Positions 1 to 64,000 of a stretch of 64,000 nt of DNA are shown piece after piece. The stretch lies in contig JABAQT010000069.1 in assembly GCA_019187195.1 (NCBI GenBank), positions 1-64,000 on the forward strand, written 5' to 3'. Below the pieces are notes generated by a model. That model searched no databases. It was not told the DNA's origin and saw only the letters and a program-made list of their open reading frames with translations. Numbering within the stretch: the first letter of the stretch is position 1; the number at the start of each line of letters is the position of its first letter. The position numbers and the translations under genes are program-made. Origin of the DNA: Bryobacteraceae bacterium (lineage in GTDB: Bacteria > Acidobacteriota > Terriglobia > Bryobacterales > Bryobacteraceae).

Positions 1-441
1 CCGGTACGTGAGACCAAACAAATCACACTCCCACTTGATTCAGTGGGAATGCGTGACATCGAGGTGCGGCTGCTCGATCAGGGAGGGCGTGTCCAGGTCT
101 CCGTGCACTCTCCCGACCGTGAAATCAGGGGCACCCTGCGAGCAAACCTCGAAGAACTGATCGGCTCACTTGAAATTCATGGCATCCGGGCGGAGATGGC
201 CGGTGGGCGGGAGCCTTCGTCATCTTCGCCTTCCGATGCCGGAAGCGCCCGGGAGATGTGGCTGAAGGACGATTCGGGCTTATTGCAGGCAACTACCCGG
301 GACTTCGACGCATCCAGGCAGCAACAGCAACAGCAGCAGCGGACCCCATGGCTGCCGCAAACCGAGTCCAGGAAACCGGCTCCGCCGAGCGCGGACGCCT
401 GGCGACAAGTATTGGAGGCTTCATGGCAAACACCCTCATAG
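1..441 (+). CDS. fliK: Flagellar hook-length control protein FliK, C-terminal part (5' truncated by window edge)
   Basis: The frame is open from base 1, so only the last 146 codons are present. The visible segment has the FliK C-terminal pattern: a short 'ITLPLDSVGMRDIEVRL' strand, a 'GGRVQVSVHSPDREIRGTL' strand, then a helix (RANLEELIGSL) and 'HGIRAE'. In the family this domain interacts with FlhB to switch export from hook to filament substrates. The tail is low-complexity and contains a run of seven Gln codons near bases 318-338. The stop at 439-441 lies inside flgD, and flgE follows, which supports the assignment. The N-terminal ruler region is outside the window. Confidence 0.8.
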   Translation, partial: PVRETKQITLPLDSVGMRDIEVRLLDQGGRVQVSVHSPDREIRGTLRANLEELIGSLEIHGIRAEMAGGREPSSSSPSDAGSAREMWLKDDSGLLQATTRDFDASRQQQQQQQRTPWLPQTESRKPAPPSADAWRQVLEASWQTPS

Positions 442-716
442 GACCAGCGCAGTCCGGCAGCAACACCGGCGCGAACACGACTCCGGGCAAGACAATGGAT
501 TCCGGAGCCGCTACCAAGGATATGTTCCTCAGGCTCATGGTGGCGCAACTCAAGAATCAGAACCCTCTGAATCCCACGGATGGCACCGCCTATCTGCAGC
601 AACTGAGTCAGATCAGCGGGGTGGAGCAGATGATCGAGATGCGGCAGCAGTTGGAGGCAATCCACGGCATCCTCAGCGCGAATTCGAACCAACCGGCGGC
701 AGCGGGAGGCAAGTAG
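423..716 (+). CDS. flgD: FlgD-like hook capping/assembly scaffold protein, short form
   Basis: This 97-aa protein carries the conserved FlgD N-terminal signature: DMFLRLMVAQLKNQNPLNP, then 'YLQQLSQISGVEQM'. FlgD caps the growing hook. I chose ATG 423 because a strong GGAGG (414-418) precedes it; the same frame is open further upstream but only over fliK. It overlaps fliK by 19 bases, which suggests translational coupling. The protein stops soon after the conserved block and lacks the C-terminal FlgD-Ig/Tudor domains (usual length about 220 aa), so it is a minimal FlgD. The N-terminal region is the part regarded as essential in the family. Confidence 0.85.
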   Translation: MANTLIGPAQSGSNTGANTTPGKTMDSGAATKDMFLRLMVAQLKNQNPLNPTDGTAYLQQLSQISGVEQMIEMRQQLEAIHGILSANSNQPAAAGGK

Positions 717-743
717 CCGCTTCATCAGGAGATTCTAAGCAAC

Positions 744-1988
744 ATGTTTACATCCTTCTCGACAGCACTTTCCGCGCTTGGAGCTCTCTCCACCGCGGTA
801 GACGTAGTGGGAAACAACCTTGCCAACCTCAACACTCCGGGGTTCAAGACCAGTGTCGTGTCATTTCACGACCTGGTAACTCAGTCACTGGGCGCGGGCC
901 TTGGGGAGACCCAGGTGGGGTTTGGAGTGGGGCGCCCCGTTACCTTGCGGCAGTTTTCGCAGGGTGCTATCCAAAGCAGTTCCGGCCCACTGGATGCAGC
1001 TATTCAGGGCGATGGGTTCCTGGTGGTGCGGGACAAAGCGGGTGCTCTGCTATATACACGCGGAGGCAACCTGCAGGTGGACAAGTCGGGAAATCTGCTT
1101 ACGGCCACGAGCGAGCGCGTGCAGGGTTGGACAAGTGTTGGAGGTACTGTCGACACCAATCGCGCGGTCGGTGACATCGTGGTTCCGGTGGGCTCCTTGA
1201 AGGCGCCCACGCCATCCACGGAGTTCTCCTTTGACTTGAACCTCAATGCCGCGGGAACGGCAGGACCGCCGCCAGCGCAGTTTTCGACATCGATAGAAGT
1301 CTTCGACTCGCTCGGGACTAGCCACATTATCTCCGTGAACTTCACGAAGAACGCCACGGCGGGACAGTGGGACTATGCGATTTCGATTCCGGATGCCGAT
1401 GTCACAAGCCCCATCACGCCCGTTACGGGAACGCTCACGTTCGACAGCAGTGGAAAGCTGGCCGATCCGACATCCGCCGGCCCCCTTCCGGCGATCACCG
1501 TGACGGGTCTGGCGGACGGCGCTGCGGACATGACACTGACATGGAACCTGTTTGACGGAACCACGCCCCGGCTTTCCCAATATGCCCAACCCTCGGCGGT
1601 GTCAGCCAACGCACAGGACGGATCGCCGGCGGCGCAACTGATCCGCGTGGGGCTTGATGATGGGGGGCGCATTCTGGCGCAATACTCGGATGGACAGCAG
1701 ATCATGGTGGGGCAACTGGCTATGGCTGCCATTCGTAACCCGGAATCGCTGGTAGCGGTGGGAAACAACAACTATCAACTAAGCGCGAGAACCGCGCTGC
1801 CGGCCATCGGCACCGCCGGGACAGGCGGGCGCGGCACGATTCTCGGCGGGGCCATCGAATCGTCGACCGTGGACATCGCCCGCGAGTTCACCAACCTGAT
1901 CGTTCTGCAACGAGGCTACCAGGCAAACGCAAAAGTGGTGACCACGGTTGATGAACTGAGCCAGGAAACGATCAATCTCAAGAGGTAG
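744..1988 (+). CDS. flgE: Flagellar hook protein FlgE
   Basis: This 414-aa protein forms the flagellar hook. The N-terminus is the rod/hook signature (SALGALSTAVDVVGNNLANLNTPGFKTS), followed by the hook core 'GDGFLVV' and 'GNLQVDKSGNLLT' segments. The C-terminus is 'FTNLIVLQRGYQANAKVV' plus 'TVDELSQETINLKR', the helix that pairs with the N-terminal helix in axial proteins. AGGAGA at 727-732 precedes ATG 744. Its length is typical of FlgE rather than FlgG (about 260 aa) or FlgF. It follows flgD directly, the usual order. Confidence 0.93.
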   Translation: MFTSFSTALSALGALSTAVDVVGNNLANLNTPGFKTSVVSFHDLVTQSLGAGLGETQVGFGVGRPVTLRQFSQGAIQSSSGPLDAAIQGDGFLVVRDKAGALLYTRGGNLQVDKSGNLLTATSERVQGWTSVGGTVDTNRAVGDIVVPVGSLKAPTPSTEFSFDLNLNAAGTAGPPPAQFSTSIEVFDSLGTSHIISVNFTKNATAGQWDYAISIPDADVTSPITPVTGTLTFDSSGKLADPTSAGPLPAITVTGLADGAADMTLTWNLFDGTTPRLSQYAQPSAVSANAQDGSPAAQLIRVGLDDGGRILAQYSDGQQIMVGQLAMAAIRNPESLVAVGNNNYQLSARTALPAIGTAGTGGRGTILGGAIESSTVDIAREFTNLIVLQRGYQANAKVVTTVDELSQETINLKR

Positions 1989-2002
1989 TGAGGGAATAGG
2001 CC

Positions 2003-2263
2003 GTGATCCCTTTCGGGAACCCATTGGATGAGTTGGATCATTTCGCCGATATCACCCTCGATATCGTGGTGGAACTCGACAAGAAGGTGGTTGCGATGCG
2101 GCAGTTGCTTCAACTCGAAGCGGGCAGTGTGCTCAAACTCACACGATCGGCCGGGGAGAACATCGACATTCTGGTGGGCGGCGCACTGGTAGCTTTCGGT
2201 GAAATCGTGGTCATCGAGGACCAGATGGGCGTGCGAATCACGGACTTCAACACAGGAGAATAG
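2003..2263 (+). CDS. fliN: Flagellar motor switch protein FliN, short SpoA-domain form
   Basis: This 86-aa protein is essentially one SpoA (FliN/FliM C-terminal) domain: 'LDIVVELDKKVVAMRQLL' followed by 'LEAGSVLKLTRSAGENIDILV' and 'GEIVVIEDQMGVRITDF'. FliN forms the lower part of the cytoplasmic C-ring and docks export cargo. In most genomes motA/motB, fliL and fliM lie between flgE and fliN; here they are absent and fliN follows flgE by 14 bases. A second, longer SpoA gene lies at 9640-10512, so the ring may use two different FliN-type subunits. The start used is GTG 2003. Confidence 0.88.
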   Translation: MIPFGNPLDELDHFADITLDIVVELDKKVVAMRQLLQLEAGSVLKLTRSAGENIDILVGGALVAFGEIVVIEDQMGVRITDFNTGE

Positions 2264-2264
2264 C

Positions 2265-2573
2265 ATGGGCTGGTATGCGCAGGCCGGTGCGATTGCGCTG
2301 GTGATTGCTCTGGCGGCGGGCGCCAGGGCTTTGCTCGGCCGGGAGCGAGGGAGCGCCTTGCGCCTGATAGGCGGAGGCCGTGGAAGGGAAAAGGTGCTGG
2401 AGGTAATCGACAGGTTGCCTCTCTCGCCCCGGCATTCGCTCTACGCGGTCCGCCTGGCGGATCGGACGCTGATAGTGGCGGTGCATGGAGACCGCTGTTC
2501 CCTGCTGAAGACGATGCGAAGACCGGCTGTTGAAATCGCGGGGGAGCGCACCTCCCAGGCGGGTGTGAGGTAG
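2265..2573 (+). CDS. fliO: FliO-like flagellar biosynthesis membrane protein
   Basis: This small protein (102 aa from ATG 2265) has one N-terminal membrane helix (AGAIALVIALAAGARALL) and a short basic cytoplasmic domain with the FliO-type core 'KVLEVIDRLPLSPRHSLYAV' followed by 'RLADRTLIVAV'. FliO helps assemble the FliP ring of the export gate. The family is poorly conserved, so placement directly between fliN and fliP is an important part of the evidence. The frame is open further upstream but only inside fliN; ATG 2265 has AGGAGAA just before it. Confidence 0.82.
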   Translation: MGWYAQAGAIALVIALAAGARALLGRERGSALRLIGGGRGREKVLEVIDRLPLSPRHSLYAVRLADRTLIVAVHGDRCSLLKTMRRPAVEIAGERTSQAGVR

Positions 2574-2575
2574 GC

Positions 2576-3316
2576 ATGGGCGGTGTGGGGTTCCTTTGTT
2601 TCCTGATTGCCGGCGGGACGGCGTTGGCCTCGGGTCAGACCGGAAAGGCGCCCGGGTTCCTGGAGAAAGGCGGAGTCAATATTTCCGGTGTACCGATGCA
2701 GATCGTGCTATTACTCACGCTGCTCACCATTCTGCCGGCGGTATTCATGTCACTCACGCCTTTCTTGAGAATCACAGTGGTCTTACATTTCCTGAGGCAG
2801 GCATTGGGCACCCAGTCTACGCCGTCGAACCAGGTGCTCGCCGGACTCGCGCTCTTCCTGACGCTGCTGATCATGAATCCCGTCTTCAGCGAGGCCTATC
2901 GCAAGGGGTGGGAGCCGTTTGAGAAGGGAGAGATCCCGGCGGCGCAGGCCTGGGAGGAGGGGACCCGGCCGATTCAGACGTTTCTTCTAAGGTATTGCAG
3001 GGAAAAGGATATTCGTCTCTTCCTCGAGATCACGCATTCGCCCATGCCGGCGCGGCCCGCGGATGTCGAGTTGAAGATTCTGGTGCCGGCGTACATTCTG
3101 AGCGAGTTGCGGACCGGCTTTCAGATCGGCGCGGTGCTCTTTCTCCCGTTTCTGGTGATCGACATGGTGGTCGCGAGCGTGACGCTCTCCATCGGCATGG
3201 TGCAGCTTCCCCCGGTCATGTTGTCGGCACCGTTCAAGATCATGTTGTTCGTTCTTGTGGACGGATGGAACCTGGTGATCGGTTCGCTTGTGAAGAGTTT
3301 CTACGCGGGTGCGTGA
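2576..3316 (+). CDS. fliP: Flagellar export gate protein FliP
   Basis: This 246-aa membrane protein is FliP, a core subunit of the type III export gate (FliP5-FliQ4-FliR1). It has an N-terminal signal peptide ending near 'ALASGQ', then the conserved 'LLTLLTILPAVFMSLTPFLR' and 'FLRQALGTQSTPSNQVL' blocks. The C-terminal part contains 'YILSELRTGFQIGAVLFLPF', 'VIDMVVASVTLSIGMVQLPP' and 'LPFKIMLFVLVDGW'-like sequence. Length and motifs are standard. It starts 3 bases after fliO and is followed by fliQ within 10 bases. Confidence 0.96.
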   Translation: MGGVGFLCFLIAGGTALASGQTGKAPGFLEKGGVNISGVPMQIVLLLTLLTILPAVFMSLTPFLRITVVLHFLRQALGTQSTPSNQVLAGLALFLTLLIMNPVFSEAYRKGWEPFEKGEIPAAQAWEEGTRPIQTFLLRYCREKDIRLFLEITHSPMPARPADVELKILVPAYILSELRTGFQIGAVLFLPFLVIDMVVASVTLSIGMVQLPPVMLSAPFKIMLFVLVDGWNLVIGSLVKSFYAGA

Positions 3317-3325
3317 GGTGATGGC

Positions 3326-3595
3326 ATGAATGCGGAACAGGTTGCGGATCTGATACGGCAGACCTTCTGGACTACCTTCTGGCTGGGGCTGCCGCTGCTT
3401 GCCCTGGGTTTCGTGGCGGGCATTCTCGTGAGTCTGATACAGATTGTCACTTCGATTCAGGACTCGAGCTTCGGCGCGGCTCCGCGCCTGCTGGCATTTC
3501 TCGCCGCTCTGGTCATCTTCCTGCCATGGATGCTCGAGCGGCTGGTGGGCTACACGACGGCGCTGTTTGGAGATTTCAGCCGCTATGCACGGTAA
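3326..3595 (+). CDS. fliQ: Flagellar export gate protein FliQ
   Basis: This 89-aa protein has two membrane helices and the FliQ signature: an N-terminal 'VADLIRQTFWTTFWLGLPLL', then 'GILVSLIQIVTSIQDSSFG' and a second helix 'LLAFLAALVIFLPWMLERL'. FliQ packs around the FliP/FliR complex at the base of the rod. Length matches the family (about 90 aa). Its last 11 bases overlap the start of fliR, consistent with coupled translation. Confidence 0.95.
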   Translation: MNAEQVADLIRQTFWTTFWLGLPLLALGFVAGILVSLIQIVTSIQDSSFGAAPRLLAFLAALVIFLPWMLERLVGYTTALFGDFSRYAR

Positions 3596-4343
3596 CGACG
3601 CGCTGACGGCCCTATTGTGGAGCTTCGTCCTGGTATTGGCCAGAGTATCCGGAGTAGTGGCTCTCGTTCCCGTGCCGGGATGGCGTAAGGGGCCCGATGC
3701 GGCGCGGATTGCATGCTCCCTGGGCCTGACAGCGGCTCTGTTCCCGGTCTGGCCAGCGCCGCCGAGCGTGAATCCCGGCATTGGCGAGTTTGCCGGATGG
3801 ATCCTTTCAGAATGCTTCTTCGGACTAGTACTGGGAGTTGGGGTGGGGTTCGTGATGGAAGGATTCACGCTTGCCATGCAGGTGCTCGGGTTGCAGGCCG
3901 GCTACGCTTATGCGACGACGATCGATCCGTCAAGCGATGCCGACTCGAGCGTTCTGCAGGTGATCGCTCAGCTTGCCTCGAGCCTGTTGTTCTTCAGTTT
4001 TCGTCTGGACGCGGAGCTGGTGCGCTCGCTTGCCGCGAGCTTTGAAAAACATCCGGCGGGTGTCTGGATGGGAGATTGGGGCCAGGCAAAGTCGCTGCTC
4101 GCGCTGGGAGCAGACATGTGGAAGACGGCGTTCCGTCTCGCCCTGCCGGTCCTGGCGCTGTTGGTGATGCTCGATGTCTGCCTTGCCCTTCTCGGGCGGG
4201 TCCAGGCTCAGTTGCAATTGCTCACCCTGGCCTTTCCGGCAAAGATGCTGGTGACACTGGTCACTCTGGCCGCGCTCGCCGGGACTCTCCCCGCCGTATT
4301 CCGCCAACAAACAGAGGGGGTGGTTTTTCTTTGGGCGAAGTAA
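3585..4343 (+). CDS. fliR: Flagellar export gate protein FliR
   Basis: This 252-aa protein (from ATG 3585) is polytopic and has the FliR pattern 'LVLARVSGVVALVPVPGWR' near the N-terminus, 'ECFFGLVLGVGVGFVMEGF' in the middle and 'LQAGYAYATTIDPSSDADS' with following 'VLQVIAQLASSLLFFSF'. FliR completes the FliPQR gate. The frame is open further upstream inside fliQ, but ATG 3585 gives the family-typical length and overlaps the fliQ stop by 11 bases. FlhB follows after 18 bases. Confidence 0.95.
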   Translation: MHGNDALTALLWSFVLVLARVSGVVALVPVPGWRKGPDAARIACSLGLTAALFPVWPAPPSVNPGIGEFAGWILSECFFGLVLGVGVGFVMEGFTLAMQVLGLQAGYAYATTIDPSSDADSSVLQVIAQLASSLLFFSFRLDAELVRSLAASFEKHPAGVWMGDWGQAKSLLALGADMWKTAFRLALPVLALLVMLDVCLALLGRVQAQLQLLTLAFPAKMLVTLVTLAALAGTLPAVFRQQTEGVVFLWAK

Positions 4344-4361
4344 GTTTCATGGAGGCAGGAA

Positions 4362-5429
4362 GTGGCGGACTCATCCCAGCGTACGGAGCAGCCGACTCCA
4401 CGAAGGCTCGAGAAGGCGCGGAAGGAAGGGCAGTTTCCGGCAAGCCGCGAGTTTGTCGGGAGCATTACGTTACTGACATTTGTCTGGCTGGCGCATTCCC
4501 AGGCTACAAATGCATTATCCGCGTCACGAAAGTTCATGAAGGGGATGCTGGAGCAGGCTTTTGTGGCCGAATTGACGCCCCTGACGGTTGTGCACTGGCT
4601 TGGCCGGACCGGTTGGGGATACCTGGGAATGCTCTGCGCCGCCGGGCTCGGACTTTCGGCTCTATTCGCCGGCGTTCACCTGCTCACCACCGGTTTCGGT
4701 TTTTCGGGGAAGAAACTGGCGCCGGACTTCAGCCGGCTCAACCCGATGGCGCGGCTCGGACAGATGCTCTCACAAAACCTCTCCGCCTGCGCGCAAGCGC
4801 TGCTTCTGCTGCCGGCCTTCGGGTGGATCGTCTGGCGGCTGGCGAAGTCGAATTGGGCGACCTATCTCCAACTGCCGCGCATGCCGCTGGAGCAGGGATT
4901 GGGAAGAGTGGGGGAGTCGCTGGGGGACTTGCTGTGGAAGGCGTCGATGCTCTTTTTTGTATTTGGGGCGGTGGACTTGTTCCGGCAAAGACGCCGGTGG
5001 ATGGGTCAGTTGAGGATGTCGAAACAGGAGATTCGCGAGGAGCAGAAGGAAGTGGAGGGGAATCCTCTGATTCGCATGCGCATCCGGCGGTTGCAAAGGG
5101 AGGCGTCGCGGCGCCGCATGATGCAACAGGTGCCCAAGGCGACGGCCGTGATCGTCAATCCAACCCACTACGCGGTAGCGATCCGGTATCAGTTGAGCGC
5201 GTCGGGCGCTCCGAAAGTAGTGGCGAAGGGGAAGAACTGGCTCGCGCTGAGAATCAGGGAAGTGGCTGTCCGGAACCAGGTTCCGGTGGTGGAGAACGCG
5301 CCCCTGGCGCGGTCATTGTATGGTTCGGTGGAGGTGGGGCAGGAGATCCCCGCGCATCTCTACCAGGCGGTGGCGGAGGTGCTCGCATACATCTACCGGC
5401 TGATGCGCGGCAATCTGCCCGGACAGTAG
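4362..5429 (+). CDS. flhB: Flagellar export substrate-specificity switch protein FlhB
   Basis: This 355-aa protein starts at GTG 4362 with the FlhB N-terminus 'EQPTPRRLEKARKEGQFPAS'. Four membrane helices follow, then the cytoplasmic domain. The autocleavage motif NPTH is intact at residues 266-269 ('VIVNPTHYAVAIRY'), so normal Asn-Pro cleavage and hook-to-filament switching are expected together with FliK. 'VPVVENAPLARSLYGSVEVG' near the C-terminus is also family-typical. Its place between fliR and flhA is canonical. Confidence 0.96.
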   Translation: MADSSQRTEQPTPRRLEKARKEGQFPASREFVGSITLLTFVWLAHSQATNALSASRKFMKGMLEQAFVAELTPLTVVHWLGRTGWGYLGMLCAAGLGLSALFAGVHLLTTGFGFSGKKLAPDFSRLNPMARLGQMLSQNLSACAQALLLLPAFGWIVWRLAKSNWATYLQLPRMPLEQGLGRVGESLGDLLWKASMLFFVFGAVDLFRQRRRWMGQLRMSKQEIREEQKEVEGNPLIRMRIRRLQREASRRRMMQQVPKATAVIVNPTHYAVAIRYQLSASGAPKVVAKGKNWLALRIREVAVRNQVPVVENAPLARSLYGSVEVGQEIPAHLYQAVAEVLAYIYRLMRGNLPGQ

Positions 5430-5468
5430 ACGGGCCGAACGCAAGGATGACGCCGGAAAGGACCGGGC

Positions 5469-7628
5469 ATGGCTGCTAGCGCACCCATCCCGTCGGTCTC
5501 CGCGGCCCGGATTCCGGCCGAGCGGCCCCATGCGGCGGGGGGAAAGAACGCTCCGCGGTTCAAGGCGGGAAGCTTTGCGAGCGCCATCGGCATGAGCTTT
5601 CGCTCAGCTCCGTGGAAGGAGATGAGCGTTCCGCTGGCCGTGTTGGGAATCCTGCTGGCGATGATCACGCCGATGCCGTCGCTGCTGCTGGATCTTCTTA
5701 TCAGCGCGAACATCACGATGTCGGTGATTATCCTGCTGGTGGCAATGCACATTCTCCGTCCGGTGGAGTTCAGCATTTTCCCCACCACGCTGCTGCTTAT
5801 GACGCTGTTTCGGCTGGCGCTCAACGTATCGAGCGCGAGGCTGATCCTGCTTGACGGCAACAGTGGAACGTCGGCGGCTGGCGAGGTGATTGAAGCATTC
5901 GGCCAGTTTGTCGTGGGCGGCAACTACATCATCGGAGCGGTGATATTTCTCGTCCTGATCGCCATTCAATACGTGGTGATCAACCACGGCGCGGTGCGCA
6001 TTTCGGAAGTAACGGCACGGTTCACGCTGGACGCGCTTCCGGGAAAACAAATGTCCATCGATTCGGATCTCAATGCGGGGTTGATCGATGAAGCGGAAGC
6101 ACGCGCCCGCCGGAAGCAGCTTGCGGCTGAGGCGGAGTTCTACGGGGCCATGGACGGGGCGTCACGGTTTACTCAAAGAGACGCCGTGGCAAGCATTCTG
6201 ATCACGGCTATCAATATCTTTGCGGGGATCCTGATAGGAATTCTGCAACATGGGATGGACATTGCACGCGCGCTCGAAACTTACACGGTACTTACGATCG
6301 GGGATGGTCTGGTGACTGTTATTCCCGCCCTCATGATATCCATTTCGGGGGGAATGATTGTAACCAGGGCGAGTTCGGAAAAGGGTCTGGAAGCCGATGT
6401 GCGGCAACAGTTGTTCAGCCAGTCTCAACCCCTGCTGCTCGCTTCGGGGGTGCTCGTGGCGATGGCCATGTTTCCCGGGCTGCCAAAGATTCCTTTTCTG
6501 GCGATTGGAGGAGGGCTGGGATATGCGGCGATGCGGATACGCCGGGAAGAAGCGGCGTCGAGAAGAGAAGCGGCTCCGCCGGCGGCGCCCCAGCCCAAGG
6601 AGAACATTGAATCCCTGCTGCGGGTGGACCTGCTGGCGGTGGAGGTGGGGCTGGGGCTGGTGCGGCTCGTCGAAGGGGGCCAGAACTCGCCGCTCCTGCG
6701 AAGGATTGGCGCGATCCGCCGCCAGATGGCGCAGGAGATGGGCTACGTGCTGCCCGCCGTCCGGGTGACGGACAATCTTTCGCTGCGGGCTTCGGAATAC
6801 GTGATCTTACTGAAGGGCGTGGAGATCGCGCGCTTCGATCTGCCGCCGGGGCACGAACTGGCAATTGCCGGAGCGCGGGTTACAGCAAAGATGAACGGGA
6901 TACCGGCCAAGGAGCCGGCTTTCGGCATGGCCGCCATCTGGATCCCATCGGCCAAGGCCGAGGAAGCGCGACATGCGGGATACACGGTTGTGGACGCCGT
7001 GAGCGTGCTGGGGACGCACCTGGCGGAGATGGTGCGGCGCCACGCGCACGAACTGTTCTCGCGGCAGGACGCCAAGAAGGCACTGGACCGGGTAATGGAG
7101 GAGAATCCGAAGCTGGTCGAGGATCTGGTTCCGAAGCTGCTGCCGCTTGCAACGGTACAGAAGGTGCTGCAGAATCTCCTGCGGGAGCGGGTGTCGATTC
7201 GGGACGCCGGTTCCATTCTGGAAGCGCTCGGCGAATCGGCGGGCATCACAAAGAATCCGGTGGTGCTGACGGAATTCGTGCGGCAGGCGATACGGCGCGT
7301 GGTGGCGAAACCGTATCTCAACCCGGCCGGCGACTTACCGGCGTATTTTCTTGATCCTGCGGCCGAGCGGAACCTGGAGAGCGCGGTTGAGCACGGAGAG
7401 AATACATCGCACCTGAATCTTCCACCGCAAAGGGTACGAGAGTTGCTGGAACGGATCAGCAGGAGTTTGGGAGCGGTGGATACGCCAACGGTGCTGCTTA
7501 CAGGTTCGGGCTGCCGGTATTTCCTGCGGCAAATAACAGAAAGCGCGCAGCCGAATCTGGTCGTGCTGGCGCATAACGAGATTCCGACGGGTGTACGGGT
7601 GATTTCTCTTGGTTCGATCGGCGGATAA
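5469..7628 (+). CDS. flhA: Flagellar export apparatus protein FlhA
   Basis: This 719-aa protein is FlhA, which forms the nonameric export ring and binds chaperone-cargo complexes. Residues about 45-330 hold multiple membrane helices and the conserved FHIPEP-type loop, seen as 'RISEVTARFTLDALPGKQMS' followed by 'IDSDLNAGLIDEAEARARR'. The C-terminal cytoplasmic domain has 'DAVSVLGTHLAEMVRRHAHE' and 'LLRERVSIRDAGSILEALG'. The first 45 residues are a somewhat long, Ala/Pro-rich extension. GGAAAGG shortly before ATG 5469 serves as ribosome site. FlhF follows after 12 bases. Confidence 0.97.
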   Translation: MAASAPIPSVSAARIPAERPHAAGGKNAPRFKAGSFASAIGMSFRSAPWKEMSVPLAVLGILLAMITPMPSLLLDLLISANITMSVIILLVAMHILRPVEFSIFPTTLLLMTLFRLALNVSSARLILLDGNSGTSAAGEVIEAFGQFVVGGNYIIGAVIFLVLIAIQYVVINHGAVRISEVTARFTLDALPGKQMSIDSDLNAGLIDEAEARARRKQLAAEAEFYGAMDGASRFTQRDAVASILITAINIFAGILIGILQHGMDIARALETYTVLTIGDGLVTVIPALMISISGGMIVTRASSEKGLEADVRQQLFSQSQPLLLASGVLVAMAMFPGLPKIPFLAIGGGLGYAAMRIRREEAASRREAAPPAAPQPKENIESLLRVDLLAVEVGLGLVRLVEGGQNSPLLRRIGAIRRQMAQEMGYVLPAVRVTDNLSLRASEYVILLKGVEIARFDLPPGHELAIAGARVTAKMNGIPAKEPAFGMAAIWIPSAKAEEARHAGYTVVDAVSVLGTHLAEMVRRHAHELFSRQDAKKALDRVMEENPKLVEDLVPKLLPLATVQKVLQNLLRERVSIRDAGSILEALGESAGITKNPVVLTEFVRQAIRRVVAKPYLNPAGDLPAYFLDPAAERNLESAVEHGENTSHLNLPPQRVRELLERISRSLGAVDTPTVLLTGSGCRYFLRQITESAQPNLVVLAHNEIPTGVRVISLGSIGG

Positions 7629-7640
7629 AAGGAGGAAGGA

Positions 7641-8849
7641 ATGCGGCTGAAGTCCTATTTCGCTGCCAGCGTGGAGGCAGCAATCGAGCAGGCCAGACAG
7701 GAACTCGGTGACGAGGCGATGCTGGTGGATTCGCGGGCCACATCCCGCACGACAAGACATCTGGGGGCATGCGAAGTGGTGTTTGCGCTCGAGGAACCGA
7801 AGGCGGGTACGAAGACACCGGGCAAAGGCGAGATGGTTGCCTGCCAACCGGGACCGAAGCCTCCCGATGCGAACAGGCTGCTTGGAGATCTGAGTGAACT
7901 TCGCCGGGAAATGGAGCGCATGAGTGAGGCCGTTGCGCGATCGGGGGCGCTCTCGGCGGGCGCCGGCGGGTTGCTGGCCGACGCCGAGCTTGCACGCGTG
8001 TACACATCGCTGCTCTCCGAGGATGTGGCTCCGGAGGTGGCGCAGGAGTTGCTCGCAGGCTGTTCCAAGAAACCGGTCCGGGATGATGTGGGACGTATCG
8101 TAGCCACGCGCCTGGCCGGTTCGCTCCGGGAACAGATGGAGAGGCAGCTGTCGATTCAGCCGGAACTCGGAAACGCAGGGCGGATCTCGCGCAACTTCGC
8201 GGGGAAGGCGGTTGCACTGGTCGGCCCGCCTGGGGCGGGAAAGACAACGGCGCTGGTGAAACTCGCGGTGCAGTATGGCTTACGCAGCAGGAAACCGATG
8301 CAGATACTTTCGCTCGACAGCTACCGGATAGGGGCCGCCGGGCAACTGCGGCACTATGCGGGGATTCTGGGAGTGGGATTTCAGACAGTAGAGTCACCGG
8401 GTATGCTTTCACAGTGCCTGGCAGAAAACCGGCACAAGGAATGGATTTTCATAGACACTCCGGGACTAAGCAAGAGTGATGCGGATGTAATACAAGAGTT
8501 GGCGCTTGTATTGGATCGACATAGAGAAATAGACGTTCACTTAGTCCTATCGGCGGCGGTAAAATTCTCCGATCTTAGGGCTGCGGCTGAACGGTTCGAG
8601 GCAATGAGGCCGGCAAAGCTCCTCTTCGCCCACATGGATGAGACAGATACCTTCGGAGGCGTATTCAGCATTGCCGCGCAGAGCAAGAGGCCCGTGTCTT
8701 TCCTTTGCGGGGGACAAAGGATTCCGGAGGATCTGGAGCCGGCCAGCGTGGAGGGAATCCTGTCACGGATTCCCGTGGGGGCGCGAAAACGCGAGCCGCT
8801 AAAGTCGAATCCGTTTGCGCTGGCCGGAAGCGCGGCCGCCGGTCTCTAA
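7641..8849 (+). CDS. flhF: Flagellar biosynthesis SRP-like GTPase FlhF
   Basis: This 402-aa protein has a short N-terminal B domain ('MRLKSYFAASVEAAIEQARQ') and a C-terminal SRP-type GTPase domain. The P-loop VGPPGAGKTT is at residues 194-203, 'ILSLDSYRIGAAGQLRHYA' follows as the G2-like region, DTPG (G3) is at 272-275, and a G4-like region follows 'LLFAHMDETDTFGGVFSIA'. FlhF sets flagellar position and number, normally together with the MinD-like FlhG. No flhG follows: the next gene is the sigma factor. Ribosome site AAAGGAGG before ATG 7641 is very strong. Confidence 0.95.
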   Translation: MRLKSYFAASVEAAIEQARQELGDEAMLVDSRATSRTTRHLGACEVVFALEEPKAGTKTPGKGEMVACQPGPKPPDANRLLGDLSELRREMERMSEAVARSGALSAGAGGLLADAELARVYTSLLSEDVAPEVAQELLAGCSKKPVRDDVGRIVATRLAGSLREQMERQLSIQPELGNAGRISRNFAGKAVALVGPPGAGKTTALVKLAVQYGLRSRKPMQILSLDSYRIGAAGQLRHYAGILGVGFQTVESPGMLSQCLAENRHKEWIFIDTPGLSKSDADVIQELALVLDRHREIDVHLVLSAAVKFSDLRAAAERFEAMRPAKLLFAHMDETDTFGGVFSIAAQSKRPVSFLCGGQRIPEDLEPASVEGILSRIPVGARKREPLKSNPFALAGSAAAGL

Positions 8850-8886
8850 TACCGGGAGTCTAAGGACAAGGAGAAGTCAGGGATTC

Positions 8887-9636
8887 ATGCATCCATACCG
8901 AGCAAGTCCGAAACTGGCGGGTGAAGAGCGGGAGCAACTCATCATGGAGCATTTGCCGCAGGTCCGGTTGATCGCCCGCCGAATCCATGAACGGCTGCCG
9001 GAGAGCGTCAGTCTGGAAGATCTGGTTTCGACGGGCATCGTCGGCCTGATTTCCGCGATCGACCACTTCGACCCAAGCCATAACGTCAAGCTGAGAACGT
9101 ATGCGGAGTACAAGATCCGCGGGGCGATTCTGGATAGTTTGCGCGGCCTCGATTGGGCTCCGCGCCAGCAACGGAAAAGGACGAAGCAGATCGAGGCGGC
9201 AATCGCGTCGCTCGAGCAGCGTTTGCATGGCGCTCCGACGGAGGAACAGATCGCGGCGGAACTGGGGCTGACGATCCAGGAATACCATGAGTGGCTGGTC
9301 GACATCCGAGGAGTGAATCTCGGAAGTCTGGAATCGGCATCGAATGATGAGAACGGGCGGGACCTGCTGAGGTTCATATCGGACGATGAAGGACAATGGC
9401 CCTCGAAACTGTTGGAACGCTCTGAACTCGAGAAACTGCTGACGGAAGCGATTGAGCGGATGCCGCCCGTCGAGAGGACCGTTCTGAGCCTGTACTACCA
9501 CGAGGAGATGACACTGCGGGAGATTGCGAAGATCGTGGAGTTGCACGAGTCGCGCGTCTCACAACTGAAGTCGCAGGCGATTCTGAGGTTGCGGGCGTTT
9601 ATCGAGAAGCGGTGGCCGATGACTCGGGGGGTGTAG
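8887..9636 (+). CDS. fliA: Flagellar sigma factor sigma-28 (FliA/WhiG family)
   Basis: This 249-aa sigma-70-family protein has region 2 with 'LPQVRLIARRIHERLPESVS', 'LEDLVSTGIVGLISAIDHFD' and 'LRTYAEYKIRGAILDSLRGL', followed by 'DWAPRQQRKRTKQIE', the FliA/WhiG signature, then region 3 ('GAPTEEQIAAELGLTIQEYH') and region 4 ('MTLREIAKIVELHESRVSQL'). It would direct RNA polymerase to late flagellar and chemotaxis promoters. I chose ATG 8887; the frame is open upstream only inside flhF. Position after flhF is typical, minus flhG. No flgM-type anti-sigma gene is seen in the window. Confidence 0.94.
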   Translation: MHPYRASPKLAGEEREQLIMEHLPQVRLIARRIHERLPESVSLEDLVSTGIVGLISAIDHFDPSHNVKLRTYAEYKIRGAILDSLRGLDWAPRQQRKRTKQIEAAIASLEQRLHGAPTEEQIAAELGLTIQEYHEWLVDIRGVNLGSLESASNDENGRDLLRFISDDEGQWPSKLLERSELEKLLTEAIERMPPVERTVLSLYYHEEMTLREIAKIVELHESRVSQLKSQAILRLRAFIEKRWPMTRGV

Positions 9637-9639
9637 CTC

Positions 9640-10512
9640 ATGGCGGAGCCGGACTGGAAGACGGTTGGCGAAGGGAGAGGGTTCATCGCGGAGGCCTTCG
9701 CCGGCGCCTTCGGGCAATCGATCGAGGCTATGACGAGCGAGCGGCCGGAGATCGAATGGAGTGTGCTTTCCGCCGGACCGGGCAGTCTGGCGGCGGAGAC
9801 GGACGGATGGTTATGGTGGGAGCAACCGCTGACGGCGGCGCCGGGGTCGAAGTGCTGGCTGGGCGCGGCCGAGAGCACGTGGAGCGAGGCGGGCCGCCTG
9901 GCGCTGGTGGCGGCGGGGTTGGACGACATCACGGCGGAGGATTGCCGCGGAACCTGGATGGAGATTCAGGGTCAGACGCTCTCTTCAATGAGCCAGTCGC
10001 TCACGCGGCGCATCCGCAAGGAGGTCAATTGCGAGAAGGGTTGTGAGATCGATCCTCCACCGAACCCGGACTGGAGCATCGAGGTACGAGTCAAACTCGG
10101 CGATGCGCCGCAGCGATTGGTGTTCGGGTGGAACGAAGAGTTGCGCCTGGCGGCGGAACCGGCGAGCGAACCGGCCAAGCAGACAAGCGCGGTGGAGACG
10201 AAGGCCGGGACAGCGGCTCCGGGGCGGGCTTTGTCTCCCGCGGTCGAGAACTCACGGACGCTCGAACTGCTTCTCGAAGTAGAACTGCCGGTGAGCATCA
10301 GCTTCGGGCGCACGCAACTCCCGCTGCGCGACGTGCTCAAGCTCAATTCGGGATCGATTGTCGAATTGAACCGGGCTATTTCCGAGCCGGTGGATCTGAT
10401 TGTGAATAATTGCGTCATCGCGCGTGGGGAGGTGGTGGTGGTGGAGGGAAATTATGGAGTACGGATCAAGCAGATCATCAGCAAGGAAGAGAGGCTTCGC
10501 ACTCTGTACTAG
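9640..10512 (+). CDS. Second FliN/FliY-like motor switch protein with a long divergent N-terminal domain
   Basis: This 290-aa protein ends in a clear SpoA domain (residues about 205-285: 'LLLEVELPVSISFGRTQLPL', 'LKLNSGSIVELNRAISEPVD', 'NNCVIARGEVVVVEGNYGVR'). The first about 170 residues are weakly reminiscent of the CheC-like/FliM-middle fold of FliY but show no clear phosphatase motif; a Pro/Ala-rich linker separates the parts. It starts 3 bases after fliA. Since no fliM is visible nearby, this gene could fill part of that role, but that is inference. Alternative name: long FliN. Confidence 0.75.
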   Translation: MAEPDWKTVGEGRGFIAEAFAGAFGQSIEAMTSERPEIEWSVLSAGPGSLAAETDGWLWWEQPLTAAPGSKCWLGAAESTWSEAGRLALVAAGLDDITAEDCRGTWMEIQGQTLSSMSQSLTRRIRKEVNCEKGCEIDPPPNPDWSIEVRVKLGDAPQRLVFGWNEELRLAAEPASEPAKQTSAVETKAGTAAPGRALSPAVENSRTLELLLEVELPVSISFGRTQLPLRDVLKLNSGSIVELNRAISEPVDLIVNNCVIARGEVVVVEGNYGVRIKQIISKEERLRTLY

Positions 10513-10521
10513 GGAAGACGC

Positions 10522-10962
10522 ATGGAAGCATCAATCCTCAATCTGGCTCCGTATCTGGTGGGATTGACGGGAGCCGGCCTGGCGCTGTTCCTGTTTCTTG
10601 AAATGAAGCGGATGCAACAGGATTTCCAGGTTCGTTGGAGCAAGCGGCAGCAGGCCATCCAAAGCGAGTTAGGCGCGTTGCGCGGGGTAGTGCAGGACTT
10701 GAAGGCGAGAGTGGACGATGCCGAGCGCCGGGCGGAGGCGCTGGTGCCGCCGCAGTCTCCGCCTTCGGGGTTCAACCTGAGCCGGAGAACACAAGCCATC
10801 CGGCTTTTCCGGCGCGGCGAGAGGCTGGAACAGATTGCGGCCACGCTTTGCCTGCCGCAGAAGGAAGTGGAACTGCTGCTGAAGGTGCAGCAGATTCTGA
10901 CCGGATCCATGGACGAAGAGGCGGGCGCGAGAAGGCAGGAAGCGATGGAAGGAGCGCGCTAA
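10522..10962 (+). CDS. SwrB-like membrane/coiled-coil/HTH protein at the end of the flagellar operon
   Basis: This 146-aa protein has an N-terminal membrane helix ('LVGLTGAGLALFLFLEMKRM'), a charged coiled-coil segment (residues about 35-75), a Pro-rich spacer, and a C-terminal HTH-like stretch ('RTQAIRLFRRGERLEQIAAT' followed by 'LCLPQKEVELLLKVQQIL'). The same architecture and gene position (last gene, after the flagellar sigma factor) are known for Bacillus SwrB, which activates the export gate. I see no clear sequence identity, so this is a comparison of layout, not a homology call. Its stop overlaps the convergent PDZ gene by four bases. Confidence 0.7.
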   Translation: MEASILNLAPYLVGLTGAGLALFLFLEMKRMQQDFQVRWSKRQQAIQSELGALRGVVQDLKARVDDAERRAEALVPPQSPPSGFNLSRRTQAIRLFRRGERLEQIAATLCLPQKEVELLLKVQQILTGSMDEEAGARRQEAMEGAR

Positions 10963-11816
10963 TGTGGGAATCGGACCGCGCGGCCTCGCGGCATGAGGCG
11001 GCCATCGCCGTCTTCGATACTAACGGCAAGGGAGAGGCTTTTTTTCTCGCGGACAATGGTCAGCGGAACGTTTTTCGCGCTTGCCCCGGCTCGCAGGGCA
11101 TCCACCACCTCCAGTGGCGTCACCACTTTCCGGTCGCCAACCTTGACGATGACATCGCCGGCACGGAGACCGGCGCGTTCGGCTACGGATTGCCTGCGCA
11201 CAAGGCGCACGAGAACGCCTTCCTTTACACCGAGGAACTCCGCCAGTTGCGAGTTCAGCGACTCGGCTTCGATACCGAGGACAGGACTTTCCAATGCAAG
11301 GAAGACCAGCGGGACGCCCTCGCCCGCGGGATCCCGGGGCAGTTCCGGCGTAGGAGGCACGGCAATGCGCATATCCCCGACTTCGAGGGTTTTCATCCGG
11401 CGGGAGGCGATGGTTGCCGTCAACAGGACTGTCTGGCCGTTGCGTCCGACCAGCAGTTTCACCTGGCGCCCGGAGGGAGTTTCCCTAACCAGGCGCACAA
11501 ACTGCTCCACGCCCTCGATGCGCTGGCCGTGATATTCGAGGACGGCATCCTGGATTTTCAGACCGGCACGCGAGGCGGGGCTGTCTTCCTCGACACGGGT
11601 TACCTCGACCCCCTGCTCCTCAGCGAGTTTGAGCGCTTTGGCGCGTTCGGCGTTGATCTCGACGACAGCGACGCCGAGGAAACTGCGAGGCGCCGAACCA
11701 GGGACCACCACCGCCACGGGTCGAGCGCTGTCCTGCTGCGCCATGGCAGGGAGGCCAAGGGCGAGAAAGGCCGCCGAGGCGCAGAGGACACGCACAGAAT
11801 CTCTTGCCAGAACCAT
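10959..11816 (-). CDS. Secreted protein with two PDZ domains
   Basis: From ATG 11816 this 285-aa protein begins with a signal peptide (core 'VLCASAAFLALGLPAMAQ'). The first PDZ domain (about 35-120) contains 'SFLGVAVVEINAERAKAL' and 'SPASRAGLKIQDAVLEYHG'. The second (about 165-255) contains 'LAEFLGVKEGVLVRLV', 'SVAERAGLRAGDVIVKVGD' and 'VVDALRAGASAKNVPLTI'. There is no protease domain, so unlike DegP/HtrA it should act as a periplasmic peptide-binding protein. It is the last gene of the operon ECF sigma-anti-sigma-DUF4097-PDZ, which suggests an envelope-stress role (inference). A longer frame from TTG 11837 exists but lacks a ribosome site; AAGGA precedes ATG 11816. Confidence 0.82.
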   Translation of the reverse strand: MVLARDSVRVLCASAAFLALGLPAMAQQDSARPVAVVVPGSAPRSFLGVAVVEINAERAKALKLAEEQGVEVTRVEEDSPASRAGLKIQDAVLEYHGQRIEGVEQFVRLVRETPSGRQVKLLVGRNGQTVLLTATIASRRMKTLEVGDMRIAVPPTPELPRDPAGEGVPLVFLALESPVLGIEAESLNSQLAEFLGVKEGVLVRLVRRQSVAERAGLRAGDVIVKVGDRKVVTPLEVVDALRAGASAKNVPLTIVREKKSLSLAVSIEDGDGRLMPRGRAVRFPH

Positions 11817-11837
11817 ATTCTTATCCTTACAGCACAA

Positions 11838-13004
11838 TTACTTCTGCCGCTTCAGGGAAATGATTCCGCCGGCGGCGGCGAGTTTCAGGACAGGCCCTCC
11901 GCCGTTGAGCGCCCCTTGCGCCTGAACCGGCTTTCCGGTGGACCAGATACCGCGATGGACGCGAATCTCGGGAAATTCCGACAGGATGCGGCCAAGCGCT
12001 CCGGACATTTCATTGTCGGCCTGAACGGTCACTGCCAGATTAGACGGAAGAAAGACGGTGATGTCACCCGCTCCGGTATTGAGGAAAGAGTCCTCGAAGC
12101 GGTCATCCTGAATACTGGCCAGGATGCTGCCCATGAGGGTGGAGGCACGGAGCGCGCCGGAGACGGATTGAAGTTCGATCGCTCCCGCCGCGGATTCACA
12201 GTGGACGCTCTTAGCGGCGCCGATGCGAATGGCGCCGCCCGAGGTATTGGCCCGGACCATACCCGAAGCCTGGTTGACGCTCACCAGGCCGCCGCCGGTG
12301 CGGGCATTGACCAGGGACAATGCCCGTTGAATTTCGATATTGCCTCCGCCGGTAGCGGCGAAGACGGGTCCCGAAGCCTCCCGGACAAAGACTTCTCCGC
12401 CGGTCGTTTGGAGGACGGCCTGGTCGCCGGCGGCTCCGACCCAGATGCCGCCGCCGCCCGACAGGCAACGAACGGCTCCCCGGATGCGGCCGAGGCGAAT
12501 CTCGCCCCCCCCGGTCCGCGCGGTAACGGAGGATTGAATGCGGTCCATTCCAATGGAGCCCGCCATGGCATTGACGGCGACCGCCCCGTCGATATCCTGA
12601 GCAGTGACGGCGCCGTTCCGGGTATTGACGGAAAGATAACGCAGTTGCCGGGGCACGTGGAGGACGAGTTCAGGGGGGAAGCGGCGCTCCCATCCGGGCG
12701 CCACCCGGAATGTCTCCCGGCCGCGAAGCCCCGTGTAGGAGACGGGCGCGCCGCCCAGGAGGCGCCTGGCGCCGGCCAGGTTGGACGCTCGGACCCTTCT
12801 GCGAACGAGGTATCCCAAGTCCTGGCGCAGCTCGCCTCGGGCCTCGACATTTCCCAGGGTCTCGACGTGAAGCCGCGCTCCCGCCGGGGGAGGAAGGACG
12901 CCGACATCCGTACGCACCCAATAGGGACCTTCCCGGGTGATCCTGTACTCCTGCGCGGCTGCCGGCGCGATCGCGAGGACAAACAGGCACGGGAGGAGCA
13001 TCAT
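11838..13004 (-). CDS. Secreted DUF4097-type beta-helix protein
   Basis: This 388-aa protein has a short signal peptide (MMLLPCLFVLAIAPAAA) and then, from about residue 120 to 310, a run of about 20-residue repeats with a Gly-rich turn ('ARTGGGEIRLGRIRGAVRCL', 'ATGGGNIEIQRALSLVNART', 'NTSGGAIRIGAAKSVHCES'). This is the right-handed beta-helix pattern of DUF4097 proteins ('putative adhesin'). Many acidobacterial examples sit beside ECF sigma/anti-sigma genes. Function is unknown; envelope localisation is likely. It lies 21 bases upstream of the PDZ gene and 13 bases after the anti-sigma gene in the same operon. Confidence 0.8.
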   Translation of the reverse strand: MMLLPCLFVLAIAPAAAQEYRITREGPYWVRTDVGVLPPPAGARLHVETLGNVEARGELRQDLGYLVRRRVRASNLAGARRLLGGAPVSYTGLRGRETFRVAPGWERRFPPELVLHVPRQLRYLSVNTRNGAVTAQDIDGAVAVNAMAGSIGMDRIQSSVTARTGGGEIRLGRIRGAVRCLSGGGGIWVGAAGDQAVLQTTGGEVFVREASGPVFAATGGGNIEIQRALSLVNARTGGGLVSVNQASGMVRANTSGGAIRIGAAKSVHCESAAGAIELQSVSGALRASTLMGSILASIQDDRFEDSFLNTGAGDITVFLPSNLAVTVQADNEMSGALGRILSEFPEIRVHRGIWSTGKPVQAQGALNGGGPVLKLAAAGGIISLKRQK

Positions 13005-13017
13005 ACTGGCGCCGCTC

Positions 13018-13914
13018 TCAAAAGGTCTCGAGCGAGGCGTTCACTTCGCGGAGGGCATTCAGACTCTTCTGCCGGATGTAAGGATTGTTCTCGCGCGGAA
13101 TCAGTTCCTGAAGAGTGCCGATCACCTCCGTCTGCATATCCTCGACGAGCATGTCGACGGCCATGGTGCGGACGCCCGGATTGTCGTCGGCGAGCAGAAC
13201 CTGGGACAGGACGCTCCGTATTTCGGGTTCGCGGGCGAAGGGCTTCAAGCCCTCGATGGCCTTCAGGCGGACGCCGGGGTTGGGGTCTTCGCGGAGCGCA
13301 TGAAGCAGGGCATGGCGGACATCCTTCTGCCGGCAGCGATCCTTGAGGATGTCAAGAGTGCGGGCGCGCAAGCCGGGATTGGCCGGATCATTGGCGGCGG
13401 TCAACAACATGCTTTTGATCTTGTCGTCGTCCACGGGGCCGGTAAGCGTTCTCAGGCGGACTTCTTCGAGAACGAGGCGGACTCCGCCTCCGGGACTTGG
13501 AGAGAGATCGCGCACCCGCAACAGGGCGGGTTCAAAGCCCGGAGCCGCCCTGTCGAACAACCTGCCACCGAAGAATCCAACGGCGAGCAGCGCCATGGCG
13601 GCCAGTGGGCGCCATGTCCACATGACAGGCAGCCCGGAGCGCGCCCAATCGAGCAGCCGGAAGCGCAGAGAACGGCGTTCGGCGGTAACGGAGGCGGCGC
13701 GGGAATGCAGTTCGCGGCGGCAGGCATCGAGCAGTTGCGGGTCGACCGGCCATTGCCGGGATTCGACGGCGCGCAGAACGGCCCGCTGTTTTTCCAACTC
13801 CTCGCGGCAGGGCGGGCACTGATCGAGGTGCGTCTCGAGCCTCTCTTCACAGGGGAAATCCAGTTCCTGGTAGAGGTAGAGAGGGATATTCCTGGTTGCT
13901 TCGGCGCACGTCAT
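13018..13914 (-). CDS. Membrane anti-sigma factor with zinc-binding domain and HEAT-like repeats
   Basis: From ATG 13914 this 298-aa protein starts with a ZAS-type anti-sigma domain: Cys3, then H-x3-C-x2-C in 'ETHLDQCPPCREEL'. One membrane helix follows ('WRPLAAMALLAVGFFGGRL'). The outer part carries HEAT-like repeats ('NPGLRARTLDILKDRC', 'NPGVRLKAIEGLKPFA', 'NPGVRTMAVDMLVEDM', 'NPYIRQKSLNALREV'). The start overlaps the stop of the ECF gene as ATGA, which decides the start and implies strict co-translation. The expected role is to hold the sigma factor at the membrane; HEAT repeats on the far side would sense an unknown partner (inference). Confidence 0.87.
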   Translation of the reverse strand: MTCAEATRNIPLYLYQELDFPCEERLETHLDQCPPCREELEKQRAVLRAVESRQWPVDPQLLDACRRELHSRAASVTAERRSLRFRLLDWARSGLPVMWTWRPLAAMALLAVGFFGGRLFDRAAPGFEPALLRVRDLSPSPGGGVRLVLEEVRLRTLTGPVDDDKIKSMLLTAANDPANPGLRARTLDILKDRCRQKDVRHALLHALREDPNPGVRLKAIEGLKPFAREPEIRSVLSQVLLADDNPGVRTMAVDMLVEDMQTEVIGTLQELIPRENNPYIRQKSLNALREVNASLETF

Positions 13915-14531
13915 AAGAAATCTCCCAGCGCCGTCCTCATCTTCTGAGTGGCGCGAAACAGGCAATTTTTCGCTGCTTCCTCGGTGGTGCCGAGGGACTC
14001 GCCGATGGCCCGCAACCGCATGCCGTGGAAGTGACGCATTTCGAAGACCAAGCGTTCGCGAGGGGTGAGATCATCGAGGACGCGCTCGATGCGGCCGCGC
14101 AACTCCTGGCTCATGAGGTTGCGCTGGGGGTCGACGTGAGGATTTTCCGCGGGGAGGACGGAGGCGCGGTCGACTTCGCCGCCGCTGGTGCAGAGGGTGG
14201 TGGACTCCTCCTTGCGGACCTTGCGTTTGCGGAGGTGGTCCAGGCAGAGGTTGGTAACGATGCGGTAGAGCCAGGTGCGGAAACTGCAATCAAAGCGGAA
14301 GGTGTGGAGATTGCGGTAGACGCGAAGGAAGGTCTCCTGGTAGATGTCGAACGCATCCTGTTCGCTGCGCAAGAGATTGCACGCCAATCGGAGGACCCCC
14401 TGGTCGTGGGTTCGCACTAAGGACTCAAAAGCGGCCTGATCGCCACGTTGCGCCGCGCGGATCAAGTCCGCCTCGGCCAAAGCGGCCGCCGGGATAAATG
14501 CCGTAGCTGCCTCACCCTTTCCGGTCAACAT
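13911..14531 (-). CDS. ECF-family RNA polymerase sigma factor (RpoE-like)
   Basis: This 206-aa protein has sigma region 2 ('ADLIRAAQRGDQAAFESLV', 'QDAFDIYQETFLRVYRNLHT', 'FRTWLYRIVTNLCLDHLRKR') and region 4 ('LTPRERLVFEMRHFHGMRL' followed by 'RAIGESLGTTEEAAKNCLFR'). It lacks region 3, as expected for ECF factors. It is the first gene of a four-gene operon with its anti-sigma factor, and may activate its own promoter (inference; no ECF promoter motif was identified upstream). Confidence 0.94.
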   Translation of the reverse strand: MLTGKGEAATAFIPAAALAEADLIRAAQRGDQAAFESLVRTHDQGVLRLACNLLRSEQDAFDIYQETFLRVYRNLHTFRFDCSFRTWLYRIVTNLCLDHLRKRKVRKEESTTLCTSGGEVDRASVLPAENPHVDPQRNLMSQELRGRIERVLDDLTPRERLVFEMRHFHGMRLRAIGESLGTTEEAAKNCLFRATQKMRTALGDFL

Positions 14532-14567
14532 AGCTAAGGACGGGGGCGGGAAGAAAACGTAACGCGG

Positions 14568-16274
14568 CTATTGGATTTCCACTTCGACGGTCTTGCGGTT
14601 GGGGTCCAAGGCCGAGATCCTGAAGGAGCGGACTTCGCCGGCGCGCAGCGCGGCGGCGCGCTGCGCCGATTCCGGAGGGCCGGATTTCCAGCGGGCGCTG
14701 AGCATGGCGGAAAGTTCCGAAAGGCCCGCCTTGGACTGATCAGCGGCGGGCTGCGATGGCGGGGCCGGTTCATCCTTGGGCAGGCGGCAGATGGCGGTGA
14801 CGCCTTCGGCCACCTGAACTCTGGCGACATGGGCATCGGTGGAGACGACGCGGCCGCTGACGGTGTCGCCCACCTGGTGGGAGGCGATGAACATATCCAC
14901 GACGGTCGGTTCCAACTGTTTCATTCCCAGGCGGATACGATGCTTTTCCTTGTCCACTTCGAGGACCAGGGCGCGAACTTTCTGCCCGGCGGCGAGCATG
15001 TCCTTGGGATGGTCGAGGCGCTTCTCGTTGGTAATGTCGGCGATGTGGATCATGCCTTCGAGGCCGCCGCCGAGATCGACGAATGCTCCAAACTTGGCGA
15101 TGTTGGTGATGGGCACGCCCTCGAGCACAGTGCCCACGGGGAACTTCGTGGCGGCGTCATCCCAGGGATCTCCGAGCGCTTCCTTCAAGCTCAGGGAGAT
15201 GCGCTTGTCCGAGGGTTTGAGGTCGAGCACCACGGCCTCGACCATGTCTCCGACGCTGACGACGTCGGAGGGCTTGCGGACACGCTTGCCCCAGGCAAGC
15301 GAGGAGAGATGAATGAGGCCGTCGACGCCAGGGGAGATCTCGACGAAGGCTCCGAAATCAGCGAGCCGGACGACCTTGCCTTTCACGCGGTCGCCTACTT
15401 TCAGATCCCGCGTGGCGACGGTCCAGGGATCCGCGGTGAGTTGCTTCATTCCAAGGGAGATCTTGCGCGTGGCGGGATCCACCTTGAGGATCTTGACTTC
15501 CACCGAATCGCCCACGGAGACAAGGTCGGACGCCTTGGCGATACGGTTCCAGGACATATCTCCGATGTGGAGCAGGCCATCCACGCCGCCGAGGTCCACA
15601 AAGGCTCCATACTCGGTGACGGTGCGGACGGTTCCGTGAACAACGCTGCCTTCGGCGAGGGACTGGAAGACCTGCTCCTTCTTCTGGGCGGCCTCCTCTT
15701 CCATGACGGCTCTGCGATCGACGACCACGTCTTCGGCGGCGGTATCGAGCTTGGTGATGCGGCAGCGGATTTCCTGACCGACGAGTTTTTCCAGTTCGAT
15801 GGGGTCCTTGGCTCCACTGCGGGAAGCGGGCATGAAGGCGCGGACGCCGACGTCCACGCGCAGGCCGCCCTTGACCAGTTCGGTCACCCTGCCGGCGATG
15901 ATGCTCTTATCAGTGAAGGCCTTTTCGAACTCCGTCCAATCGGTGGGCCGCTTCACTCTGAGGGTCGAGAGCTCGTAGTAGCCTTCCGCGTTGCGTCCGG
16001 TGATGAGGACCGGGAGGGTCTCGCCGGTCTTCAGAAAGACATTGCCCGACGCGTCCTGGAATTGAGCAGGATCGAGGACGCCTTCCATTTTGCGGCCGAT
16101 GTCGACGATGATGGCATCCGCGTTGATGGCGACGACCGTCCCGGGCAAGGCTTCGGCGGATTCGGCCGCTTTGTGATCCTGCTCGAATTGCGAGAGGATG
16201 TCGCCGAAAGTGGATGTCCCGGTGGAGGCAACCTGCTCTTCAGGGACCGGATCTGAGGTGTTCGGAAAGCTCAT
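14568..16274 (-). CDS. rpsA: Ribosomal protein S1-type RNA-binding protein (six S1 repeats)
   Basis: This 568-aa protein is built of S1 repeats: about residues 40-105, 120-185, 205-275, 290-360, 375-450, and a degenerate sixth up to the C-terminus. Repeats 3-5 are textbook, for example 'GTVRTVTEYGAFVDLGGVDG' plus 'LLHIGDMSWNRI', and 'ADFGAFVEISPGVDGLIHLS'. Repeats 1 and 2, the ribosome-docking ones in S1, are divergent but present, so the protein is S1-like rather than a generic S1-domain protein. Role: recruiting mRNA to the 30S subunit. It stands alone, divergent from the sensor kinase gene. Confidence 0.88.
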   Translation of the reverse strand: MSFPNTSDPVPEEQVASTGTSTFGDILSQFEQDHKAAESAEALPGTVVAINADAIIVDIGRKMEGVLDPAQFQDASGNVFLKTGETLPVLITGRNAEGYYELSTLRVKRPTDWTEFEKAFTDKSIIAGRVTELVKGGLRVDVGVRAFMPASRSGAKDPIELEKLVGQEIRCRITKLDTAAEDVVVDRRAVMEEEAAQKKEQVFQSLAEGSVVHGTVRTVTEYGAFVDLGGVDGLLHIGDMSWNRIAKASDLVSVGDSVEVKILKVDPATRKISLGMKQLTADPWTVATRDLKVGDRVKGKVVRLADFGAFVEISPGVDGLIHLSSLAWGKRVRKPSDVVSVGDMVEAVVLDLKPSDKRISLSLKEALGDPWDDAATKFPVGTVLEGVPITNIAKFGAFVDLGGGLEGMIHIADITNEKRLDHPKDMLAAGQKVRALVLEVDKEKHRIRLGMKQLEPTVVDMFIASHQVGDTVSGRVVSTDAHVARVQVAEGVTAICRLPKDEPAPPSQPAADQSKAGLSELSAMLSARWKSGPPESAQRAAALRAGEVRSFRISALDPNRKTVEVEIQ

Positions 16275-16316
16275 GGGCGGATAGCGAACTTATATTTTGG
16301 CACAATCAGTTTGGAC

Positions 16317-17570
16317 ATGCCTGAGAGCAAACCGGCGTTCGTGCGGCCCCAGGATTTCATCTGGCTGTTGTTGTTCGGAGGGCTGGCGTTTGCAAGTCCC
16401 AGCCGCAGCAGCAGCGAGTTGGAGCTTCTTTCGGCGCTCGCAATTTTTCAGCTTGCCGAGCCCCGGGTGGCATTTTTCTCGACGTCACGGGGCATCATCA
16501 CGGCCAACGCCATCAAGCTGATTCTGGGTTTTCTCCTGATAGGCTTCACGGAAGGGATTCAGAGCAGCTATTACCTCATCACGCTGTTTCCGGTGATATC
16601 CGCGGCGACGTCGCTCGGAACGCTCGGCTCGACGATTTTCACGCTGCTCGCCTGCGGCTCGTACCTGATCTTTCTGCACCCGTTTTTTCTCGACCCGAAC
16701 CGCTATGAGATCACCCGCGAGGGGTTGAAGATTCTGAGCCTGCGAGTGATCTTTCTTCCAGTGGTGGGGTTCCTGACGAACCAGTTGGCGGAATCGAATC
16801 GCGAGGCGGTAAAGCGCTACCGGGCGGCGGCGATGCAACTTGCCGACGCCAACCAGAGCCTGCGCGAGGCGGAGGCGGCGATGAGACGGTCGGAGCGGCT
16901 GGCGGCGCTCGGACAGATGAGCGCCGGACTGGCTCACGAGTTGCGGAACCCTCTGGGAACGGTGAAGGCGTCGGCGGAGATGCTCGGCAAGAGCATCGCT
17001 CCCGGCAACGAGGTGGGCAAGGAACTGGCCGGATTTATCAGCAGCGAGGTGGACCGGTTGAACTCGCTCATCTCGAGGTTTCTCGATTTCGCGAAGCCGC
17101 TGCACCCGCAGGGCTCGAAGAACGACCTGAGCGAGGCGCTGGACCGTGCGGTTTCGCAGCTCGAACAACATAACCCGCCGTTTCCGGTGACGGTTTACAA
17201 GAACTATTCCCCGGACGTGCGGCCGTTTCACTTCGACGCGGAGATGATTGAACGGGTGGCGTACAACCTGCTGTTGAACGCGGCGCAGGCGAGCGCGCCG
17301 GACACGGCAATCACGGTGAAGACGCGGCAATTGGAGGGATACGCCGAGTTGTCCGTCATCGACCGCGGATCCGGGATCGATGCCAAGGACCGTGAGAGCA
17401 TCTTCAACCCGTTCTTCACGACGAAACGGGAAGGCGTCGGGCTGGGACTCGCCATTGTCGTGAAGATTGTCGATGAACACGGCGGTAAGATTAGCGTAGA
17501 GAGCGAGGCCGGAGTGGGAAGCGTGTTTCGCGTGCTGCTGCCCACCGGCCCTCCGGAACCCGCCGCATGA
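16317..17570 (+). CDS. Membrane histidine kinase of an NtrC-type two-component pair
   Basis: This 417-aa protein (ATG 16317; an in-frame TTG at 16311 is an alternative start) has about five membrane helices in residues 15-150, a short coiled coil, then HisKA and HATPase domains. The phosphorylated His is H207 in 'SAGLAHELRNPLGTVKASA'. The N box is 'ERVAYNLLLNAAQASAPD', G1 'VIDRGSGID', F box 'IFNPFFTTK', G2 'GVGLGLAIVVKI'. There is no periplasmic sensor domain of size, so the signal may be sensed in the membrane. Its stop overlaps the next ATG (ATGA), coupling it to the response regulator. Confidence 0.92.
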   Translation: MPESKPAFVRPQDFIWLLLFGGLAFASPSRSSSELELLSALAIFQLAEPRVAFFSTSRGIITANAIKLILGFLLIGFTEGIQSSYYLITLFPVISAATSLGTLGSTIFTLLACGSYLIFLHPFFLDPNRYEITREGLKILSLRVIFLPVVGFLTNQLAESNREAVKRYRAAAMQLADANQSLREAEAAMRRSERLAALGQMSAGLAHELRNPLGTVKASAEMLGKSIAPGNEVGKELAGFISSEVDRLNSLISRFLDFAKPLHPQGSKNDLSEALDRAVSQLEQHNPPFPVTVYKNYSPDVRPFHFDAEMIERVAYNLLLNAAQASAPDTAITVKTRQLEGYAELSVIDRGSGIDAKDRESIFNPFFTTKREGVGLGLAIVVKIVDEHGGKISVESEAGVGSVFRVLLPTGPPEPAA

Positions 17571-18931
17571 AAAAGCACATTCTGGTTGTGGAAGACGAAG
17601 ACAAACTGCGCCGCGTGATGCAGCTCCAACTGGCTTCGGCGGGGTATGAAGTGGACCAGGCGCCGACGGCCGAGCAGGCGATTCCGTTCCTGGACCGGGC
17701 GGACCTGGTGCTGACCGATCTGAAGCTTCCGGGCATGAGCGGGCAGGACCTGCTTTCGATCGCGCACCGGCAGAACGCGAATCTTCCGGTGATTCTGTTG
17801 ACGGCATTCGGATCGGTGGAGACGGCGGTGGAGGCGATGAAAGCCGGCGCCTATGATTTCATTCCGAAGCCGTTTTCGCTGGATCATCTGATGCAGGTGG
17901 TGCGGAAGGCGCTGGAGTTCAGCGCGCTGCGGGATGAGAACCGCAAGTTGCGGGAGGAGTTGGGGCATCGCTACCAGTTTGAAAACATCGTGGGGCGCTC
18001 GCGGGCGATGCAGGAGATCTTCGCCACCATCGTGAGAGTGGCTCCGACGCGAGCGACGGTGCTGCTGGCGGGGGAAAGCGGGGTGGGGAAGGACCTGATA
18101 GCCCGCGCCATTCACTTCCACTCGGCGCGCAGGGACCGGCCGTTCGTGAAGATCGACTGCACGGCCCTGCCGGAAAACCTGATGGAGAGCGAGTTGTTCG
18201 GCTATGAGAAGGGAGCGTTCACGGGGGCGAACACGAGCAAGCCGGGCAAGTTCGAGCAGGCGGACACGGGAACCGTGATGCTGGACGAAATCGGCGACGT
18301 GCCGCCGGCGATTCAGGTGAAACTGCTGCGGATTCTTCAGGAACGGGAGTTCGAGAGGTTGGGAAGCAACAAGACGCTGCGCATTGATGTGCGGGTGATC
18401 GCGGCGACCAATGTCGATCTTCGCGCCGCGCTTGAACAGGGGACGTTCCGTGAAGACCTTTATTACCGGCTGAACGTGGTTCCCATCAACATTCCGCCGC
18501 TGCGCGAGCGGAAGGAGGATATCCCTTTTCTGGCGCGGCACTTCGTCGCCAAGCTCTCCTCCGACCTGGGCGCGACGGTGGAGACGGTCAGCGACGCGGC
18601 CATCGGGAAACTGGGGGAGTATCACTGGCCGGGGAACGTGCGGGAACTCGAGAACATCATCGAGCGGAGCCTGGTGCTGTGCCCGCACAAGGTTTTGGAT
18701 GCCGCCGACGTGAGGCTGGATCCGGCTCCCCGGAGCAAGGGAGGGGCGGGCGACGGTTTTCTTCCGGAGGGCATGTCTCTCGATGATTTCGAGAAGTCGA
18801 TCATACGGGAAGCGCTGCGGCGGGCTGGAGGGAACAAGAGCCAGGCGGCGCGGTTTCTCGGCATCACGCGGAATGCGTTGCGATATCGTTTATCCCAGAT
18901 GGGGATGGAGGATACGGAAGCCGCGCGGTGA
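17567..18931 (+). CDS. Sigma-54-dependent NtrC-family response regulator
   Basis: This 454-aa protein has a receiver domain (phospho-Asp D51 in 'VLTDLKLPGMSGQDLL', Lys in 'FIPKPFSLDHL'), an AAA+ domain (Walker A GESGVGKD at 169-176; the sigma-54 contact loop GAFTGA at 216-221; 'GTVMLDEIGDVPPAIQVKLL' as Walker B) and a Fis-type HTH ('ALRRAGGNKSQAARFLGITR'). All residues needed for activity are present. It should activate sigma-54 promoters in response to the upstream kinase. Target genes are unknown; I found no convincing sigma-54 promoter nearby. Confidence 0.95.
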   Translation: MKKHILVVEDEDKLRRVMQLQLASAGYEVDQAPTAEQAIPFLDRADLVLTDLKLPGMSGQDLLSIAHRQNANLPVILLTAFGSVETAVEAMKAGAYDFIPKPFSLDHLMQVVRKALEFSALRDENRKLREELGHRYQFENIVGRSRAMQEIFATIVRVAPTRATVLLAGESGVGKDLIARAIHFHSARRDRPFVKIDCTALPENLMESELFGYEKGAFTGANTSKPGKFEQADTGTVMLDEIGDVPPAIQVKLLRILQEREFERLGSNKTLRIDVRVIAATNVDLRAALEQGTFREDLYYRLNVVPINIPPLRERKEDIPFLARHFVAKLSSDLGATVETVSDAAIGKLGEYHWPGNVRELENIIERSLVLCPHKVLDAADVRLDPAPRSKGGAGDGFLPEGMSLDDFEKSIIREALRRAGGNKSQAARFLGITRNALRYRLSQMGMEDTEAAR

Positions 18932-18992
18932 CGCTTTTCCCGCTCCGCCCGGCAAACGCCGGACGGAAGCCGGAAATTTCGCTTTCGGACGA

Positions 18993-19020
18993 TTCAATTT
19001 TCTTCAATTCCGGCTATTAT
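18993..19020 (+). promoter_or_regulatory. Possible sigma-70-type promoter of the ADOP permease gene
   Basis: TTCAAT (18993-18998), a 16-base spacer and TATTAT (19015-19020) lie 13 bases before ATG 19034. Both boxes are imperfect, so this is a pattern call only. Confidence 0.35.
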
Positions 19021-19033
19021 TGAACTATTCGAA

Positions 19034-21481
19034 ATGACTTCGGTTTGGCAGGACCTGGTCTACGGATGGCGCGGAATTCGCAAGCAGCCCGGTTTTGCCG
19101 CCCTGGCAATCCTGACATTGGGGTTGGGCATTGGGGCGACAACCTCCATTTTCAGCGTAATTTACGGAGTACTGCTGAATCCGTTTCCATATAAGGACGC
19201 GGGCCGTATTGTGCACGTTCAGATCCGGGACCTGGCCCGTCCGTCCGACGACAGCCGTATCTACCTCCAGACGGAGGAATTTCTGGACTATGCGGCGCGG
19301 GCGCATGTTTTCAGCGAAGTAATCGGGGCGGCATACGAGGACGTGCTGTATTTCAACGGAACCGGAATGGAGCAGTTCGCGGGGGCGATTGTGACTCCGA
19401 ACACGTTCAGTTTTCTGGGGGTTCCGGCGTTGTTGGGCCGCGGGTTGACGGAGGCGGATGCAATACCGGGCGCGGCTCCGGTGTTCGCCATGAGTTATGA
19501 CACCTGGAGCAAGAGGTTTGACAGGGACCCTTCGGTGTTGGGCCGGGTTTTTGTCTTGAATGGTGTGCCCTCGACGCTTGTGGGGGTCATGCCCCGCCGC
19601 TTCAGCGAACGGGCGGCGGACATGTGGCGCACGGAGGCGGTGGCACGCGGTGATCCACGCACGAGCCCGCGCTTCTGGCTGTTTCGGGGAAAACTGAAGC
19701 CCGGGGTCAGCGTGGCGCAGGCGGAGGCGGAACTGCGGGTGATCTCGGGTCCGGTGGCCAGGACGTATCCCGCTCTGTATCCAAAGAGCTTTTCGGTGCA
19801 GGTGGTTCAACTGGCGGACTTGAGCATCCGGCGGGCACAGGCCAAGCTGTACCGGACGAAGGTCTACACTATCGCGGCGGCGGTCGGGCTGTTGTTGTTG
19901 ATTGCCTGCGGCAATGTGGCCAACATGCTGCTGGCGCGGGCAACGGCCCGGGAAAAGGAGATGGCCATCCGCAGTTCGGTGGGAGCAAGCCGGTGGCGGA
20001 TTATCCGCCTGCTGCTGATCGAGAGCCTGCTGCTCGCCGTGGGGGGAGCAGCGGCGGGGTGCATCTACGCCTTCGGGTGCATCGCCGCCATGGACGCATT
20101 GTTGCCGCCGGGGGTCATTCCGCGCGAGGCGGTGATTGAACTCAACCTGCCCGTGCTGCTGTTCAGCCTGGGGGCGGCGGTGGTGACGGCGTTTCTGTTC
20201 GGGCTGGCTCCCGCGCTGCAAACGGCGCGGCGGGATTTCGCCGATGCGGTGCGGGATTCCGGCAAAGGCATGAACGGAGGATTTCGCCACGGCCGGATGC
20301 GGAACGCCCTGGTGGTGGCGGAGGTGGCGTTCTCGCTGGTGTTGCTTTCCACGGCGGGAATGCTGATGCGGAGCTTCATTGCGCTCGAGAGCACGAACCT
20401 TGGGTTCAATCCGGATAACATCGTGGTGGCGCGCTTGCCTTTGCCACGCGGCCAGTACAAGGAGGCCAGCGAGAAGAACCGGTTCTTCCAGCGGGTGGTC
20501 GAGCGACTGCAATCGCTGCCGGGAGTGGTGGCGGCCTCCGAGACGACTTCGATTCCCCTCTATGGGGGAATCGAGACGGAAATCGACATTCCGGGCAGAC
20601 CCCACAGCGAGAGCTGGCAGGCGATTCTGCAACTGTGCAGCGAAGGATATTTCCGGACGGTAGGGCTGCGGCTATTGCGGGGACGGCTGCTGACCGGGAC
20701 GGACATGGCCCAGGCGCGCCATGTGGCGGTGGTCAATGAGACTTTCGTTGGGAAGTATTTCGGGGGGGAGAATCCGATTGGGAGACCGGTGCGGCTGACC
20801 AAACTACAGGCGGGGTTGGGCGGAAGCGTCGACGATCCGGAGTTCGAGGTAGTGGGCGTGGTGGCGGACGCGGTGAATCAGGGGCTGCAGGAGCCCATAG
20901 CGGGGGAGCTTTGGGCTCCATTCACGGTGACGGGAGCTTTCGAACGGGGGGTTCTGGTGCGGACCTCGGGGAATCCTTTCGGCTTTGTGCGGACGCTGCA
21001 GAGGGAGGTTTGGGCGGTTGACCCGCACGTCGCAGTCACATTCGCCGGGCCTCTCACCGAATTCATGAAGAAGTTCACGTTCGCGGCTCCGCGCTTCACC
21101 ATGATTTTCCTGGTTGTTTTCGCGGTGATGGGGCTGATGCTGGTGCTGATCGGCATCTACAGCACACTTACGTACACCATATCGCGGCAGACGCAGGAGA
21201 TCGGAATCCGGATGGCGCTGGGAGCGCGGAATTCGGATGTCCTGAAGATGGTGTTTGGAATGGGGATGAAGCTGATCGGATTGGGAATTGCCGCCGGTCT
21301 GGTGTTGTCGGTGGGAGTTCAGAGGGTGATGAGCAGCGAATTGTGGAATCTGCCGCCGTTCGATCCGCTGACGATGGCGGCGGTGATCCTGCTGATGGTT
21401 GTTGCGGGGATGGCCGCGTGTTGGATACCGGCACGGCGGGCGGTGCGGGTTCATCCGATGGAGGCGCTGCGATGCCAGTAG
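19034..21481 (+). CDS. ADOP-family FtsX-type permease (MacB-like), orphan
   Basis: This 815-aa membrane protein starts with the ADOP N-terminal signature 'WQDLVYGWRGIRKQPGFAAL', 'ILTLGLGIGATTSIFSVIYG' and 'VLLNPFPYKDAGRIV'. It then has a MacB-like periplasmic core and two FtsX permease halves (around 280-420 with 'RSSVGASRWRIIRLLLIESL', and 690-815 with 'QEIGIRMALGARNSDVLKMV'). ADOP (acidobacterial duplicated orphan permease) genes are abundant in Acidobacteriota and usually lack an adjacent ATPase, as here. Substrate is unknown; export of small molecules or a mechanotransmission role is the family guess. Length is typical. Confidence 0.92.
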   Translation: MTSVWQDLVYGWRGIRKQPGFAALAILTLGLGIGATTSIFSVIYGVLLNPFPYKDAGRIVHVQIRDLARPSDDSRIYLQTEEFLDYAARAHVFSEVIGAAYEDVLYFNGTGMEQFAGAIVTPNTFSFLGVPALLGRGLTEADAIPGAAPVFAMSYDTWSKRFDRDPSVLGRVFVLNGVPSTLVGVMPRRFSERAADMWRTEAVARGDPRTSPRFWLFRGKLKPGVSVAQAEAELRVISGPVARTYPALYPKSFSVQVVQLADLSIRRAQAKLYRTKVYTIAAAVGLLLLIACGNVANMLLARATAREKEMAIRSSVGASRWRIIRLLLIESLLLAVGGAAAGCIYAFGCIAAMDALLPPGVIPREAVIELNLPVLLFSLGAAVVTAFLFGLAPALQTARRDFADAVRDSGKGMNGGFRHGRMRNALVVAEVAFSLVLLSTAGMLMRSFIALESTNLGFNPDNIVVARLPLPRGQYKEASEKNRFFQRVVERLQSLPGVVAASETTSIPLYGGIETEIDIPGRPHSESWQAILQLCSEGYFRTVGLRLLRGRLLTGTDMAQARHVAVVNETFVGKYFGGENPIGRPVRLTKLQAGLGGSVDDPEFEVVGVVADAVNQGLQEPIAGELWAPFTVTGAFERGVLVRTSGNPFGFVRTLQREVWAVDPHVAVTFAGPLTEFMKKFTFAAPRFTMIFLVVFAVMGLMLVLIGIYSTLTYTISRQTQEIGIRMALGARNSDVLKMVFGMGMKLIGLGIAAGLVLSVGVQRVMSSELWNLPPFDPLTMAAVILLMVVAGMAACWIPARRAVRVHPMEALRCQ

Positions 21482-21505
21482 TCAGGGCCGGATATTCTGA
21501 TTGTG

Positions 21506-21536
21506 GCGGAAGCGATTCGCGGAGTCATACTTCCGC
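21506..21536. terminator. Possible bidirectional terminator hairpin between convergent genes
   Basis: GCGGAAG (21506-21512) pairs with CTTCCGC (21530-21536) across a 17-base loop in the 86-base gap between two convergent genes. There is no long T tract on either side, so its role as a terminator is only suggested by position. Confidence 0.3.
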
Positions 21537-21567
21537 TTGATCACGGGGTACTACAAGGTCAGGCCCG

Positions 21568-23589
21568 CTATCGCATCAGTCTCCAGATGTTGCTGTAATC
21601 ATCCGTCCACGCGGGAATATCGGGCCGGGTCCAGGGTGGAATACCCTTGCCGGAGAATCCCCCGGGGCCGCTGGCGAGGAAGGCGCTGGAATCGCGCGAG
21701 AGCAGAATCCAGGTGGCGCGCCGGCGGTAGACGGTGGGATCATCCCCGGTGTCGATGACGAGGCCGGTGAGGTGGAAATCTCTGGCCAGAGCCCCCACCA
21801 CTGGCACCAGGCGGAGAGCTTTGCTCGAGGTATGAAGCGCGAGCATGCCGCCGGGATTGAGATGGCGAAGGTAGAGCGTCATGGCCTCGCGTGTCAGAAG
21901 GTGGGCGGGAATGACGTCACCTGAAAAGGCGTCGAGCACGAGCAGGTCGTAATGTTGCGGCTGTTCACGCTCGAGAGCGAGGCGGGCATCGCCGAGCACC
22001 ACCTCGATGCGAGCCGGGCTGTCACGGAGGTAGGAAAATATGCTCGTCGCGAGCCTTACCACCTGCGGGTCGATCTCGTAGAAGCGGAAGACATCCCCGG
22101 CGCGGCCGAAGGCGGCCATGGTTCCTGTTCCCAAACCGATCACCCCGGCGCGCCTCGGGCCCGGGGGCAAGTGCGCGACGGCCAGTTGGATGCCGCTGCC
22201 AACCGCGTAGTACATGGTGGGCTGGCGGCGCAGGATGGGGTCCATCAATTGAGAGCCATGCTCGATGATTCCGTGGGTGAGGACGAGCGCCTGGAGCTTT
22301 GGATTAGCCGTGGGCTCCTCGGTGACGCGTAAGGCCCCATAGAAATTCCGGACGAGCGCCACACTATCGACGGCAAGGGCGCCGGTGTACATGACCGCGG
22401 CGTAGGCGACTGCGGCGAGGCATGAGACGGCGGGAATGACGCGCCACCACGGGCGGCGGAACTCGAGCGCCACCAGCAGGATCGCGCAGAGCGTGAGCCC
22501 CACCGCGAAGTCTCCCGCGACGGGGAGCAGGAGAGGAGCGGCGATGGTGACGAGAATTCCGCCCAGGGAACCGCCGGCGGCCACACAAAGATAGAAGCGG
22601 GTGAGGTGGTGGGGATGGGGCCGGCGGAGAAAGACCTCTCCGTGGCAATAGACTCCCACGAGGAATACTCCGAGGCTGACGCCAATTGTCGCGGCCTTTG
22701 TGTCGAAGGCCAGGGAGGGCCACTCGAGCAACGCGGCCATTCCAAGCAGCGCCAGCATGGCGAGGGGCAGGAACAGCCATCTCCGGTACCAGCCTCCGAA
22801 GCTCACAATGAAGCTCAACAGATAGAGGCTCAAAGGCGCGATCCATATGAGCGGGGCGGGGATGATCTCCTCGGAGATGTGTTCGGTGGACGCGAGGAGG
22901 AGGAGTGAGGCGGCGGCCGGAGCCACAAGCCATACGGCGAGGCGCGGCGTAGGTTCACGGGCGGCTTCCTTACCGCTCCCGCCCGCATCCCACCTGTCCG
23001 GACGGGTGAGAAAGATGGACGCGACAAGGCCCGCATAAACAAGGTAGGCGATGGACCACAACCAGGCCTGCGCGCGCCTGCCGAGGTAGGGTTCGACGAG
23101 CACGGGATAGGTGAGGAGCCCGAGCAGTGAGCCGGCATTCGAGAGGGCGTACCAGTGATAGCGGCCCTCGCCGCCGCTCCAGCCTCGCCAGACCGCCTGC
23201 AGCAGAGGACTGGTGCCGGCGAGCAGAACATATTGCAGCCCAATGGTGACCGCGAGCACGAGAAGGATGCGCGGAATGGGTTCTTCACCGCCGGCCGGTT
23301 TCCAGCGCGCGGCGGGGATTACGGGCAGCAGGAAGAGGCTGACGGCAAGCAGGATTACGTGGGGTTCGCTCCGCCGGAGGCGGTGGGCGTAGAAGTATCC
23401 GCCGAGGAGCGCGGCCTGGAAGAACATGAGCGAAGCCGACCAGACGCCGGCTCCGCCTCCGAACCAGGGGAGGATGAACCTGGCGATCAAGGGCTGAATC
23501 TGAAAAAGGAGGAAGGCGCCGAGGAAGATGGCGGCCGAGAACAGCCAGGAAGGAGGCAGGGCGCGAGCCGGGTTGCGCGAATTGTCCAA
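21568..23589 (-). CDS. Polytopic membrane protein fused to a spermidine-synthase-like domain
   Basis: This 673-aa protein has about 10-12 membrane helices in residues 15-400 ('FLGAFLLFQIQPLIARFILP', 'FFQAALLGGYFYAHRL') followed by a spermidine-synthase/methyltransferase-fold domain. The nucleotide loop is 'GVIGLGTGTMAAFG', the acidic ligand is in 'FRFYEIDPQVVRLA', and 'VVLGDARLALE' and 'YDLLVLDAFSGDVIPAHLLT' match the aminopropyltransferase catalytic region. The family ('fused MFS/spermidine synthase') is widespread but its substrate is unknown, so I do not give it the name speE. It stands alone, convergent with the ADOP gene. Confidence 0.85.
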   Translation of the reverse strand: MDNSRNPARALPPSWLFSAAIFLGAFLLFQIQPLIARFILPWFGGGAGVWSASLMFFQAALLGGYFYAHRLRRSEPHVILLAVSLFLLPVIPAARWKPAGGEEPIPRILLVLAVTIGLQYVLLAGTSPLLQAVWRGWSGGEGRYHWYALSNAGSLLGLLTYPVLVEPYLGRRAQAWLWSIAYLVYAGLVASIFLTRPDRWDAGGSGKEAAREPTPRLAVWLVAPAAASLLLLASTEHISEEIIPAPLIWIAPLSLYLLSFIVSFGGWYRRWLFLPLAMLALLGMAALLEWPSLAFDTKAATIGVSLGVFLVGVYCHGEVFLRRPHPHHLTRFYLCVAAGGSLGGILVTIAAPLLLPVAGDFAVGLTLCAILLVALEFRRPWWRVIPAVSCLAAVAYAAVMYTGALAVDSVALVRNFYGALRVTEEPTANPKLQALVLTHGIIEHGSQLMDPILRRQPTMYYAVGSGIQLAVAHLPPGPRRAGVIGLGTGTMAAFGRAGDVFRFYEIDPQVVRLATSIFSYLRDSPARIEVVLGDARLALEREQPQHYDLLVLDAFSGDVIPAHLLTREAMTLYLRHLNPGGMLALHTSSKALRLVPVVGALARDFHLTGLVIDTGDDPTVYRRRATWILLSRDSSAFLASGPGGFSGKGIPPWTRPDIPAWTDDYSNIWRLMR

Positions 23590-23703
23590 CTCACACGATA
23601 CCGTGATTTATCCTGGAAGCATGGGCGGCTGCGCGACGGATTCCGTGGCGGGGCAAGCGGCACGGAGCCACGCTTTGAAGACTTCAGTTATTGATAGGGA
23701 GCC

Positions 23704-24564
23704 GTGAGAAAGACCTACATCAAGCGGCAGTTCGGTCCCACCGTCAGCTATTGGGCGCAGACGGAAGTGCATGTCTACGGATTTTCGATCGCGGCGAACG
23801 TACTGCTGTCGTTTTTTCCGTTTCTCATCGTGATGGCGAGTCTGTGCAAGTACGTGCTGCACTGGCCCGCGGCCGTGGACGCGCTGTACTTCGCGTTAAG
23901 GGACATTTTCCCCGGCCAGTTGAGTGAATTTCTGGTCCGCAATCTGGCGTTCGTCATCGCCAAGCGGGGGCCTTTTCAGTATATTTCGGTGCTGGTTCTC
24001 ATTTTCACGGCGAATGGCGTGTTCGAGCCGCTCGAAGTTGCGCTGAACCGCATCTGGAACGTGAAGACGAATCGCAGCTTTCTACGCAATCAACTGGTGA
24101 GTCTGGGGCTGATCTTCGCCTGCGGATCGCTGATTCTCTTGTCACTGATTCTGACGGCGGCAAACCGGCTGTTCCTGGCCAAGGCGTTGCCTCCGGACTG
24201 GGCGGCTACATCCTGGGCGGCGAGCGCCTTTTTCCGCATCGCGGCGCTTCCGGTAACGATGCTGGTTTTGTTTCTGATCTACTGGCTCCTGCCGAACACG
24301 AAGATCTCTCCGTCGCGCGTGCTGCCGGTGGCGATTCTGGTGGGAATCGCGATCGAGGTTCTGAAGTCAGTAACGGTGATCTTCTGGGAGCCGATCAATG
24401 AGAAGTTCTACCTGGAATACGGGCCGTTCGAGTACTCGGCGATTCTGGTGTTCTGGTCGTTTTTGGCGTCGATGCTGGTGCTGGCGGGAGCGGAATGGGC
24501 GGCGCGGCATGGGATCGAGGTGAAGGCGGAAGCCGAGCAGGCGGATACGATAGCGGGAGGTTAG
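23704..24564 (+). CDS. YihY/BrkB-family inner membrane protein
   Basis: This 286-aa protein starts at GTG 23704. It has about six membrane helices and family motifs such as 'ANVLLSFFPFLIVMASLCKY', 'LVLIFTANGVFEPLEVALN', 'YWLLPNTKISPSRVLPVAIL' and 'FEYSAILVFWSFLASMLVL'. The family was once called RNase BN, but that activity was reassigned; its real role (possibly transport or envelope) is unknown. The next gene starts 5 bases after its stop. Confidence 0.88.
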   Translation: MRKTYIKRQFGPTVSYWAQTEVHVYGFSIAANVLLSFFPFLIVMASLCKYVLHWPAAVDALYFALRDIFPGQLSEFLVRNLAFVIAKRGPFQYISVLVLIFTANGVFEPLEVALNRIWNVKTNRSFLRNQLVSLGLIFACGSLILLSLILTAANRLFLAKALPPDWAATSWAASAFFRIAALPVTMLVLFLIYWLLPNTKISPSRVLPVAILVGIAIEVLKSVTVIFWEPINEKFYLEYGPFEYSAILVFWSFLASMLVLAGAEWAARHGIEVKAEAEQADTIAGG

Positions 24565-24569
24565 CAGGG

Positions 24570-25136
24570 TTGTCCCGGCTTCTCGATCCCTATATGCCGC
24601 GGCCGGATGTGAGCGACCTGCACGAGGTCATGGTGGAGGCGCCGGCGGAGTTTGTTTTCCGCACTGCCTGCGATTTCGACATGGAGTCACTGGCGGCGGT
24701 GCGCGCCATCATCCGGCTGCGGGAAGTGTTGCTGGGGGCGGCGCGGAAGGAGAGACGCCCGGCGGGAATTATCGAAGACACGCTGCGTATGGGCTGGGGC
24801 AAGCTCGAGGAGGAGGTTGGACGGCATTACGCGGCGGGGGCGGCGTGCCGGCCGTGGGAGGGGAACGTGGTGTTCCATCCGATCCCGGCGGAGCAGTTCT
24901 CGACGTACGCCCATCCGGGCGAGGTGAAAATCACCTGGACGTTGGAGGTGGAGGCTCTCGCTCCCGCGAGGAGCCGCTTGACAGTGGAGACGCGCGCGGC
25001 GGCGACGGATGCCGCGGCGCGGCTCAAATTCCGCCGGTACTGGCGATGGGCGTCGCCGGGCATTCGCCTCATCCGCCGCCTGTTGCTTTCAGCGGTAAGG
25101 CGGAAGGCGGAGCGGGAGTGGCAACGGCGGGCCTGA
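24570..25136 (+). CDS. Small SRPBCC-fold-like hypothetical protein
   Basis: From TTG 24570 (GGGAGG at 24555-24560 just before) the product is 188 aa; ATG 24594 is the alternative start. Pattern 'HEVMVEAPAEFVFRTACDF' at the N-terminus and alternating beta strands ('EVKITWTLEVEALAPARSRL', 'TVETRAAATDAAARLKFRRY') resemble the START/SRPBCC ligand-binding fold, as in polyketide-cyclase-like proteins. The C-terminal 'YWRWASPGIRLIRRLLL' is an amphipathic helix. Function is unknown. It is five bases after the YihY gene, so the two are probably co-transcribed. Confidence 0.7.
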   Translation: MSRLLDPYMPRPDVSDLHEVMVEAPAEFVFRTACDFDMESLAAVRAIIRLREVLLGAARKERRPAGIIEDTLRMGWGKLEEEVGRHYAAGAACRPWEGNVVFHPIPAEQFSTYAHPGEVKITWTLEVEALAPARSRLTVETRAAATDAAARLKFRRYWRWASPGIRLIRRLLLSAVRRKAEREWQRRA

Positions 25137-25144
25137 AGCGGAGG

Positions 25145-26875
25145 CTACTTGCGGGCGAAGCTGCGCTTCACTATTCCCGGCTGCAGGCGTTCGGCGCGGT
25201 CGAGATCCGCCTGGGCGCTGATCTCGTCGCCGGCGTTGATTTTCAGCGTGGCGCGGTAGAGAAAGGGAGTAGCGTTGCCAGGCGCGAGGAACGCGGCGCG
25301 GTCGAGGTCCCTCAGGGCATCCGGCGCGCGCCGAAGTTGCATGAGGACAAAACCGCGATTGACGTAGCCCGAATACATGTCGGGGGCGAACTCGACGGCG
25401 AGGTCCAGATCAATGAGCGCTTCAGCGAACCGGCCGAGCATGATGTAGGACATGCCGCGGTTGTTGTGAGCGCGGACGTCGTGTGAATCGAGCGCGAGAG
25501 CGCCGTTACAGTATTTCAGAGCCTGGGCGGGCTGCCCTTTGCTGTTGTGGACGTTGCATGCGTTGACGCGCGCGGCGACGGTGGAAGGACTTAGCTGAAT
25601 TGCCCGCAGGTAGTCGGCGAGGGCGAGATCGAGTTCACCAAGGTTCTCGAGAAGGAGGCCGCGCTCATTGAGGGCCTGCCACCAGGGATGGGACTCGATG
25701 GCGGAGCTGAGAACGCGGAAGGCGTCGTCATTGCGGCCCGCCGCGCGATATACCTGGCCGGCGATTGTAAGGCAGAAGGTGTTGTGGGAATCCCTGGCGA
25801 GGGCGGATTCCACGTCCCGCAAAGCGCCCGGCATCTCACCGGAGGCGGCGAGCAGGCGGGCCCGGCTGCAGAGGGCGAGCGCGTAACCAGGCTTTGCCGC
25901 GATCGCTTCCGAGTAGGCGGCAATGGCTCCCGCCATGTCGCCCGCATCCTCCCTGGCGGCGGCGTCGTGGAAGGATTTTTCGGCGGCCTTGGGAGTTCCT
26001 TTTTCCGGACGGGTGGCGAGGGGAGTCTCCTGATAGAGTTTGCGCTCTCTCTCCGCGAGCAGGCGCCGGGCCTGAAGAGTATGCAACCCGTTGGGATACT
26101 GTTTGAGGTAGGCGCGCAGGGCATCCGCGCCACTGTCCTGACGGGCCTCCAGCCAGGCCTTGTGCCCGGCGGCGGCTTCGGAATCGGAAAGGGCGGCCTG
26201 CCTTGCCCCGTCGAAGAAGAAATCCGCGGTGAGCGAATCGCCCGCCCAGGGCGTCTGCTTCGCCGCCGGGTCGAGCATGGTCTGATGGCGGGCCTCGAGG
26301 TATGCCTCTTCAAGACTCGAGTGGGCGCCGAGAGCGGCAAGCAGTTTCGTGGTGAACGGCGAGTTCGGACCCTTCCAGGCTGTCTCGCCACACTCGGATT
26401 GGGAAGAGGCGAAGGCGAGAAATGTGCCCGGAGCGCCATAGAGATTCGTGAGGTAGACCGTTTGGCCGCTCTTCACGAAGCCGCCCTCGATGAGAAGGAT
26501 ACGAGTGGCGGCGCCGCCTGCTTCCAAGGTGCGCATCAACTCCACCAGGGGGATGGCGGATTTCGGATCGGGCTTGCCGCCCGAGTAAGCCGCGGGCAGC
26601 AACTGAACGTCACTGCCGTAATCAGCGCTCTTGCCCGAGTAGTAGAACAGAACAGTGCCGGTCTGTTTGGCCAGTGCGGCAACGGCCGCGCGGAGGTCTT
26701 CGGGGCCGGGGTTTTCGCGGGCGTCCACGGCGAAGCGGAACTGCTCGAGCCGGGCGCGCATGGCCTGGGAATCGGACTTGGAGAAGGGGTGGTTGGAGTT
26801 CGAGATGAGCAGCGCATGCCGGGGTTCAGCCGCGGCGGCCAAAGCCAGCAGCGACCAACCTATGAGGGGCAGCAT
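25145..26875 (-). CDS. Secreted TPR protein with a degenerate (catalytically dead) caspase-like domain
   Basis: This 576-aa protein has a signal peptide (MLPLIGWSLLALAAAA), a caspase-like (peptidase C14) domain at about 18-235 and TPR repeats at about 295-565 ('ALALCSRARLLAASGEMPGA', 'GRNDDAFRVLSSAIESHPWW', 'VRAHNNRGMSYIMLGRFAEA'). In active members the catalytic His sits in 'YYSGHG'; here it reads 'FYYSGKSADYG' (K82). The catalytic Cys of 'DAC' reads E-G-G (130-132, 'RILLIEGGFVKS'). 'NSPFTTKLLAAL' still marks the fold. So it is a pseudo-enzyme, probably a periplasmic scaffold; partners are unknown. It stands alone. Confidence 0.85.
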   Translation of the reverse strand: MLPLIGWSLLALAAAAEPRHALLISNSNHPFSKSDSQAMRARLEQFRFAVDARENPGPEDLRAAVAALAKQTGTVLFYYSGKSADYGSDVQLLPAAYSGGKPDPKSAIPLVELMRTLEAGGAATRILLIEGGFVKSGQTVYLTNLYGAPGTFLAFASSQSECGETAWKGPNSPFTTKLLAALGAHSSLEEAYLEARHQTMLDPAAKQTPWAGDSLTADFFFDGARQAALSDSEAAAGHKAWLEARQDSGADALRAYLKQYPNGLHTLQARRLLAERERKLYQETPLATRPEKGTPKAAEKSFHDAAAREDAGDMAGAIAAYSEAIAAKPGYALALCSRARLLAASGEMPGALRDVESALARDSHNTFCLTIAGQVYRAAGRNDDAFRVLSSAIESHPWWQALNERGLLLENLGELDLALADYLRAIQLSPSTVAARVNACNVHNSKGQPAQALKYCNGALALDSHDVRAHNNRGMSYIMLGRFAEALIDLDLAVEFAPDMYSGYVNRGFVLMQLRRAPDALRDLDRAAFLAPGNATPFLYRATLKINAGDEISAQADLDRAERLQPGIVKRSFARK

Positions 26876-27036
26876 GGCTCGAGTGTGTCATGACAATTGC
26901 TTTACAAGAATAGAGGGAACGCCGTAATCAGGGATTGCAATCGCTTTGGCCCATGCTTAGCTCCCGCTCCATTCGCGGGTGCTGGAGGGCACCCCATTGC
27001 ACGTCCAATTTGGGGTTCGATAGACTCAAAGCAGCC

Positions 27037-28446
27037 ATGCCTAAGAAGGTTTCTCCGTCTGATGCCCCCAGCCGTAAGGCTACTAACGCTAATAAAGCTG
27101 ATCACAGTGATTTGACCCGCCGGGAGGCCGTGCAGACAGCGGGCGCCGCCGTTGCGGTGGCGGCTTTGGCAAGCACGGTGGAATTTCCGAGGATTCAGAA
27201 GGTGAGGGCCGCCAACAGCGTGGTGAACTACGCGGTGATAGGAACGGGCAGCCGCGGGACGTATCACCTCAAGCACTGGAAAAATATCGACAATTCGCAG
27301 TGTATCGCCATCTGTGACATCAGCGACGAGGCGCTGAAGAAGGCTCTTCCCGAAGCGCCGGGCAAGCCGCAAACATACAAAGACTACCGCGAATTGCTGT
27401 CGCGCAAGGATATCGACGCGGTGCAGATTGCGACGCCGCTGTACACTCATTTCGCGATCACCAAGGATTCGCTTCTTGCCGGCAAGCACGTATTTTGCGA
27501 GAAGAGTCTCGTTTTCAAGGCGGATGAGGTCGGCGCGTTGCGTGCGTTGGTGGCCGAGCGGCCGAAGCAAGTCATGCAGGTGGGCCTGCAGCGGCGCTAC
27601 AGCGAGTTTTACCAGACGGCGAAACAGATGGTCGACAAGGGCATGATTGGCGACGTCACGCACGTCTACGCGCAGTGGAACCGCAACCCGGGGTGGGTGT
27701 TCAAGAAGACGGCATGGCGGCTGTTCAAGGAATATTCGGGCGGGTTGACGGCGGAACTGGCGTCACACCAGATCGACGTGGCGGACTGGATGTTTGGTTC
27801 GCATCCGGAGTTTGTCGTGGGGGTGGGCGGCATCGACTACTGGAAGGATGGCCGCACGGTTTACGATAACATCCAACTGATCTTCAAGTACCCCAAGGGC
27901 CAGAAGCTGATGTACAGCGCGATCAGCACGAACAAACATCTCTCGATGTTCCAGGGTGAACGGACGGAGTTCGGCGAGCGGATCATGGGGACGCAGGGGA
28001 CGATCGAAATCACGGTGGGCACGGACAACGAACCGGCGCTCGGATTGTGGTACTACGAACCCGGTCCGAAGGTGGAGGCGGCGGCCAAGAAAGAAGCCTC
28101 GGCGCCGGCCTCGGCATCGCTGATGAGCACCGGGAAGGGCGGGAGGCCGCTGCCCATTCTGCTCGCCAAGGACCAGATTGGGGAAAATGACGGCTTCCTT
28201 TCCAAGGAAATGAAGTTCGCGCGGCGGTGGCTCTATTCGAAGGGCGTGATGACGCCGGAGGAGACGAGGAACCCGGTGGATGTCCAATTGGAAGAGTTCC
28301 TCGATTGTGTCCGGACGGGAAAGCGGCCGAAGGCCGATATTGAAGTGGGCCTGGCGGATTCGACGGCGGTGATTCTGGCGAACATCGCCATGGATGAAGG
28401 CCGGCGCGTGCGCATGGATGAGATCGATAAGATAGGCAAGGCCTAA
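27037..28446 (+). CDS. Secreted Gfo/Idh/MocA-family oxidoreductase (Tat signal)
   Basis: From ATG 27037 the product is 469 aa. A twin-arginine signal ('LTRREAVQTAGAAVAVAALA') precedes the NAD(P)-binding Rossmann fold ('VVNYAVIGTGSRGTYHLKHW') and the C-terminal substrate domain. The Lys of the family motif EKP is kept, but the motif reads EKS (155-157, 'VFCEKSLVFKADEV'). Substrate is probably a sugar or sugar derivative (family knowledge). It is followed after 38 bases by a second member of the same family; the two may form an operon. The open frame extends upstream to 26935 but without signal-peptide logic. Confidence 0.88.
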   Translation: MPKKVSPSDAPSRKATNANKADHSDLTRREAVQTAGAAVAVAALASTVEFPRIQKVRAANSVVNYAVIGTGSRGTYHLKHWKNIDNSQCIAICDISDEALKKALPEAPGKPQTYKDYRELLSRKDIDAVQIATPLYTHFAITKDSLLAGKHVFCEKSLVFKADEVGALRALVAERPKQVMQVGLQRRYSEFYQTAKQMVDKGMIGDVTHVYAQWNRNPGWVFKKTAWRLFKEYSGGLTAELASHQIDVADWMFGSHPEFVVGVGGIDYWKDGRTVYDNIQLIFKYPKGQKLMYSAISTNKHLSMFQGERTEFGERIMGTQGTIEITVGTDNEPALGLWYYEPGPKVEAAAKKEASAPASASLMSTGKGGRPLPILLAKDQIGENDGFLSKEMKFARRWLYSKGVMTPEETRNPVDVQLEEFLDCVRTGKRPKADIEVGLADSTAVILANIAMDEGRRVRMDEIDKIGKA

Positions 28447-28470
28447 CCGGGACGGCCGCCTCCCGGGTGG

Positions 28471-28476
28471 TAAAAT
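28471..28476 (+). promoter_or_regulatory. -10-like hexamer just before the second oxidoreductase start
   Basis: TAAAAT at 28471-28476 lies 8 bases before ATG 28485 in a 38-base gap. No convincing -35 box is present. If used, the mRNA would be practically leaderless. Confidence 0.25.
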
Positions 28477-28484
28477 CCTGGTTG

Positions 28485-29768
28485 ATGTCTGACCAAAATG
28501 CGCGCAGAGATTTCCTGAAAGCGGCATCGGCCGCGCTTACCACGCAGATCTACACCGGCAATCTGAAAGGCGCCAACGGCAAGGTGAACGCGGCGTTCAT
28601 CGGCATGGGCCGGATGGGGCGGTCGAATCTCGGTTTCGCCATGAAACAGGACGGAGTCAACGTGACTCACGTCTGCGACGTCTACAAGCCCAACCTCGAT
28701 CTGGCCGTCGGGATGACACAGGGCAAGGCGAAGGGCGTGCGCGATTTCCGGGAGATTCTGGCGGACCGGAGCATCGACATCGTCTGCATCGCCACTCCCG
28801 ACCACTGGCATGCCTATATGACCGTGGAGGCGTGCAAGGCGGGCAAGGACGTATATGTCGAAAAGCCGGTCTGCGTGGTGATCGATGAGGGGAAGAAGAT
28901 GGTGGAGGCGGCGCGCAAGTACAAGCGTGTCGTGCAGGCGGGCACGATGCAGCGCTCGGGGATCCATTTCCAGCAGGCGGCGGATATCGTGCGGTCAGGA
29001 AAACTGGGCGATGTCACCATGGTGCACACATGGAATGTCGGGCTGATGGATGTCGAGGGGATCGGGAACCCGCCGGATACGCAGCCTCCGGCCGATCTCG
29101 ATTGGGACATGTGGCTGGGGCCGGCGCCGAAGCGTCCGTTCAACGCCAACCGCTTCGGCGTCGATCCGAAGGCGTTCAGCCACTTCCGGTGGTTTTGGGA
29201 CTATGCCGGGGGCATGATGACGGATTGGGGCGTGCACTGGCTGGACATTGTGCAGATGGCGTTCGATGAAAAGATGCCAACGGCGATCGCCTGTGTGGGC
29301 GGCAAGTTCCGGCTGAAGGACAATCGCGAGACGCCGGACACCATCCATGCTTCCTATGAGTATCCGGGCTTCTGCGGCACTTATGAAAACCGCAACGGGA
29401 ACGCGCAATCGATGTTCGGCAAGAACGGCGGGATCCTGTTTTTCGGCGACAAGGGAACGCTGTTTGTCGATCGCAGCGAGTACCGGGTGATTCCGGAAAA
29501 GGGATCGGACCTGAAGGAAGAGGCGGTGAAATCGTCGAACAACAGCAACATGGCGCACTGGGCGAACTTTCTCGAGTGCGTGCGGACGCGGCAGCGTCCG
29601 GTTTCCGATATTGAGAAGTGCTACCGCTCGACGGCGACGTGCCTGCTGGCGAACATCGCGCTGCGCAGCCGGCTGCGGATCGATTGGGATGGAGAGACCA
29701 TCAAGCAGTCCGAAGCGCGCAAGTACATGACCCGCGAGTATCGCAAACCGTGGAAGCTGGTGGTATGA
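28485..29768 (+). CDS. Secreted Gfo/Idh/MocA-family oxidoreductase (canonical EKP)
   Basis: From ATG 28485 the product is 427 aa. The Tat motif '[16 protein letters not shown]' matches the RRxFLK consensus. The Rossmann fold begins at '[20 protein letters not shown]', and the family motif EKP is intact in '[15 protein letters not shown]'. '[18 protein letters not shown]' and '[20 protein letters not shown]' are typical of the planctomycete/acidobacterial secreted subgroup. The reaction is probably NAD-dependent oxidation of a sugar, with an unknown substrate. The stop overlaps yjbQ (ATGA). Confidence 0.9.
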
Positions 29769-30178
29769 AGGCGCACACGGAGTATCTGACGTTCCGCACG
29801 GAAAAGCACCGGGAATATATCAACATTACGGGTGATGTGAACGCAGCGTTGAAGAAGAGCGGGATTGGGGAGGGGATGATCCTGGTTTCGGCGATGCATA
29901 TCACGGCGGGGGTGTGGGTGAACGACGCCGAGGACGGCCTGATCGCCGATATCGATGAATGGCTGGAGCATCTGGCTCCGTACAGGAAGAACTACCGCCA
30001 CCACCGCACGGGCGAGGATAACGGAGATTCGCATCTGAAAAGCCTGCTGGTTCATCACCAGGTGATTGTTCCGGTGACGGCCGGAAAGCTCGATTTGGGA
30101 CCGTGGCAGCAGATTTATTACGCGGAGTTCGACGGACAGCGGGCAAAGCGCGTCATTATTAAAGTGATGGGCGAGTGA
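29765..30178 (+). CDS. YjbQ family protein (UPF0047)
   Basis: From ATG 29765 the product is 137 aa. Signature elements: '[20 protein letters not shown]', '[20 protein letters not shown]', '[20 protein letters not shown]' and '[20 protein letters not shown]'. The family has a thiamine-phosphate-synthase-like fold and weak activity of that kind has been reported, but the physiological role is uncertain. It overlaps the upstream oxidoreductase by four bases (ATGA), so it is translationally coupled to it. Length is standard. Confidence 0.92.
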
Positions 30179-30197
30179 GTTTTCTTCCCAGGGAAGG

Positions 30198-32189
30198 ATG
30201 CGGCACATGAGGCAACTGTTGATCGCGGCGGCGTCTGTTTGCGCGTGCCTGGCGGCGGATCTGCCGGTGCGCACGGTGATCCTCTACAAGAACGGGGTGG
30301 GTTACTTCGAGCGCGGGGGCGAGTTGAGAGCAGGTGAATCCGCGCGGCTCGATTTCAATGCCTCCGACATGAATGACGTGTTGAAGTCGCTCACCATCGA
30401 GGACAAGAGCGGGGCGAAAATCACCGGACTGCGCTACGACGCGAGCGAACCGCTCGCCAAGCGCCTCGAGGATTATCCGTTTCAATTGGGCAGCCAGCAG
30501 CCGTTGAGCCTGTTTCTGGATCAGTTGAAGGGAGCGCGGCTGGAAATACGGGCGGCGGGGGAGACGGTGACGGGGACGATCTTCAGCTCCGGCATCGTGA
30601 TGACGGGCGAGAAGGCGCAGCAGAAGCAGGTGCTCACGCTGCTGCTCGATTCCGGTGATTTGCGATCCTACGACCTGGCGGCGATCAGCGAAGTGAAACT
30701 CGCCGATGAAGCGTTGCAGCGGCAGCTCAAAGCGTACCTGGCGGCGCTGGCGGTGGCGCGGTCGAAGGAAAAGCGCAGCGTCTACATCGATTCCTCGGAC
30801 GCGCGGGAGCGGCGGATCGCGGCCAGCTACATGATTCCGGCGCCCGTGTGGAAATCAAGCTACCGGCTGCTGTGGAACGAGGCGGGACCAGTGCTCGAGG
30901 GTTGGGCGATTGTGGACAATACGACCGGCGAGGACTGGACGAAGGTGAACCTGTCGCTGGTGTCCGGCCGGCCGATTTCCTTTGTCAGCAACCTGTATGA
31001 GCCGAAATATGTGACGCGGCCGGAGTTGGAGCTGGCCGAAAGCCGCGCCGTGGCGCCGGTGGTGGATACGGGAGTGGTGGCCGAGGAGAAGGCCGCGAAG
31101 GCGGGTTTAGCCGCGCCGAGACGGGCTATGGCGATGGCGGCTCCGGCATCGACGGCTCAACAGTTGGCCATGGCGGAGATGGCGCGCGGAGCGATGGAAA
31201 GCACTGTGGCGGCCGAAGCGAGGGGCCGCGAACTGGGCGACCTGTTCGAATACCGCTTTCCGGCGGCGGTCACCATCCCCAAGGGCCAGTCCGCGATGCT
31301 GCCGTTTCTGCAACAGAAGATCGGGGCGCGCAAGCTGCTGATCTATTCGGACCGGTCTCTGCAAAACCCGATGACGGCCTCCGAAATTACGAACAACAGC
31401 GGAAAAACGCTGGATGGCGGGCCGATCACCGTCTACGAAGGCGGCGCCTACGCGGGGGAGGCATTGATGGAGACGGTGAAGGCCGGGGATAAGCGGCTGA
31501 TCACCTACGGAGTGGATCTGGGGACGCGCATTACGACGGCGCTCGATTCGTCGCGGAACCTGGTGCGCGAAATCCACGCCGGAAGGGGCGTACTGACGCT
31601 GAAGACGGCGATGGAGGAGACGCTCACCTACACCATCCGGAACGTGGACGCGAAGGCGAAGACGCTGATCCTCGAGCATCCTATCCGGCCGCAATACAAG
31701 CTGCTCGATCTGAAGCCGGTGGAAACCACCTCCTCGGCCTACCGGTTCGAGGTGAAACTGGCTCCGAACGCGGCGGAGAAGTTCCCCGTGCGCGAAGAGC
31801 GGGTCTACGACCAGGCGTTGAGCATCAGCAGTCTTACCCCGGACCAACTGCTGGTCTATGTCCAGAACAAGGCGCTGACGGCGGAGGGGCGGCGGCAGTT
31901 GGAGGCGATCGCGGCCAAGAAGCGGGAGATCGCGCGGACGGACCGGACGGCTCGGGAACAGGAGCAGGAGATCAACGATTTGGTGCGTGACCAGGACCGT
32001 ATCCGGCAGAATCTCTCGAGCCTGAACAACGTTACGGGCCAGACCGAACAGGTGAACAAGTACGCCCGTCAGCTTTCCGAGCAGGAGGGGAGACTGGCCG
32101 GGATGCGCGACAGGCTGGGCGAGTTGCGCAGGCAGAAGTCCTCGCAGGAACAGGAATTGAGTTCTCTCATCGAGAAGATGGAATTTTGA
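30198..32189 (+). CDS. Secreted DUF4139-domain protein
   Basis: This 663-aa protein has a signal peptide (core 'LLIAAASVCACLAAD'; ATG 30198, or ATG 30207 three codons later). The N-terminal part 'PVRTVILYKNGVGYFERGGE' and the central 'ASYMIPAPVWKSSYRLLW' with 'GWAIVDNTTGEDWTKVNLSL' are typical of DUF4139 proteins. An Ala/Met-rich linker (about residues 295-340) precedes a second beta-rich part and a long C-terminal coiled coil (about 560-660, 'EQEQEINDLVRDQDRIRQNL'). Role is unknown; envelope localisation is likely. Its TGA overlaps the TTG start of the next gene. Confidence 0.82.
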   Translation: MRHMRQLLIAAASVCACLAADLPVRTVILYKNGVGYFERGGELRAGESARLDFNASDMNDVLKSLTIEDKSGAKITGLRYDASEPLAKRLEDYPFQLGSQQPLSLFLDQLKGARLEIRAAGETVTGTIFSSGIVMTGEKAQQKQVLTLLLDSGDLRSYDLAAISEVKLADEALQRQLKAYLAALAVARSKEKRSVYIDSSDARERRIAASYMIPAPVWKSSYRLLWNEAGPVLEGWAIVDNTTGEDWTKVNLSLVSGRPISFVSNLYEPKYVTRPELELAESRAVAPVVDTGVVAEEKAAKAGLAAPRRAMAMAAPASTAQQLAMAEMARGAMESTVAAEARGRELGDLFEYRFPAAVTIPKGQSAMLPFLQQKIGARKLLIYSDRSLQNPMTASEITNNSGKTLDGGPITVYEGGAYAGEALMETVKAGDKRLITYGVDLGTRITTALDSSRNLVREIHAGRGVLTLKTAMEETLTYTIRNVDAKAKTLILEHPIRPQYKLLDLKPVETTSSAYRFEVKLAPNAAEKFPVREERVYDQALSISSLTPDQLLVYVQNKALTAEGRRQLEAIAAKKREIARTDRTAREQEQEINDLVRDQDRIRQNLSSLNNVTGQTEQVNKYARQLSEQEGRLAGMRDRLGELRRQKSSQEQELSSLIEKMEF

Positions 32190-33148
32190 ACCTCGCATTG
32201 ATTGGATACGGCAAGGTGGGCAGGGCATTCGCGCGCCTGCTCGCGCGGAAGCAAGCGCAGTTTCCTTTTCGCGTCGTGGGCATTCATACGGCGCGGCATG
32301 GCACGGCAACGGATGCCGGCGGGCTCGATATCGAGCCGTCATTTGGACCGCCCGCGGCTTCGGTGGAGGAGTTTCTGGACCGTTCGCGGGCGGAGGTGGT
32401 GTTCGAACTGACGCCGCTCAATCCCTCGACCGGCGAACCGGCAATGAGCCATATTCGGGCGGCTTTCGCGCGGGGGATGCACGTGGTGACGGCAAACAAG
32501 GGGCCGGTGGCTCACAACTATGCCGGCCTTCGGGACGACGCGTTGCGCGCGGGCGTTCAATTCCGGTTCGAATCGACGGTGATGGACGGGGCCCCGGTAT
32601 TCAACCTGGTGCGGGAAACGATGCCTGGAGTCGAGGTTCTGGGGTTCGCGGGAGTGCTGAATTCGACGACGAACATCGTAATCGAGGCGATGGAGGCGGG
32701 CAGGACGCTCGAGGAAGGGGTGGAGACGGCGCGCCGTCTGGGGATTGCGGAATCGGATGTCAGCTACGACCTCGATGGCTGGGATGCGGCGGCGAAGACG
32801 GCGGCGCTCGCCAACGTGCTGATGGGTGGGCGGGTAACGCCGCTCGATGTGGATACGCGGGGAATCCGGCGGCAGACGCCGGAAAAGCTCGCGGAGTTGA
32901 AGGCGAAGGGGAAGACCGTGCGGCTGGTGAGCCGGACGCATCGCGGCAAGGAGGGTTTGAAGATGCGCGTCCGGGCGGAAGTGCTCGATGCCGCGGATAC
33001 GCTGGCCACCGCGCGAGGGACCTCGAGTTTTCTTCTGATCGAGACGGACCTGATGGGCACGCTGGGAGTGTTTGAAGGCAACCCGGGAGTGGAGCAGACT
33101 GCTTACGGACTGTTCAGCGACCTGGTGGATATTGCGCGCGCAATCTGA
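32186..33148 (+). CDS. hom: Homoserine dehydrogenase, short form without ACT domain
   Basis: This 320-aa enzyme reduces aspartate semialdehyde to homoserine with NAD(P)H. Visible motifs: 'LALIGYGKVGRAFARLLARK' (Rossmann), 'VVTANKGPVAHNYAGL' (family TANK motif), and 'YDLDGWDAAAKTAALANVLM' (DxxGWDxxxK catalytic region). The regulatory ACT domain is missing, so allosteric control by Thr is not expected. The start is TTG 32186, overlapping the upstream stop as TTGA. It is odd to see it behind a DUF4139 gene rather than with thrB/thrC; possibly an isolated copy. Confidence 0.87.
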   Translation: MNLALIGYGKVGRAFARLLARKQAQFPFRVVGIHTARHGTATDAGGLDIEPSFGPPAASVEEFLDRSRAEVVFELTPLNPSTGEPAMSHIRAAFARGMHVVTANKGPVAHNYAGLRDDALRAGVQFRFESTVMDGAPVFNLVRETMPGVEVLGFAGVLNSTTNIVIEAMEAGRTLEEGVETARRLGIAESDVSYDLDGWDAAAKTAALANVLMGGRVTPLDVDTRGIRRQTPEKLAELKAKGKTVRLVSRTHRGKEGLKMRVRAEVLDAADTLATARGTSSFLLIETDLMGTLGVFEGNPGVEQTAYGLFSDLVDIARAI

Positions 33149-33154
33149 CGGCGT

Positions 33155-34582
<1,428 letters not shown>

Positions 34583-34590
34583 AGTGGTCC

Positions 34591-37500
34591 TCAATTCAGG
34601 TAGATAAATTCATTCGATGTCAGCAGGGCTTTGCAGAAGCTTTGCCAGGATAGGAGACGCCGTTTGGCGGGATCGGGTTCGCGCGTTTCCAGATGGCTGG
34701 CGGTCTGGGCGATGAAGGCCAGGGCGCGGCCGGTTTCGTTGGCGGACGGGGGGCGCGCGAGCGCGCGTTCGTAGACTTCACCCACGCGCGCGGCGTCATC
34801 GAGGGCCGGCCCGGCGAGGAGCTTTTCCGCCATTACTCGAGTGGCGTTGAGCACGAGATCGGAGTTCATCATGAAGAGCGCCTGCGGGGCGATGACGGTG
34901 GAGTGGCGATCACCGTTGGCGGTGGAAGGATCGGGCAGATCGAACGCCTGGAACATCTCATACATCGAACTGCGTACAACGGGCAGGTAGACGGCGCGGC
35001 GCGGGAGATCGTAATCGGCTCCTCCCCGGCGCGCGGTGTTGCTGACGTATTCACGATCTTTGTAAGCGAGCAGGGAGCCGCCCTCACGGAGGTCGATGAC
35101 GCCGGTGACGGCGGTGACGGCGTCGCGGATGGATTCGGCCTCGAGGCGCTGGCGCGCGGCGCGCCACATGAGGGTGTCTTCAGGGTCGGCTTCGGCTGCC
35201 CGCGGATCGTAGGCGGAACTCATCTGGTAGACGCTGGACAGCATGATGAGGCGGTGGAGCTTCTTAATGGACCAGCCCTGTTCGACAAAGCGCAGGGAAA
35301 GCCAGTCGAGCAGGGGCTGATTGAGCGGTTGCTCACCGAGCCGTCCGAAGTTGTCGGTCGAGGGAACAATGCCGCGGCCAAAGTGCCAGCGCCAAACGCG
35401 ATTGACGAAGACGCGGCTGGTGAGTGGATTGGCGGGCTGGGCCATCCATTCGGCCAGTTGCAGGCGTCCGCTTTCACCGGGCGGGATAGGCGGCTGGTTA
35501 TCGCCCGCGATGACGCGCGGGAAGCGCCGGGGAACCACCTGGCCCAGCGTCCAGTGGCTGCCGCGGAGATGGATCGGCAGATCGGCAACCTCGCCTTCGG
35601 TGACGCCCATGGCGCGGGGAAGATCCGGCGTGGACTCTTCGAGCGCCTTGCGTTCCTTTTCGAGTTGGCCGATTCGGGCGCGCACCGGTTCCGGATAGTA
35701 TTCGCGGGCATCGGGCGGCGCGGCAAAAGGACCCGCTTTGGCGTAGGCCAATTCGCGGAAGGCCTCGAGTTGCGGGTCGGCCAGGCCTTCGGGCTTCGAA
35801 GCGTGAGCGCCGCCATGCTTCCGCCATTCGCGATCCGCTTCATGGAACAGTTCTTCGTAGCGGGCGGCGAGTTCCTGCCTGGACTTCGGCTCGAAGCCCC
35901 GGAAACGCTCCGCGGCGGGAGAGGTCCAGCCGGCGAGCGCGCCACCGGAGAGCGCGCCCTTTTGCGAATAGGCGAGAAGCGCGAAGAGGACGGAGTTCGG
36001 CGCGCCCCTCGAACGCCTCAGTTCCTCGACCCAATTCGCCAGGAAGCCGGGATTGATGCCGTATTGGCGGCTGACCTGCACCCGTGAAAGCGGAGCTTGG
36101 GTTCCTTTGGGGAGCGGGGTGAGGAGCAGCGCCTCGAAGTAGGGGAAGCGGGATTTGTGCTCGAGGCGGATGATGTTGTTGCCGGCCTTCAGATTGAGCA
36201 CGCCCCGAACGCTCCATCCTCCGGCCGCGGGTGACGCCTGGCGATTCTCAACGCCGCGCTGGCCGCGCAATTCGAGAGTGCCGTTGACCTGAACATCGGC
36301 GGAGCCCGCGCCCACTTCCTCCTCGAGAAAATCCAACTGATAGTTGCCTGGCTGGGGAACGGTGATGCCGTATTCGGCGTAGAAGGGGCCTTTGGCGTTC
36401 GCCGGCACGTTCGCTTTTTCCTTTTCGAGAACACGCGGCACATTGCCGTGGTCGAAACTTCCGGCCGCGCGCCGGATGGCGGCGGGAGGGATCGTTCCTC
36501 CGCTCGCGGAGGGGTTCAGAGGAGTCTGTTCGTAGCGCAGGACGTCGGCGGCGGCGAGGAGATAGGCGCCCACGCGGCCGCGCGCCGCGTCGATCAACTT
36601 TTCGTTTTCGGCTTTGCTGATCTCTCCGATCTCCTTGTTCTTCGCTTCGATTTTCGCTTTGTGTTGCTTGAGATTTTCCCGCTCGGGCGCCGGCGCGAGG
36701 ACGTACTCGTGCCACTGGGCGACCACCTTGAAGTTCTCCATGGTTTTCGAACTCTTGAAAATGCCGGCGAGCGAATAGTAATCGGCCTGGGGAATGGGGT
36801 CGAACTTGTGATCGTGACAGCGGGCACACCCGATGGTGAGGCCGAGGAAGGTGCGGACGGTGGTATCCATCTGTTCGTCGACGATATCCATCTGCATCTT
36901 GACCGGATCATCCTCGGCGAGCATTTTCGCGCCGAGTGAAAGGAAGCCGGTGGCGGTCCAGCGCTCGAAGGTTTCGTCTTCCGTGACGGGGCCGGGGAGC
37001 AGATCGCCGGCCAGTTGCTCCTTGAGGAAGAGGTCGAACGGCTTGTCCTTGTTGAAGGCGCGGATGACGTAATCGCGGTAACGGAAGGCATGGCGGTAGA
37101 CGAGGTTCTCGTCGAGGCCGTTCGAATCGGCGTAGCGCGCTACATCGAGCCAGTGGCGTCCCCAGCGTTCCCCATAGTGCGGCGAGTCGAGAAGGCGGTC
37201 GACGACCCTGGCAAACGCATCGGGCCGGTTATCCTCGAGGAAGGCGCGGACCTCCGGTGGAGTCGGGGGCAGACCGGTGAGATCGAACGTCGCGCGGCGG
37301 ATGAGCGTGCGCTTATCCGCCGGCGGCGCGGGGTGGAGACCCTTGGCCTCGAGCGCGGAAAGGATGAAGCGATCGAGCGGTGACTTCACCCATGAGGTGT
37401 TGCGCACCTCCGGGAGCGGCGGTTCGTGGGCCGGAACGAAGGCCCAGTACTTTTTCGGAGGCTCCTTCGAGGCGCGCGCCGCCGCGCCCCAGGGAGCGCC

Positions 37501-37842
37501 CATTTTGATCCATTCGGTGAGGGCGGCGATTTCAGCATCCTTGAGTTTGCCCGACGGCGGCATGCGGAGCGAGCCGCTCTGGTGGACGGCTTTGAGAAGC
37601 AGGCTTTCGGCGGGTTTGCCGGGGATGACGGCGGGACCACGGGATCCGCCCTTGAGAAGCGCTTCGCGGCTATCGAGGCGGAGCCCGCCCATAGGCGAAG
37701 CGGAAGAAGAGTGGCAGGCCAGACACTGGCGCGCGAGCACGGGGCGGACGTTCTTCTCGAAGAATTCGGAGCCGTCCGCGGCTGCCGCGCGGAGGGGGAG
37801 ATGGAGTAGGGACAGGCCCGCCCAGATCAGCTTGATGCGCAT
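34591..37842 (-). CDS. Large secreted PSCyt1-DUF1549-DUF1553 protein
   Basis: This protein (1083 aa from ATG 37842; TTG 37848 is an alternative) has a signal peptide, then a cytochrome-like domain with one CxxCH heme site (residues 40-44, 'QCLACHSSSASPMGG'), a PSCyt2/DUF1549 domain ('SPLDRFILSALEAKGL' onwards), a central carbohydrate-binding-like insert (about 440-600) and the C-terminal PSD1/DUF1553 domain ('SGRLQLAEWMAQPANPLTSR', 'VFVNRVWRWHFGRGIVPSTD'). Common in planctomycetes and Solibacter. It is co-transcribed with the DUF1501 gene; the pair is thought to act on extracellular substrates, but no reaction is proven. Confidence 0.92.
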   Translation of the reverse strand: MRIKLIWAGLSLLHLPLRAAAADGSEFFEKNVRPVLARQCLACHSSSASPMGGLRLDSREALLKGGSRGPAVIPGKPAESLLLKAVHQSGSLRMPPSGKLKDAEIAALTEWIKMGAPWGAAARASKEPPKKYWAFVPAHEPPLPEVRNTSWVKSPLDRFILSALEAKGLHPAPPADKRTLIRRATFDLTGLPPTPPEVRAFLEDNRPDAFARVVDRLLDSPHYGERWGRHWLDVARYADSNGLDENLVYRHAFRYRDYVIRAFNKDKPFDLFLKEQLAGDLLPGPVTEDETFERWTATGFLSLGAKMLAEDDPVKMQMDIVDEQMDTTVRTFLGLTIGCARCHDHKFDPIPQADYYSLAGIFKSSKTMENFKVVAQWHEYVLAPAPERENLKQHKAKIEAKNKEIGEISKAENEKLIDAARGRVGAYLLAAADVLRYEQTPLNPSASGGTIPPAAIRRAAGSFDHGNVPRVLEKEKANVPANAKGPFYAEYGITVPQPGNYQLDFLEEEVGAGSADVQVNGTLELRGQRGVENRQASPAAGGWSVRGVLNLKAGNNIIRLEHKSRFPYFEALLLTPLPKGTQAPLSRVQVSRQYGINPGFLANWVEELRRSRGAPNSVLFALLAYSQKGALSGGALAGWTSPAAERFRGFEPKSRQELAARYEELFHEADREWRKHGGAHASKPEGLADPQLEAFRELAYAKAGPFAAPPDAREYYPEPVRARIGQLEKERKALEESTPDLPRAMGVTEGEVADLPIHLRGSHWTLGQVVPRRFPRVIAGDNQPPIPPGESGRLQLAEWMAQPANPLTSRVFVNRVWRWHFGRGIVPSTDNFGRLGEQPLNQPLLDWLSLRFVEQGWSIKKLHRLIMLSSVYQMSSAYDPRAAEADPEDTLMWRAARQRLEAESIRDAVTAVTGVIDLREGGSLLAYKDREYVSNTARRGGADYDLPRRAVYLPVVRSSMYEMFQAFDLPDPSTANGDRHSTVIAPQALFMMNSDLVLNATRVMAEKLLAGPALDDAARVGEVYERALARPPSANETGRALAFIAQTASHLETREPDPAKRRLLSWQSFCKALLTSNEFIYLN

Positions 37843-37863
37843 CCTCAATTTAGCCTTGGGGGC

Positions 37864-37869
37864 ATTATA
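37864..37869 (-). promoter_or_regulatory. -10 hexamer of the DUF1553/DUF1501 operon
   Basis: On the minus strand TATAAT matches the sigma-70 -10 consensus exactly, 15 bases before the TTG at 37848 and 21 before ATG 37842. No good -35 box is visible, so the leader would be only about 9-15 bases. Confidence 0.4.
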
Positions 37870-37915
37870 TCAATGAGATGTGGGGTGTTTTGGCTCCCGC
37901 GCGAGGAAAGCGTTT

Positions 37916-37921
37916 TATCAT
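37916..37921 (+). promoter_or_regulatory. -10-like hexamer before the tandem hydrolase gene
   Basis: TATCAT at 37916-37921 lies 7 bases before ATG 37929. There is no clear -35 box and no ribosome site; if used, the mRNA would be leaderless. Confidence 0.3.
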
Positions 37922-37928
37922 TGGTTGC

Positions 37929-39962
37929 ATGCTCCGCTTCCCCCCGCTCTGCGCGCTTATCACCGGCTTCCTTGTTTCCCTCAGCGCCCAGACTCCGCCG
38001 GCTGATCCGCTGCTCGAGTGGCTCGGCCGCCGGGCATTGGTTCAACTGGATCAGCGCGAAAAGGCGATTGCGGAGATCCGCACGGCGCGGGATGCGGACC
38101 GGCGGAGGGAGATGGTGAGGAAGAAGATGCTCCAACTGATTGGAGGGCTTCCTTCGTATAGGGGACCGCTGCGCGCGCGGACCACGGGGAGCATTCAGGG
38201 CGATGGCTATGTCATCGAGAAGGTGATATTCGAAAGCCTGCCCGGCTTCCATGTCACCGGGAATGCTTACCGGCCGGGTAAGGCGGGCCGGTATCCGGGC
38301 ATTCTTGTGCCGGTCGGGCACACGCAGGAGGGAAAGCCCGAGATGCAATTGCTCGCCGCGAACCTTGCGAAGAAAGGCTACGTGGCGTTCGCCTATGATC
38401 CGATCGGGCAAGGGGAGCGGGAGCAGACATATCTGCCGCAACTGGGACGCCCGTTGTCCGGCGGAGCCGGGAACGAACATCTCGAGTCAGGCGCGCGGAG
38501 CATACTCATCGGCCAGAGCGTGGCGCGGTACTTTATCTTCGATGCCATGCGCGCCGTGGATTATCTGGTTTCGCGGCCGGACGTGGATGGGGAGCGTATC
38601 GGAGTCACGGGATGCTCGGGCGGCGGGGCTATCACCACCTATGCGGCCGCTTTCGACGCGCGCATCCGGGCGGCGGCTCCGGGATGCTTCCTCAACACGT
38701 TCCGCAAGTTGTTCACCGGACCCACCCCGGACAGCGAGATGAGCTTTCCAGCGTTCCTTTCGAGCGGGCTGGATCTGGCGGATTTTTTCGAACTGCCCGC
38801 GCCGCTGCCCTGGCTGATGCTGGCGACCAGCGAGGACTACTTCACGCCGGACGGCGCGCGTCCCGTATACGAAGAAGTGAAGCGCTGGTATGGGCTTTAT
38901 GGCGCCGGGGACAGGGTCCGGTTCTTTGTGGGGCCGGGTCCGCACGGGACGCCGAAGGAGTCGCGGGAAGAGATCTACCGGTGGATGAACCGCTGGCTGA
39001 AGGACGGGAAGGGCGATGAACGGGATGAGGAGGTGAAGCTCTATACGAACCACGATTTACGGGTGACAGCCGGCGGGCATGTGGATGAGGAGCCGGGAAG
39101 CCGGAAACTGTATCAGATCATTCTCGAGGAGTATCACAACAGCCGGCAGCAACGTTCGCCGGCGCAATTGATCGAGGCATTGCGCGCGCTGGGTGTCGCC
39201 CCAAGCGGGAGCGCTCCGCGGGTCAGTGCGGTGGAACAGACCGGGGGAATGGATTACCGCCTCGAGCGGATTCAATTCGAAGCCGAACCGGGCGTCACGG
39301 TGCACGGCAAGCTCTACCTGCCCAATGTAGAGGGGAGAAAGCCCGCTGTTGTCGTGGTCGAGGACAAGCGGCTTCCGGTGCCGCTGCATGTGACGCGAAG
39401 TCCGTCGACGGCGGCGCTTGCCGAAGCGATGGCGCGCGCCGGGCGCGTGGTTCTCGAATTCGAGCCGCGCGATGCCCCGGCGCAAAATGACGGCCGCCCT
39501 TTTCTCGGGAACTGGCTGCTCAACGAACGTTTTGACCTTGTGGGTCTTAATCTGCCGGCATCGCGGGCGCGCGACATATTGGTTGCGGTGGACGTGCTGG
39601 CGGCGCGGCCGGAAGTGGACGCGGATTCGATTCGCGGCTATGCGCGGGGCGTGAAGGGATTCTGGCTGCTGATGGCGGCGGCGATGGATTCCCGTCTGAG
39701 AAGGATCTGGCTCGATCGGACGCCGTGGAGTTTCCGTGAGGGAATGATCCATCCGATGACGAGCCACCTGTTCGACGCGGTGATTCCCGGTTTCGCGCGG
39801 CACTGGGATTTTCGCGACCTGGTCGAGGCGGTGGGGGAGCGGCGAGTGTATTGGACCGACCCGGCGAACTGGATGAACCAGGTGGTGTTCCGCGGCGCCG
39901 CATACCGCTACCGTTCTGTTGGGGAAGGGGACGGCCCGTCCCTGGCGGAGTTTCTCAGGTAG
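37929..39962 (+). CDS. Secreted tandem alpha/beta hydrolase (second domain without nucleophile)
   Basis: From ATG 37929 the product is 677 aa with a signal peptide (core 'ALITGFLVSLSAQ'). The first hydrolase domain (about 85-375) resembles acetyl-xylan-esterase/dienelactone-hydrolase proteins: 'YPGILVPVGHTQEGKPEMQL', 'FAYDPIGQGEREQTY', and the nucleophile elbow GCSGGG with S230. The second, weaker domain (about 440-677) has at the equivalent elbow 'IRGYARGVKGFWLL', where Ala572 stands in the Ser position, so it is probably inactive. Substrate is likely an acylated polysaccharide (inference). Confidence 0.8.
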   Translation: MLRFPPLCALITGFLVSLSAQTPPADPLLEWLGRRALVQLDQREKAIAEIRTARDADRRREMVRKKMLQLIGGLPSYRGPLRARTTGSIQGDGYVIEKVIFESLPGFHVTGNAYRPGKAGRYPGILVPVGHTQEGKPEMQLLAANLAKKGYVAFAYDPIGQGEREQTYLPQLGRPLSGGAGNEHLESGARSILIGQSVARYFIFDAMRAVDYLVSRPDVDGERIGVTGCSGGGAITTYAAAFDARIRAAAPGCFLNTFRKLFTGPTPDSEMSFPAFLSSGLDLADFFELPAPLPWLMLATSEDYFTPDGARPVYEEVKRWYGLYGAGDRVRFFVGPGPHGTPKESREEIYRWMNRWLKDGKGDERDEEVKLYTNHDLRVTAGGHVDEEPGSRKLYQIILEEYHNSRQQRSPAQLIEALRALGVAPSGSAPRVSAVEQTGGMDYRLERIQFEAEPGVTVHGKLYLPNVEGRKPAVVVVEDKRLPVPLHVTRSPSTAALAEAMARAGRVVLEFEPRDAPAQNDGRPFLGNWLLNERFDLVGLNLPASRARDILVAVDVLAARPEVDADSIRGYARGVKGFWLLMAAAMDSRLRRIWLDRTPWSFREGMIHPMTSHLFDAVIPGFARHWDFRDLVEAVGERRVYWTDPANWMNQVVFRGAAYRYRSVGEGDGPSLAEFLR

Positions 39963-39963
39963 T

Positions 39964-41397
39964 CTACGCCGGCTGATTGCGGGCCGCTTTTTTCTTGTGG
40001 TGGAAGTACACCGGCAAACCGAGAAGGATCAGGACGATTCCCATAACGGACTCGACGGGACTGGTCTGAAGGCTGTTCACGAGCAGCCAGGCGGCTGTCA
40101 TGACGAAAACGGCGGGGACGAATGGATAGCCCCACGTGCGATACGGCCGTTGCGCATCGGGGAGCCGTTTGCGCAGTACGAACACCGACGAAGCGGCGAG
40201 AGCGTAGAAGGCCCACGAGGCGAACATCGACATGTCGGTCAATTGATCGAAGGTGCCCGACAGAGCGAGAATGCCGGCCCAGATCGAGATGGCGATAATG
40301 GCCCGGGCGGGAACGAGGGAGCGGGGATGAAGGCGCCCCAGCTGCGCGGGCAACAGGCTGTCCTGGGCCATGGTGAACGGAATGCGCGCGGTGGCGAGGA
40401 TGACGGCGTTGAGAGCGCCGGCCACCGATAGCATGAAGAGAAAAGACATGATGGCCGGGCCGTACGAGCCGAGGAAGGTTCCCGCGGCTTTCGCGGCCAC
40501 GGGCAGCGCGTCGCGGTGGGCGGTGGAGTTCGAAGTGAGAATCTCATGGAACGGGAGCGCCCAGAAGTACGCCACGTTCGCCAAACCGTACAGCGCCAGG
40601 ACCACGGCAACGCCGAGGATCAGACTGCGGGCCAGATTCCGTTCCGGGTCCTTGACTTCGCCCGCCACCATGGGCATGTAGGTCCAGCCGTCGTAGGCCC
40701 ACAATGCCGAGAGCATGGCCGCGCCGAAGGCCTGGATTCCGGTCCACTGGGGAGCGTGGGCGGGCGCGCGGAAATGCTCCGGCGAGCCGCCGCCGGAGAA
40801 CAGAAACGCGCCCAGGACGATGATGCCTATGCCGAGGATCTTGCCGGCCGTCAACAAGGACTGCAGGTTGCCGCTAAAGGCGATGCCCGCGCAGTTGAGC
40901 CCTCCGAGCAGCAGGATGACGGCGACGGCCACCACCTCTTTCAGGCCGAACTGCCATTGGATCTCACGGCCGAGCAGATGAAGCGTGTGGTGCGCCCACA
41001 CCTGGGGCATGGGGATGATAGCGGAAAGGAAGGTGGCGAATCCCACGCCAAGCGCCGACATGCCGCCGGCAGCGACAACACACCGCATCCAGCCGTTCAG
41101 AAAGCCGGCAACGTCGCCGTAGGCCGTCCGGACATAGAGGTATTCGCCTCCGGCATGGGGCAGCATCCCGCCCAGTTCCGCGTAAGTGAGCGCGCCCGCG
41201 AGCGAGAGGAGACCGGCGGCGATCCACGCCGCAAGCACCAGCATGGGCGAGCCCACCTGCTGGGACATGACAGCCGCCTTGAAGAAGATGCCGGTGCCGA
41301 TGATGGAGCCGATCACCAGGGCGGTGGTGCTGACGAAGGTCAATCCGCGAACCAGTTGCGGCTTGGCGGCTGTTGTGGTGGGTGTGGTTTGTGTCAT
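39964..41397 (-). CDS. APC-family amino acid permease
   Basis: This 477-aa protein has 12 predicted membrane helices and APC signatures: 'TALVIGSIIGTGIFFKAAVM' in helix 1, 'GALTYAELGGMLPHAGGEYL' in helix 2 and 'SALWAYDGWTYMPMVAGEVK' with 'DPERNLARSLILG' in helix 6. The family imports or exchanges amino acids by proton or substrate antiport. Similar to the LAT/SteT branch. It is convergent with the hydrolase gene, separated by one base, and precedes the small orphan gene's 3' end by 15 bases. Confidence 0.9.
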   Translation of the reverse strand: MTQTTPTTTAAKPQLVRGLTFVSTTALVIGSIIGTGIFFKAAVMSQQVGSPMLVLAAWIAAGLLSLAGALTYAELGGMLPHAGGEYLYVRTAYGDVAGFLNGWMRCVVAAGGMSALGVGFATFLSAIIPMPQVWAHHTLHLLGREIQWQFGLKEVVAVAVILLLGGLNCAGIAFSGNLQSLLTAGKILGIGIIVLGAFLFSGGGSPEHFRAPAHAPQWTGIQAFGAAMLSALWAYDGWTYMPMVAGEVKDPERNLARSLILGVAVVLALYGLANVAYFWALPFHEILTSNSTAHRDALPVAAKAAGTFLGSYGPAIMSFLFMLSVAGALNAVILATARIPFTMAQDSLLPAQLGRLHPRSLVPARAIIAISIWAGILALSGTFDQLTDMSMFASWAFYALAASSVFVLRKRLPDAQRPYRTWGYPFVPAVFVMTAAWLLVNSLQTSPVESVMGIVLILLGLPVYFHHKKKAARNQPA

Positions 41398-41412
41398 GAA
41401 AGTCCGGGCTGT

Positions 41413-41790
41413 CTACGAGGAGCCGGCTTTGAGGGTTTGCTTGTCCCCGCCGGAGCGCGCATCCATCCAACGCTGGCGTCCATCATGGGTGGGCGCGGCG
41501 TAATGAACCACGGGCAGTTTCTCGCGATCGAAGGGATCATATTCCGGCCTTGGGCGGAAGGACTCCTCGATCATCTTGACCGATTTTACCGAGGCGGCCT
41601 CGGGCTGCCGCCAGCCGGTGTTCTCGCCGGGCTTCGATGATGCCGTCTGAAACCACAGGAAGTGACGGCGTTTCGTGCCGGCGGTGAATATGGCGTAGGG
41701 TTCGACGGTGAGCGCCGCTCCGTCGTGGAGGGTCACCTCGCATAGCCGCCGTAGATTCCCAGCTTTCATCAGCACTGCCTCGATTGACAT
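41413..41790 (-). CDS. Conserved-looking small hypothetical protein, weak WYL-like pattern
   Basis: This 125-aa protein is not recognised. It starts 'MSIEAVLMKAGNLRRLCEVT', followed by 'LHDGAALTVEPYAIF' and 'GTKRRHFLWFQTAS', a strand pattern loosely like WYL/Sm-fold modules ('vePyal...rryl.w'). The C-terminal third is basic and hydrophilic. There is a ribosome site (CTGGAG) 8 bases before ATG 41790 and a -10 TATAAT upstream, both in favour of real expression. It lies upstream of the APC permease gene on the same strand, 15 bases away, so the two may be co-transcribed. Confidence 0.6.
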   Translation of the reverse strand: MSIEAVLMKAGNLRRLCEVTLHDGAALTVEPYAIFTAGTKRRHFLWFQTASSKPGENTGWRQPEAASVKSVKMIEESFRPRPEYDPFDREKLPVVHYAAPTHDGRQRWMDARSGGDKQTLKAGSS

Positions 41791-41816
41791 GGTTGCCGCT
41801 CCAGGATTCTCCAGTG

Positions 41817-41822
41817 ATTATA
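41817..41822 (-). promoter_or_regulatory. -10 hexamer of the small orphan gene / APC permease
   Basis: On the minus strand TATAAT lies 26 bases before ATG 41790, within the 116-base divergent gap 41791-41906. No clear -35 box. The gap's other side has TTATATC (41891-41897) nine bases before ATG 41907. Confidence 0.35.
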
Positions 41823-41906
41823 GGCGCTACCGGCGATTGACTGACGCGGCGCCTGCTTGCGGCCGGGTTCGGCGGCGGGCGGCAACCGGATTATATCTTA
41901 GTATCT

Positions 41907-43142
41907 ATGAACCGCCGCACCTTTATTACCGCATCGGGTCTTACCGCATCGGGTCTGAACTCATCGGGCGCAGCCGGGCAGACCCCGTCCGGCACATCGA
42001 GGATTTCCGCCATCATCACGGCGTACTACCGCAATTCCCACGCCGATGTGTTCATCGGCAACATGCTGCGCGGTTTTTACTGGGAGGGCAGGCCGCACCG
42101 GTCCGGGCTCGAGATTGCGGCGATGTACCTGGCGCAAACGCCGGCGAACGATATCGGCCGGTCCGAGGCCGCCAAACACGGCATCCCGTTGAAGCCTTCG
42201 GTGCGCGAGGCAATCGTTCCCGGCATTCAGGGGGTTGCGCTGATCGGCGAGCATGGGGACTATCCGACGAATGAGAAGGGGCAGAAGCTGTATCCGCGCT
42301 ACGAATTGATGGAACAGATTGTGGCCGCGTATCGCGAAACCGGACGGGCTCTGCCGATGTTTGTGGACAAGCATTTCTCCACCGAGTGGAGGAAGGCGAA
42401 GCAGATGTTCGAATGGTCGCGCGAGTTGAAGTTTCCGCTGATTGCGGGAACTTCGCTGACGCTGACGTGGCGCCGGCCGGCGCTCGAGCTGGACTTGGAA
42501 GCGCCGGTGAAACGCGCCGTGGGCTATTTTTATGGAGGCAAGGAGGCCTACGGCTATCACGGGGTGGAAGTCTTTCAAAGTATGGTCGAGCGGCGAAAGG
42601 GGGGAGAGACGGGAGTGGACTGGGTGCAGTGCCTGGAGGGAGACGAAGTGTGGAAATGGAGCGCGGCCAATCCCTGGGCGCGGGACCTGCTCGAGGAATC
42701 GATGCGCAACGACGATACGCTGAAACGCGGCCGTCTCGAGGAGATCGTCAAGCAGCCGATCCTCTTCCTGATCGGCTACCGAAGCGGACTCGAGGGGGTG
42801 GTCTACCTGGTGACCGGGGCCACGGAGCAGGCCGGGTTCGCCGCGCAAGTCGAGGGCCGGCGGGAGCCGTTGACGTGCTGTTTCCGGACGCAATGGGGAC
42901 GCCCGTGGAGCCATGGCAACGGCCTCAGCTACTGGGTGGAGCAGACGATCCGGCAAGGCAGGGAATTTTATCCTCCGGAACGGACGTTGCTCGCGACGGG
43001 GATTATCGAAGCGTTGATGAACTCCTCGTATGAAAAGGGGCGGAAGTTTGCGACGCCGCATCTCGATGTGCGTTACCACGCGCGGAAGGAGTCGCGGTTC
43101 ATGCGCGGTCCGCTGCCGCCCTATGATCGCATCCGGGTTTGA
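41907..43142 (+). CDS. Secreted (Tat) hypothetical protein, unrecognised family
   Basis: This 411-aa protein has the Tat motif 'NRRTFITASGLTASG' at its start; the signal region contains a perfect 15-bp tandem repeat. The mature part reads like a globular alpha/beta protein ('ISAIITAYYRNSHADVFIGN', 'AALIGEHG'-like 'VALIGEHGDYPTNEKGQ', 'RTQWGRPWSHGNGLSYWVEQ'). The early part is reminiscent of proteins annotated as hypothetical beside Gfo/Idh/MocA genes, but I cannot name a domain. Its last about 160 bases are duplicated downstream. No clear partner; it is followed by the convergent dipeptidase gene. Confidence 0.75.
   Translation: MNRRTFITASGLTASGLNSSGAAGQTPSGTSRISAIITAYYRNSHADVFIGNMLRGFYWEGRPHRSGLEIAAMYLAQTPANDIGRSEAAKHGIPLKPSVREAIVPGIQGVALIGEHGDYPTNEKGQKLYPRYELMEQIVAAYRETGRALPMFVDKHFSTEWRKAKQMFEWSRELKFPLIAGTSLTLTWRRPALELDLEAPVKRAVGYFYGGKEAYGYHGVEVFQSMVERRKGGETGVDWVQCLEGDEVWKWSAANPWARDLLEESMRNDDTLKRGRLEEIVKQPILFLIGYRSGLEGVVYLVTGATEQAGFAAQVEGRREPLTCCFRTQWGRPWSHGNGLSYWVEQTIRQGREFYPPERTLLATGIIEALMNSSYEKGRKFATPHLDVRYHARKESRFMRGPLPPYDRIRV
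41926..41955 (+). repeat. Perfect 15-bp tandem repeat inside a signal-peptide coding region
   Basis: TTACCGCATCGGGTC occurs twice back to back, encoding TASGL-TASGL in the Tat signal of the gene at 41907. It keeps the frame, so copy number would change signal length by five residues. Confidence 0.85.
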
Positions 43143-43229
43143 GGCATTATCGCGGGCGTTCCGCGGCGCGTTCCACCGCGCGCATGACGCGCAGCAGGTT
43201 GCCGCCGTGGATCCCGCCGATGTCGCGGG
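42982..43229. repeat. Tandem duplication, first copy (intact orphan-gene tail + relic dipeptidase tail)
   Basis: This 248-base segment recurs at 43259-43468. It covers the true 3' end of the gene ending at 43142 and, beyond it, a copy of the last about 88 bases of the minus-strand dipeptidase gene (43142-43229) that is no longer attached to that gene. Confidence 0.9.
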
Positions 43230-43385
43230 AACGGTCTTAGCGACTGGATGGAACTGACGGACGTTGCTCGCGACGGGGATTATCGAAGCGTTGATGAACT
43301 CCTCGTATGAAAAGGGGCGGAAGTTTGAGACGCCGCATCTTGCGCGGTCCGCTGCCGCCCCATGATCGCATCCGGGTCTGAGGCT
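43143..43385. other. Gene-free junction filled by duplication relics
   Basis: The 243 bases between two convergent genes hold no gene. They contain the relic dipeptidase tail (to 43229), about 29 unique bases (43230-43258), and a relic of the orphan gene's tail (43259 to about 43379). Confidence 0.8.
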
Positions 43386-43468
43386 TTATCGCGGGCGTTC
43401 CGCGGCGCGTTCCACCGCGCGCATGACGCGCAGCAGGTTGCCGCCGTAGATCCCGCCGATGTCGCGGG
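43259..43468. repeat. Tandem duplication, second copy (relic orphan-gene tail + intact dipeptidase tail)
   Basis: This copy matches 42982-43229 but lacks 38 bases inside the orphan-gene part (offset falls from 277 to 239). The dipeptidase part differs from the first copy at only a few bases over about 88. Confidence 0.9.
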
Positions 43469-44537
43469 GCGTGTATCCCTTCTCGAGGAGGGCGCGCGTG
43501 AGGTTGGGGAACTTCGAGACATCGTCCAATCCGGCGGGCGTGCAGCCCACGCCGTCGAAATCGCTGCCGATCCCCACGTATTCCATGCCGGCGATCTTCA
43601 CCACGTGATCGATATGCGCCACGATATCGCCGAGCGTGGCCCGGATGCGGGGCTTCCCGCCCTTCCCGCTTGATTTCCCGGCCGCCGGTGCGAGCGGGTG
43701 GAGCAGCGGGCTCCCGGCGGCCGCGGCCGGCGAGAGGAAATCGCAGCCGAAGTTGAGCTGGATTACGCCGCCCTTTTTGGCCAGCGCGCGGATCATCTCG
43801 TCCGTCATGTTGCGCGGCAGGGGGGCGATCGCCCGGCAGGAGCTGTGCGACGCGAATACAGGAGCTTTGCTGGCGGCGAGGGCGTCCCAAAACGTCTTGT
43901 CGGAAACGTGGGAGACATCCACCATCATGCCGAGGCGGTTCATCTCGCGCACCACCTGTTTGCCGAAAACGGTGAGGCCGTCATGCGTGGGTTTGCCGCC
44001 CGAGGAATCCGCCCAGTTGTTGGTGTTGGCGTGGGTCAAGGTCATGTAGCGGATGCCGAGATCGTAATAATCACGGAGTAATCGCAGGCTGTCCTCGATG
44101 CCGTGGCCTCCCTCGAGACCCATGAGCGCGGCAATCTTTCCACGGCGGCGCGCGGCCTCGATTCCGTCCGCCGAAGTGACGAATTCGAAGCTGTCCGGGT
44201 GCTTTGCCACGATGTCGCGCTTGACCGTGTCGATCATTTCGAGAGCGCGGTGGGCGGACCGGTTGCCGGTCACATAACTTGCGGCGACGTAGACCGCGAA
44301 GAAAACAGCGCCTACGTTGCCTTGCCTCAGGCGCGCCAGATCGGTGTGCGTGGCGGCGCCATTCGATGCGATGTCGAAGCCTTCCACTGTCTTGCTGGTA
44401 ATGTCATTGTGGGTGTCGATGAGGAGGAGCGAGCGGTGGATCTTCTCCACCTCGGCGTCCGGGTATTTCCGGGTCTGGGGCAGGGCTGGGCGAAGGGAGC
44501 ACAACAGCAGGATAAGCGCGGCGTGGATGCGGTTCAT
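43386..44537 (-). CDS. Membrane dipeptidase (peptidase family M19)
   Basis: This 383-aa protein has a signal peptide (core 'ALILLLCSLRPALPQ') and renal-dipeptidase-type motifs: the metal site 'LLIDTHNDITSKTVE', 'GLEGGHGIEDSLRLLRDYYD', 'YMTLTHANTNNWADS', 'MMVDVSHVSDKTFWDALAAS', 'PVFASHSSCRAI' and 'YVGIGSDFDGVG'. The zinc ligands (His, Glu, His, His) are present. It would hydrolyse dipeptides, often with a D-residue. Its ATG overlaps the dinB stop (ATGA), so the two genes are in one transcript despite unrelated functions. Its 3' end is part of a tandem duplication. Confidence 0.93.
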   Translation of the reverse strand: MNRIHAALILLLCSLRPALPQTRKYPDAEVEKIHRSLLLIDTHNDITSKTVEGFDIASNGAATHTDLARLRQGNVGAVFFAVYVAASYVTGNRSAHRALEMIDTVKRDIVAKHPDSFEFVTSADGIEAARRRGKIAALMGLEGGHGIEDSLRLLRDYYDLGIRYMTLTHANTNNWADSSGGKPTHDGLTVFGKQVVREMNRLGMMVDVSHVSDKTFWDALAASKAPVFASHSSCRAIAPLPRNMTDEMIRALAKKGGVIQLNFGCDFLSPAAAAGSPLLHPLAPAAGKSSGKGGKPRIRATLGDIVAHIDHVVKIAGMEYVGIGSDFDGVGCTPAGLDDVSKFPNLTRALLEKGYTPRDIGGIYGGNLLRVMRAVERAAERPR

Positions 44538-45775
44538 TCGTGGTCCTGTTTACGCGGATGCCTGCCGGGCAGATCAGCGGGCGTCTCGTGCACGCGCTCG
44601 CGGAACCCGCCCTTCATGGCGCTGCCGAGGGAAACACTGTCCGTGCCGAATTTGCCGCGGATGCGATCCACGGCCGTGAGCGCTTTCCTCCAGCGTTCCT
44701 GTTCCCCGCCTTCGAGCAGATTCAACTGTCCCTCTTCCAACTGGAGGTTCGAAGCGTGCACGCCGAGCAGGCGCACGGGCCTTCCCGTCCAGTTGACATG
44801 AAAGAGGCGCCGCGAGTGTTTGACCAGGTCAATGTCCAATTGAGTGGCGTGATCGAAAGTATGGGCGCGGGTGAAGGTGGAAAAATCGGAGTAGCGGAGT
44901 TTCAGTTGCAAGGTGCGCGCATGGAAGGAATGTTCGCGGAGGCGGCTGGCCACCATTTCCGAGAGTCTCGCCAGCGTTGCGTCGATCACCTCGATGTCCG
45001 CGGTGTCCTCGTTGAACGTGTGCTCGTGGCTGATGGATTTCGCCCCGGGTCCTTCGCCGATTTCACCGGCAAACCAGCCGCCGGCATCGAGTCCCCGGGC
45101 CTTGCCGGCGAGCGCCAGCCCCCACTTGCCGAACTTCGACTCGAGGAATCGGCGGTCGAGCGCGGCAAGGTCGCCAATGCGGCGAATGCCGTAAGCGTGC
45201 AGAGCTTTTTCCGTCACCTTGCCGACGCCGGGGATTTTGCGCACCGCGAGCGGAGCAAGGAAGCGCGCTTCCGCGCCGGGGTGGATCCAGAGCACGCCGT
45301 TCGGCTTTGCCTGATCGGAGCAGATCTTGGCCACCAGGCGGCTGGTGGCGGCTCCGATGGAGCAGTTGAGACGCGTCTTCTCGCGGACGCGCTCGTGCAA
45401 CTTGTGGGCGGCGAGCATGGGGGGGCCGTGCAGCCGCTCCGCGCCGGTAAGGTCGAGGTAGGCTTCGTCGATCGAAGCCATTTCGACCCGCGGGGTGAAG
45501 GAGTGCAGGACTTCGAACACCTGTTCCGAGCATTCCCTGTAACGCTTCGGATGGCCTTCCACGAAGATGGCCTGGGGACAGAGCTTATACGCGGTGCGGA
45601 GCGGCATGGCCGAATGGACGCCGAATTTGCGGGCGGCGTAGGAGGCGGCCGAGACGACGCCGCGCTGGTCCGGCTGCCCGCCCACGACGACGGGCTTGCC
45701 CTTGAGTTCGGGGTGATAGAGTTCCTCGACGGAGACAAAGAAGGCGTCCATGTCGACATGGAAGATGGTTTTCAT
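44534..45775 (-). CDS. dinB: DNA polymerase IV (Y-family)
   Basis: From ATG 45775 the product is 413 aa. Y-family motifs: 'IFHVDMDAFFVSVEELYHPE' (catalytic Asp), 'VVSAASYAARKFGVHSAMPL', 'ASIDEAYLDLTGAERLHGPP' (catalytic D/E), and the thumb HhH 'IPGVGKVTEKALHAYGIRRI'. The C-terminal little finger is present; a beta-clamp motif of the QxxLF type may be in 'EGQLNLLEG'. It performs error-prone translesion synthesis, usually under SOS control; no LexA box was recognised upstream. The 87-base gap to prmC holds a -10-like TAGAAT on the minus strand. Confidence 0.95.
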   Translation of the reverse strand: MKTIFHVDMDAFFVSVEELYHPELKGKPVVVGGQPDQRGVVSAASYAARKFGVHSAMPLRTAYKLCPQAIFVEGHPKRYRECSEQVFEVLHSFTPRVEMASIDEAYLDLTGAERLHGPPMLAAHKLHERVREKTRLNCSIGAATSRLVAKICSDQAKPNGVLWIHPGAEARFLAPLAVRKIPGVGKVTEKALHAYGIRRIGDLAALDRRFLESKFGKWGLALAGKARGLDAGGWFAGEIGEGPGAKSISHEHTFNEDTADIEVIDATLARLSEMVASRLREHSFHARTLQLKLRYSDFSTFTRAHTFDHATQLDIDLVKHSRRLFHVNWTGRPVRLLGVHASNLQLEEGQLNLLEGGEQERWRKALTAVDRIRGKFGTDSVSLGSAMKGGFRERVHETPADLPGRHPRKQDHE

Positions 45776-45862
45776 TCGCCAGGCACTCAACAGGCCGTAC
45801 TCACCAATTCTACCCCCCGCCGGAGACGTGGAATGGCTGGATTCGGGCCGCGATTACAAGCT

Positions 45863-46708
45863 TCAGCCAGCGGCAAGCGGTCCGAGACGCGCGGCAAGGA
45901 CGCGTGGAATTCCAGCCAGATCGGCGGTCTCCTCGATGTCCTGCCAGCGGGTGTCGAGCATGGCGCGAACCGCTTCGAGCGAGCGGTAGCCGAGTTCCAT
46001 GATCAGCCATCCGCCGGGTTCGAGGACGCGGGCGGCTTCGGGGATCAGCCGTCCGTAAATCTCGACGCCGGTCGGGCCGCCGTAGAGGGCAACGGAGGGC
46101 TCATAGTCGCGGACTTCCGCCTGGAGGGATTGGCGGTCGCCTTCGGGCACATACGGGGGGTTCGAAACCACGAGGTCCAGTGAGCGGCTTGCGAAAGCGG
46201 CGCAGAGATCACACTCCACCAGGTGGACGGGCGCTCTGTTGCCGGCGGCGTTTTCCGCCGCCACGCGCAAGGCTTCAGGGGAGATGTCGGAGGCGAAGAC
46301 GCGGGCTCGCGGCATCTCGAGGGCCAGGGTGACGGCGATGGCTCCCGAGCCGCACCCTACGTCGAGGACGCGTTTCGCTCCCCTGGCCAGGCGCAGCGCC
46401 GTTTCCACCACGTGCTCGGTTTCGGGACGCGGTATGAGGACGGCCTGGGAGACGCGGAACGGCCGCCCGAAGAATTCCTGGCGGCTGGTAATGTATTGCG
46501 TGGGCTTGCCGTGCAGGCGCTCATGCAGATAGCGCCCGTAGTGGAGTTGGACGAGCGGCGTGAGCTCCTCTTCCGGATGGGCGTAGAGATAAGGCCGCTC
46601 GCGTTGCAGGGCGTGGCAAAGCAGGACTTCGGCCGTAAGGCGCGGCGCGGCGGTTCGAGCGTCTTCAAGCAGCCGCGTACCCTGCTCGAGAGCCGTACGG
46701 ACGGTCAT
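45863..46708 (-). CDS. prmC: Peptide-chain-release-factor N5-glutamine methyltransferase PrmC
   Basis: This 281-aa enzyme methylates the Gln of the GGQ motif of release factors. Motifs: 'TQYITSRQEFFGRPFRVSQA' and 'LIPRPETEHVVE' (N-terminal recognition domain), SAM loop 'VLDVGCGSGAIAVTLALE', and the catalytic NPPY at 183-186 ('VVSNPPYVPEGD'). It directly follows prfA (prfA's TAG ends one base before its ATG), the usual pairing of enzyme and substrate. Length is standard. Confidence 0.96.
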   Translation of the reverse strand: MTVRTALEQGTRLLEDARTAAPRLTAEVLLCHALQRERPYLYAHPEEELTPLVQLHYGRYLHERLHGKPTQYITSRQEFFGRPFRVSQAVLIPRPETEHVVETALRLARGAKRVLDVGCGSGAIAVTLALEMPRARVFASDISPEALRVAAENAAGNRAPVHLVECDLCAAFASRSLDLVVSNPPYVPEGDRQSLQAEVRDYEPSVALYGGPTGVEIYGRLIPEAARVLEPGGWLIMELGYRSLEAVRAMLDTRWQDIEETADLAGIPRVLAARLGPLAAG

Positions 46709-47797
<1,089 letters not shown>

Positions 47798-47830
47798 GAT
47801 GCTCAGTTCCGCGGGGGTTAGGCTGAAGGG

Positions 47831-48820
47831 TCAGGCGATGACCAGTTCGCCGCCCTGCTGTTGCTCGAGCTTCATCGCCCCTTCGAGGGCATGAATCGCC
47901 ACTTCGGTCTGGTCATCGGCGGGGGGTTGGGTGGTGATCTTTTGCAGCCACAGACCCGGCATGGTGAGAAGCGCGAGAAGGCTGCTTCGCTTCCTGGCGG
48001 CGTAGCGGATCATTTCGTAGCTGAGACCGGCGATGACGGGCAGCAGCACGATGCGGGAAATGAACTTTCCGGCGAATCCGTCAAAAGGGAGCAGGGTATA
48101 GACCGCCATCGAAACCATCATCACGACAAGTAGAAAACTGGTTCCGCAGCGGGGGTGGAGCGTGGTGAACTGCTGCGCGTTCCGCACGGTTACCGGTTGG
48201 CCGGATTCGAAATTGAACACCACTTTGTGTTCAGCGCCATGATATTGAAATACCCGGTGGATATCCTTCGACCTCGACAGCATGTAGAGGAATCCGAGGA
48301 AGATGGCGATGCGGATGACCCCGTCGACGAAGTTGAACGCGACACGGTTGTGAATGAGCGGGAAGGACTTCTCAAGCAATGTGGTCATGTACAGGGGTAG
48401 GAGTTTGTACATGAGGATGAAGAACACCAGGGAAAAACCGAGGGTCACTGTCATCGCCCACGAGGAGACTTCCGTTTTCCCGCCGTCCTTCCGCGCTTCT
48501 CCCTCATCGAGAGCGGCATTCGCGGAAAACTGAAGCGATTTCACGCCAAGCCACATCGCCTGCCCCAACGTCCCCACGCCACGTGCGATCGGGTACTTGA
48601 AGAAAGGGTATTTTTCGGAAACCCGCGGCAGCGTGTTTTCCTCGGTGACCAGTTCTCCGTTGGGTTTCCGCACGGCCACGCAGTAGCTGTGCGGGGCTCG
48701 CATCATCACACCCTCCATGACGGCCTGGCCGCCCACGAGCGTCTCTTCCCCGCTTTCGAGCACGGGCAGGAGTTGGACGTGAGCCGCCATCCGGAGAAAC
48801 TTCTTGGGAGACCAGGACAT
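47831..48820 (-). CDS. DUF1385 (YqhQ-like) membrane protein
   Basis: From ATG 48820 the product is 329 aa; AAGGAAAA 6-7 bases upstream supports this start over ATG 48838. Motifs: 'LVGGQAVMEGVMMRAPHSYC', 'VFQYHGAEHKVVFNFESGQP' and 'TLHPRCGTSFLLVVMMVSMA'. It has about five membrane helices. The family has no proven function but is frequently found beside prfA/prmC in diverse bacteria, as here, suggesting a conserved but unknown link to translation termination or membrane biology. Confidence 0.92.
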   Translation of the reverse strand: MSWSPKKFLRMAAHVQLLPVLESGEETLVGGQAVMEGVMMRAPHSYCVAVRKPNGELVTEENTLPRVSEKYPFFKYPIARGVGTLGQAMWLGVKSLQFSANAALDEGEARKDGGKTEVSSWAMTVTLGFSLVFFILMYKLLPLYMTTLLEKSFPLIHNRVAFNFVDGVIRIAIFLGFLYMLSRSKDIHRVFQYHGAEHKVVFNFESGQPVTVRNAQQFTTLHPRCGTSFLLVVMMVSMAVYTLLPFDGFAGKFISRIVLLPVIAGLSYEMIRYAARKRSSLLALLTMPGLWLQKITTQPPADDQTEVAIHALEGAMKLEQQQGGELVIA

Positions 48821-48894
48821 ACTTTTCCTTGTCCTCATTATAGCTGATGGCTCCCGGAAATCAGGGTTGCGCGGGGTGCGGCTTTGCCGTCAAT

Positions 48895-49251
48895 TCACGG
48901 GCGCCGGCCCCGCTGAAGAATCCAGTTCAGGTGGGATGGCTCGAAGGGGGCCGCGCAATAGTCAGCGGCGCCCGCATCCATGGCGTCGAGGTATTCGCCG
49001 GGTTCGGGGTGGCGGGTGACCACCACGACCGGAGCCGTGACGGCATTGAGCAGATTCGTCAGATCCGCGGTGAAACCGCTGAACACCAGGTCCGGTGAAG
49101 TCGAGCGCAGGCTGTCGACATCGCCGCAGGTTTCCGTCGTGACCGGCAGCGCCTGATGGTGCAACGCGTTCCGCAACTGGTCAGCAAGTTCGTTTTCCAT
49201 CCCGATCAAGGCTACTTTTCGAGAGTATTCGGCGGAACAGTCTTGGGGCAC
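48895..49251 (-). CDS. Degenerate receiver-like (pseudo-receiver) protein
   Basis: This 118-aa protein starts at GTG 49251 and follows the CheY-like alternation: 'KVALIGMENELADQLRNALH', 'SPDLVFSGFTADLTNLLNAV', 'APVVVVTRHPEPGEYLDAMD' and 'AGAADYCAAPFEPSHLNWIL'. At the phospho-acceptor position Ser58 stands for Asp, and Ala101 replaces the conserved Lys; only Thr79 fits. It therefore cannot be phosphorylated in the usual way and may act as a protein-binding module. It is last in the row after the CBS gene, 95 bases away. Confidence 0.65.
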   Translation of the reverse strand: MPQDCSAEYSRKVALIGMENELADQLRNALHHQALPVTTETCGDVDSLRSTSPDLVFSGFTADLTNLLNAVTAPVVVVTRHPEPGEYLDAMDAGAADYCAAPFEPSHLNWILQRGRRP

Positions 49252-49346
49252 TACACTCTGTACATCGGCTCAATGCTTGCATAACTTGAGGATCGAAGGG
49301 CGGGGCCGTGCTTTCCGGCCGGTTCTATGCAGGAAATGCGTGGACG

Positions 49347-49766
49347 CTACTCGCGTTCCACGGTGTTCCTCAGTTCCACCAGCAGGTCCAGGTATGTCAG
49401 GATTCCGATCACGCGGTCCCCCGCCTCGACAACCGGAGCGCCGCCGAATTTCTCGAGGATGAACAGGTTCAGGGCATCGAGCAGCGTCTGGCCGGGGCGC
49501 AGCACCTTCACGTCGCGCGTCATCACGCCCTCGACGGGAGCCTCGAGCGCGTCATTGAAACTGCCGCCGTTCTCATAGCGGTCCTCCAGGTGGATGACGT
49601 GCAGGCGGATGTCGCGGTCAGTCAGAATGCCGGCCAGGTGTCCATACGCCACCACGGGCAGTTGGCGGATGTGGTGTTCATTCATCAGGCGGAGCGCCTT
49701 ACGCAAGGGGTCACCGGGCGCGACGGCGACCACGGGCGAGTGCATCAGTTCGCGAACCAGTTTCAT
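49347..49766 (-). CDS. CBS-domain pair protein
   Basis: This 139-aa protein consists of two CBS domains: 'VRELMHSPVVAVAPGDPLRK', 'ALRLMNEHHIRQLPVVAYGH', 'LAGILTDRDIRLH' for the first, and 'VEGVMTRDVKVLRPGQTLLD', 'ALNLFILEKFGGAPVVEAGD', 'RVIGILTYLDLLVELR' for the second. Such Bateman modules bind adenine nucleotides and regulate partners. It lies 72 bases downstream of the tyrosine-kinase gene and may be co-transcribed with it. Confidence 0.92.
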   Translation of the reverse strand: MKLVRELMHSPVVAVAPGDPLRKALRLMNEHHIRQLPVVAYGHLAGILTDRDIRLHVIHLEDRYENGGSFNDALEAPVEGVMTRDVKVLRPGQTLLDALNLFILEKFGGAPVVEAGDRVIGILTYLDLLVELRNTVERE

Positions 49767-49838
49767 TTTCCATCCAGTAAGCCCGGCCCGGGACCCATGG
49801 GACGGAGGGGGAGGCTCGAGAGGGCCGCCACGCTCCGG

Positions 49839-50726
49839 CTATTCGTCGTCGCCCGCCTCCGGGTTTTCGTTTGGCCGTTCGTCCGGCTTTGAATAGTAGT
49901 AGCTGTGATAATAGGTGTACTTACTGTAGAGTTCGCCGCGGCGGGCGCCGTTCACAATGATGCCGAGCACATTGTTCTCGCAGAGGGAGGCCATCGCCCG
50001 GGTAATGGAATCGATGGTAGTGCTTCCGATTCTCACCACCAGCACGGTGCCATGGCACAGGGTCGAGAGCAGGCTCGCGTCGGCGGCGAACAGGAGCGGG
50101 GGACTGTCGAGGATGACCCAGTTGAACAACTGCGGAAGGTTGTCGAGCAGGCTGCGCACTTCGGCCAGATTCAGCAGTTCGAGGGGATTGATGACCGCCT
50201 CGCCGGCAGGCATGATGTAGAGGTTGGTGCCGGCCACCTTGCGGATCACTTCCGGGAGTTTGGCCTTCCCGAGCAGGTAGTCCGTGATGCCGGGAGTGCG
50301 ATCGATCTGGAACATGTTGTGGACGCACGGCCGGCGGAAGTCGAAATCGGCGAGCAGCGTCAGGTTGTTCGAAAGGTGGGCCTCCGCCATCGCCAGGTTG
50401 ACGGCGGCGAACGATTTTCCCTCGGCCGGCGAGGGGGAAGTGATCACGATATTGTGAATGGGCTGCAGACCCTGCAGGTGGTTGAGGCGGGTGCGCAGAG
50501 TGCGGAACTCCTCCATCGGCGCCTCATGCGGACGGGATGCGTCAATGAGATGCACCTCAGGGGCCGGGTTGAACGGGATCTCCTTTACCTGATCGAGGAT
50601 CCCGCGCAAGCTGACGTCCACCTGCCGGCCGGTGACGGACGACTTGGGGGCAGTGAAATTGGAAGGCTGCGGGGTAAGCAACCCCGCCTGCTCGGCGCGC
50701 CGTAAGGCATCATGAACCCGGCTCAT
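49839..50726 (-). CDS. Bacterial tyrosine kinase (BY-kinase, CpsD/Wzc-kinase type)
   Basis: This 295-aa cytoplasmic ATPase has Walker A 'ITSPSPAEGKSFAAVNLAMA', Walker A' 'LLADFDFRRPCVHNMF' and Walker B 'FNWVILDSPPLLFAADASLL'. The C-terminus carries a tyrosine cluster ('SKYTYYHSYYYSKPDE'), the usual autophosphorylation site. It has no membrane part, so it belongs to the two-protein arrangement in which the upstream Wzz-type protein is its membrane activator. 'FRTLRTRLNHLQG' near residue 75 is the oligomerisation motif region. Controls polysaccharide chain length and export. Confidence 0.94.
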   Translation of the reverse strand: MSRVHDALRRAEQAGLLTPQPSNFTAPKSSVTGRQVDVSLRGILDQVKEIPFNPAPEVHLIDASRPHEAPMEEFRTLRTRLNHLQGLQPIHNIVITSPSPAEGKSFAAVNLAMAEAHLSNNLTLLADFDFRRPCVHNMFQIDRTPGITDYLLGKAKLPEVIRKVAGTNLYIMPAGEAVINPLELLNLAEVRSLLDNLPQLFNWVILDSPPLLFAADASLLSTLCHGTVLVVRIGSTTIDSITRAMASLCENNVLGIIVNGARRGELYSKYTYYHSYYYSKPDERPNENPEAGDDE

Positions 50727-50748
50727 ACGATTTCCTCCGTCTTCGCGG

Positions 50749-52443
50749 CTATACCTTTACGACAAAATAGTAGTAATACATCGATCCCGACATAATGAGG
50801 ACCCCGACGATGCAGGCTGTGGACCATGCCAGCCAGTTCAACCGCCGGCGCCGGCGCACCACCAGGTCGTGTTCGAGCAGCGGGATGCTGCCCAGAATGT
50901 TCAACTGCGTGTAAGCGCGGACATCTTTCAGATTCTTGAGAGAGGTATCCTTCAATTCGCGGCCCGCTCCCAGCAGCAGACCGAGGACGAGGCCGATTCC
51001 GGCGCCGACTCCGACAATCACCGCGCGATTGGGTTCGGATGGTTTCTGGGGGATGGAAGCGGGATCGAGCAGTTCGAGCGTCTCGCCCTGCTGGCGGTTT
51101 TCCAGGTCGGTGGCGATCTTCGATACGCTCTGCTTCTTGTTGAGTTCCTCCACCCGCTCCCGCACCAGGTCGCGTTCGCGAAGTAGATCCATGTACTCCT
51201 TCTCACCAAGAGGCGTCGCATCAATCCGCGCCTGCGTCGTCTTGACGGCCGCATCCACGCGCTGAGCCTCTTTCAAGGATTCGTCGAGTTCGATCGCCTT
51301 GGCCTCGAGCGCGCCCTGGAGGCGCTGTATGGAAGCCTCGAGTTCCCGTGCCTCGCGAACCACGTTTGGATTAATGATCGTTCTGGTGACCTGTTTGGCG
51401 GCCTCCGCCGGCTTTTTGGCCGCTTCTTCCTTTTCCATCGTCTCGCGCTTTTTCTTGAGGAAGTTCAACGCCGCCATGGCGCGCTGCACGTCGGGGTGCG
51501 TATCCTTGTAGCTCTCCTTCATCGCCGCAAGCTGCAGTTCCATCTGCTGGATGTCGTTTTCGAGTTTGGACATGCGGTCGCTTTTTTCCTGCGCCGCCTG
51601 CACCTGGGCCACCGTTACCTGTTCGGTGGGAGACTTCAGCGTACGGAGCTGCTCCTTGTAGATGCGCATCTGATTCTCCATCATCAGACGGTCTTCCTTC
51701 ACGCGATTAATGGTCGTATTCAGGTTCGTGAGGCGCTGCTCGAGGGCATTCAACTGCTGAAGGTTCTGCGCCACCTGGTCGGGTAGTTTTCCCGCGTTGG
51801 CGACGCGGAAACGCGCGAGCTTATCCTCGACCACCTCGAGATCGCGGCGGCTCATCTCGAGCTGGTCCTTGAGAAACTGCGTCGTGAAGGTGGACTGATT
51901 CGTGCGGTCGCGAGCATTTTCGTTGATGAAGCGCGTCACCAGGTCCTGGCAAACCTTATGAGCCAGGGAACGGTTTTCATACGAGAAGGATATCTGGAAG
52001 GCTGGAACCTGGCGTTTGCCCTCCGACGTGGTGAAGTTCACCACGTTGCTGATGCGCACGTCGTACTTGCGCATGTTTTCGACCACATCTTCCATGGGGA
52101 GGCGGGCGCGGTCGCGCGGATAGAGCCCGTAGCTGTTGATGATGTTGGTGAGCGCGGTGCGGCTGAGAATCTGCTGGGCCATCGAGTTGATGCGCTGCGA
52201 CATCTCCATGTTGACGTTTGTCGGGACAAAGGCGTCGGGAACGACGGGCGGCACCACACGCACGACGGCCGATGACATATAAGTGTCCGGCCAGAGGAAC
52301 GCCACCAGTACGGCGATTACCAGGGCTCCAAACGCCGGCCCGAGGATCCACGCTTTTTGCCTCCGGACCATGTCGAGGTAGTCCTCGATGTCCGGCGGGC
52401 GCCGGTTCACACTGAGCGGGCTGTCGTAATTCTCCGATTCCAT
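50749..52443 (-). CDS. Wzz/GumC-type polysaccharide co-polymerase
   Basis: This 564-aa protein has two membrane helices, one at about 35-55 ('PAFGALVIAVLVAFLWPD') and one near the C-terminus ('LAWSTACIVGVLIMSGSMYY'), with a long coiled-coil periplasmic region between them (about 180-420). An extra membrane helix at about 475-495 ('AVIVGVGAGIGLVLGLLLGA') follows 'PASIPQKPSEPN', the Pro-rich motif of the family. It would set exopolysaccharide chain length and activate the kinase encoded downstream. AGGAGG precedes ATG 52443. Confidence 0.93.
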   Translation of the reverse strand: MESENYDSPLSVNRRPPDIEDYLDMVRRQKAWILGPAFGALVIAVLVAFLWPDTYMSSAVVRVVPPVVPDAFVPTNVNMEMSQRINSMAQQILSRTALTNIINSYGLYPRDRARLPMEDVVENMRKYDVRISNVVNFTTSEGKRQVPAFQISFSYENRSLAHKVCQDLVTRFINENARDRTNQSTFTTQFLKDQLEMSRRDLEVVEDKLARFRVANAGKLPDQVAQNLQQLNALEQRLTNLNTTINRVKEDRLMMENQMRIYKEQLRTLKSPTEQVTVAQVQAAQEKSDRMSKLENDIQQMELQLAAMKESYKDTHPDVQRAMAALNFLKKKRETMEKEEAAKKPAEAAKQVTRTIINPNVVREARELEASIQRLQGALEAKAIELDESLKEAQRVDAAVKTTQARIDATPLGEKEYMDLLRERDLVRERVEELNKKQSVSKIATDLENRQQGETLELLDPASIPQKPSEPNRAVIVGVGAGIGLVLGLLLGAGRELKDTSLKNLKDVRAYTQLNILGSIPLLEHDLVVRRRRRLNWLAWSTACIVGVLIMSGSMYYYYFVVKV

Positions 52444-52470
52444 GAATCCTCCTGAAACCCGTCCACGACG

Positions 52471-53106
52471 TCAGGGAACGATGATCTGATCCCCGTTCTC
52501 CAGTGTAATGTTCTGCTGGAGGTTCTTGCCGTCCACCACCTCTTTATAGTTGAACTTGATGCGTTTGCTGCCGCGGGCGATGACGATCTTCTTACCGTTG
52601 GCGAACTCTTTCAAGCCGCCGGCCGCCCCAATCGCCTCAAGCACGGTGGTAGTGGTAACGAGAGGAAAGACGCCGGTCCGGTTGACTTCGCCGATGATGT
52701 AGTATTTCTTACTGTTGACCTGTTGAACGGCGATGAACACCTCGGGCTTGTTCATCACCTTCGAGAGGGCGGCGGTGATCTCCTGTCCCAGTTGCTCCGG
52801 CGTATGCCCGGCAGCCTGGAGTTCACCCACCAGCGGCATCGAAATCTTACCATCGGGGCGCACAAAGACCGGCCCTGAGAGATCCGGCTCGCGCCAAACC
52901 TTTATCATGATGATGTCCTCGGGGCCCAACTTGTATGTCTTGGGGTCGACGGGCATGGGGGCGCCGCCAGCGTTCCTGACTTCCTCCAGCGTTTTACGGG
53001 AATCGTTGACTTGAGGATTTTCCTTCTTTTCCTGCGCTCCCTGCTGAGCCGCCAGGGCCGGCGCCGCGAGGAGGAGGATATACGTGATGGAAAAAATTCT
53101 AGCCAT
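52471..53106 (-). CDS. Outer-membrane polysaccharide export protein (Wza/EpsA-like)
   Basis: From ATG 53106 the product is 211 aa with a signal peptide (core 'SITYILLLAAPALAAQ'). The Poly_export domain is 'YKLGPEDIIMIKVWREPDLS', 'GPVFVRPDGKISMPLVGELQ', 'AAGHTPEQLGQEITAALSK', followed by an SLBB domain ('YYIIGEVNRTGVFPL', 'VLEAIGAAGGLKEFANGKKI'). There is no lipobox Cys and the protein is shorter than E. coli Wza (about 380 aa), so it may form only the periplasmic ring. First gene of the export operon. Confidence 0.9.
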   Translation of the reverse strand: MARIFSITYILLLAAPALAAQQGAQEKKENPQVNDSRKTLEEVRNAGGAPMPVDPKTYKLGPEDIIMIKVWREPDLSGPVFVRPDGKISMPLVGELQAAGHTPEQLGQEITAALSKVMNKPEVFIAVQQVNSKKYYIIGEVNRTGVFPLVTTTTVLEAIGAAGGLKEFANGKKIVIARGSKRIKFNYKEVVDGKNLQQNITLENGDQIIVP

Positions 53107-53182
53107 GTTGCGAAGTCCTCGATAATCTGGAATGGAATCCGGCCGGTTCAAGACCAGCGGCCTTGCCTGGATACTCCCTGTT

Positions 53183-53188
53183 ATTATA
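53183..53188 (-). promoter_or_regulatory. -10 hexamer upstream of the polysaccharide export operon
   Basis: TATAAT on the minus strand lies 76 bases before ATG 53106. The -35 region is weak. The 159-base gap to the divergent EVE gene also has CATAAT (53253-53258) seven bases before ATG 53266. Confidence 0.4.
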
Positions 53189-53265
53189 CGCCTTGCGCCC
53201 GGAAAGAGGCTCTCCATCTACCTATTGTTGCCGCCCCTGCCGCGTTTCTCCGCATAATAGTGTGC

Positions 53266-53676
53266 ATGAACTTCTTCCTGGCCAAGACGGACCCGGACAC
53301 CTACTCCATCGGCAATCTCGAACGGGAACAGAAGACCGTCTGGGATGGAGTGACGAATCCGCAGGCGGTCCGCGCCATCCGGGGGATGCGCGTGGGGGAC
53401 CTGGTATTCATCTACCACAGCGGAGGCGAAACGGCGGTGGTGGGGTTGGCGCGGGTCGCATCCGAGCCTCGCGATGATCCGGACAACGCCCGGTCGGCGG
53501 TTGTGGACCTGGAGTTTCTCACGCGCCTCGATCCGCCGACCGCGCTTTCCGAAATCAAGAAATCGCAACAATTCAACGATTGGAGCCTGGTTCGCCAGCC
53601 GCGCCTGTCGACAATGCCCGCCCCGGACTCCTTCGCCGCATGGATGCGGAAGCGCTACCCCGGCCGGATCGACTGA
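53266..53676 (+). CDS. EVE-domain protein
   Basis: From ATG 53266 the product is 136 aa. The EVE pattern is clear: 'MNFFLAKTDPDTYSIGNLER', 'VWDGVTNPQAVRAIRGMRVG', 'DLVFIYHSGGETAVVGLARV', 'AVVDLEFLTRLDPPTALSEI'. EVE is a PUA-like domain thought to bind modified bases in DNA or RNA; it occurs in restriction and RNA contexts and in human THYN1. The next gene starts two bases after its stop. No modification or restriction genes are adjacent apart from an HNH nuclease gene. Confidence 0.9.
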   Translation: MNFFLAKTDPDTYSIGNLEREQKTVWDGVTNPQAVRAIRGMRVGDLVFIYHSGGETAVVGLARVASEPRDDPDNARSAVVDLEFLTRLDPPTALSEIKKSQQFNDWSLVRQPRLSTMPAPDSFAAWMRKRYPGRID

Positions 53677-53678
53677 CC

Positions 53679-53840
53679 ATGCCGCGGAAGAAGCCCTCCC
53701 AACCCGATGCCGGAAAGAAAGCGCGCCGCATCGCCCGTAATGTGATCGGGACGGTGCCCGTGGAGAAGGTGATTCTCCCCAAGACGCTGCGGAAGAAGCC
53801 GAAACACAGGAAAAGCCTCGAGCGGGACGAATCTCAATAG
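53679..53840 (+). CDS. 53-residue very basic protein of unknown function
   Basis: From ATG 53679 the product is 53 aa and rich in Lys/Arg ('[20 protein letters not shown]', '[20 protein letters not shown]'). The two-base gap to the EVE stop suggests co-translation. The composition suggests nucleic-acid binding, but no family is recognised. The last seven bases overlap the convergent HNH gene. It may be spurious, though the spacing and biased composition support it. Confidence 0.55.
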
Positions 53841-54361
53841 AACAGGTACTTCCGCCATTGCGTGTCGCCCTTGGCGAGCATTCGCATCAGGTGGCGGCTG
53901 GTGTGGAGAGTGAAGGGATGCGGCGCCCGGTGAAGTTTCATTCCCGCCTCGTCCGGTGTGCGGTTGCCCTTGCGGTTGTTGCAGGCATGGCAGCAGGCCA
54001 CGAGATTTTCCCAGGAGCTTTCGCCGGCGCGGGAACGTGGCAGGACGTGATCCAGGGTCAATTCGGCGGATGGCATGGTACGGCCGCAATACTGGCAGGT
54101 ATAGCGGTCGCGGAGGAGGATGTTCTTTCGTGAAAGAGCGCGGCTTTGATGCGGAATCCGGCGGTATTCGAGCAGGCGGATGACGGAGGGGAGCTGCATG
54201 GCCTGCAGCGAGGAGTGCACATAGGCGCTGGCGTGCTCCTCGGCGGCGGCGACACCCTTCAAGACCAGAATGAGAGCACGGCGCGCGGCGCACACGTTGA
54301 TCGGTTCATAGCTCGCGTTCAGCACGAGCACCGGATTATGCAACCGGTCCAGACTGGACAT
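53834..54361 (-). CDS. HNH endonuclease
   Basis: This 175-aa protein has an HNH domain with two zinc CxxC pairs: '[20 protein letters not shown]', '[20 protein letters not shown]', '[15 protein letters not shown]'. The catalytic His is in 'LDHVLPRS'. The N-terminal '[20 protein letters not shown]' block is typical of a widespread stand-alone HNH family found in many non-mobile contexts. It directly follows comF (the comF stop ends next to its ATG). Target is unknown. Confidence 0.92.
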
Positions 54362-55150
54362 TTACCATCCCCCAGCGGCGTTCGATTTTGCCAGGGCGCC
54401 AGGCCCTGATGGAAAACTCCTTCTGTCCGTGCGCGCCAGCGTCAGCACGGTCACGCGCGCGGCGCCGCTGCGCTTCAATGCGGCTCCGCAGGCGGAAACA
54501 GTGGCGCCGGTAGTCATCACGTCGTCGACCAGCAGGACATGCTGCCCATCGAGCTTCCTGGTCGAGCGGAACGCGCCTCTCACGTTTCTCCTGCGGTCGT
54601 GATCGCTCAGTCCGGCCTGTGGCGGCGTTTTTCTGGCGCGGCGCAACACCAGCGCCATGGGCACGCCCGTGCGGCGCGAAACCTCCCTGGCCAGCAGTTC
54701 GGACTGGTTGAAGCCCCGGGACCATTTCCGCCTCCAGTGCATCGGCACGGGGACGATGAGATCGAGGCGTTCCCGCCGCTGAAGGGCCGCCAGCAGATAG
54801 CCGGCGAGCGGTTTCGCCAGCGTATGGATGCCGGCGTACTTGTACAGGTGGATCAGTTTGCGGAGTGTGCCCTCATGGAAGCCGTAGCTCGAGGCGCTGT
54901 CGAATCCGTTCATTCCTCCGCGGCATAGTCCGCAGAGCCCCCGCTCATCGAGGGGGTGGGGTGTGTGAAAGGGGGTCCGGCACGCGGCGCAGAAATAATC
55001 CGCCTCAATGGGAGCGGCGCCCTCGAGGCATTTCCGGCATACCGGATACCTGGCGACGCTGGTGAGCGGGTTATCGCATATCCGGCAGGAATCGGGAAAA
55101 ACAAGGTTGAAAAGGCCGGACCAAACTTTGGGCAGGGCGAGAGAAGGCAA
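54362..55150 (-). CDS. comF: ComF-family amidophosphoribosyltransferase-like protein
   Basis: This protein (262 aa from TTG 55150) has an N-terminal Cys-rich zinc module ('DSCRICDNPL', 'YPVCRKCLEGA', 'FCAACRTPFHTPHPL', 'LCGLCRGGM') and a type I phosphoribosyltransferase domain with PRPP loop 'VLLVDDVMTTGATVSACGAA'. ComF is linked to DNA uptake in competent bacteria; in others the role is unclear. An in-frame TGA lies only about 11 codons upstream of TTG 55150; no ATG is available in between, so the start is uncertain (CTG is another option). Gene order is comF then HNH. Confidence 0.88.
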   Translation of the reverse strand: MPSLALPKVWSGLFNLVFPDSCRICDNPLTSVARYPVCRKCLEGAAPIEADYFCAACRTPFHTPHPLDERGLCGLCRGGMNGFDSASSYGFHEGTLRKLIHLYKYAGIHTLAKPLAGYLLAALQRRERLDLIVPVPMHWRRKWSRGFNQSELLAREVSRRTGVPMALVLRRARKTPPQAGLSDHDRRRNVRGAFRSTRKLDGQHVLLVDDVMTTGATVSACGAALKRSGAARVTVLTLARTDRRSFPSGPGALAKSNAAGGW

Positions 55151-55220
55151 CGTTTGAGCCAGCCATCTACTCGAGAAGACTCACCTCCCAAAAACACAGT
55201 GTACAACAGCGCGGCCCTGG

Positions 55221-55301
55221 GGGAAGGCAGCGGGGCTATTCGCTTCGCCCGCAGCCATGAAGTTCCCGGCCTGGCAGGCCGATAGAAGAGAAGGATCTTC
55301 T
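55221..55301. other. Run of three hairpins in a gene-free stretch (possible structured RNA)
   Basis: Within the 246-base gap 55151-55396: hairpin 1 pairs 55221-55225/55263-55267, 55226-55228/55254-55256 and 55230-55234/55248-55252 around a 13-base loop; hairpin 2 is GGCCT/AGGCC (55268-55272/55276-55280); hairpin 3 is AGAAG/CTTCT (55284-55288/55297-55301). It could be the leader of comF (minus strand) or of the Hpt gene (plus strand). I did not recognise any known riboswitch or RNA family. Confidence 0.35.
55258..55285 (+). promoter_or_regulatory. Sigma-28-like (FliA-type) promoter before the Hpt gene
   Basis: TGAAGTTC (55258-55265), 12 bases, then GCCGATAG (55278-55285). The enteric sigma-28 consensus is TAAAGTTT, 11 bases, GCCGATAA, so 13 of 16 positions agree with a spacer one base longer. 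The Hpt gene starts 111 bases downstream. It partly overlaps hairpins 1 and 2. Confidence 0.4.
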
Positions 55302-55396
55302 TTCCCGCCGTGGGGATTGCGGGTTGCCCGGACAATGATGCCGGGTTTACCATCGTGTTTTCGACGGTTGTTGGAAAGGGCATCGAGGGAGACCAC

Positions 55397-55759
55397 GTGA
55401 ATTTTCCAAGTCAGTTGGCCGTGCTTGATCGTTCAATAGCCCTGTCACGGGTTGGCGGCGATACGGAACTTCTACAGGAAATGGCGCAGCTCTTTCTGGA
55501 GGAGTACCCATCTCAACTGAGTCTCATCCGCGCGGCGGTGCAAGCCCGGGATGCGAAGGCTTTGGAGCGTTCCGCTCACAGCCTGAAGGGATCCATCGGC
55601 AACTTTGGAGCGGAATCCGCCCACCAGGCGGCGTTCGCGCTGGAGATGATAGGGCGGCAGGGCAACCTAGATCAGGCCGATGACGCTCTGCGGAAACTGG
55701 AGGGTACGCTCTCAGCGCTCAAACCGGCCATGGAGTCGCTCGCTCATAGCGCCGTTTAG
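55397..55759 (+). CDS. Stand-alone histidine phosphotransfer (Hpt) protein
   Basis: From GTG 55397 (GAGGGAGA just upstream) the product is 120 aa, a single Hpt four-helix bundle. The phospho-accepting His is H61 in 'ALERSAHSLKGSIGNFGAES'. 'LLQEMAQLFLEEYPSQLSLI' and 'ARDAKALERSA' are typical of the domain. Such proteins pass phosphoryl groups between a hybrid kinase and a response regulator. No kinase is adjacent. The sigma-28-like promoter upstream suggests a link to motility or chemotaxis (inference). The open frame extends upstream but without a start of the right context. Confidence 0.87.
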   Translation: MNFPSQLAVLDRSIALSRVGGDTELLQEMAQLFLEEYPSQLSLIRAAVQARDAKALERSAHSLKGSIGNFGAESAHQAAFALEMIGRQGNLDQADDALRKLEGTLSALKPAMESLAHSAV

Positions 55760-55825
55760 CCGGCGGAGAATTTCGCGGTCGCCGAGCCGCCGGACAACAG
55801 CCTTCCATTGCGTTACCGTGTAGGC

Positions 55826-56053
55826 ATGGATAGGGTGACAGTCGAGATCCCCGCGGAACTCGTCGCCGCTGCGGGCGTAGCCATGGCCGACTCGTCGGCT
55901 GAAATTACGCGTCTTGTGGCGCTTGCGCTGCATCGTGAAGGCAGGCTGTCGCTCGAGCGCGCGGCGGAGTTGAGTCTCACCCCGGTCGATCAGTTCCTTG
56001 ACTTCGCGGTGAGGCACGAAGACCATCGATCGGCGGAACCTCTCGGCATTTGA
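55826..56053 (+). CDS. Small UPF0175-like protein
   Basis: From ATG 55826 the product is 75 aa. 'VTVEIPAELVAAAGVAM' followed by 'LVALALHREGRLSLERAAEL' and 'SLTPVDQFLDFAVRHE' resembles UPF0175 proteins, which carry an HTH-like core and are often antitoxin-like partners of PIN toxins. No PIN or other toxin gene is adjacent here, so it may be an orphan regulator or a solitary relic. Convergent with the rhamnose isomerase gene, 7 bases apart. Confidence 0.65.
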   Translation: MDRVTVEIPAELVAAAGVAMADSSAEITRLVALALHREGRLSLERAAELSLTPVDQFLDFAVRHEDHRSAEPLGI

Positions 56054-56060
56054 GTGCGCT

Positions 56061-57251
56061 TCAGGCGTAGCTCGCCACGGCGCCGCGGTTGCGCGCTTCG
56101 CGGTCAGCGGTGACGCGCTCCAGATAGCCGCTTTCACGAAACGCTTTCAAAGGATTCTCCGGAATTCCCCGGGCGCGCCGCCATTCAAGAATCAGCGGCT
56201 TCACGTCGGAAGCAAAAGCTTCCTGCAGGCATTCCTCGGCATCGACGAGGTTGCAGGCATCCTGGTGTCCGCTCAGGACCGCGTGATCGACCAGCAGGCT
56301 CTTCGCGTAGATCTCCTGAGCCCGGATGACGCTTTGAATCATCGCCTCGATTTTCCCCTTCAGGTTGTGGCTTTGGTCAATCATGTAGGCAATGTCCGCC
56401 CGGCTTCCGGTTTCCCACTCCCAATAGCGGATCTCGTGGAAGATGCGAAAGAGCTGGTAGGGGTCGATGCTCCCCAGGGTGAGGTCGTCGTCGGCGTAGC
56501 GGCGGTCGTTGAAATGAAACCCTCCCAGCATTCCCTCGGCGAGCAGCCAGGCTACGATCTGCTCGATATTCTGGGCCTGGTAGTGATGGCCCAGATCGAC
56601 GAGGACCTTCGCCTGATCACCCGCTCCGCGCGCCAACAGCAGGGCCATGCCCCAATCAGCAATGTCGGTGTGATAGAACGCCGGCTCGAACGGTTTATAT
56701 TCGACCAGCATTCGCTGCCCCTCGCCGAGTTGGCCGTGGAGCGAGCGGAGCCCTTCGAGGAACCACTGGCGCCGCTTGCGGATATGCTGTGTGCCGGGGT
56801 AGTTCGAGCCGTCCGCGAACCACAGGGAGATATCCCTGCTGCCCGTGGCCGCGCTGATGCGGACGCATTCGGCCATGTGATCGAGCGCCGCCCGGCGCAC
56901 CGCCGGGTCCGGGTTGCCGAGCGAACCGTGTTTGTAGCACTGGTCCTGAAACACATTCGGGTTGATGGACCCGATGCGCACGCCGTGGCGCGAGGCAATC
57001 CGCTCGACGCCGTTCGCGTCCGAAACGCCATTGGGGAAATCCCACAACACATGCACCGCCACCGAGGGGCAGCATCCGGTGTGGCGGTGAACCTGTCCGG
57101 CATCGCTCAACTTCTCTTCGATCGTCGAGGCGGCGGCCAACTGCGTAAACTTGCCGAATCGCGTTCCGGTGTTGGCGAATCCCCACGATGGAACTTCGAT
57201 TTCGAAGCGGTCGAGGGCCTCCAGAATCAGGGTGCGTTGTGCGTCGTTCAT
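56061..57251 (-). CDS. rhaI: L-rhamnose isomerase, RhaI type
   Basis: From ATG 57251 the product is 396 aa, a TIM-barrel sugar isomerase converting L-rhamnose to L-rhamnulose. Markers: 'EVPSWGFANTGTRFGKF', 'VAVHVLWDFPNGVSDANGVE', 'SRDISLWFADGSNYPGTQHI' and metal-site region 'VEYKPFEPAFYHTDIADWGM', 'VLVDLGHHYQAQNIEQIVAW', 'GGFHFNDRRYADDDL'. This is the Pseudomonas/Rhizobium-type isomerase, not the E. coli RhaA type. It is last in the operon CE15 esterase-MFS transporter-isomerase, and the frame upstream of 57251 is only a shadow of the MFS gene. Confidence 0.9.
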   Translation of the reverse strand: MNDAQRTLILEALDRFEIEVPSWGFANTGTRFGKFTQLAAASTIEEKLSDAGQVHRHTGCCPSVAVHVLWDFPNGVSDANGVERIASRHGVRIGSINPNVFQDQCYKHGSLGNPDPAVRRAALDHMAECVRISAATGSRDISLWFADGSNYPGTQHIRKRRQWFLEGLRSLHGQLGEGQRMLVEYKPFEPAFYHTDIADWGMALLLARGAGDQAKVLVDLGHHYQAQNIEQIVAWLLAEGMLGGFHFNDRRYADDDLTLGSIDPYQLFRIFHEIRYWEWETGSRADIAYMIDQSHNLKGKIEAMIQSVIRAQEIYAKSLLVDHAVLSGHQDACNLVDAEECLQEAFASDVKPLILEWRRARGIPENPLKAFRESGYLERVTADREARNRGAVASYA

Positions 57252-57265
57252 TGGGACTCCCTGTA

Positions 57266-58489
57266 TCAGTCTAATTCCGGCGGCGCGTACTCCGCCCGCA
57301 CCAGGAAGACGTACGCCGCGACCCCCACAATCAGCAGGAATCCGACGGCGAACATCGGGGCGGCATAGCTCCCCGTGATGTCCTTGAGGAAGCCGGTGAC
57401 GATCGGAGCGGCGATTCCGGAGAGATTCGCGGCGCAGTTCTGCACCCCGGCAATGACCCCGATGGAAGCCCCGGGCATGAGCGTCTGAGTGAGCGCCCAA
57501 TAATTCGCCGTGGCAAGGCCAAGCCCGCTGAGCGAGATGATGGCGAACCACAAAGCCACGTCATTCGATTTCGCCAGGGCGCCTACCAGTTCCGTGCTCG
57601 CCAGAAGAAATCCGGCGATGGTGAAGAGCTTTCGCGTCCGCACGGGGTCCGCGCCGCGCGCGATCAGGCGGTCGGCAACGTAGCCGGCAAGAGTGGCCAC
57701 CGCCGCCATGCCCGCGAAACTGAACCCCGTGAAGGCACCCGACTTGCTCAGCGACAGGCCGCGGCTCTCGGCGAAATAAGCCGGCAGCCACGTCATGCAG
57801 AAGTAGACGAAATAGTTGTAACAGAAGGCCCCGAGGATAATCCCCCAGGTGAGGCGCGTGCGCAGCAGGCGGGAGAGCCCGACGCCCTTTCCGGTCTTCT
57901 TCTCCGCCGCTTCCAACTGCCGGTCGTCATCCTTCACGAGAATCAGCCAGGGAACCAGCCACAACAGCGAGCCCAGCCCGAGGATGACGAACATCTCGCG
58001 CCATCCATAGTGCACGATCAGAAACGCGGCTACCGGAGCGCCGATCGCCGGCCCCAGCTTGGTTCCGGCCATGTACACTCCGACGGCCAGTCCCCGCTGT
58101 TCCTCCCCGATGTGGAAACGGATCCAGCGCATGCTGGCGGGGGTGACCAGCGCCTCGCCGCACCCCAGCAGGAACCGCAATCCGAGCAGATGGCCCACGG
58201 TTCCGATTCCCGCCGTGGCGGCGGAAATCACACTCCAGAACGCGAACGCGAACGCGTAGGGAAGCTTCACTCCGAAGCGGTCCACCACGAAACCGGCCGG
58301 GATCTGGAGAAACGCGTAGGACCAGAAGAACGCCGAATTCATCAACCCGCGGTCGTTATCCGTGAGGGAAAATTCGTGTATGAACTCCTTGGCCGCCAGG
58401 GCCACCGAGAGATTCGCCCGGTCGAGGTAGGCGATGATCATCCCGAGGCTGAGAAGGCAGACAATCCACCAGCGGCGGGCCGCCGTCAT
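57266..58489 (-). CDS. MFS transporter (anion:cation symporter family-like)
   Basis: From ATG 58489 the product is 407 aa with 12 membrane helices. 'LSLGMIIAYLDRANLSVALA' and 'NSAFFWSYAFLQIPAGFVVD' with 'RFGVKLPYAFAFAFWSVISA' are typical of the ACS branch that imports hexuronates, glucarate and similar acids; 'YMAGTKLGPAIGAPVAAFLI' is also characteristic. Its ATG shares one base with the stop of the upstream esterase gene (TGATG). Genes on both sides suggest a substrate such as rhamnose or a uronate (inference). Confidence 0.9.
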   Translation of the reverse strand: MTAARRWWIVCLLSLGMIIAYLDRANLSVALAAKEFIHEFSLTDNDRGLMNSAFFWSYAFLQIPAGFVVDRFGVKLPYAFAFAFWSVISAATAGIGTVGHLLGLRFLLGCGEALVTPASMRWIRFHIGEEQRGLAVGVYMAGTKLGPAIGAPVAAFLIVHYGWREMFVILGLGSLLWLVPWLILVKDDDRQLEAAEKKTGKGVGLSRLLRTRLTWGIILGAFCYNYFVYFCMTWLPAYFAESRGLSLSKSGAFTGFSFAGMAAVATLAGYVADRLIARGADPVRTRKLFTIAGFLLASTELVGALAKSNDVALWFAIISLSGLGLATANYWALTQTLMPGASIGVIAGVQNCAANLSGIAAPIVTGFLKDITGSYAAPMFAVGFLLIVGVAAYVFLVRAEYAPPELD

Positions 58490-59757
58490 CAACGCGCCTT
58501 CCAATGCTTGTCGGCGAAGGTCAGAAACTGCTCCCAGTCATACTCGGTGACGTCGTGTTTTCCCGCCCGGATGTGATAGCCGATGGTGTTCATGATGGGC
58601 TGGTGCAATGCCGGCATCCGATCTGTTCCGAGGCCTGCCGCGTGAAACAGGCTGTAGACCGGCCCGGCGCCCACCGCCGAGAGAAACTCCCCGCGCGGGT
58701 CGGCTTCCAGGTCTTCCTCGGCGCTGGCTATGTACACGGGGCGCGGCGCAATCAGCGCGACCAGTTCATGTTGATCCACCGGAAGGGCGGCCACGTCATT
58801 GTTGTACTTCTTGAAATTGGCGCAAAACCAGTGTGGGAAGACGGCGTTGATGCGCTCGACGGTCTCTCCGTAGTTGCGGCGGGCGAGCGCCGCGCCGCCT
58901 TCTCCGGAGTTATTCGAGATGACCATGGCAAACCGCTGGTCCTCGGCGCCTGCCCAGAGGGCCGTTTTTCCAAGTCTTGAATGCCCCCACACGGCCACGT
59001 GCTTCGAGTCGATGTCGCGGTCCTTTTCGAAGTAATCCATCACACGGCTCAGCCCCCAGGCCCATGCCCCGATGGCGTTCCACTGATCCGGATCGGGGGC
59101 GGTCTGTCCCGGACGGTAGAAGTGGGGAATTATGGATTCGGCAAGCGCATCCTTGCGGTCGGGAAAGATGTCGCCGTAATAGACGGTGGCGACGGCGTAG
59201 CCGCGCCGGAGAACGGTCTTCACCTGGAATCTGCTTGCTTCCGAGCCCCGGCTCGCTTCGGTGGCGCGGTTGTTCTCGACGCCGGGAGCGTTTCGCATCC
59301 AGCCGGTGGATATAGCGACGCCGGCGTCATTCGCCACCGCCTGGTTGCCGCGGAAATTCAGGCCCAGAAACACGGGATAGGGGCGCTTCCTGTCGTTGGG
59401 GAGGTAGATGAGCAGGTGCATCTTTTGTTTCGGCGTGAGCCAGATGTCCACCTCCTTGCGCGTCGCGTCTCCACCGAGCGCTTTCGCCTCGCGCGAGGTG
59501 ACCTCGAATTCCAGTTTGCCCGGCTTGGGCGCGCTCCTGCCGTAGACTTCGGATTCAAACAGGTGGAGAATTTCCGGCCGCCGCTGACTTTTCCACGTGG
59601 AGGCGTCGCGCACCGTCCGGCCATTGGCAAGCAGAAGCGGATCGGGCAGGGTGTACGCGCCTACTTTCGACTCATCGTGATTCTCCACGGGCCGGGGACT
59701 CTGCGCGGACACAAGAAGAACCGGACAGAGGAAGAGCCAGAGCTTGCGTGCCATCAT
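58489..59757 (-). CDS. CE15-family 4-O-methyl-glucuronoyl methylesterase (glucuronoyl esterase)
   Basis: This 422-aa protein has a signal peptide (core '[14 protein letters not shown]') and the CE15 pattern: nucleophile S260 in '[20 protein letters not shown]' followed by '[20 protein letters not shown]', '[15 protein letters not shown]', '[20 protein letters not shown]' and the C-terminal His region '[16 protein letters not shown]'. It would cut ester links between lignin and glucuronoxylan, freeing xylan. The usual 'GCSRxGK' elbow reads GHSRLGK. First gene of a three-gene operon with the MFS and RhaI genes. Confidence 0.88.
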
Positions 59758-59799
59758 CCCTCTGAGGATACCCTCAAATTCGATATGATGTGTGCCGGC

Positions 59800-61035
59800 A
59801 TGCTTTCCCGACGCTCATTCCTCAGGACCCTCGCCGCCCCGGCGGCATCTTTTCTCAGCGGATACCACCTGATGGCCGCGCCCATGAAGGGAAAGGTGAA
59901 GATCCGTGACATCAAGACCATGATTCTGCAAGGCCCGCGCACCTACACGCTGGTGAAGGTGGAAAGCGACGCCGGACCGTTCGGCATCGCCGACGCCTAT
60001 GGCAGCCCCGGAGCCGGCGTCCGCGACCAGATCAATGCCATCCGGCCGTACTTCATCGGCAAGGATCCGACACAGATCGACTCCCTCATCGTGGGTCTCG
60101 GTCCCCATAGCGACGGCTCCGCGCATCACTTCATGCGGGCGATCGCGGGAATCGAAATGGCGCTCTGGGACCTGAATGGCCACCTTCTCGGCGTTCCGGC
60201 GAGCACTCTGCTCGGCGGGCGATTCCGGGACAAGGTGCGCGTCTACAACCACGCCGCGCCGCGCAACATGCTGGACAAGGGATCGGTCCGCGCGTGGGCG
60301 GACGCCTGCCGCGCCGACCCGAGCGGCTTCCGCGGCCACAAATTCGGCCCGCAACATACCAACCCCCAGAACGATCCCGGCCGCGACCTCGCCAATCGCC
60401 GCCTATCCACCGAGGAGCTTCGCAATATCCGTATCGGTTTCGAGAACGTCCGCGAGGCCATCGGCTGGGACCATGACATCATGGTTCACAACCACTGGGA
60501 GTACGACGCCCGCACCTCGATTCAACTGGCCGAGGCGGTGGCCGACATAAAGCCTCTGTGGCTTGAAGACCCCATGCCGGTGGCATACACTGACGGGTGG
60601 AAGGCGCTCTGCGCCGCCTCGCGGGTCCCCATCTGCACGGGCGAGAACTGGTTCCGCCGCGCCGACGCCGTCCCCTTCGTCATCAACAACGGCGTGGATA
60701 TTCTCAACCCGGACCTGCGCAACACCGGCGGTTTCCTCGAGACCAAGCGTCTTGCGGACCTGGCCGACGCGTTCGCGATGTCCGTGGCGAACCATAACAC
60801 CGGTTGCGTGCTCAACACCATGGCTACCATTCACTGGGCGTCCACGGTCAGGGACTACGTGCATTGCGAAACCGTCATCGGCAAGCGCGACTGGATGGAC
60901 GACGTGATTGTTCACGACGGCCTGGTGGTGAAGGACGGGTTCATCCCGGTGCCCGACAAGCCGGGGATCGGAGTGGAACTCAACCCGGATGTAGTCAAAG
61001 CGCACCTTGCCGCGGGCGAGAAGTGGTGGGGTTGA
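59800..61035 (+). CDS. Enolase-superfamily (mandelate racemase/muconate lactonizing-type) enzyme, secreted
   Basis: From ATG 59800 the product is 411 aa with a Tat signal ('[20 protein letters not shown]'; ATG 59785 is an alternative, though it overlaps the -10-like TATGAT at 59784-59789). The C-terminal barrel has the acid/base Lys K181 ('GHKFGPQHT'), metal ligands E256 ('LWLEDPMP') and E282 ('CTGENWF') and a catalytic-type His in '[10 protein letters not shown]'. At the first ligand position, normally Asp, the sequence reads 'MVHNHWEYD' (H230/N231/H232), which is unusual. Likely a sugar-acid dehydratase or racemase; substrate unknown. Confidence 0.85.
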
Positions 61036-61038
61036 GGC

Positions 61039-61866
61039 ATGATCCCGCGAGCGATCGGCTTAGCGCTGTTTTCCGCCGCCCTCTGCCTGGCCCAGGGCCC
61101 GCGCATCCTCATCGTGACGGATCTCGAGGGAGTGGGCGGCGTCAACAATCCGGACGAGCAGTTGTTGCCAGGGCAGCGCCGCTTCATGGAGTCGCGGCGC
61201 CTTCTCATTGGGGAGACGAACGCCGCCGTCGAGGGCGCCTTCGCGGCCGGAGCCTCCGAGGTAGTCATCTGGGACGGCCATGACGGCAGCCGCACCCTCT
61301 CGATTGACGAGATCGACAGCCGCGCCCAACTGCTCCAGGGACGGCCGACGCCGGCCAATTACTATCTTTCGGAAAAGCTCTATGACGGCATTCTCTTCGT
61401 CGGCCAGCACGCCATGGCCGGGGCGAAGGACGCCGTGCTCGCCCATTCGCAAAGCTTCGGGATGAAACGCATCACGTTGAACGGGAAGGAGGTGGGGGAG
61501 CTCGGCCAGGTGGCCGCCATCGCCGGCTATTACGGCATCCCGGTCATCATGCTCGCCGGCGATGAAGCGGCGTGCGCGGAGATGAAGGAACTTCAGCCGG
61601 ATGCCGTCACGGTTGCCGTCAAGCGGCTGGCCGGTTCCATGTCCACGCTCAGCCTGTCCCACGCCGAGGCGAAGCGGCGGATTCAGGCGGCGGCGCGAAA
61701 AGCCGTCGCCGGAGCGAAGCATTACAAACCGTGGATCATCTCCGGCCCCGTGGAGTTGAAGATGGAACAGCACGCGCAGCCTCCGCTTCATCCCACGGGC
61801 CGCGTTCAGATCTACCGCGGAGCGAACGTTCTTGAGGCCTACAGCGCCTGGCTCGGGAAGCCGTAG
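61039..61866 (+). CDS. M55-family D-aminopeptidase (DppA-like), secreted
   Basis: This 275-aa protein has a signal peptide (core 'IGLALFSAALCLAQ') and M55 motifs: the zinc site 'ILIVTDLEGVGGVNNPDE', 'VIWDGHDGSRTLSIDEID', 'LFVGQHAMAGAKDAVLAHSQ', 'LNGKEVGELGQVAAIAGYYG' and 'VIMLAGDEAACAEMKELQP'. The zinc-binding Asp, Glu and His residues appear to be present. Such enzymes split D-amino-acid peptides, for example D-Ala-D-Ala. It is four bases after the upstream gene, so likely in the same operon. Confidence 0.92.
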   Translation: MIPRAIGLALFSAALCLAQGPRILIVTDLEGVGGVNNPDEQLLPGQRRFMESRRLLIGETNAAVEGAFAAGASEVVIWDGHDGSRTLSIDEIDSRAQLLQGRPTPANYYLSEKLYDGILFVGQHAMAGAKDAVLAHSQSFGMKRITLNGKEVGELGQVAAIAGYYGIPVIMLAGDEAACAEMKELQPDAVTVAVKRLAGSMSTLSLSHAEAKRRIQAAARKAVAGAKHYKPWIISGPVELKMEQHAQPPLHPTGRVQIYRGANVLEAYSAWLGKP

Positions 61867-61925
61867 AGGCGCGCGAGTTGCTCAATGGGCCGAATTGCGA
61901 AATGATAACGGTCAGGGCAACTACC

Positions 61926-63170
61926 ATGGACGTCACACGAAGAGGTTTCCTTACCGCCGCTCTCGGCGCAGCGGCACAGACGGGCTTGAACGGATTCACC
62001 AACCGGTATTTCCAGGTCCACCCCTTCATTGAAGCGAACCCCAAGGCAGTCTTCATCCGCCGCACGCGCGTGGCGGGGCGGTTGGATTTCGCGGGGATGC
62101 GGCGCGAGGGCTTGTCGCTGGGCAGGAGCATTTTTCAGCCGAGCGTGAGTTCCGGAATTCCGCTTTCGCACAGAGTGGTGCTCAAGCCGAATGTGCTGAC
62201 AACCACTCGCCACGGAAACCAGGTCAACTGGGGCACGGACGCGGACTTTTATGATGGGCTGCTGACGTCGCTCCACGAGACGGGGCTGCGGCGGTTCTAC
62301 TATGTGGAGGCTAACTACCGGTCCTCGCGCTGGAGCACGAAATATGATGAAGTGCACGAGCGCCTGGGAGTGGACGTGCTCGATCCGCAGAGGCGGGCGG
62401 CGCACTACCACCGGGAGTACGGGATGAACTTCGCCACTCCCGACGGCGCGGTGATCTATGGCCGCGTTCCGCACTATCCCCCGATCCACGAGCGGGACAC
62501 GTGGATGATCAACATCGCCAAGTGGCGCTCGCACGGGATGTGCCTCACGCAGGCCTGCAAGAACGCGCAAGGGATGACGGTATGGCCCTTCCAGCGTTTC
62601 TGTCCGGGGTGGGCGATGGTGACGGGCGTGCCGGATCACATGAAGCCGTTCATCTGCAAGGATGTGGTGAATCGCGTGAACCGCTATTTCGAGAGCCACC
62701 GGCGGATGAACTATTCGAGATACGACAGCACGGCGGAACTGAGTCCCATACGCCAGGAGATCTGGGCGCACAAGACGTGCGACCATCTGAGCACGCTCAA
62801 GTTCGGCCTGCACATGATCGAGGCCATCTACGCAAAGAACGAGGACCCGTCCGACCCTGTGCGAGAATTCCTTCCGAACATGGTGATGTTCGCCAAGGAC
62901 CCGTTCCGGTTGGACCTGGTGGGCCTGTGGCTCGGCGGGCATGAGCCGGGCAACGTTCATTTCTACCGCATCGCGAAAGAGCGGGGGTTGAGCGATACGT
63001 TCAATCCCTGGGATGTGCCCGTCTATGAATGGGACGAAACGGGACCGGTTGCGCGCAAACTGACCGACTTTCCCCGCACTCTGCTCAAGACCTATTACCT
63101 CCAGAAGGAAGGCGAACCTCTCTATCACCTGGTGAATGAGCCGTTCGACTATCAGCGTTACAAACTGTAG
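61926..63170 (+). CDS. Secreted DUF362-domain protein
   Basis: From ATG 61926 the product is 414 aa with a Tat signal ('DVTRRGFLTAALGAAAQTGL'). DUF362 markers: 'HRVVLKPNVLTTTRHGNQVN', 'VEANYRSSRWSTKYDEVHER', 'TWMINIAKWRSHGMCLTQAC' and 'KNAQGMTVWPFQRFCPGW'. The family is often linked to Fe-S proteins, but no CxxC cluster motif is visible here. Function is unknown. It lies 59 bases downstream of the M55 gene and could be in the same transcript. Confidence 0.82.
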   Translation: MDVTRRGFLTAALGAAAQTGLNGFTNRYFQVHPFIEANPKAVFIRRTRVAGRLDFAGMRREGLSLGRSIFQPSVSSGIPLSHRVVLKPNVLTTTRHGNQVNWGTDADFYDGLLTSLHETGLRRFYYVEANYRSSRWSTKYDEVHERLGVDVLDPQRRAAHYHREYGMNFATPDGAVIYGRVPHYPPIHERDTWMINIAKWRSHGMCLTQACKNAQGMTVWPFQRFCPGWAMVTGVPDHMKPFICKDVVNRVNRYFESHRRMNYSRYDSTAELSPIRQEIWAHKTCDHLSTLKFGLHMIEAIYAKNEDPSDPVREFLPNMVMFAKDPFRLDLVGLWLGGHEPGNVHFYRIAKERGLSDTFNPWDVPVYEWDETGPVARKLTDFPRTLLKTYYLQKEGEPLYHLVNEPFDYQRYKL

Positions 63171-63176
63171 CGGGCA

Positions 63177-64000
63177 TCAGGCGAGGCGCAGGCGGGCCAC
63201 GGTTTCGATGTGGAACGTCTGCGGGAAGAGGTCGATCATGGTAAGGCTGTCGAGGGTATAGGCGCCGCAAAGAGCGGCGAGGTCGCGGGCGAGAGTCGCC
63301 GGATCGCAGGAAACAATCGTGAGGCGGCGCGGCTTCGTCTCGAGCAGGCGCTGTACGACATGCTTGCCGAGACCGGCGCGCGGAGGGTCCGCCAGGACGA
63401 AATCGGCCGGGGGACCGGCCGCCAGAAACTGTTCGGTGGATGCCTGCCGCGCGTCCACGGCAACGCCCGCCCGCTCGGCATTGAAGCGCAGGTCGCGCCA
63501 CGCCGCGGCGCCGGACTCGACCGCCGTAACCTTGGGAATGCGCTTCGCCAAAGGGAGCGAAAAGAGGCCGGCTCCGGAATAGAGATCGAGCGCCGATTCT
63601 CCTTCGGCATCGCGTAGCGCGGCTTCGACAAGGGGTTCGATGAGGAAGCGGTTCACCTGAAAGAAGGCGTCATGGCTGACGCGAAATTCGAAGCCAGCGG
63701 CGGTATAGGTCAGGGCCCCGGAAAGAAGGCCGGGAATTTCCCGGGCGCACCAGTCGAAGAACCGCCTGGCGGCGGGCTGCGCCGAAGAGAGAACGTTCAG
63801 TTGCACGTCCGTTTCATTGGTGAACAGCTCGAGAGTGCGCAGGAAGCGCGGGAAGCGGCTGTCCTTCGACATGAGACGAAGCCTGCCATAGGACTCTAGG
63901 AGTTTCGGCGAAGAGATGGGGCAGTCCTCGATGGCGAGCACATTGCGCGAGCCCGCTTCGTGGTAGCCGAGGTTGCGCCCGTCATAGTGGAACTGCGCGC
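63177..64000 (-). CDS. Class I SAM-dependent RNA (uracil-5-)methyltransferase, 5' truncated by window edge
   Basis: The frame is open through base 64000, so the N-terminus is missing; 274 codons remain. Motifs of the RumA/TrmA family: 'ALDLYSGAGLFSLPLAKRIP' (SAM loop), 'HDAFFQVNRFLIEPLVEAAL', 'FVLADPPRAGLGKHVVQ' (DPPRxG) and the catalytic Cys 'LTIVSCDPATLARDLAAL'. 'DCPISSPKLLES' continues the family's N-terminal region ('LAIEDCPI'). It methylates a uridine in rRNA or tRNA at C5; which one cannot be told without the missing part. Confidence 0.92.
   Translation of the reverse strand, partial: AQFHYDGRNLGYHEAGSRNVLAIEDCPISSPKLLESYGRLRLMSKDSRFPRFLRTLELFTNETDVQLNVLSSAQPAARRFFDWCAREIPGLLSGALTYTAAGFEFRVSHDAFFQVNRFLIEPLVEAALRDAEGESALDLYSGAGLFSLPLAKRIPKVTAVESGAAAWRDLRFNAERAGVAVDARQASTEQFLAAGPPADFVLADPPRAGLGKHVVQRLLETKPRRLTIVSCDPATLARDLAALCGAYTLDSLTMIDLFPQTFHIETVARLRLA

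Follow-up and report, generated by a model that had tools for sequence, protein, structure and literature searches.

The gene at 25145..26875 on the reverse strand of the 64,000-nucleotide stretch of Bryobacteraceae DNA analysed here (the window) raises the question of what a bacterial caspase homologue can do for its host once the residues needed for cutting are missing. A sequence-only reading had described the product as a secreted protein with a dead caspase-like (C14) domain and a TPR tail, and this description was followed up by computational means.

Domain structure and the former active site

ORF reading, Pfam and the orthologues identify the whole gene as 576 codons plus a stop, encoding a pseudo-orthocaspase with a TPR tail. 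The frame starts with ATG, has no internal stop and includes the stop codon within its coordinates (all protein features below lie on the same reverse strand). A putative signal peptide occupies residues 1-17 (MLPLIGWSLLALAAAAE, 26825..26875), as judged from the sequence, the hydropathy and a helix at residues 7-16 of the model. Residues 1-16 form a hydrophobic stretch, AAA stands ahead of Glu17 and the hydropathy reaches 2.07 over 12 residues; the n-region carries no positive charge. Obvious signal sequences are present on intact caspase relatives within the same bacterial family. A signal peptide, and hence export, is plausible on this pattern, and secretion would follow from it.

The caspase-fold (C14, p20-like) domain covers residues 18-222 (26210..26824), on the evidence of Pfam, AF2 and a match to MALT1. 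Peptidase_C14 (PF00656) was found at residues 19-220 with an E-value of 1.8e-10 and 41.4 bits, versus a curated cut-off of 21.4. Since phmmer gave chance matches only when the domain was compared with the PDB sequences, a fold comparison was needed. An AF2 model of the domain was built from an alignment of 19 caspase domains and reached a pLDDT of 77 and a pTM of 0.80; because intact caspases were included in this alignment, the Pfam match serves as the independent evidence for the fold. The best Foldseek matches of the model were MALT1 and then caspases 9, 4, 6, 7 and 11. In VIA-align MALT1 gave a Z of 23.1 with an rmsd of 2.2 over 190 residues, and the other caspases, caspase-7 and -9 included, a Z of about 21 (range 20-23 with MALT1). 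When the full-length protein was modelled from the four orthologues alone, the TPR part was good and the caspase part was of low confidence, and the matches of a fold search with this model were filled by TPR proteins. The caspase fold claimed from the letters alone was thus borne out by a Pfam score above cut-off and by the likeness of the model to MALT1 and the caspases; the predicted structure, proposed earlier as a check, is caspase-like and leaves the claim standing.

C-terminal to this domain, Pfam and the full-length model show nothing but a helical linker and TPRs. The linker (residues 231-276, 26048..26185) was recognized in that model and by a W...YLkqYPnGl motif, which is also present behind intact orthocaspases (e.g. 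L021, L026). Eight TPRs and a capping helix follow at residues 296-576 (25148..25990), supported by Pfam, the full-length model and a fold match. TPR_1 was matched at 6.8e-26 and 89.4 bits versus a cut-off of 27.8, and many TPR families matched over approx. residues 300-569. In the full-length model the helix pairs span residues 296-564 and the capping helix residues 568-575, and the modelled TPR part resembles the TPR superhelix of O-GlcNAc transferase (Z 26.7). The TPR tail of the sequence-only reading is therefore confirmed by both Pfam and the superhelix model.

Alignments with intact caspases and with the orthologues place Lys82 (26630..26632) at the position of the catalytic His, and Glu130-Gly131-Gly132 (26480..26488), followed by a shortened loop, at the position of Asp-Ala-Cys. 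In the His column the window protein reads FYYSGKS versus YYAGHG in intact caspases of the same order, both in the alignment and in a profile alignment. The Asp-Ala-Cys column reads RILLIEGG versus IVILDACR in the same intact caspases, and about six residues are missing behind Glu-Gly-Gly. Further on, NSPFTTKLLAAL (residues 171-182) aligns with NGLFTxxLxxAL of the intact enzymes. The catalytic His and Cys required of an active orthocaspase are thus absent (Lys82, Gly132), as had been claimed, and the alignments show the same loss in the three orthologues. In a pseudo-orthocaspase, by definition, the p20 domain carries a substitution at one or both residues of the dyad (PMC6426788), and by its sequence the window protein is a member of this already published class. 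Since both catalytic residues are gone, binding without cleavage is very probably the protein's mode of action.

The acidic character of the pocket seems to have been kept. Asp35 (26771..26773) falls in the same column as the invariant Asp in the NDA motif of intact caspases, a column that does not vary across the alignment of 19 caspase domains, and is a probable specificity-pocket acid. The acidic pocket residues of TbMC2, Asp95 and Asp211, are retained in pseudo-orthocaspases whatever the dyad (PMC6426788). Judged by motif position, Asp35 and Glu130 would correspond to them, and since Glu130 stands at an Asp position, the pocket would remain acidic through a conservative Asp-to-Glu exchange. 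Glu is found at this position in all the orthologues.

Orthologues, selection and the locus

The gene was detected in 4 genomes, all from one genus, and was absent from 8 of the 12 genus genomes searched. The three orthologues are 84-86% identical to the window protein, share Lys82 and Glu-Gly-Gly with it and have the same neighbours. The search for orthologues with the same changes, suggested by the sequence-only reading, was thereby successful and excludes a sequencing artefact. Outside the genus, neither the 257 genomes searched from the order nor a 396-genome sample of the phylum yielded an orthologue. The nearest matches there (L079-L086) were intact His-Cys enzymes; the strongest relatives elsewhere in the phylum were all intact.

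The dN/dS values were 0.12-0.17 between the window gene and its orthologues and 0.11-0.13 among the others, and the TPR part (about 0.10-0.15) was as constrained as the remainder of the protein. The gene is under purifying selection, which together with the open frame agrees with the earlier view of an intact 576-codon gene. In the segments around the former active site (residues 76-95 and 124-148) 2 of 45 columns vary, versus 30 of 160 at the other domain positions (Fisher p 0.019, for regions picked post hoc and four close sequences). No part of the caspase domain is better conserved than the remodelled site, and since it is the ruined site that is kept best, a mere loss of function is unlikely.

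The neighbouring genes encode a BrkB/YihY-type membrane protein, two Gfo/Idh/MocA oxidoreductases, a UPF0047 protein and a DUF4139 protein, and the gene order on both sides is common to the orthologue loci. In four sister species (G004, G006, G008 and G011) the BrkB/YihY-type and Gfo/Idh/MocA genes lie 80, 77, 55 and 48 bases apart, measured between match ends. Only the segment that precedes the oxidoreductase (TTCGATAGACT...ATG) is found between the flanking genes of these empty-site species, and the TTCGATAGACT segment is also present in the window just before 27037. Since the flanking genes nearly adjoin in four sister species, the gene appears to have entered one species group. Most simply, one gain at this site, in the common ancestor of the species that carry the gene, would account for the pattern; a clean loss in several other species would be a less simple alternative.

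Two frames close to the gene deserve mention. For the oxidoreductase ORF at 26935-28446 (+ strand) the probable start is the ATG at 27037, behind the conserved TTCGATAGACT element, rather than the TTG at 26935. A small ORF without Pfam match (24495-25136, + strand) sits between the BrkB/YihY gene and the pseudo-caspase; since it was matched in L042 alone, and in neither L041 nor L043, a separate arrival or loss is indicated.

A promoter and terminator scan of the pseudo-caspase gene gave nothing beyond chance, and no partner gene adjoins it. The cell-death or defence setting suggested earlier was not supported, because no defence gene occurs among the neighbours and the best match of the window protein to the PADLOC models (0.0077) was at chance level and within the TPRs. 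The locus was therefore ruled out as a defence island.

Dead caspases in the family and in the literature

In the bacterial family 164 of 237 genomes encode a C14 protein over the cut-off. The dyads of 159 distinct C14 domains were read: 117 had His-Cys and 42, the four Lys/Gly domains included, lacked it, in a sample that is enriched for dead domains because one search targeted them. The other dead caspases amount to at least 38 domains from 24 genomes and 9 genera, and their dyads are YA, YP, YT, YS, YE, YG and HS. Most of these domains belong to one clade, formed in the tree by twenty representatives with support 100/99 (members of this main dead clade are L129, L140, L141, L150, L152, L171, L174, L186-L192, L199-L221 and others), and several members carry an FGE-sulfatase tail. 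Since L130 (Tyr-Ser) is nested in an otherwise intact clade, also with support 100/99, catalysis has been lost at least twice in the family. The treatment of the window protein as a singular case cannot be maintained: dead caspases have already been described as a class (PMC6426788, PMC3501461) and are frequent in this family.

The stem of the Lys/Gly group is very long (2.4-3.4 changes per column). For one tree, constraining the search with 9 dead relatives improved the result by 22.8 log units over an unconstrained search (p-AU 0.85); in a more careful tree the group stood in a polytomy. The AU test gave p 0.455 for kinship with the dead clade and p 0.466 for kinship with the TPR-tailed intact clade, so that on these trees the group may equally well be joined to either.

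Several further caspase loci were observed. A degenerate caspase-like domain adjoins an intact caspase in L044 (frame - 0, first 445 aa) and L019 (frame + 1, first 417 aa), and in L105 (frame - 1) it lies behind an intact caspase in the same ORF. In a profile alignment the degenerate domains of L044, L019 and L105 read Tyr-Asn, His-Gly and Leu-Ser; these may be active/inactive pairs. L032 (G025:C39:7293-7544) is a caspase fragment close to a contig end with Arg at the His position (FYYSGRATS). L038 (G014:C227:20436-21107 region) is an intact caspase followed by tandem PPAIRQFA-EP-SIERGRPATLRWSV repeats, and the genome G262 (C121, C155, C196, C231, C254, C300) has at least 11 C14 matches, several of them clustered on one contig.

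A 2012 report described dead caspase homologues from prokaryotes (PMC3501461), and the name pseudo-orthocaspases was given in 2019, when they made up 858 of 9,994 orthocaspases (PMC6426788). Among the closest published counterparts are the FS-type proteins of Rhizobiales (PMC6426788), which likewise combine a p20 domain lacking the His-Cys dyad with TPRs at the C-terminus and retain the pocket acids. However, their dyad is Phe-Ser and not Lys-Gly, and the window protein differs from them in the shortened loop behind the old Cys, in its phylum and in a host family without phototrophy marker. SyOC from Synechocystis PCC 6803 and the genus's Tyr-Gly variants (PMC7889975, PMC6426788) are also dead with Gly at the Cys position, but they are cyanobacterial and have Tyr instead of Lys at the His position. 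Deletion of SyOC raised the oxidative stress tolerance of Synechocystis (PMC7889975). Within the family, the main dead clade shares dead dyads, an exported appearance and an extra C-terminal part with the window protein, but its dyads are YA, YP, YT, YS, YE or HS and its tails are FGE-sulfatase domains or unassigned, rather than TPRs. The intact orthocaspases with TPR-like tails (e.g. L019) have the same fold and the same order of caspase and TPRs, but possess the His-Cys dyad. TPR-CHAT (Csx29, Craspase) also combines TPRs with a caspase-like domain. However, it is a CHAT and not a C14 protein, an active protease and CRISPR-linked (PMC10028731); no CRISPR-linked context was found at the window locus.

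Alphaproteobacteria and Cyanobacteria account for 90% of the pseudo-orthocaspases, and a link with photosynthesis has been proposed (PMC6426788). BchL was used as a marker at its curated cut-off alone, since a search at a loose E-value was unspecific and matched general P-loop ATPases in nearly all genomes and in all controls. None of the 237 family genomes passed the cut-off, so the hosts are very probably not phototrophic; 1 of the 14 control genomes passed, a cyanobacterium being expected as the one. The family argues against the link as a general rule. The word Acidobacteria is absent from the text of PMC6426788, and the combination of orthocaspase with Acidobacteria was not found in the literature searched. 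Nor is a Lys-Gly dyad named in the article texts searched; 862 pseudo-orthocaspases are listed in the supplement of PMC6426788. Judged by these texts, the novelty lies in the Lys/Gly dyad, in the phylum and in a non-photosynthetic family as the home of many dead caspases; pseudo-orthocaspases, TPR-tailed ones included, were known.

Proposed role and competing explanations

We assign a probability of about 0.55 to the reading that the gene product is a proteolytically dead orthocaspase, probably exported, which acts by binding; the binding scaffold proposed in the sequence-only reading is consistent with this. The former active-site cleft, in which Asp35, Glu130 and Ser80 are kept, would serve as a surface for a ligand or partner, on which a peptide or protein would be held but left uncut. 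Published pseudo-orthocaspases have retained an acidic pocket (PMC6426788), and the pocket acids assigned here by motif position would point to ligand binding. The eight-repeat TPR superhelix would hold a second partner, and the protein would probably be an assembly scaffold with two binding sides, located at the outer face of the inner membrane.

The main rival is a regulator similar to c-FLIP, in which the dead domain would pair up with a catalytically active orthocaspase in the cell and turn its activity on or off. In animals, regulation by pseudo-caspases is established; some relatives (L044, L019, L105) have a degenerate caspase domain next to an intact one or following it; and an obvious partner exists. 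Apart from the dead protein, a single C14 protein of the genome (G000:C3:18044-18733) exceeds the Pfam cut-off, a 722-residue frame with intact His-Cys and with PEGA and TPR domains. However, the two genes do not adjoin each other, same-genus genomes without the dead gene (G005, G007, G008, G011) also have C14 matches of comparable strength, and the tree places the dead and intact domains on separate branches. Moreover, orthocaspases, unlike metacaspases, by definition lack p10, a contributor to dimers in animals. On balance we consider such a regulator unlikely. Still less probable is that the TPRs alone matter in an exported TPR protein whose caspase domain is a passive structural cap; the dN/dS of the TPR part would suit it, but the best conservation at the ruined active-site segments would be left unexplained.

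The protein might still be an enzyme, with different chemistry or a relocated catalytic residue such as Cys162, the only Cys of the domain, which is conserved in all four orthologues together with a strongly conserved site. This seems quite improbable, since Cys162 stands 30 residues past the old Cys position, in a loop that aligns with the APGxTADDN segment, no His is kept at the site, and the Lys, the Gly and the loop loss each remove C14 chemistry. Finally, the long stem branch and the absence of the gene from two thirds of the genus genomes could point to a dying gene or to a sequencing or assembly artefact. Since the same residues and intact frames recur in four separately assembled genomes, dN/dS is low (0.11-0.17), the gene order is conserved and the ruined site is kept best, both were rejected and their probability is negligible.

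The preferred reading of a binding scaffold can be extended to the family, tentatively and at somewhat less than even odds. This very probably non-phototrophic family of Acidobacteriota may have turned the caspase fold into a standing set of non-proteolytic exported ligand-binding modules, with catalysis lost at least twice (perhaps three times, if the Lys/Gly group is the third), and the TPR-fused Lys/Gly form may represent a scaffold subtype of its own, acquired by one species group at a single site. A general role of pseudo-orthocaspases as binding modules outside photosynthesis becomes testable in this way. The Lys/Gly-TPR protein, with its single copy, its defined insertion site and its empty-site sister species, offers a clean case for deletion and pull-down experiments.
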